Source: a virus
DNA: 20,666 nt
Direction: 5' to 3' (one strand)
Virus record (IMG/VR): IMGVR_UViG_3300044630_004622
Location: 1-20,666 of that record
Positions within the stretch are counted from its first letter, which is position 1. Every line of letters starts with the position of its first letter. Position numbers and translations under genes: made by a program. Under the pieces are notes generated by a model that was not told where the DNA came from, made no database searches, and saw nothing but the letters and a program-made list of their open reading frames with translations. Below are positions 1-20,666 of this stretch, one piece after another.

Positions 1-990
1 CAAACTATAACGGCATATGGATTCCATTGTACGACCAATGGCTGCAATACGCTCTACTGGGTCTTCTACAGTGTCATAACTTTCATCAAACCAACGATCA
101 AATGTCTGAAATCCATAGCTCTTTAGATATTTTAGATTATAGGCTGGCCCAGCCAACACAAAAGGCATACGACTGATAATGGGTTTAAATATCTTTTCTG
201 TTAAATGATGTTTCTTCTCCCAGAAACACGTTTCTGTAATTAGATAGCAAAAACTCTCCTGGGTCTCAGATATTGCACTGAGACTAAAACTATGATTGGG
301 TATAACTGTCTGATCTTTATAGTCTATGCGTAGTGGAAAGTTCAGTTGACTGATAGTATCAATGGCCTGTTTGGATTGAGCTGTTGTGATTAGTCCAGTT
401 TCAGCAGCCTCCCGTAGACTGTCATAATAAGGCATACCATTAGCTTCAGGGCAGTTTTCATTGTAGCTTATGTGCCCTTGTGCTATTAGGTTCCGTTGTG
501 CTAGATCTGCGATTAATAGACTGCGATAAACTCGACGACTGCTGGTCAACCGATTAAATGAAATATATTTTTTAACTAGTGATCGTTGTTCAGATGGAAT
601 CAATCTGCTATCATATCTGGATCCACGGAACCAATCGTGTGCTGCAAATGCGTGATGGAAGTAATAAACACTGGGCCAGCCATATTTTTGTTTGATATGA
701 TCCAAAGCATCACTATTTTGTTCTGTGGTAATTAATATAAATGGACCCTGATAGTTTGAGGCAATGTGGTCAAACAACTCATAATTAAACTCTCCGTAAA
801 TAGGCTCTTGATCATAACAAATGAACATTGGTCCACGTGGCGAGGAAAAATCCAATGAATCATTGGTTAGCCTTTCCAGATTTTCTGGTTTGGTTGACCC
901 ATAAGGCATTAGACAAAGTAGTCGGGGATCTGTTATAATAGTACGTAGGTATAGCCAGATATTTTCGTAGTGACTGTGGATATTATACAT
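1..990 (-). CDS. Glycosyltransferase-like phage protein, partial (C-terminus outside window)
   Basis: An open frame of 330 codons runs from an ATG at 990 to the window edge with no stop, so the C-terminus is missing. The visible end carries a block at about residues 258-305 with H-L-T-E-K-I-F-K-P-I, then P-F-V-L-A-G, then F-D-E-S-Y-D. A TEK..KP...PF..xG pattern of this kind occurs near the nucleotide-sugar site of GT10/exostosin-like glycosyltransferases and in many phage hypotheticals. An earlier block, K-Y-I-S-F-N-R (about 141-147), is also typical of this phage group. Activity is therefore inferred, not shown. No Shine-Dalgarno sequence is visible before the ATG. The start overlaps head-to-head with the start of the plus-strand gene. 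Its neighbours suggest a role in glycan decoration or sugar transfer. A different, non-enzymatic role remains possible. Confidence 0.6.
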   Translation of the reverse strand, partial: MYNIHSHYENIWLYLRTIITDPRLLCLMPYGSTKPENLERLTNDSLDFSSPRGPMFICYDQEPIYGEFNYELFDHIASNYQGPFILITTEQNSDALDHIKQKYGWPSVYYFHHAFAAHDWFRGSRYDSRLIPSEQRSLVKKYISFNRLTSSRRVYRSLLIADLAQRNLIAQGHISYNENCPEANGMPYYDSLREAAETGLITTAQSKQAIDTISQLNFPLRIDYKDQTVIPNHSFSLSAISETQESFCYLITETCFWEKKHHLTEKIFKPIISRMPFVLAGPAYNLKYLKSYGFQTFDRWFDESYDTVEDPVERIAAIGRTMESICRYSL

Positions 991-3811
991 GTTTGATGTT
1001 TTCTATTTCGGGCCTAAGCCCGGCTTGTTTGAATTTGAGAGACCTGCTGAGAGTTTGGAACATGCGGCCTCTATGTGCCGTACTGGGTATTACTGGTATA
1101 TTTATGGGGGCAACGACTACACTGAATTTGATTTCAGCTATCAGCCAGTACCCTGGGAAAGCCACTATACACACGTCTGGCCTGATCAACACCAATCCAA
1201 CGGCAATGTATATCTAACAAATAATCCTGCCGCACCACATCATTATCACACTGAGCAACGTGTTCATCGGTTGGGCGATCCCGATTGCTTTTTTGTTCCC
1301 GACTATATAGATACGGCAACAGTTGATTATCGTTGGAGTCCAGATCCAGCCAGTCCATCCTACGTATACCACTTTCCCAGTCAACACCAGAGTGCCAGTG
1401 GAGTAACATACACCGTTCCTGGTGCCACTGACGTTAAACTAACTGATGGCTTTATTGTGCGCTCTGTGGAACATGGTGAGTGGTACATACCTGATAATAT
1501 TGATGTCGCCAGTGTGGATCGGACCTGGCATCCCAATGTATTAGATCCTGCTGTAAACTATCACTTCCCAGTTCAATGGAATTGGGATAATATTGGTGGT
1601 CCTGTATACCGTATGCCAGGCGCAACTGGTGACAAATATGTTACTGATTTTGTTGCTCGCACACAGGCCAATATGGATCATTGGGTTATACCTGATAACA
1701 TTAAACAGGACACATTCGATTTCAGCTGGGTACCACATCCCGCTGACCCACCATTCATTTATAAATTCCCCACAGTGTGGAATTCTGAGGGAGGTCCAGA
1801 ATATCATGTCCCTGGCGCTACACAAGAAAAATATATAACCGACCTGGTAGCTGAGACGTTGCCAGAAATGGACAGATGGAGTATCCCTGAAGAGATTAAT
1901 AAAAATGAAGTGGATTTCAGCTGGTGCCCACACCCCAAAGATCCTCCATACATTTATCACTTTGGAACCGATTATCAACAGAGCGTGGGACTTACCTATA
2001 CAGTGCCCGGAGCTACAGAGCTTAAATTTGCTGGTTCAGTGCCTGTTCGTAACGAAAAACGCAATGTTCTAGAAGTTCTAGACGTGTTTTTTGTTGATAA
2101 GAACAATGCCACGGCACAGACACGTTACGAGCGACTAAAGGTAAAGTATCCCCGTATACAAAAGATTCGCTATGCCAACAGCATGATGGACACTATCAAG
2201 CGATGTGTTTCCAGAACTCAAACAAATAAATTCTGGGTCATTAGTTCGGAATATGATTACGACAATTTTGATTTTGCCTGGCATGCAGAGCCCTGGCAAA
2301 GTTATATGACCCACGTGTTCCCCAGCCAACATCAGAAATGGTCCGACACTTTTCTTATCAATCGATGGGAATTTGAGCGACATAGTCAGTGGGTCACGGG
2401 ATTAGAACAATTTCCCAACTTAAATTTTGTGACCAATCAACAGGTGGTCAAGCCAGAAAATCTACATAACATCTATTATGTGGATCATGGTAATGGCACT
2501 ATTGCCCGACATCAATACGAGGTTCTGCGTGAGCATCACCCTGACATGGTGATTACTCGTTTTGTGGGCAACTATCTGGAAACATTTAAACGTATCATGT
2601 CCACTGCTGAGACAGAATATGTCTGGATCATCAACAGCATCTGCGACTACACACAGTTTGATTTTACCTGGCAACCCGAGCCCTGGCAGGCAGAAATGAT
2701 TCACGTGTTCCAGAGCGATCATACCAAAGAGGGTGACACCTTTTATATCCACGTGGAGTCGTTTCGAAAGCAGATGTATGAATTAGATATACTAGACTTC
2801 TTTAATGTTATTAACTATATCCAGGAACCCAGCGTCAATAGATTTTTAACACCGATGCATTTCTACGACGGTGATAATCTTATTGAAGAAATCAAGAACT
2901 ATAAGTTTGAAACACCATATGTATTCTTTACCAAAGATCGTGAACGATATAATTCATCTAAACTTATAATTCCACGTTATCAATTGTGGAGCGAGAAAGA
3001 CCGAACTGTGGTGAGATACAACGGCAGTGGCAGCAGCTCATTAGTACCACGGGATATCAAGTCACATCTTAAAACACAGATATATGATTATCCCTATATC
3101 AGTAAACTTCACAGTGGAAACACAGACCAACTACTGGACATCGTCTATATTAGTAATGGTGAACCAGATGAACATCGATGGTTTAAGCATACAGAATACA
3201 TGTCTAATCGCGCAGTGAAATGGAGTCGTGGAGTTAATGGGCGTGTGGCAGCATATCAGGCCGCGGCTAAATTAAGCAACACGCCCTGGTTTTTCATGGT
3301 ATTTGCCAAACTAGAAGTTCTGGGTGGGAATTTTGATTGGCACTGGCAACCTGACTATTTTCAAGGACCCAAGCATTATATATTCAATGCAAAAAATCCA
3401 GTCAATGGTCTAGAGTACGGACACATGGGCATGATTGCTTACAATCGAAATCTAGTACTAAGCAACAACGACCCTGGTATTGACTTTACCTTGAGTCAAC
3501 CACATGAGTCAGTGCCCATGCTCAGTGGAATAGCACACTTCAATCAAGATCCCTGGATGACCTGGCGCACTGCCTTTCGCGAAGTACTCAAGTTAAAACA
3601 CTTTATGGAAATCGAACCCACTGTGGAAACTGAACATCGTTTGGATACTTGGCTTACAGTTGCCACTGGAGAATATTCAGAATGGTGCCTGCGTGGAGCA
3701 CATGATGCTGTATCTTATTATAATGAGGTTGCTGGGGATTATGAACTGCTGAAGCTGTCGTTTGACTGGGTCTGGCTGCGTGACAGATTTAACGCAAGTA
3801 GTTCTGTATAG
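989..3811 (+). CDS. Large modular repeat protein with decayed GT-A-like modules (940 aa)
   Basis: This is the only plus-strand gene in the window. Its 940 residues are made of recurring modules. Residues 1-83, about 362-458 and 492-588 each run from an F-Y/F-V-D type strand through a helix to a D-Y-x-x-F-D-F-x-W-x-x-x-P-W block and a H-V-F/W-x-x-x-H end. Residues 101-355 hold four shorter repeats of about 60-67 residues (W-x-I-P-D-x-I ... P-P-Y-I-Y-H-F ... P-G-A-T). The C-terminal part, about 715-790, looks like the first half of a GT-A glycosyltransferase: I-V-Y-I-S-N-G-E-P-D, then V-N-G-R-V-A-A-Y-Q-A-A-A. The position where relatives have a DxD metal motif reads M-V-F-A-K-L-E-V, so catalysis through a DxD is doubtful. 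The N-terminal module matches the later ones, which supports the start at 989; a weak GTGGA lies upstream. The 3' end overlaps the opposing aminotransferase gene by 23 bases. Function unknown; sugar recognition is an inference. Confidence 0.85.
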   Translation: MFDVFYFGPKPGLFEFERPAESLEHAASMCRTGYYWYIYGGNDYTEFDFSYQPVPWESHYTHVWPDQHQSNGNVYLTNNPAAPHHYHTEQRVHRLGDPDCFFVPDYIDTATVDYRWSPDPASPSYVYHFPSQHQSASGVTYTVPGATDVKLTDGFIVRSVEHGEWYIPDNIDVASVDRTWHPNVLDPAVNYHFPVQWNWDNIGGPVYRMPGATGDKYVTDFVARTQANMDHWVIPDNIKQDTFDFSWVPHPADPPFIYKFPTVWNSEGGPEYHVPGATQEKYITDLVAETLPEMDRWSIPEEINKNEVDFSWCPHPKDPPYIYHFGTDYQQSVGLTYTVPGATELKFAGSVPVRNEKRNVLEVLDVFFVDKNNATAQTRYERLKVKYPRIQKIRYANSMMDTIKRCVSRTQTNKFWVISSEYDYDNFDFAWHAEPWQSYMTHVFPSQHQKWSDTFLINRWEFERHSQWVTGLEQFPNLNFVTNQQVVKPENLHNIYYVDHGNGTIARHQYEVLREHHPDMVITRFVGNYLETFKRIMSTAETEYVWIINSICDYTQFDFTWQPEPWQAEMIHVFQSDHTKEGDTFYIHVESFRKQMYELDILDFFNVINYIQEPSVNRFLTPMHFYDGDNLIEEIKNYKFETPYVFFTKDRERYNSSKLIIPRYQLWSEKDRTVVRYNGSGSSSLVPRDIKSHLKTQIYDYPYISKLHSGNTDQLLDIVYISNGEPDEHRWFKHTEYMSNRAVKWSRGVNGRVAAYQAAAKLSNTPWFFMVFAKLEVLGGNFDWHWQPDYFQGPKHYIFNAKNPVNGLEYGHMGMIAYNRNLVLSNNDPGIDFTLSQPHESVPMLSGIAHFNQDPWMTWRTAFREVLKLKHFMEIEPTVETEHRLDTWLTVATGEYSEWCLRGAHDAVSYYNEVAGDYELLKLSFDWVWLRDRFNASSSV
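1289..2053 (+). repeat. Four tandem protein repeats of about 60-67 residues
   Basis: Inside the 940-residue protein four units follow each other at about 1289-1480, 1481-1681, 1682-1876 and 1877-2053. Each starts with a W/F-x-I/V-P-D/E-x-I motif, continues with a D-x-x-W-x-P-x-x-x-x-P block and an aromatic Y-x-F stretch, and ends with P-G-A-T. The DNA has diverged more than the protein, so these are old duplications kept under selection rather than recent copies. Confidence 0.8.
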
Positions 3812-4904
3812 TGTCCACTACCTGTTCTACTTCGTAATCTTCTAGTTCAGGATAGATGGGTAAACTCATACACTCACGGGTGAATGCAGTGCTTTCGTGA
3901 TATTGATCCAGATTGTAACCGTCATACTTCCAACTTACTGGTAACTCAGCCAGTGTCTTGTCGTAATGTATACGAGTATCAATACCCTCGTGTGCCAGTG
4001 CTGTGCGCAGGCCATGTCGTTCAGACAGTCTGATGACATACTTGTGCCAGGCATGCTCTACACCTTCAGTCACTTGCGGTACATCCACAAACTCACATAG
4101 TCCGCCAGTATAATACTCGGCAATTTCACGACGGCGATCTTGCCAGGCATCAAAGTGTCGCAGTTTAACCAGCATCTGAGCGCAATCGCTCTCGGACATT
4201 TTACTATTAGTACCGGCGAAATGGTGCCCTTCTTGTTTGCCATTGTCGCGCATGTCATACAATTCTTCTGCTATGCCCAGATCGTCTGTCAGTATCATGC
4301 CACCGGATCCGTAGTTGGGCAAATTTTTAGTGGGATCAAAACTCAGTACACTAACAGTTCCCAGCTTACCTGACGGTATTCCACGATAGCTGGCACCAAA
4401 GCTCTGTGCTGCATCTTCAATAATATACATTTCTTCATTATTGAAGAACTCAGTGATGATGCGGAAACGATCATAATCCACTACATTACCAAACAGATTG
4501 GCATACATTATACTGTGTACGCCAGATCCTTTTAGTGCAAAATCTATGCTTTCCAGATTAATCAATGCCTGGGCATCAGTATCGCAGAACACTGGAATAT
4601 GCCCAGCCATGATCACACTATTGACTGTGGCAGCAAAACTGATATTGGGAATTAATACCTGACTTTTCCGTGGGATCATTAATCTCATGGCCATGATCAA
4701 TCCCTGAGTGCAGCTATTTACAGCCACAGCATAGGTTCGATCACATCGCAATGCCATGGCTCTTTCAAAATACCTGGTGTACTGTCCGTCCAATACTTGC
4801 CCACTGGTATAGACTGTGTCCACTGTATCCAGTATTTCTTGTCGCAAGTTTTCGTATTGACGCTTAACACCAAAGAATGGTATTTTAAATATGTTGCTAG
4901 CCAT
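3789..4904 (-). CDS. DegT/DnrJ/EryC1/StrS-family PLP sugar aminotransferase
   Basis: The 371-residue protein has the normal family length and fold order. Enzymes of this family transfer an amino group, usually from glutamate, to a keto-sugar nucleotide using pyridoxal phosphate. The E-D-A-A-Q motif at 163-167 supplies the Asp that holds the pyridine nitrogen, and S-F-D-P-T-K-N at 188-194 carries the likely Schiff-base Lys193, followed by a G-S-G-G-M-I stretch. The C-terminal half has the expected H-A-W-H-K-Y-V and R-I-H-Y substrate-side motifs. The start ATG overlaps the end of the epimerase gene by 8 bases, so the two are probably co-translated and act in one pathway, the epimerase or dehydratase product being aminated here. 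The exact sugar cannot be told. The 3' end overlaps the convergent 940-residue gene by 23 bases. Confidence 0.93.
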   Translation of the reverse strand: MASNIFKIPFFGVKRQYENLRQEILDTVDTVYTSGQVLDGQYTRYFERAMALRCDRTYAVAVNSCTQGLIMAMRLMIPRKSQVLIPNISFAATVNSVIMAGHIPVFCDTDAQALINLESIDFALKGSGVHSIMYANLFGNVVDYDRFRIITEFFNNEEMYIIEDAAQSFGASYRGIPSGKLGTVSVLSFDPTKNLPNYGSGGMILTDDLGIAEELYDMRDNGKQEGHHFAGTNSKMSESDCAQMLVKLRHFDAWQDRRREIAEYYTGGLCEFVDVPQVTEGVEHAWHKYVIRLSERHGLRTALAHEGIDTRIHYDKTLAELPVSWKYDGYNLDQYHESTAFTRECMSLPIYPELEDYEVEQVVDTIQNYLR

Positions 4905-5874
4905 TTAACTTATTTTGCCAGTAGTCTGACGATTTGAACCATTCATAGTATCTACGGAAACCTTCTTCCACAGTCACAGTGGGCGTGTAACCCAGTTCAC
5001 GAACGGCACATTCAATACTTAATCTACCACGGCTGGGGAAGTCGGCATCCTTGCCGCGTATTTCTATACTACCCTTACCTGCTATGCCAATGGCTATTTC
5101 TGCAGCATCTTTCAGCGTATAAAGGCGTGTATCACTGCGTGTAATGTTGTAAATCTTGTTGTTGGCGGCTGGTTTTGTCGCAGCCAGTACTATACCCTGT
5201 GCAGTATCTTCTACATAGGTAAAATCCAATACTTCGCTGGCACCATTTATTTTAAGAACATTGCCGCGCATAGCACCCAGCATAAACTTACTAACCACAC
5301 GATCCTCGACATCCCACTCGCCATATACTGCACTAGGACGAATAATAACATGATCAAAAGCACCACGTCTAGTGTAGTCTTCAACAAGTTTTTCTCCCAT
5401 GTATTTCATAATACCATAGTGTCCAATGGGACGGCATGGTGATGCCTCAACCACATCGTTATCAAAATCACCATACACCATGCTGCTACTGATATAGACA
5501 AACTTGGGTATGTTGTTTTGTTTGGTCAATTCCAATAGGTTAATCAGTGCAGGACACATCACTTCGCCACCCCAGACTGGATTTTGTCCTACAACCTTCT
5601 GTCTGGGAAAACTGGCCAGATGTATAACTCCATCCACTTGTCCAGCTTTTTCAAATGCTGCACGAACAGCAGTGTATTCTCTGATGTCAATCTCGTGTAC
5701 CGTTGCATCGAATCTTTTCTGACGTTCCACAGCCAGGTATTCTAATTCTGGTTTGGGAACAAACCCATAGTTGGTCAGACAGTCAATCACAAAACATTCA
5801 TGACCCAGCTGTTCCAACTGATGTACCACATTATGCCCGATGAAGCCGGCACCGCCTGTTACAATATATTTCAT
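4897..5874 (-). CDS. NAD-dependent epimerase/dehydratase (extended SDR)
   Basis: The 325-residue protein is a full-length extended short-chain dehydrogenase acting on nucleotide sugars. It opens with the Rossmann motif T-G-G-A-G-F-I-G at 6-13, has a cofactor Asp at the end of the second strand (about D31), and an I-S-S-S-M-V-Y-G stretch at 128-135. The catalytic Y-x-x-x-K is Y153/K157, and R-P-S-A-V-Y-G-E at 179-186 is the usual substrate-domain border. Candidate reactions are C4 epimerisation or 4,6-dehydration of a UDP- or dTDP-sugar; the sequence alone does not decide between them. The ATG overlaps the thyA stop by 4 bases (ATGA), and the gene is followed by the aminotransferase, which suggests joint synthesis of an amino sugar for phage or host surface glycans. 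Confidence 0.93.
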   Translation of the reverse strand: MKYIVTGGAGFIGHNVVHQLEQLGHECFVIDCLTNYGFVPKPELEYLAVERQKRFDATVHEIDIREYTAVRAAFEKAGQVDGVIHLASFPRQKVVGQNPVWGGEVMCPALINLLELTKQNNIPKFVYISSSMVYGDFDNDVVEASPCRPIGHYGIMKYMGEKLVEDYTRRGAFDHVIIRPSAVYGEWDVEDRVVSKFMLGAMRGNVLKINGASEVLDFTYVEDTAQGIVLAATKPAANNKIYNITRSDTRLYTLKDAAEIAIGIAGKGSIEIRGKDADFPSRGRLSIECAVRELGYTPTVTVEEGFRRYYEWFKSSDYWQNKLNG

Positions 5875-6764
5875 ACAGCCATTTCTGCCTTTATAGGTGG
5901 GTGTGACGTATATCCATCCAGGCGTATATCTGCCATGGTGAAATCGTCTATGTTTTGTATATCTGGATTAATCCAGAGTTGTGGTGCAGGTAAGGGTTCA
6001 CGTTCAAGTTGCTCTTTTACCTGTCCTATGTGATTGAGATATATGTGTGCATCGCCTAGCACGTGAACGAACTCTCCAACCTGTAACTGACACACTTGAG
6101 CTATAAGATGCGTAAGCAAACTATAGCTTGCGATGTTAAAAGGTACTCCCAAAAACATATCACAACTTCTCTGATACATCTGGCAACTTAACTTGCCATC
6201 TGCAACATAGAACTGAGCAAACGCATGACATGGTGGCAGGGCCATCTGGTCTAATTCACCAGGGTTCCAAGCAGATAATATGTGTCTTCGTCCATGTGGA
6301 TCACGTTTGATTCCTTCTATCAGCTGGCTCAGCTGATCAACTTCTGTAATGTCTGCGACAACCTGTTCAGTAGTACCTATACACCAATGACTTTCTTTGG
6401 TGGTATAACGACGCCAGTGGCGCCACTGTACTCCGTATACACGACCCAGATCGCCTTCAAACTTAGCTTGAGGTTTCCAGTAAGGAGCAAGAGCATTAGG
6501 AGTCCAAATAGTTACGTTACCCTCTGCTGTGCCGTGTGTAATCTCTGCCAGACGACGTTCGTCGCCCGAGCCTTCAATCATCCATAATAACTCGCCCACA
6601 CAGGCCTTCCATGCGAGCTTTTTAGTAGTTACTGCGGGGAATGATTCTGCTAGGTTATATCGCTGTTGCATACCGAATCGGCTAACGGTGCCCACACCGG
6701 TGCGATCTGATTTCTGTGTACCTGTATCAAGTACTTGTCTGAGTGCGTCTAAATACTGGTTCAT
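5871..6764 (-). CDS. thyA: Thymidylate synthase (folate-dependent, ThyA type)
   Basis: The enzyme methylates dUMP to dTMP with methylene-tetrahydrofolate, giving dihydrofolate, and so feeds phage DNA synthesis. The 297-residue protein is slightly longer than bacterial ThyA (about 264), mainly from an insertion at about 118-145. Phosphate-binding Arg21 lies in R-T-G-V-G-T. The nucleophile is Cys179 in L-P-P-C-H. The R-R-H segment is at 159-161, and the dUMP-binding block Q-R-S-C-D-M-F-L-G-V-P-F-N is at 198-210. The H-V-L-G-D-A-H-I-Y motif is at 234-242. The start overlaps the dihydrofolate reductase gene by 38 bases, with no clear Shine-Dalgarno, so translation coupled to the upstream gene is likely. 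The two products work in one cycle. Confidence 0.97.
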   Translation of the reverse strand: MNQYLDALRQVLDTGTQKSDRTGVGTVSRFGMQQRYNLAESFPAVTTKKLAWKACVGELLWMIEGSGDERRLAEITHGTAEGNVTIWTPNALAPYWKPQAKFEGDLGRVYGVQWRHWRRYTTKESHWCIGTTEQVVADITEVDQLSQLIEGIKRDPHGRRHILSAWNPGELDQMALPPCHAFAQFYVADGKLSCQMYQRSCDMFLGVPFNIASYSLLTHLIAQVCQLQVGEFVHVLGDAHIYLNHIGQVKEQLEREPLPAPQLWINPDIQNIDDFTMADIRLDGYTSHPPIKAEMAV

Positions 6765-7233
6765 ATGTCACAAAGGTTGATTTAAAGTCGGAGGCCACAC
6801 TTGCGCCAGTCATCTGAAAGCCACGCAAGAATACCTTGAGGTCTATTTTAGTATCTACTTTAAACGATTCCTGGAAATGTGTCAAATGAACACGATCCAG
6901 AATGTCTATACATTCCACTAGTAGTTTAGGGCCACCCACTACCCAGATGATTTTATCCGGGTGTAGTTGCTCCAATCTTAATACTTCAGATTTAATATCG
7001 CCACTGACCTGACCAGCATGAAATACTGGACGATTGGTAGCCACATATACGATACGACCAGGTAGCGGCTTGGGTAGTTTAGGGTCGTCCCAGGTCTTGC
7101 GACCCATTACAACCACATGATCTTTAGTTAGTTTTTGAAAGTGCGCCAGATCAGCAGGGTTGTGGGGCCACGGTAATGTACCGTTGAACCCCATGCCGCC
7201 CCAAAAGTCTGCCGCGAACACGGCATTTATCAT
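6727..7233 (-). CDS. Dihydrofolate reductase
   Basis: The 168-residue protein has the standard length of bacterial and phage DHFR and reduces dihydrofolate to tetrahydrofolate with NADPH, restoring the cofactor used by the adjacent thymidylate synthase. Visible motifs are G-M-G-F-N-G-T-L-P-W in the N-terminal loop, the acidic folate-binding residue Asp28, the V-V-M-G-R-K-T-W segment at 41-48 that binds NADPH, P-G-R-I-V-Y-V-A-T-N-R at 58-68, and W-V-V-G-G at 97-101. The start shares ATGA with the preceding gene's stop (4-base overlap). Its 3' end overlaps the thyA start by 38 bases. In phage T4 the equivalent pair is frd-td. Confidence 0.96.
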   Translation of the reverse strand: MINAVFAADFWGGMGFNGTLPWPHNPADLAHFQKLTKDHVVVMGRKTWDDPKLPKPLPGRIVYVATNRPVFHAGQVSGDIKSEVLRLEQLHPDKIIWVVGGPKLLVECIDILDRVHLTHFQESFKVDTKIDLKVFLRGFQMTGASVASDFKSTFVTYEPVFRRTQTST

Positions 7234-7577
7234 AGATTTTTTAGTAGATTGTCAGTTGCTGGTTGAATTGCTTTGGCCACATGATCCACACTGATAAAAA
7301 AGTCCACGCTTTTGATAATATCATCCAATCGCAATAGTTTTTCATTAATGTCGAACTCTAGATCTTCGGGAGTGACTCCCTCGGATAGCAATTCTTGTAT
7401 GTTGATATTTACTTTGGTGCCATCAACAAGATTTACAGTAATACTCTTTAATACCGAGACAGGGGCTTCATCTTTATCAACTTCTTTTAAAATCTGACGC
7501 CACTTGTCCCGTTCGGTGATGCTTAATTTAAGCCGCTTGTTTTTTCTTGGCGGTTTTTCTGGTTTTTGTTGTGCCAT
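7230..7577 (-). CDS. Small phage protein of unknown function (115 aa)
   Basis: The product starts with a strongly basic segment (residues 3-18, rich in Lys, Arg and Pro), followed by a helical, charged body and the segment V-N-L-V-D-G-T-K-V-N-I-N-I-Q at about 48-61, which looks like beta strands. No catalytic motif is recognised. The ATG lies 50 bases inside the end of the upstream 224-residue gene, and both frames are lysine rich there. The stop overlaps the DHFR ATG by 4 bases. No good Shine-Dalgarno is seen, so coupled translation is likely. The basic tail could bind nucleic acid, but that is a guess. Confidence 0.75.
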   Translation of the reverse strand: MAQQKPEKPPRKNKRLKLSITERDKWRQILKEVDKDEAPVSVLKSITVNLVDGTKVNINIQELLSEGVTPEDLEFDINEKLLRLDDIIKSVDFFISVDHVAKAIQPATDNLLKNL

Positions 7578-8202
7578 TAGTTGCTGCCGGGTTAAGTGAT
7601 ACTGCTTCTGCTTCTAGTCTTTTAGCCTCGGCTATCAACTGTTCGGCTTGTAACTTCATACTAGCTGCCTGGGCAATACGTTGTGCAGCCAGTTGCTCAT
7701 CAGTTAATACTTCACCAATGGCTGCGGTGCTAGGATTGGCTTCTTGTGTACGGCTAGCTGGGCTCACACCAACTTCACGTGGTGCTCGCTTTTTGCTGGA
7801 CATACCAGTATTAGCATCCATTTCAGCCATCTTTTTAATAGCTTCTTCACCAGTCTTCATTTCGTTTAAGATGGCGTTTAGCTCATCCAAACGAACGCTT
7901 GATTTGGCATTGGGAGTAATTACCACCTGATTGGTATTGATCTTTTTCATCAATCCCTGACGGTGTAATGCTTCTAGACAGTTGGTACCATCTTTCATGG
8001 TAACACGAAATAGTGCATCAGCCAACTCTTCTGAGTTTTGTCCCACAGCACTTTCTAGACATGACATGACTTCGTCATGATACATCTGTGGCAGTGCGTC
8101 GCTATACAGTACCAAGCACATGTGCTCGTCACCGGGAATCTGGCGGTATACGAGAACAATCTTCTTGTTATCGTGGCGGCCAACGTGTTTTAACATTTGC
8201 AT
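7528..8202 (-). CDS. Conserved-looking phage protein, Ala/Glu coiled coil and Lys-rich tail (224 aa)
   Basis: I do not recognise a function. The N-terminal half (about 1-115) is a compact alpha/beta region with short hydrophobic strands (K-K-I-V-L-V-Y-R, M-C-L-V-L-Y). Residues about 165-205 form an Ala/Glu/Gln-rich helix that reads as a coiled coil, and the last 15 residues are Thr/Lys rich and very basic. An AAGGA eight bases before the ATG gives a good ribosome binding site. The gene follows the 82-residue gene by 14 bases, and its 3' end overlaps the next gene by 50 bases. The architecture would fit a DNA- or scaffold-associated protein, without proof. Confidence 0.8.
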   Translation of the reverse strand: MQMLKHVGRHDNKKIVLVYRQIPGDEHMCLVLYSDALPQMYHDEVMSCLESAVGQNSEELADALFRVTMKDGTNCLEALHRQGLMKKINTNQVVITPNAKSSVRLDELNAILNEMKTGEEAIKKMAEMDANTGMSSKKRAPREVGVSPASRTQEANPSTAAIGEVLTDEQLAAQRIAQAASMKLQAEQLIAEAKRLEAEAVSLNPAATNGTTKTRKTAKKKQAA

Positions 8203-8216
8203 TTTATTTTCCTTGA

Positions 8217-8465
8217 TTAGGCTTGTGCGTCAGCAGCCGGTGCTTCTGGTGCTGGCTCTTGACCCACTACGCCCTGTGCTTTTAGGAAAGCAAATAAGCG
8301 GTCGTGTAGTCCACCCACTGTAGACATTTCTTCAGCTTTGATTGCGCCACGCTGGGCAACGATCTGAATGGTCTGTAGGGCTAGTGTTAGGTCTGCTAGA
8401 GTTAGACTGGGTGCCTGTGCTGGCACAGTCTCTTCTGGTGCAGATGTAGTAGTTTGTTCTGACAT
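8217..8465 (-). CDS. Small phage protein, Pro/Ala-rich ends (82 aa)
   Basis: The middle of the protein (about 20-66) is a helical domain, L-T-L-A-D-L ... V-A-Q-R-G-A-I-K-A-E-E-M-S-T-V-G ... R-L-F-A-F-L, flanked by low-complexity Thr/Pro/Glu and Ala/Pro tails. As I recall, proteins with this central pattern are common in T4-like marine phages, with no known function. A GGAG lies 6 bases before the ATG, inside a predicted hairpin. Confidence 0.8.
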   Translation of the reverse strand: MSEQTTTSAPEETVPAQAPSLTLADLTLALQTIQIVAQRGAIKAEEMSTVGGLHDRLFAFLKAQGVVGQEPAPEAPAADAQA

Positions 8466-8472
8466 AATATCT

Positions 8473-8515
8473 CCGTAGTAATACTCATGATATTTAACTG
8501 GTATTATAACTACGG
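8473..8515 (-). promoter_or_regulatory. 5' hairpin that could hide the ribosome binding site of the 82-aa gene
   Basis: Read on the minus strand, CCGTAGT-TAT-AATAC is followed by a loop of about 16 bases and GTATTACTACGG. The arms pair over 12 base pairs with a 3-base bulge, and the last GG is part of the GGAG Shine-Dalgarno. A TATAAT lies inside the upstream arm (8503-8508), so if that is a -10 box the transcript would start inside the hairpin and the fold would not form. Only one of the two readings can hold for a given transcript. Confidence 0.4.
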
Positions 8516-8524
8516 AAATATTTT

Positions 8525-8818
8525 TTAGAATATTAATTCTGCTTTGTTGATAGTATCCAACATCATGCCAAAAAAACTGGCCTCAGCACCCTGCTCAAAG
8601 GAGGCTCGTTTACATACCACAATACCCGAGCTTGCGGGGTTTTCTCGGTATATATCCCCAAAGTAGAAACGACCGGACAGGTTGTCCCAGATCCAGTCGG
8701 TCACAGCCTTTTCATCACAGCGAAGGTCAAAATCCACACTTGTAAAATGTGGGGGACAATGCTCTAATCTGCGTAGTCCCCAGACTGCCAGTGGATTCAC
8801 TTCACCGTGTTTAAGCAC
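8525..8818 (-). CDS. Small phage protein of unknown function (97 aa, GTG start)
   Basis: The start is a GTG that overlaps the stop of the upstream gene by 8 bases. The product has mixed alpha/beta character, with several aromatic and acidic stretches (V-T-D-W-I-W-D-N-L, F-Y-F-G-D-I-Y) and no recognised motif. No membrane segment or signal peptide is seen. The stop lies in an AT-rich stretch with a short palindrome that lacks a T-run, so it is not a convincing terminator. Confidence 0.75.
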   Translation of the reverse strand: MLKHGEVNPLAVWGLRRLEHCPPHFTSVDFDLRCDEKAVTDWIWDNLSGRFYFGDIYRENPASSGIVVCKRASFEQGAEASFFGMMLDTINKAELIF

Positions 8819-9122
8819 TGTCAGTCTCTTTGCGATCGTCGATGACCACGTTCAATTTCATGTCCGATTGATCTGGTTGTACAATCTCAATCTTGCCCTG
8901 TAATACCGTCCCAGCAGTCTGGCGGAAGCTGTCCAGCATGGACCAGTTATTGGTTATTTGTGCAATCTCCACAGCACGAGTCAGATCTTCTAGAGCCATT
9001 TCAATTTCCAGAATACGATCTCTGGCCTGCTCCAAATCTTCTGGTGCATTGACGTAGGTGGGTAGATATTTTTTCAGTAGTTCTTCTTGAGAAACTTCTG
9101 TAGTGGTGGATTTATCACTCAT
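8811..9122 (-). CDS. Small helical phage protein (103 aa)
   Basis: The product is acidic and mostly helical. Residues about 26-60 form a long amphipathic stretch (A-P-E-D-L-E-Q-A-R-D-R-I-L-E-I-E-M-A-L-E-D-L), likely a coiled coil, with a beta-like C-terminal part. Function unknown. An AGGAG nearly ideally spaced before the ATG lies within the end of the upstream gene, with which it overlaps by 8 bases. It sits in an unbroken run from the VWA gene downwards and is likely expressed from that promoter. Confidence 0.78.
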   Translation of the reverse strand: MSDKSTTTEVSQEELLKKYLPTYVNAPEDLEQARDRILEIEMALEDLTRAVEIAQITNNWSMLDSFRQTAGTVLQGKIEIVQPDQSDMKLNVVIDDRKETDSA

Positions 9123-9408
9123 TTGGTTCTCCTGAATGGGCCAATACTGTTTCTAATAGGCCAATAAGTGATTGAACATGTTTGTGCCCCAGTTCAACCG
9201 TTGTAGTTAAACCACCAGTCTGTTTAAACGTGATGGATGCACCGTCGGCAAAGCTGACACTGGGACCTACACTATAACTAAACTCACCCAATTTATTTGC
9301 CATGATTTCTTCCTGTTTAATGTGTTGCCCAACTTCATACAGTTCTTCTGATAACTTCTGATAATCCGTGGCACGTGGCCACGGAATTATATTACGAAAA
9401 TTAAACAT
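9115..9408 (-). CDS. Small phage protein of unknown function (97 aa)
   Basis: The ATG shares one base with the stop of the VWA gene (TAATG), which is typical of translational re-initiation. The N-terminal third is helical and charged (Y-Q-K-L-S-E-E-L-Y-E-V-G). From about residue 37 a beta-rich part follows (M-A-N-K-L-G-E-F-S-Y-S-V-G-P). An alternative internal start at that Met cannot be excluded. Location right behind the VWA protein suggests a linked role. Confidence 0.75.
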   Translation of the reverse strand: MFNFRNIIPWPRATDYQKLSEELYEVGQHIKQEEIMANKLGEFSYSVGPSVSFADGASITFKQTGGLTTTVELGHKHVQSLIGLLETVLAHSGEPNE

Positions 9409-10649
9409 TATTTACGGGCTTCCTCTTCGTAATGTGCCCAGATACCCCAGGGTGGTTCACAGTTGGGATTACCTTTGATGATCCAGACTGTATCACAGTA
9501 ATTCTCATCTCCCCAGCCATTGCCCGGCATACCGTCAGTGAACATGATAAATTTCTTGGGTTCGATGCTATGTTCTTTCATGTAATCCCAGTTGGCTTCG
9601 AATAGTGTACCACCACCACCTTGCGGCTCATATTGCATGATGTCATTCAGGTTGTCAGTGTTAAAGGTCTGATCATTGTAGATCTCAGTATCAAAACACC
9701 AGACACGAATGTTATACTCGTCGTATGATTCCATGATACCTTTGATCTCGCTTAAAAAGATCTGGCTGTCCTGACTGGTAATACTACCTGACTGGTCAAT
9801 GCCAATGCACACATCAATAGTTTCACCTGGCTTCATACCGGGTAAGATAGCATCCATGTGCCAACCACGACGGCTGGGGCGAGCCCAGGTAAAGTCAGAT
9901 TTAATGGTACTCTGGATCTGTTGCTCTAACAATTCTTTCCAGCCAATCTTGGGCTCAGTCAGATCCTTGACCAGACGTTTGACACCTGATGGCAAATTAC
10001 CAGCACCGGCAGCCTGAGCGGCCTGTAACATGGCTTCTTTGATCTCGTCACGGATGGCACGGCGTTCAGCATCACTTAAACGTGGGCGGCCACCTTTACC
10101 ATCCTGGTCCCCTTCACCTTCGCCGTCACCTTCATCACCATCCAGGTGTTCGTCCAGAACGTTCTTAAGCAATTCACTAAGATTAATCTTGTTGGAATTG
10201 GCCATGAGATCTTCATAAACTTCTTCAGCACTCATGCCACGATATTTGGCATCATACAGCATGCCACATACAGTGATACGATCACCAATCTTCTGATCAA
10301 TCAGGTCACTGTTAACGCAGAAGTCATCAGCAATGTTCCAGATCTTGGGATCGCGGTCACCGCGGCGTCCCATGTGGTCGTATACGGCATGCAACACTTC
10401 ATGGCCGAACAGAAATTCCACCTGTTTAAGTGGCATCTTGTTTACGAACTGGCTGTTGTAATAGAACTTGCGTCCATCGGTTGCGGCAGTATTACACCAG
10501 TCATCAGCATTGACCAGTGTCAGTCGTGTGGCCATATTACCAAAGAACGGAGCCTTGAGTAATAGACCAATACGAGCAGTAATTAATTTTTCGCGAGCGG
10601 CAGAGTCCACTTTGGGATCTGTTTTAGGGCGTTCTGCTACTTCTGACAT
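9408..10649 (-). CDS. VWA-like domain metallopeptidase-type protein (DUF2201-like)
   Basis: The 413-residue protein combines two parts. The N-terminal domain has a zinc-peptidase-like H-E-V-L-H at 83-87 with a nearby D91-H92 and W104-N-I-A-D-D. An acidic Asp/Glu/Gly-rich linker lies at about 168-186. The C-terminal part is a VWA-like domain with a MIDAS pattern: D285-x-S-G-S, a G-G-G-G-T segment ending at T348, and T-D-G at 371-373. Phage and bacterial proteins of this layout (DUF2201-like metallopeptidase plus VWA) usually pair with MoxR AAA+ ATPases, as seen here 450 bases upstream, and are thought to act as chaperone-like complexes. The client protein is unknown. A strong promoter lies directly upstream and AAGGA precedes the ATG. 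Confidence 0.9.
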   Translation of the reverse strand: MSEVAERPKTDPKVDSAAREKLITARIGLLLKAPFFGNMATRLTLVNADDWCNTAATDGRKFYYNSQFVNKMPLKQVEFLFGHEVLHAVYDHMGRRGDRDPKIWNIADDFCVNSDLIDQKIGDRITVCGMLYDAKYRGMSAEEVYEDLMANSNKINLSELLKNVLDEHLDGDEGDGEGEGDQDGKGGRPRLSDAERRAIRDEIKEAMLQAAQAAGAGNLPSGVKRLVKDLTEPKIGWKELLEQQIQSTIKSDFTWARPSRRGWHMDAILPGMKPGETIDVCIGIDQSGSITSQDSQIFLSEIKGIMESYDEYNIRVWCFDTEIYNDQTFNTDNLNDIMQYEPQGGGGTLFEANWDYMKEHSIEPKKFIMFTDGMPGNGWGDENYCDTVWIIKGNPNCEPPWGIWAHYEEEARK

Positions 10650-10675
10650 AATATATCCTTTTTCAGTATACCACT

Positions 10676-10704
10676 ATTATATAATTAACTGAATTTATCG
10701 TCAA
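10676..10704 (-). promoter_or_regulatory. Sigma70-type promoter P1 for the VWA gene
   Basis: TTGACG at 10699-10704 and TATAAT at 10676-10681 are 17 bases apart. The spacer has AATTC at positions 4-8 and TTAAT at 11-15, shared with four other promoters in the window. A second TTAAATTC lies just upstream of the -35 box. The ATG follows about 26 bases after the -10 box. Confidence 0.8.
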
Positions 10705-10713
10705 GTTGGGAAT

Positions 10714-11025
10714 TTAACACCACTTTAATTTAAAGAGCGTGGCTTCAGCTGAACTCTTTAGATATATACGAAATTTATTCTGAGTAAAATCACTCATCCA
10801 ACACCATTCGGTCACAGTTTCTGGTATACCAAGTCTGAGTTTACCGGATTGGATATCCAGTTCTGCACTAGGACCCCAGGATTCGATGCACCAGGTACGA
10901 ACAGTATCAAACTTAATAAGTGCAGTTCGTCTCTCTCGGTAAGAGCTTGGTATAATCAAAGTACCAACAAACCCATAGTAAGTATGGCCACTAAATCGAG
11001 CGTCTAACTTATTGACTTTGAACAT
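10714..11025 (-). CDS. Small protein, member of an F-x-F...L-K-W family
   Basis: The frame can start at GTG 11034 or ATG 11025; I take the ATG, since no clear Shine-Dalgarno favours the GTG. The 103-residue product has an early strand-rich part (Y-G-F-V-G-T-L-I-I-P), a T-W-C-I-E-S-W-G segment in the middle and a C-terminal F-R-I-Y-L ... A-T-L-F-K-L-K-W. The same W-C ... F-G/W-G ... F-x-F ... F-L-L-K-W layout is found in the three small genes at 13581-14187, so they appear to be paralogues. Function unknown. The gene lies between the MoxR terminator and promoter P1, so it may depend on terminator read-through. Confidence 0.7.
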   Translation of the reverse strand: MFKVNKLDARFSGHTYYGFVGTLIIPSSYRERRTALIKFDTVRTWCIESWGPSAELDIQSGKLRLGIPETVTEWCWMSDFTQNKFRIYLKSSAEATLFKLKWC

Positions 11026-11040
11026 TTTTTGCACACTTCT

Positions 11041-11079
11041 AAATAAAAACCAGGGCCTTACGGATCACTCCTGCCCTGG
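11041..11079 (-). terminator. Rho-independent terminator after the MoxR gene
   Basis: On the minus strand CCAGGGC pairs with GCCCTGG across a 16-base loop and is followed by TTTTTATTT. This is a seven-pair, GC-rich stem with a T-run, placed 20 bases behind the MoxR stop. Confidence 0.88.
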
Positions 11080-11098
11080 ACCGTGACTAGCGGTAACT

Positions 11099-12205
11099 TT
11101 AATTATCCCGACTGGATGCCGCGATGATGTATTTACCAAACTTCTTGTGGAACTCGTCAAAGCTCTTCATCTTACCAGGCAACAGTGGCAAGCTATAGGT
11201 GGTCATTGCAACACGGGCACCCATAACAACCAATTCGGTAGTGAAGTTATCCATCATGAAGCGCAGGAAGTTGTCAGCTTGAGCGTACCAGTCGGGCATT
11301 TTATCTTTGCCCAGTTTGCGGTATTGCTCTTGCAACTCATAGCACATGGAAACGGTCAGCGAATACATGGCTGAAATTTCTTTAACCTTGAGCTCAGTTA
11401 CTTTGCCTGACAATACATCTTCAGGTTTAGGCATCTGACCAGCAACCTTGCGGTGCGCCATGAACTTAACAGCAACACCTTCGCCCACAGTACCAGCAAC
11501 CAAGTCAGTGATCTCTGCGTCACTGGCATCTTCGTCGTATAAGAATTCTGACACAAAACTCCAGCTACGTGGTGTAGCAAAACTACGGCTGGGCGATTTA
11601 GGATCAAAGTCAAACAAGTCTTGTTTGGCAAAACCAATGTAACCAACCACGTCCTTGTGGATCTTGTGGTTAACGGCCCATTGTTCCCAGCTGGCGTGAT
11701 CTGGACGAATTTCCAGGTGTACAAAACGGTTGGCCAGTGGGCTGGGCATACGATAGGTCACGCCTTTGTCTGACTCACGGTTACCAGCGGCCACGATCAC
11801 CACATTGTCTGGTAGTACATACTTACCAACGCGGCGGTTCAGGATTAGTTGATAGGCCGCGGCCTGTACAGCAGGAGGAGCAGAGTTAAGCTCGTCCAGG
11901 AACAACACAACGATGGGATACTGGTCAGCCATTTCCTGGTCAGGCAAGTCAATGGGAGGAGCCCAGTCCATTTTCTCGTTGTTCTTGTTGAAGAATGGAA
12001 TACCACGAATGTCAGTGGGTTCCATCTGACCCAGACGCAGGTCAATCATGTGACCGCCCAGCTCAGCAGTTAGGTCTGCTACCAGTTCGGATTTACCAAT
12101 TCCTGGAGGACCCCACATGAATACGGGACGCTTATTTTTAAAACAACGTAGGACTCGGCTACGAGCTTCGCCTGGGGTAATAGTACGGTTTTCAGTCACG
12201 GCCAT
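11099..12205 (-). CDS. MoxR-type AAA+ ATPase
   Basis: The 368-residue protein is a MoxR-family AAA+ ATPase. The Walker A motif G-P-P-G-I-G-K-S is at 32-39, Walker B V-V-L-F-L-D-E-L-N at 99-107, sensor 1 A-A-G-N at 139-142, and the probable arginine finger A-N-R-F at 158-161. The C-terminal region is helical. MoxR ATPases act in the cytoplasm as hexameric chaperones with a VWA-domain partner, often for metal or cofactor insertion; the VWA gene at 9408-10649 is the obvious partner. The gene has its own promoter, an AAGGAG Shine-Dalgarno and a strong terminator, so the stoichiometry with the VWA protein can differ. What the complex acts on in infection is unknown. Confidence 0.93.
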   Translation of the reverse strand: MAVTENRTITPGEARSRVLRCFKNKRPVFMWGPPGIGKSELVADLTAELGGHMIDLRLGQMEPTDIRGIPFFNKNNEKMDWAPPIDLPDQEMADQYPIVVLFLDELNSAPPAVQAAAYQLILNRRVGKYVLPDNVVIVAAGNRESDKGVTYRMPSPLANRFVHLEIRPDHASWEQWAVNHKIHKDVVGYIGFAKQDLFDFDPKSPSRSFATPRSWSFVSEFLYDEDASDAEITDLVAGTVGEGVAVKFMAHRKVAGQMPKPEDVLSGKVTELKVKEISAMYSLTVSMCYELQEQYRKLGKDKMPDWYAQADNFLRFMMDNFTTELVVMGARVAMTTYSLPLLPGKMKSFDEFHKKFGKYIIAASSRDN

Positions 12206-12238
12206 TTTTTACTACTCCTTGAAAATTAGTGTAAAGCT

Positions 12239-12267
12239 ATTATACAATTAGGGGATTTTACTGTCTA
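12239..12267 (-). promoter_or_regulatory. Sigma70-type promoter P2 for the MoxR gene
   Basis: TAGACA at 12262-12267 and TATAAT at 12239-12244 are spaced by 17 bases. The spacer keeps the shared layout in weaker form, with AAATC at positions 4-8 and CTAAT at 11-15. The -35 box overlaps the stop codon of the small 37-residue frame. Confidence 0.78.
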
Positions 12268-12378
12268 GAAAAATTTAAAAACGCATACAAAAAACAACAC
12301 CACCAGACCAACTTCACAAAGCCCCAGTACTACTAATGTAGGCCAGTCCAGTTGATTTTGACCAGGATGGTTTTTCAT
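12265..12378 (-). CDS. Tiny single-span membrane protein (37 aa), possible
   Basis: ATG at 12378 follows the stop of the 47-residue gene by one base, and the frame closes at a TAG 37 codons later. After a polar start (about 12 residues) the product has a continuous hydrophobic stretch (about 14-34) with V, L, F and G, which reads as one membrane span. No Shine-Dalgarno is seen, so it would rely on coupling to the gene before it. The stop overlaps the P2 -35 box. The fit between genes and the clean hydrophobic pattern argue for a real gene, but the short length leaves doubt. Confidence 0.5.
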   Translation of the reverse strand: MKNHPGQNQLDWPTLVVLGLCEVGLVVLFFVCVFKFF

Positions 12379-12379
12379 C

Positions 12380-12523
12380 TTAAACGCCAGTGTGGAAAGG
12401 GTTTCGTCTACGAAGATGGGCTAGTGCGGCCTCCCGAGTTTCAAAACGACCACTGATTGGAGTCTGATGTGCGCTGCGCACAATAAACCAACCTGACAAT
12501 AAACTGTTATATACAACTTTCAT
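12380..12523 (-). CDS. Tiny phage protein (47 aa)
   Basis: The frame is open further upstream (70 codons), but the ATG at 12523 has a GGAG 8 bases before it and begins one base after the previous stop, so the shorter product of 47 residues is preferred. It carries a G-W-F-I-V-R-S segment and an R-F-E-T-R-E-A-A-L-A-H-L-R-R-R helix, a pattern seen in small phage proteins with a strand-strand-helix fold. Function unknown. Confidence 0.65.
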   Translation of the reverse strand: MKVVYNSLLSGWFIVRSAHQTPISGRFETREAALAHLRRRNPFHTGV

Positions 12524-12524
12524 T

Positions 12525-12803
12525 TTACATGCTCCAGTAAGTTTCGGATGCAGGGTTGCAACACCAGGGTGTGTCACGATCAATTTCCACATCCTTACCG
12601 GTCATTAGATTTTTAACAGACTTCATGGTTGGGTGGAATTCAATGCGATGTTGGTTAGCTGGCAGGATGTTATACAGCCCAGCAACCAAATTCTTCATAT
12701 CAGCTTCAGTCTGATCAGTAAACACTCGTGTCATTACAGCACGTTCACCTGACTTGGTGCGGCGGTCTTTTTTGTAGACATACAGGGTGTAATTTTGGGA
12801 CAT
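12525..12803 (-). CDS. Small phage protein of unknown function (92 aa)
   Basis: The open frame reaches 12842, but that region contains the promoter P3 -10 box. The ATG at 12803, with GGAG 6 bases upstream (GGAGCGAA), is the supported start. The product begins with a strand-like Y-T-L-Y-V-Y-K-K-D-R-R-T-K-S-G-E-R and ends with C-C-N-P-A-S-E-T-Y-W-S-M. No domain is recognised. It leads a short operon with the 47- and 37-residue genes. Its ribosome binding site is complementary over 8 bases to the loop motif of the putative RNA at 13421-13538. Confidence 0.8.
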   Translation of the reverse strand: MSQNYTLYVYKKDRRTKSGERAVMTRVFTDQTEADMKNLVAGLYNILPANQHRIEFHPTMKSVKNLMTGKDVEIDRDTPWCCNPASETYWSM

Positions 12804-12833
12804 TTTTCGCTCCGTTTTGTTTACTGTATCAAC

Positions 12834-12862
12834 AGTATACAATTAAATGAATTATATGTCTA
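12834..12862 (-). promoter_or_regulatory. Sigma70-type promoter P3 with overlapping palindrome
   Basis: TAGACA at 12857-12862 and TATACT at 12834-12839 are 17 bases apart, with AATTC and TTAAT at spacer positions 4-8 and 11-15. A palindrome TACTGT-N4-ACAGTA at 12822-12837 covers most of the -10 box and the start site, a classical repressor position. Confidence 0.78.
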
Positions 12863-12874
12863 GCCAGGCCGATA

Positions 12875-12892
12875 TGTTGTGTAAAAACAACA
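12875..12892 (-). promoter_or_regulatory. Palindrome GTTGT-N6-ACAAC after the GIY-YIG gene
   Basis: TGTTGT and ACAACA flank six bases directly behind the GIY-YIG stop codon and 12 bases upstream of the P3 -35 box. No T-run follows, so it is not a standard terminator. The same GTTGT-N6-ACAAC design recurs at 14845-14860. Confidence 0.4.
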
Positions 12893-13366
12893 CTATTTTG
12901 CTTGGAAATTCCACAAATCACAACCCATTTTACGGAATTTTTCAATAAAAGACTCTTCGTCAACGCTGACTATGCACATCTGCTCGTCATTGACGGTCAT
13001 AGTGGGGCTGGGACGAGCCCAAAGCATGATACTATGATCCGGATTGGACAACCATTCTGTGATTCGAGTGGCGTTATTTTCACCAGTTTTGCCATTGGCA
13101 CCACTAAATCCGCCTTTATGCTGACTAAAACGACCTTTAAGTGTCTTGCCAGCTTTACCCACATAGGCCACATCAACTACACCAGTCTGATTGCATTTGA
13201 CCCACAGATATACCAGCCCAGTTACCTTGGCACGAGTACCTTTTCGTACCCAATCTTCAGTCAAGGCAAATTTAGGAAGATCAGTGCTTCCTGGAATTAT
13301 CAATTGACCAGCAGGAATAAATCCATATTTGTTGATGGCAGCATTGATATTTGATGTGTGTGACAT
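12893..13366 (-). CDS. GIY-YIG-type nuclease-like protein (157 aa)
   Basis: The central region carries the two strands of the GIY-YIG fold: G-L-V-Y-L-W at 50-55 and A-Y-V-G-K-A-G at 67-73, followed by L-K-G-R-F-S-Q-H with Arg79 and His83 in the expected helix positions. A late Glu in D-E-E-S-F-I-E-K-F (about 136-144) could be the metal ligand. Such proteins are DNA nucleases in homing, repair or phage defence against other phages. Here there is no intron or second DNA-binding domain, so a free-standing role is likely, but the substrate is unknown. Start ATG is preceded by GAGGT, and promoter P4 lies upstream. The first 45 residues are not recognised. Confidence 0.8.
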   Translation of the reverse strand: MSHTSNINAAINKYGFIPAGQLIIPGSTDLPKFALTEDWVRKGTRAKVTGLVYLWVKCNQTGVVDVAYVGKAGKTLKGRFSQHKGGFSGANGKTGENNATRITEWLSNPDHSIMLWARPSPTMTVNDEQMCIVSVDEESFIEKFRKMGCDLWNFQAK

Positions 13367-13391
13367 GGTCTACCTCATTTATGATACTGAC

Positions 13392-13420
13392 AGTATAGCA
13401 TTAAATGAATTAATGGTCAA
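13392..13420 (-). promoter_or_regulatory. Sigma70-type promoter P4 for the GIY-YIG gene
   Basis: TTGACC at 13415-13420 and TATACT at 13392-13397 are 17 bases apart. The spacer carries AATTC at positions 4-8 and TTAAT at 11-15. A near-perfect palindrome ATACTG-N-CAGTAT at 13384-13396 overlaps the -10 box. Confidence 0.8.
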
Positions 13421-13538
13421 GGTGAAGCCCCTACAGGGAGCGAATCCATAGGGGCTTCGGATTTGCAGACTTTCGGGAGCGAATCTACTTGTCTGCGACA
13501 TACAGTATCAGAACATACTGTCCCAATACTTACAACTC
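13421..13538 (-). ncRNA. Putative structured RNA with three hairpins and a repeated loop motif
   Basis: The 214-base gap between the GIY-YIG and 75-residue genes has no good coding frame. A near-consensus promoter (P6) points leftward into it. Downstream come hairpin 1 (13502-13521, 7 pairs, 6-base loop), hairpin 2 (13465-13496, GCAGAC with GTCTGC) and hairpin 3 (13424-13458, 10 pairs, 15-base loop). Hairpins 2 and 3 carry the same 11 bases, GATTCGCTCCC, at 13475-13485 and 13436-13446. No T-run follows hairpin 3, so the RNA may be a small RNA with a processed end or the long leader of the GIY-YIG mRNA. It is not a tRNA. The shown ends are estimates. Confidence 0.55.
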
Positions 13539-13544
13539 TTCACT

Positions 13545-13573
13545 AGTATATAGCGGTTAGTGTACGCTGTCAA
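13545..13573 (-). promoter_or_regulatory. Near-consensus sigma70 promoter P6 for the putative RNA
   Basis: TTGACA at 13568-13573 and TATACT at 13545-13550 are spaced by 17 bases. The spacer lacks the AATTC/TTAAT signature of the other promoters. No coding start with a ribosome binding site follows within 150 bases. Confidence 0.75.
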
Positions 13574-13580
13574 AACATTT

Positions 13581-13808
13581 TTAACCATATTGCAATCTGA
13601 ACCAAGTGGCCACAGCCGCGTCTTGAAAAGTAAATGCGGTATACCGCTCTTGTATTATATTGTATGGTGGATTTTCATTGGTAATCCTTCTATGAAATTC
13701 CCAGGTAAAATCCACATTCCGCATGATACCAAACCGGTCCTCTAGATCGTAGACTATGTCCAGAATCCTACCCGGTGAGATATTTTCCAGACACACAGTT
13801 ACCCCCAT
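13581..13808 (-). CDS. Small F-x-F...L-W family protein (75 aa)
   Basis: The ATG lies 10 bases inside the end of the upstream gene without a clear Shine-Dalgarno; a GTG four codons later has a G-run at good spacing and is an alternative start. The C-terminal Y-T-A-F-T-F-Q-D-A-A-V-A-T-W-F-R-L-Q-Y-G matches the tail of the two genes before it. The middle is longer and more divergent (D-L-E-D-R-F-G). It is the most divergent copy of this set. Function unknown. No terminator is seen behind it; promoter P6 starts within 10 bases. Confidence 0.7.
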   Translation of the reverse strand: MGVTVCLENISPGRILDIVYDLEDRFGIMRNVDFTWEFHRRITNENPPYNIIQERYTAFTFQDAAVATWFRLQYG

Positions 13809-13984
13809 TTTAATAGGAACAACATTTTGGACTGCTCATCGGAAAAATTAAATCTGCCCCCACCTGAATAATTCCAGACTAGGGAATTGTTGCCAAATGT
13901 CTGACTACACCAATCATAATAATCACTCCATCTGACTCCGTGCAGTCCATTATTGGGCACTGTCACTTGATACCACTGCTTCAT
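13799..13984 (-). CDS. Small F-x-F...L-K-W family protein (61 aa)
   Basis: A GTG at 13990 would add two residues, but the ATG at 13984 has GAGG at the right distance and shares ATGA with the previous stop. The product has W-Y-Q-V-T-V-P at the start, a D-W-C-S-Q-T-F-G segment in the middle, and ends with R-F-N-F-S-D-E-Q-S-K-M-L-F-L-L-K-W-G. This is nearly the same plan as its upstream neighbour, so the two arose by duplication. Likely a small beta-alpha-beta protein; function unknown. Confidence 0.75.
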   Translation of the reverse strand: MKQWYQVTVPNNGLHGVRWSDYYDWCSQTFGNNSLVWNYSGGGRFNFSDEQSKMLFLLKWG

Positions 13985-14187
13985 TTCCACCTCAATAAGA
14001 ATACTGTAAGGTCTTGTTCGTCCTGAAACTCAAATACACCCTCACTTATATAACTCCAGCGAAACCAACTGTGTCCGAAGTTTTCCTTACACCATTCAAT
14101 ACAAGGGCTCCAGCCACGATACCCGTCTGTCTCTGTAGACGCTGGTGCCATTATACAGGCAACAAACCGACCATGCCAGTTCTTCAT
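13981..14187 (-). CDS. Small F-x-F...L-R-W family protein (68 aa)
   Basis: The start overlaps the stop of the wall hydrolase gene by 4 bases (ATGA). The product has an I-E-W-C-K-E-N-F-G-H segment and ends with V-F-E-F-Q-D-E-Q-D-L-T-V-F-L-L-R-W-K. It is co-transcribed with the wall hydrolase and the two following copies. An accessory role in lysis would be guilt by association only. Confidence 0.75.
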   Translation of the reverse strand: MKNWHGRFVACIMAPASTETDGYRGWSPCIEWCKENFGHSWFRWSYISEGVFEFQDEQDLTVFLLRWK

Positions 14188-14777
14188 TTTGCCAGCGCAT
14201 AAAAAACATGTTGCCCAATCTTGTGCACCTGATGGTCAGACTTGGCCCATTTAGGTGCACGAATCCAATCGGCATGATAATGCAGACTGTCACTCAACCG
14301 ATCCACACGCTTGCCTAACACAAAATCCTGAGCTGCCCGTTGACTAGCTGTCCAGTTTGGTCCATGTGGCTGAGTTTGCATCTTTCTCTGGTCCAGAGTC
14401 CAGCTGAACTGTGCTCGTGCATAGACTACCTTACATACGTCGTTACCCCAACGGCCATCCTGCAAACGATTGTAGGTGATCTGAGCCACTGCCAGTTTAC
14501 CAGCATGATCCTCGGTTGCCGACTCAAAGTAAATATTTTTGGCCAGACAATCCATTTCTTTTGGGCTGAGCTTTAATTGGTAGGTGGTGTGATATAGTAA
14601 TACTGTTTTTGCTGGTGGGGTTGGTTTTCCCTCTACGATCTTTGTAGTAGATTCTTTAATGGGAAATACACCAACGGGGTTAGTCAGTTGACGAATCATA
14701 TCCGGGATCATTATAATTGTCTGGGCTGTAATTAATATACCGCTAACGAATCCTATTTCCATAATAATGCGCCGCAT
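14184..14777 (-). CDS. SleB/CwlJ-like cell wall hydrolase with N-terminal membrane anchor
   Basis: Residues about 72-197 match the Hydrolase_2 (SleB/CwlJ) fold: C-L-A-K-N-I-Y-F-E-S with the probable catalytic Glu85, then A-V-A-Q-I-T-Y-N-R-L, V-C-K-V-V-Y, Q-F-S-W-T, and the end block L-H-Y-H-A-D-W ... P-K-W-A ... G-Q-H-V-F-Y. Members cut peptidoglycan glycan strands. Residues 7-25 are a hydrophobic, weakly charged stretch that could be a signal-anchor (SAR-type) or ordinary membrane anchor, followed by a Pro/Lys/Thr linker. This gives the phage an envelope-located wall hydrolase, either the lysin or a regulator of lysis. Promoter P5 lies about 35 bases upstream. Confidence 0.88.
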   Translation of the reverse strand: MRRIIMEIGFVSGILITAQTIIMIPDMIRQLTNPVGVFPIKESTTKIVEGKPTPPAKTVLLYHTTYQLKLSPKEMDCLAKNIYFESATEDHAGKLAVAQITYNRLQDGRWGNDVCKVVYARAQFSWTLDQRKMQTQPHGPNWTASQRAAQDFVLGKRVDRLSDSLHYHADWIRAPKWAKSDHQVHKIGQHVFYALAK

Positions 14778-14810
14778 GGCAGCACCTATCTCAGAGTTAT
14801 TAAGATATTC

Positions 14811-14839
14811 AGTTTACTATTAAGGGAATTTAACGTCAA
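14811..14839 (-). promoter_or_regulatory. Sigma70-type promoter P5 for the wall hydrolase operon
   Basis: TTGACG at 14834-14839 and TAAACT at 14811-14816 are 17 bases apart; AATTC and TTAAT occupy spacer positions 4-8 and 11-15. The -10 box is weaker than in P1-P4, so activation or late weak use is possible. Confidence 0.65.
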
Positions 14840-14844
14840 TCAGT

Positions 14845-14860
14845 GTTGTATTGATACAAC
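14845..14860 (-). promoter_or_regulatory. Perfect palindrome GTTGTAT-N2-ATACAAC upstream of P5
   Basis: Seven-base arms with a 2-base centre end directly at the stop codon of the 139-residue gene and 5 bases from the P5 -35 box. It contains the same GTTGT-N6-ACAAC outline as 12875-12892. There is no T-run. A dimeric regulator site is the best guess. Confidence 0.45.
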
Positions 14861-15280
14861 TTATTGATTTTCCAGATTGTTTAAGTAGGTCTTTAGATCG
14901 CTGCCATGTAATTGTAGCATGATATAATCAGTTTCGCTGTACACCCAGAGCTTTTTTAGTGTCTGTATATAGTAGGGTGCAGTAAATAATCGCTCCAATT
15001 GCAATAGTTGTTTGGGATAGATCATCTGATCTCCCAGACCCACATGGTAGGTGGCTATCTTAGCCACACCACTGAACCATTTATGACCTAATTTGGTTAA
15101 TCGTAGACTATGTGGATTGGTGGGATTATACCACCAGGTGTACTGAGCACCGTTTAAAGTGTCGGGATCTACTTCAAGGCTGGTCAGAATACGCTGTTGG
15201 TATTCCAACTGGTTAAGGATATATTTTTTCACCCTGGCGCAACAGAACGACTGAAAATTTGTCAGTCTTGAATAATACAT
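14861..15280 (-). CDS. Phage protein of unknown function (up to 139 aa)
   Basis: The frame is open from ATG 15280, which would overlap the upstream gene by 68 bases and has no Shine-Dalgarno. A GTG at 15232 would reduce the overlap to 20 bases and is a reasonable alternative. The body, Y-T-W-W-Y-N-P-T-N-P-H-S-L-R-L-T-K-L-G, followed by hydrophobic and aromatic residues, is like that of small proteins in T4-type phages. Function unknown. No membrane span or catalytic motif is seen. Confidence 0.72.
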   Translation of the reverse strand: MYYSRLTNFQSFCCARVKKYILNQLEYQQRILTSLEVDPDTLNGAQYTWWYNPTNPHSLRLTKLGHKWFSGVAKIATYHVGLGDQMIYPKQLLQLERLFTAPYYIQTLKKLWVYSETDYIMLQLHGSDLKTYLNNLENQ

Positions 15281-15500
15281 TTAATTTTTTTGCCAGGTTA
15301 ATGGCATGGCCTGAGTTACTGAAAGATACCTTTTTGTATTTAGGTCCCGGATAACTGACCAACATGTTTTGAGTTTTTAAGTTGATGGGTTGAGCATCAT
15401 AATACACCGCCCAGATACCCTCACTGGCAAGAATTTGCTCGCTCTTGTAGTTAGATTTATTAACGTGCTCCAACAACACAGTAGGTTTAGGTCGGCTCAT
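15213..15500 (-). CDS. Small phage protein of unknown function (95 aa)
   Basis: A clear AGGA lies 9 bases before the ATG. The product is basic, with strand-like stretches (G-I-W-A-V-Y-Y-D, F-S-V-V-L-L-R-Q) and an A-I-N-L-A-K-K-L-N helix. No known motif. It follows a 47-base gap that may hold a late promoter. The 3' end overlaps the next gene. Confidence 0.75.
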   Translation of the reverse strand: MSRPKPTVLLEHVNKSNYKSEQILASEGIWAVYYDAQPINLKTQNMLVSYPGPKYKKVSFSNSGHAINLAKKLNVLFKTDKFSVVLLRQGEKIYP

Positions 15501-15522
15501 TCTCTGTTTTCCTCGATACTTT

Positions 15523-15530
15523 TATTTATG
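15523..15530 (-). promoter_or_regulatory. Possible T4-type late promoter box (CATAAATA)
   Basis: CATAAATA on the minus strand lies 22 bases before the ATG of the 95-residue gene. The T4 late consensus is TATAAATA, and one mismatch in an AT-rich gap makes this weak evidence. No matching late sigma or clamp gene is in the window. Confidence 0.3.
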
Positions 15531-15547
15531 CTGGAAAACAGCGTATA

Positions 15548-15766
15548 TTACTTAAATCCACCGCCATCCATGCCCACTTGTATTACTGGCTCAGGAGCCT
15601 CTGAAACTCTGGCTAAATCAGCAATTTGTGCCAATAATCCGTAGATTTCAGCGTGTAAACTACGTGCATCTGCCGCACTTAACACTAACTCTTTACGTTG
15701 TGTCTGGTTCATTAATTTAACTTTATCGTTAAAATTTTTAATGTGGATGCTGGGTTCACTCATCAT
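15548..15766 (-). CDS. Small conserved-looking phage protein (72 aa)
   Basis: The product has a helical core, L-V-L-S-A-A-D-A-R-S-L-H-A-E-I-Y-G-L-L-A-Q-I-A-D-L (about 27-51), preceded by I-H-I-K-N-F-N. As I recall, this A-R-x-L-H-x-E-I core is a recurrent small protein of T4-like marine phages with no known function. The start overlaps the 152-residue gene by 11 bases. Confidence 0.78.
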   Translation of the reverse strand: MMSEPSIHIKNFNDKVKLMNQTQRKELVLSAADARSLHAEIYGLLAQIADLARVSEAPEPVIQVGMDGGGFK

Positions 15767-16214
15767 TTAATCCGGTCATGGCAATGTGGAACGGTCCCTG
15801 TGTGGGATATCGATTAACTGTAATCAGTTTGGGACAAAAGTGACTCTCCCATTCGTCTTTTAGTTTGATCAGATAATGTCCAGCACAATAGTAGCTACGA
15901 CTCTTGGCTGTTTTGGTGTAGACTGGTAGTTTGCGCGGCACATTGTATAATATATTGTGTGGGCGGCCAGTCACCGGAAATCCATAAACTTCCCAGTCAC
16001 CTTTGACTGTTTTGGCCGCAGTGGTGGTCTTGGCGATGTGTATATTATATCGCTCACTCAATAACTTGATGGTGGGGAATACTTCCCTGTTGGTGTCACG
16101 AACATAGGCGAAGCCGCCTTCTTCCACAGCCTGGATGGTGGCAATCTTCGCACCGTCCTCTTCTACTATCCAAAATTTATTCTTGACTACTGGTTTTGCG
16201 ATAATCTCACTCAT
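15756..16214 (-). CDS. Conserved-looking phage protein of unknown function (152 aa)
   Basis: Start ATG has a strong AGGAG 7 bases upstream, within the end of the FkbM gene. The product opens with N-K-F-W-I-V-E-E-D-G-A-K-I-A-T-I, has V-Y-G-F-P-V-T-G-R-P-H-N near its middle, and ends with S-Y-Y-C-A-G-H-Y-L-I-K ... F-C-P-K-L-I-T-V-N-R-Y-P-T-Q-G-P-F. The last blocks look strongly conserved and contain two Cys and a His, but no clear zinc finger. I recall similar proteins in cyanophages, unassigned. Beta-rich; likely a single domain. Confidence 0.8.
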   Translation of the reverse strand: MSEIIAKPVVKNKFWIVEEDGAKIATIQAVEEGGFAYVRDTNREVFPTIKLLSERYNIHIAKTTTAAKTVKGDWEVYGFPVTGRPHNILYNVPRKLPVYTKTAKSRSYYCAGHYLIKLKDEWESHFCPKLITVNRYPTQGPFHIAMTGLNDE

Positions 16215-17019
16215 TGAAAAACTCCTGAATTTTGGTATGATGAATCAAAACCAGATCTTCACTGCGACGATCCACTGTGGCTGGCTCCAACGTACCGGGA
16301 TAGAAAGGCTGATATCCAAGGTCACGGATGACATTGAATAACTTCTGACTTTCTACATCAGTATAAGCAAAGAACCATTCGGTAAATATTGTGGGTTTTA
16401 GTCGTTCCAGGAAACTGGCACTTGATTCCAGAATAGAACAATCATGTCCTTCTGTGTCTGTTTTGATGAAACCAATATTTTCGATTTCGGCTTCACTTAA
16501 ATATTTAGCACAGAGATTCTCCAAGGTCAGTCCCGGTACTGTGATTCTATTACCAGCCATACCACGCATACGTGCCTGCAATTCCTGTGTCCAGCTGGGG
16601 TCAATGCGGCCACCATTGCACATGGCATTGTTGTGATCCAGGATCTCTACTTCCGGGCAATCTTCTGTAGTAACTGCCTCACCTGCTGTGACAAAGCGTC
16701 CCAGGTGTGCATTCATGTCGCAACAGAAGTCCAGGTACTGTTTGATCAGCGGATTAGGCTCCACACTGAGTACAGTGGATCGTGACAGATATTGCATGGG
16801 TACTGCGGTGTCACCCGAATGACCACCAATGTCAATACAAGTCATCCCCGGCTGAATAAATCGGTCCCAGCCGTATTGGTTTAAGTATTGGTCAAATATG
16901 GTCAAAAGGCTACGTGGGCTCTCACCCGAGTGGTCCATTTCAAACCAATAAGCTGCGTCAGGCCCAGACCCAATGCGATGACCGCAACGAATTTTTGGTA
17001 CTTCGAATCGTGTTTCCAT
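16207..17019 (-). CDS. FkbM-family SAM-dependent methyltransferase
   Basis: The 270-residue protein has the class I methyltransferase motifs in order: D-I-G-G-H-S-G-D (63-70) for SAM binding, a motif II strand ending V-E-P-N-P (86-90), and F-I-K-T-D-T-E-G-H-D (184-193), the FkbM signature near the active site. FkbM-type enzymes methylate hydroxyl groups of sugars or polyketides. In this phage, with aminotransferase, epimerase and glycosyltransferase-like genes in the same window, a sugar O-methylation is likely. It sits away from that cluster, in a run of unknown genes, overlapping the next by 8 bases and sharing TAATG with the previous gene. Confidence 0.9.
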   Translation of the reverse strand: METRFEVPKIRCGHRIGSGPDAAYWFEMDHSGESPRSLLTIFDQYLNQYGWDRFIQPGMTCIDIGGHSGDTAVPMQYLSRSTVLSVEPNPLIKQYLDFCCDMNAHLGRFVTAGEAVTTEDCPEVEILDHNNAMCNGGRIDPSWTQELQARMRGMAGNRITVPGLTLENLCAKYLSEAEIENIGFIKTDTEGHDCSILESSASFLERLKPTIFTEWFFAYTDVESQKLFNVIRDLGYQPFYPGTLEPATVDRRSEDLVLIHHTKIQEFFNE

Positions 17020-17381
17020 TATCTTTGCATCATTTCCATGGTTACGTATTGTCCAATTCGTTCAGCGACGGGGTCGCCTTCGGGAATTAGATAGGTTTTA
17101 GTAGTAGCTTCATGAGTCTTACGATCAAATACTCTGACTTCCAATACTATTCCACCATTGCAGGGTAATACATTAAATCGGATGCTATTGTCCATATTAA
17201 CATCGGTGTCAGGACCACAGTCAACAGATACCTTCTCTGAAGGAAAACAATCTATTTTTTCGTTTCTCGACGATATTTCATCAAAGTAATCCTGCTCGGC
17301 TCTGATTCCAGGATATTCTTGTCCTGCGCGATGCCAGCACCAACGTGCTTTGCGATAAAACCACCGATCAAACCACTTCAT
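17019..17381 (-). CDS. Phage protein of unknown function (120 aa)
   Basis: The N-terminus is basic and aromatic (K-W-F-D-R-W-F-Y-R-K-A-R-W-C-W). A compact beta-rich part follows from about 65, with G-G-I-V-L-E-V-R-V-F-D-R-K-T and Y-L-I-P-E-G-D-P, ending in a helix. That C-terminal part resembles small conserved proteins in marine T4-type phages. No catalytic residue pattern is recognised. AAGGA lies 8 bases before the ATG. The gene directly precedes the FkbM gene (1-base overlap). Confidence 0.75.
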   Translation of the reverse strand: MKWFDRWFYRKARWCWHRAGQEYPGIRAEQDYFDEISSRNEKIDCFPSEKVSVDCGPDTDVNMDNSIRFNVLPCNGGIVLEVRVFDRKTHEATTKTYLIPEGDPVAERIGQYVTMEMMQR

Positions 17382-17405
17382 GTTTATTTTCCTTGGTGAA
17401 CATAA

Positions 17406-17777
17406 TTATACTATCAATCCTATAATAATGATGTAAGTCATCATGTGCAACATCTGATCTGCACCCAACAGCCACCAGAAGTATTCCGAGTTAGTGGGAG
17501 TCAATTTCAGTTTATCATTCAGACGCATCTTGGCCCAGTCAATGTGGTAATGGAATATAGCATCCATAATGGCCAGGAACAGGATGTCCTCCCAGGCAAA
17601 TCCCAGTAGACATGCCGCAGTGCCCACGCCGTGTAACCCAGCGTGTAGTATTCCACCTGGATGACCGTAGGTACCTTTGTTGCTCCACTGATATCGTGTC
17701 TGGCATAGAAAGTCTATAGCGAAATGCTTGACTGTAAACATTAAAAACAATATCAGCATTGTGGCGTGAATACTCAT
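17406..17777 (-). CDS. DUF3307-like integral membrane protein (123 aa)
   Basis: The product has several hydrophobic spans (about 5-15, 48-62, 64-72 and 107-123) and a motif set K-H-F-A-I-D-F-L-C-Q-T ... H-P-G-G-I-L-H-A-G-L-H ... F-H-Y-H-I-D-W-A-K typical of the DUF3307 group of small membrane proteins found in phages and bacteria. Their function is not established. Conserved His and Asp residues sit near the membrane edge and could bind metal. ATG overlaps the previous stop by 4 bases. Confidence 0.82.
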   Translation of the reverse strand: MSIHATMLILFLMFTVKHFAIDFLCQTRYQWSNKGTYGHPGGILHAGLHGVGTAACLLGFAWEDILFLAIMDAIFHYHIDWAKMRLNDKLKLTPTNSEYFWWLLGADQMLHMMTYIIIIGLIV

Positions 17778-17974
17778 TTTGTGTTTTCAACCTGTTGTTT
17801 AGTGATGTAACGGCACTGTTCCTTGACAGCGATGGGAAAGTCTGGATGAAACTCTGCTAGACTACAGTTATATACTTTTGACTTTGGTGCATGTTTCAGT
17901 AGTCCCATTAAGGCCAGTCCTGCTCCTGCCAGGATCAAGACTGAAATAACTATTTCGGACCACATGCGGTTCAT
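17774..17974 (-). CDS. Small single-span membrane protein (66 aa)
   Basis: Residues about 6-26 form one hydrophobic span (I-V-I-S-V-L-I-L-A-G-A-G-L-A-L-M-G-L), followed by a soluble tail with N-C-S-L-A-E-F-H-P-D-F-P-I and a second Cys (C-R-Y-I-T). The two Cys would lie on the same side if the tail is periplasmic. Overlaps its neighbours by 4 bases on each side (ATGA). Not recognised as a spanin; a holin or anti-holin role is possible but unsupported. Confidence 0.75.
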   Translation of the reverse strand: MNRMWSEIVISVLILAGAGLALMGLLKHAPKSKVYNCSLAEFHPDFPIAVKEQCRYITKQQVENTK

Positions 17975-18147
17975 GCTGTTCTGGGTCGTAGATAATAGTT
18001 TATGCCAATTAATGTGACATCAACAATGGCCACCAGATAGTTGCCACGAACCAGTGCGTCCACACACGCCATGGTTAGGAAACCAATGATGAACCATGTA
18101 AACTGCATTTCATTTTCGCGAAACCATACTAACATTTTATCTAACAT
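17971..18147 (-). CDS. Small membrane protein (58 aa)
   Basis: ATG at 18147 has AAGGA 8 bases before it and starts one base after the exonuclease stop; the frame ends at a TGA overlapping the next ATG by 4 bases. The product has a polar start, then two hydrophobic spans (about 16-29 and 38-50: F-T-W-F-I-I-G-F-L-T-M-A and L-V-A-I-V-D-V-T-L-I-G-I). The start signal and junctions on both sides support a real gene. It may form a membrane set with the two genes that follow. Confidence 0.72.
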   Translation of the reverse strand: MLDKMLVWFRENEMQFTWFIIGFLTMACVDALVRGNYLVAIVDVTLIGINYYLRPRTA

Positions 18148-18148
18148 T

Positions 18149-19147
18149 TTATAATTCCTTATCTGGATATTGTGAGCTCAACCATTGAGCATACTCTTGT
18201 GCCTGGTCACCAATCTTTACCAGGTCGTACTTACCGCAAAACTTCATAAAATATAATCCCACTTGTGACATATTTTTAGGCTGACTGCCAGCCGCAATGG
18301 TCTCAGAGATCAAGGCTTTGATTTCCTCCGGTTGCGCTGATAGGTCCACAAGGATCCGATTGCGCTCGTAATCGTCGAGGACACGGTGTTCTTGACCGTT
18401 GTGGTCTGTCCACCGCTGGAGCATGAGGTTGTTCCACGCAAAGCCTTTTGAGGTCTTATCTTCGTAGGCTTCGGTAAGTCCGACTTTGTTTTTTGACCCA
18501 ACCGTTCTAACGCCTGGATAAGCCGAGAAAATGTTATCGGTTGGATCGCCCCGCATACACTTTTCGAAAAGAATCCAGGACGGATCCGGGATTTTTTTGG
18601 GCTCTTTTGTTTTCTTATCTTTGACTGGGGAACCCTTTTTGTCAAAGATGCCTTGGATGGTGTGGAGCTCATCGGCTACTCCGTTATATTGTTTGACATT
18701 CTCAGCCAGTAACTGATGAAAGTCAGTGTCACTGCTGACAATTATGTGTTGATCTGTAGTGTGACTTTGTATCCATCCTGCCACCAGGTCATCCGCTTCC
18801 AATCTGGAGTGCTGGAGAACAGTACAATTTGTCCGGTCACGGATGAAATTTTGTAGTTCGTCAAATGCTTCCCAGAAAAGCCGGTCTTCTTCAGCCTCAG
18901 CTTCAGTGAGGGCAGCACGGGCAACTGATCGGTTTTTTTTGTACGGCTCATAAAAGTCCTTGCGCCAGCTACGACCCTCCAGACACCAGACCACATGATC
19001 TGCTCGCTGGTCACGAAAGGCTTTATTGACGCTACTCAAAGTTACATGGATGGCAAAGCCCAGTTTGTCCCAGGTGTCAGATTGACGATGGGCACTATGA
19101 CGGGCTCTGAAGAAAGTATTAGCGGTGTCTACGATTAAATATTTCAT
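18149..19147 (-). CDS. rnh: 5'-3' exonuclease of the FEN/T4 RNase H type
   Basis: The 332-residue protein has the acidic metal-binding residues of the phage/bacterial 5'-3' nuclease family: Asp7 in K-Y-L-I-V-D-T-A-N, R-L-E-A-D-D (E117, D119, D120), S-S-D-T-D-F (D140, D142) and R-G-D-P-T-D-N (D201, D204). The start, length and spacing match T4 RNase H (305 aa), which removes RNA primers and short DNA flaps behind the lagging-strand polymerase. A Lys-rich insert (about 170-187) lies between the acidic clusters. No Shine-Dalgarno is seen before the ATG; a promoter-like pair lies so close that the message may have almost no leader. Confidence 0.92.
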   Translation of the reverse strand: MKYLIVDTANTFFRARHSAHRQSDTWDKLGFAIHVTLSSVNKAFRDQRADHVVWCLEGRSWRKDFYEPYKKNRSVARAALTEAEAEEDRLFWEAFDELQNFIRDRTNCTVLQHSRLEADDLVAGWIQSHTTDQHIIVSSDTDFHQLLAENVKQYNGVADELHTIQGIFDKKGSPVKDKKTKEPKKIPDPSWILFEKCMRGDPTDNIFSAYPGVRTVGSKNKVGLTEAYEDKTSKGFAWNNLMLQRWTDHNGQEHRVLDDYERNRILVDLSAQPEEIKALISETIAAGSQPKNMSQVGLYFMKFCGKYDLVKIGDQAQEYAQWLSSQYPDKEL

Positions 19148-19153
19148 GCTGTA

Positions 19154-19183
19154 ATAGTAGCATATAATATATTATTGTGTCAA
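19154..19183 (-). promoter_or_regulatory. Promoter-like pair P7 before the exonuclease gene
   Basis: TTGACA at 19178-19183, within the last codons of the SGNH gene, and TACTAT at 19154-19159 are 18 bases apart. The ATG starts 7 bases behind the -10 box, so the transcript would be leaderless. Because part of the -35 box is coding sequence this may be chance. Confidence 0.4.
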
Positions 19184-19882
19184 GGCAATCTGAACAATAT
19201 GTGGGTAAATGAACTCAGCCCAGGCCGCGTGGGCATCTGGTCCGAAATGATAGGATCCTGGGTATACTGTGCTGAACCCCTGGCTCTGGCACCAGTTATA
19301 GAATGTGAAGTCTGGATTGTATGGTTCTAAGTAACTACCAGCCCAATCCACTTTTTCAGTACCACTGAATGGTAGGAATGTATTGAAGAACAAATGTTTG
19401 AAACCCATCAATTTTAAATCTAGATGTAACTGATAGATTTTTTTATGCTCTTCTCGCATACATTTATTGTAATCGATATCGGCTACATAGTGCTTATATC
19501 GTCGTTTGATCTCATCAGGCCAGTCGTGCCCAATCCCACCAGCGTTCACTTGCCAATATATATCGTCGTACAACCACTCAGTTCTTTCCCAGGTGCTCCA
19601 ACCGATTATCATGTAGTCAGGCCACTCTGGTGTCAGTCGCTGACTTGCCAGATAATCAACAGTGGTTCGTCTAATACGATCATTACTACTGGCACTTTCG
19701 GCATTACAGATTAAATTGGCACCCATACGGTGTGCCAATCTTTGACCCCAACTCACTGCCAGATTATCTGGATGTGGTTCTCGCCCCATATTCCAATACT
19801 GACTGTCATCCTGGGCAAAGCCATGTGGGTTCACAGCTTCGGCGGCCGCAGTATGGCTGTCGCCATTTACATATAAAATCAC
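19172..19882 (-). CDS. SGNH/GDSL-like hydrolase (236 aa, GTG start)
   Basis: The protein starts with V-N-G-D-S-H-T, the GDS block with the likely nucleophile Ser9, followed by S-S-N-D (about 65-68), an I-G-W-S-T-W-E-R segment in the third block, and a C-terminal H-F-G-P-D-A-H-A-A-W with Asp216 and His218 in the position of the catalytic DxxH. This family includes esterases and polysaccharide deacetylases. In this phage, with sugar-modifying genes nearby, removal or transfer of acetyl groups on glycans is possible. The initiator is a GTG that overlaps the upstream stop by 4 bases; AGGA lies 10 bases upstream. No signal peptide is seen. Confidence 0.8.
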   Translation of the reverse strand: MILYVNGDSHTAAAEAVNPHGFAQDDSQYWNMGREPHPDNLAVSWGQRLAHRMGANLICNAESASSNDRIRRTTVDYLASQRLTPEWPDYMIIGWSTWERTEWLYDDIYWQVNAGGIGHDWPDEIKRRYKHYVADIDYNKCMREEHKKIYQLHLDLKLMGFKHLFFNTFLPFSGTEKVDWAGSYLEPYNPDFTFYNWCQSQGFSTVYPGSYHFGPDAHAAWAEFIYPHIVQIALTQ

Positions 19883-20289
19883 GATACTTCAGTCCTGCCA
19901 TCACCCATATCCTTGCGATTAATTTCTCTTGGGCGAGCATCTGCTGGTTGATTGGCTTCCCACTGTTCAAAGTTTTCCTGTACTACATTACGGCACACAT
20001 CCTGGAACCAGCGATCCACGATGACATCTTCATCTTCTCCAGCCTTCAACTGGTATCCAGCTTTAACTAACTTGACAATAAACTTATCATTCCAATCCAG
20101 TTCAAATGCACCATTGCCAATGTTGTCGGGATCCAGTTCCACACTAACTATGGAGACATAGGGTTCATCGTTCTCTGTGGCTATTTCTTTTTCAGTCTTG
20201 ACTGGTTTTTTTACTACCTTTTTAACTGGTTCTGCCGCAGGTTCCGGCACTTTTGTTTTGCCAAATATATTTTTTAACTTATCAAACAT
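19879..20289 (-). CDS. Conserved-looking phage protein of unknown function (136 aa)
   Basis: The first 35 residues are basic and rich in Lys, Pro and Val (linker-like, K-K-V-V-K-K-P-V-K-T-E-K). The rest (about 42-115) is a compact domain with P-Y-V-S-I-V-S-V-E-L-D-P and G-N-G-A-F-E-L-D-W-N-D-K-F, then V-D-R-W-F-Q-D-V-C-R-N-V-V. I recall this domain from T4-like marine phages, with no known function. AAGGA precedes the ATG. Confidence 0.8.
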   Translation of the reverse strand: MFDKLKNIFGKTKVPEPAAEPVKKVVKKPVKTEKEIATENDEPYVSIVSVELDPDNIGNGAFELDWNDKFIVKLVKAGYQLKAGEDEDVIVDRWFQDVCRNVVQENFEQWEANQPADARPREINRKDMGDGRTEVS

Positions 20290-20299
20290 CTCAATTTCC

Positions 20300-20653
20300 T
20301 TATTTTATTAAATGTTGCGCCAGCACCATTAAACTTAACCAGGCCCACATGGTATTGAATGCTACCAAGGTTGGTAATAATTTTTTATTACTGGCCCAGA
20401 TCAGTGTAAGACTAGTAGCCAGAGTCAAAAAGTATAACCACCATAGCTGTATACCAAAAATTAATCCGGGTATGATAATTATTGCCTTACAAAACCAGCT
20501 GGCAAATTCCACTATATTATAATCAGTCCAATAGGATCTGGTAAACCACATCTTATAACAGTCACGGATTTTACCCCAACCAGTTAGATGGTATGTCAGT
20601 ACTGTTAAGACGGCCCAGACTGCAACTGCAAACAAAATTTGATTAATTGTCAT
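20300..20653 (-). CDS. Multi-span membrane protein (117 aa)
   Basis: Four hydrophobic segments (about 5-22, 48-67, 69-85 and 94-113) with aromatic residues at their ends predict a polytopic inner membrane protein. No motif is recognised. It is the first complete gene of the run in the window, and its start overlaps a reading frame that enters from the right. Confidence 0.75.
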   Translation of the reverse strand: MTINQILFAVAVWAVLTVLTYHLTGWGKIRDCYKMWFTRSYWTDYNIVEFASWFCKAIIIIPGLIFGIQLWWLYFLTLATSLTLIWASNKKLLPTLVAFNTMWAWLSLMVLAQHLIK

Positions 20654-20666
20654 CGACTTCTATCCA
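20643..20666 (-). CDS. Possible last codons of an upstream gene (partial)
   Basis: The frame W-I-E-V-D-D-N followed by TAA ends 11 bases inside the 117-residue gene, as is usual for gene junctions in this window. Only seven codons are visible, so this is a weak call. Confidence 0.3.
   Translation of the reverse strand, partial: WIEVDDN

Follow-up and report, generated by a model that had tools for sequence, protein, structure and literature searches.

Hairpins with one common loop in an uncultivated phage predict an antisense RNA that reads an extended ribosome-binding site

The window analysed here is the whole 20,666-base record of an uncultivated virus, which is a phage by its gene content. 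On its minus strand, a 75-aa ORF is followed in order by a promoter (P1), three hairpins, a second promoter (P2) and a 157-aa ORF, and both ORFs are encoded on the minus strand. The features of the locus are as follows.

13545..13573, minus strand: promoter P1, TTGACA, 17-nt spacer, TATACT, 11 of 12 consensus positions matched
13504..13530, minus strand: hairpin 1, from the predicted fold, without the GATTCGCTCCC loop, limits approximate
13465..13496, minus strand: hairpin 2, outer stem GCAGAC/GTCTGC, inner AGTA/GAAA, loop GATTCGCTCCC at 13475-13485
13424..13458, minus strand: hairpin 3, 13-bp stem, loop GATTCGCTCCC at 13436-13446
13392..13420, minus strand: promoter P2, TTGACC, 17 nt, TATACT, directly after hairpin 3 and just before the 157-aa ORF
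12893..13366, minus strand: 157-aa ORF, downstream, with a weak resemblance to GIY-YIG that stays below the cut-off (19.1 bits, cut-off 22.6, E 0.0016)

The near-consensus promoter and three hairpins that the first-pass annotation had read in this gap are borne out on the minus strand, where the three-hairpin region has a fold z-score of -3.9 and none of 200 shuffles folds equally well. Its claim that hairpins 2 and 3 have one common 11-base loop also holds: GATTCGCTCCC occurs exactly twice in the window, both times as a hairpin loop, while 0.17 copies are expected in a shuffled window (one mismatch allowed). P1 has an equivalent at the matching position in the contigs L016 and L051, and L051 encodes a homologue of the 157-aa ORF (72% identical). 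The plus strand has the same fold score and the strand is not decidable by folding alone, so the element's RNA is taken as read from the minus strand because the promoters, the minus-strand genes, and the T-runs and loop orientation in relatives agree. We looked for a T-run after hairpin 3 in the window sequence and found none, which rules out an intrinsic terminator for the window hairpins; hairpin 3 being without a U-run, read-through of the transcript into P2 and the 157-aa ORF is therefore possible. Besides, the counterpart of hairpin 1 in L051 (about 5816-5870) contains ACCTCCTTTA, which repeats the general anti-SD of 16S rRNA; GTGCTG and CAGCAC on either side of it could form a stem. At 13799-14187 of the window (minus strand), a 68-aa ORF weakly matches the adjoining 63-aa ORF (37% identity), suggesting a duplication.

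We scanned IMG/VR for two loop copies 14-44 nt apart, and it turned out that 48 further viral contigs carry such pairs, against about 0.2 expected if a mean contig of 20 kb is assumed. Two kinds of gene stand ahead of the loop copies: some contigs encode a small HTH_39 protein there, others an AAA ATPase (phrog_1250, resembling T4 nrdC.10). The exception is L016, whose locus resembles that of the window. In most relatives, the hairpins directly follow the AAA or HTH gene. Relatives were also gathered by protein, via the AAA and HTH neighbours and blind to the loop. Here the loop lies right behind the stop codon at 22 of the 80 AAA loci and at about 46 of the 80 HTH loci, and other sequence is found there in the remainder. 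In many relatives, the last hairpin is followed by a T-run and doubles as an intrinsic terminator. Parts of the window element recur in several contigs, such as the AGTA-loop-GAAAG module of hairpin 2 (also in L012, L016, L031 and L051), hairpin 3 (homologous to the last hairpin of L017) and modules in common with the HTH-associated arrays of L012, L017 and L031. L051, which was found via the 157-aa protein, carries the loop variants GAATCGCTCCC and GAGTCGCTTCC. In isolated phages, the best AAA matches stay below 60% identity, and the annotated regions of four isolates were used for gene order only. A blastn search with 1.3 kb around the window locus gave no match in the phage collection.

An origin from bacterial chromosomes was rejected, as the 44 genome contigs with the pattern look like REP-like repeats, coding repeats or isolated matches rather than the phage array. 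For example, L053, L056, L062, L074 and L088 (Natronospirales, Thalassolituus, Oleibacter) contain chromosomal repeats GCGAAT...GATTCGCTCCCACAG, probably REP-like, in which the 11-mer is apparently coincidental.

One subclass was analysed by its first hairpins, of which 22 are distinct. Of the named pairs, 98% form in them, and changes on both sides are seen in 54 cells, a number reached by none of 500 shuffles. All seven outer pairs show such two-sided changes; the loop, the closing pair and the adjoining bases are fixed. The invariance of the loop in this set arises partly by selection, and the loop is also kept in the relatives found via neighbouring proteins. Next to it, the inner AGTA/GAAA and CCAA/GGYAA modules are conserved. 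Judged by this covariation, the element is a structured RNA with a constrained loop. The first-pass annotation had proposed that a sequence kept in relatives only where a peptide is encoded would speak against such an RNA, and in the contexts examined the hairpins turned out to lie between genes.

The loop is the exact reverse complement of an extended ribosome-binding site (RBS), GGAGCGAA. Where the loop sequence recurs outside the hairpins of these phages, it is nearly always an RBS when read on the opposite strand. The pattern GGAGCGAA-N0-7-ATG occurs 7-18 times per record in 13 hairpin-bearing records, compared with 0-1 times for the reversed-pattern control. These sites precede small genes, mostly clustered by the hairpins; many records have them on the same strand as the hairpins and no more than about 10 kb upstream. 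The regulon genes scanned encode mostly small unannotated proteins, and several AAA genes carry GGAGCGAA themselves. With plain ORF calls as start codons, GGAG followed by CGAA is found at 120 of 402 candidate ATGs (35 of 144 and 85 of 258) in hairpin-bearing phages and at 0 of 447 in relatives without hairpins. Some of the complementarity is trivial, since GGAG would pair with every anti-SD loop, and it is the extensions CGAA and GCA that carry the argument. At least five such RBSs are present in 13 of 18 loop-bearing records and in none of 23 loop-less ones (Fisher p 5e-7, phylogeny not corrected), and two of the five loop-bearing exceptions (G028 and G031) are truncated a short way upstream of the hairpins. 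In the two phages listed, a -10-like box lies within 70 nt of most regulon genes, and separate transcripts and action in trans are therefore plausible. Predicted pairing between loop and RBS is strongly supported by these comparisons. They also favour the base-pairing option in the earlier suggestion that unrelated stems with one loop point to a functional loop, because the loop complements an extended RBS enriched in the same phages. Helix 24 of 16S rRNA (GGGAGCRAA) was considered as a possible alternative pairing partner and is less economical than the RBS match. A T-loop mimic was ruled out by eye, as the A at position 58 is missing.

Related phages show other pairs of loop and RBS. The sister group (G039, G041, G042, G043, G046 and G074) has the repeated RBS GAGGGCA or AAGGGCA, 3-13 each, and its hairpins, behind the same AAA gene, have loops TGCCCT(C/T) and no type-1 loops. 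For example, the loop ATTGCCCTC faces the RBS GAGGGCAAT. Cognate duplexes of loop and RBS have energies of -14 to -16 kcal/mol, against about -5 for swapped ones. Loop and RBS appear to co-evolve across lineages, and their joint change in the sister lineage agrees with the base-pairing reading of the loop. A third type of loop and RBS may exist in G073, where the RBS is GGAGCA(A) and one hairpin has the loop CCTTGCTCCGG.

Some records fit imperfectly. The two nearest relatives of the window locus (fragments of 67.8 and 46.3 kb) have the hairpins and no GGAGCGAA-ATG. The RBSs of G020 and G029 are mostly GGAGCGT, GGAGCGC or GGAGCA. A poorer fit is seen in G032, whose loop GTCGCTCCC stands against GGAGCA(A/C). 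In G040 (L458, L477), about ten genes by the AAA gene have a uniform RBS, given as CGGAGAAAC and ACGGAGAAAC; a hairpin loop complementary to it was sought in the regions read and not found. Several further repeats were seen in these relatives. In L173, a possible hairpin downstream of the AAA gene has the loop GCTCCTCTCTCCTCTCTCCTCC, with several anti-SD-like repeats in one loop. Besides, CCCAGTGAGAGA-like 7-mers stand upstream of about 10-14 ATGs in G020 (L490, L491) and G029 (L492) as a second repeated leader motif, and TGTACCTTG-like 8-mers occur 30-50 times in 110 kb of G032 (L276-L281) as a dispersed repeat.

Within the window, one gene is predicted as a clear target.

12806..12813, minus strand: predicted target RBS GGAGCGAA, 2 nt before the ATG, 8 bp with the loop at -14.2 kcal/mol
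12525..12803, minus strand: 92-aa ORF (MSQNYTLYVYKK...), predicted target gene, with homologues in other phages

This ORF lies downstream of the 157-aa ORF and 0.6 kb downstream of the hairpins, and its start context, GGAGCGAAAAATG, pairs better with the loop than any other of the window's 341 candidate starts. GGAGCGAA also precedes the homologues of this ORF in G016, G017, G025 and G033. The orthologues in the two nearest relatives of the window have GGAGCAG and GGAGTTC instead.

We consider it probable that the element is a phage antisense RNA, likely acting in trans, whose loops occlude the RBSs of a phage regulon; both transcription and repression are inferred. The phage would encode an antisense RNA, derived in most relatives from a 3' UTR, that displays two or three copies of the 9-nt loop AUUCGCUCC, on stems unrelated to one another. 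By pairing with the extended RBS GGAGCGAA(U) in front of small phage genes, each loop would block 30S binding, so that the gene set would be silenced together. Pairing with the 16S tail does not account for CGAA, so this extension would be the address that marks the regulon, and related phages would use other addresses (GAGGGCA with loop TGCCCTC). The presumed timing is a shut-off, probably of early genes. Binding in the cell, and repression rather than activation, are likewise presumed, and pairing in cis on the AAA transcript may occur besides the action in trans. More broadly, we lean slightly towards an undescribed class of phage RNA control, in which a lineage-specific extended RBS serves as an address and hairpin arrays have loops that read it, giving an orthogonal and evolvable switch for group shut-off.

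The position of the hairpins directly behind the AAA or HTH gene in most relatives would also suit control in cis only, in which hairpins at the transcript end pair with the RBS of their own transcript, and several AAA genes do have GGAGCGAA. The S. aureus icaR gene is controlled in this way by an anti-SD motif in its 3' UTR (PMC3868564). We regard this as unlikely, however, since the RBS is common to tens of separate genes, most with their own promoter-like box in the two phages examined, and since the window RNA has its own promoter and a target downstream of a different one. Rather less credible is that the hairpins are protein-binding sites for termination, antitermination or end protection and that the RBS match is a by-product of a CTCC-rich loop. 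The T-run terminator formed by the last hairpin in many relatives and the conserved inner modules beside the loop would agree with it, but it leaves unexplained both the CGAA extension (120/402 vs 0/447) and the joint switch of loop and RBS in the GAGGGCA lineage.

That GGAGCGAA/TTCGCTCC is a double-stranded DNA site of a phage DNA-binding protein seems highly improbable: the 8-mer does occur in both orientations near the same gene cluster, but its orientation to the ATG is fixed, and on the gene strand the hairpin copies read as its complement. In addition, a DNA site would have no need of stems that covary. The window RNA could also be an inter-phage weapon, directed for the most part against rivals with the GGAGCGAA address and taken over from these same phages. 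The near-consensus promoter of its own, the weakly GIY-YIG-like neighbour, the module homology to arrays of other phages and the few self-targets in three contigs of the window lineage would be in keeping with this. We think it quite doubtful, as the window has one excellent self-target, the contigs are fragments whose regulon may lie outside, and the reading would presuppose shared hosts.

If the antisense reading is true, the element would be an RNA counterpart of T4 RegA, and many phage genes would be controlled as a group via one loop sequence. The co-evolution of loop and RBS would provide ready-made orthogonal pairs of repressor and RBS, dozens of unannotated small phage genes would gain a common regulatory context, and translation control in these phages would become testable with simple reporters.

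T4 RegA is a phage-encoded protein that represses many early genes at their translation starts. The group repression predicted here would be alike, and the difference is that RegA is a protein while an RNA regulator is proposed here. P22 sar is a dedicated antisense RNA against one gene; like the RNA proposed here, it is a phage antisense RNA at a translation start, but many targets are predicted per loop here. Its family (RF00262) scored 22.1 bits, below the gathering score of 43, and the element is not placed in it. The Rfam search gave no family at gathering score, with sar and sR084 matches far below threshold, the tRNA/tmRNA search gave none, and the literature search for the loop motif returned only apparently unrelated papers. 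In S. aureus, RNAs with a UCCCC motif (RNAIII, RsaE) and the icaR 3' UTR pair a C-rich anti-SD motif with the SD and block initiation, and for the icaR motif, which lies in the 3' UTR, there is proof by compensatory mutations (PMC3868564). These RNAs differ in that they act on host genes through the general SD and lack an array of identical loops to which a regulon is matched.

The earlier remark that no phage RNA of such a design is known agrees with the Rfam and literature searches, and a bacterial precedent exists in alpha-r14/NfeR1 (PMC10746234). The alphaproteobacterial alpha-r14/NfeR1 RNAs and the CcsR "cuckoo" sRNAs combine highly different stems with a single ultraconserved anti-SD loop; NfeR1 uses redundant loops to silence mRNAs at their translation starts, and the CcsR RNAs share a transcript with a small gene upstream (PMC10746234, PMC10253847). 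The phage element resembles alpha-r14/NfeR1 in repeating one ultraconserved loop on several hairpins whose stems diverge. The loop of alpha-r14, however, is CCUCCUCCC, the complement of the general SD, whereas the phage loop AUUCGCUCC matches a dedicated extended RBS. Unlike alpha-r14, the element lies on phage contigs rather than being an alphaproteobacterial chromosomal gene, its loop and RBS change together, and its predicted targets are in the same phage. In conclusion, the phage element is predicted to work like alpha-r14/NfeR1 but is no member of that family, having another loop, a dedicated and co-evolving RBS and a phage-borne location.
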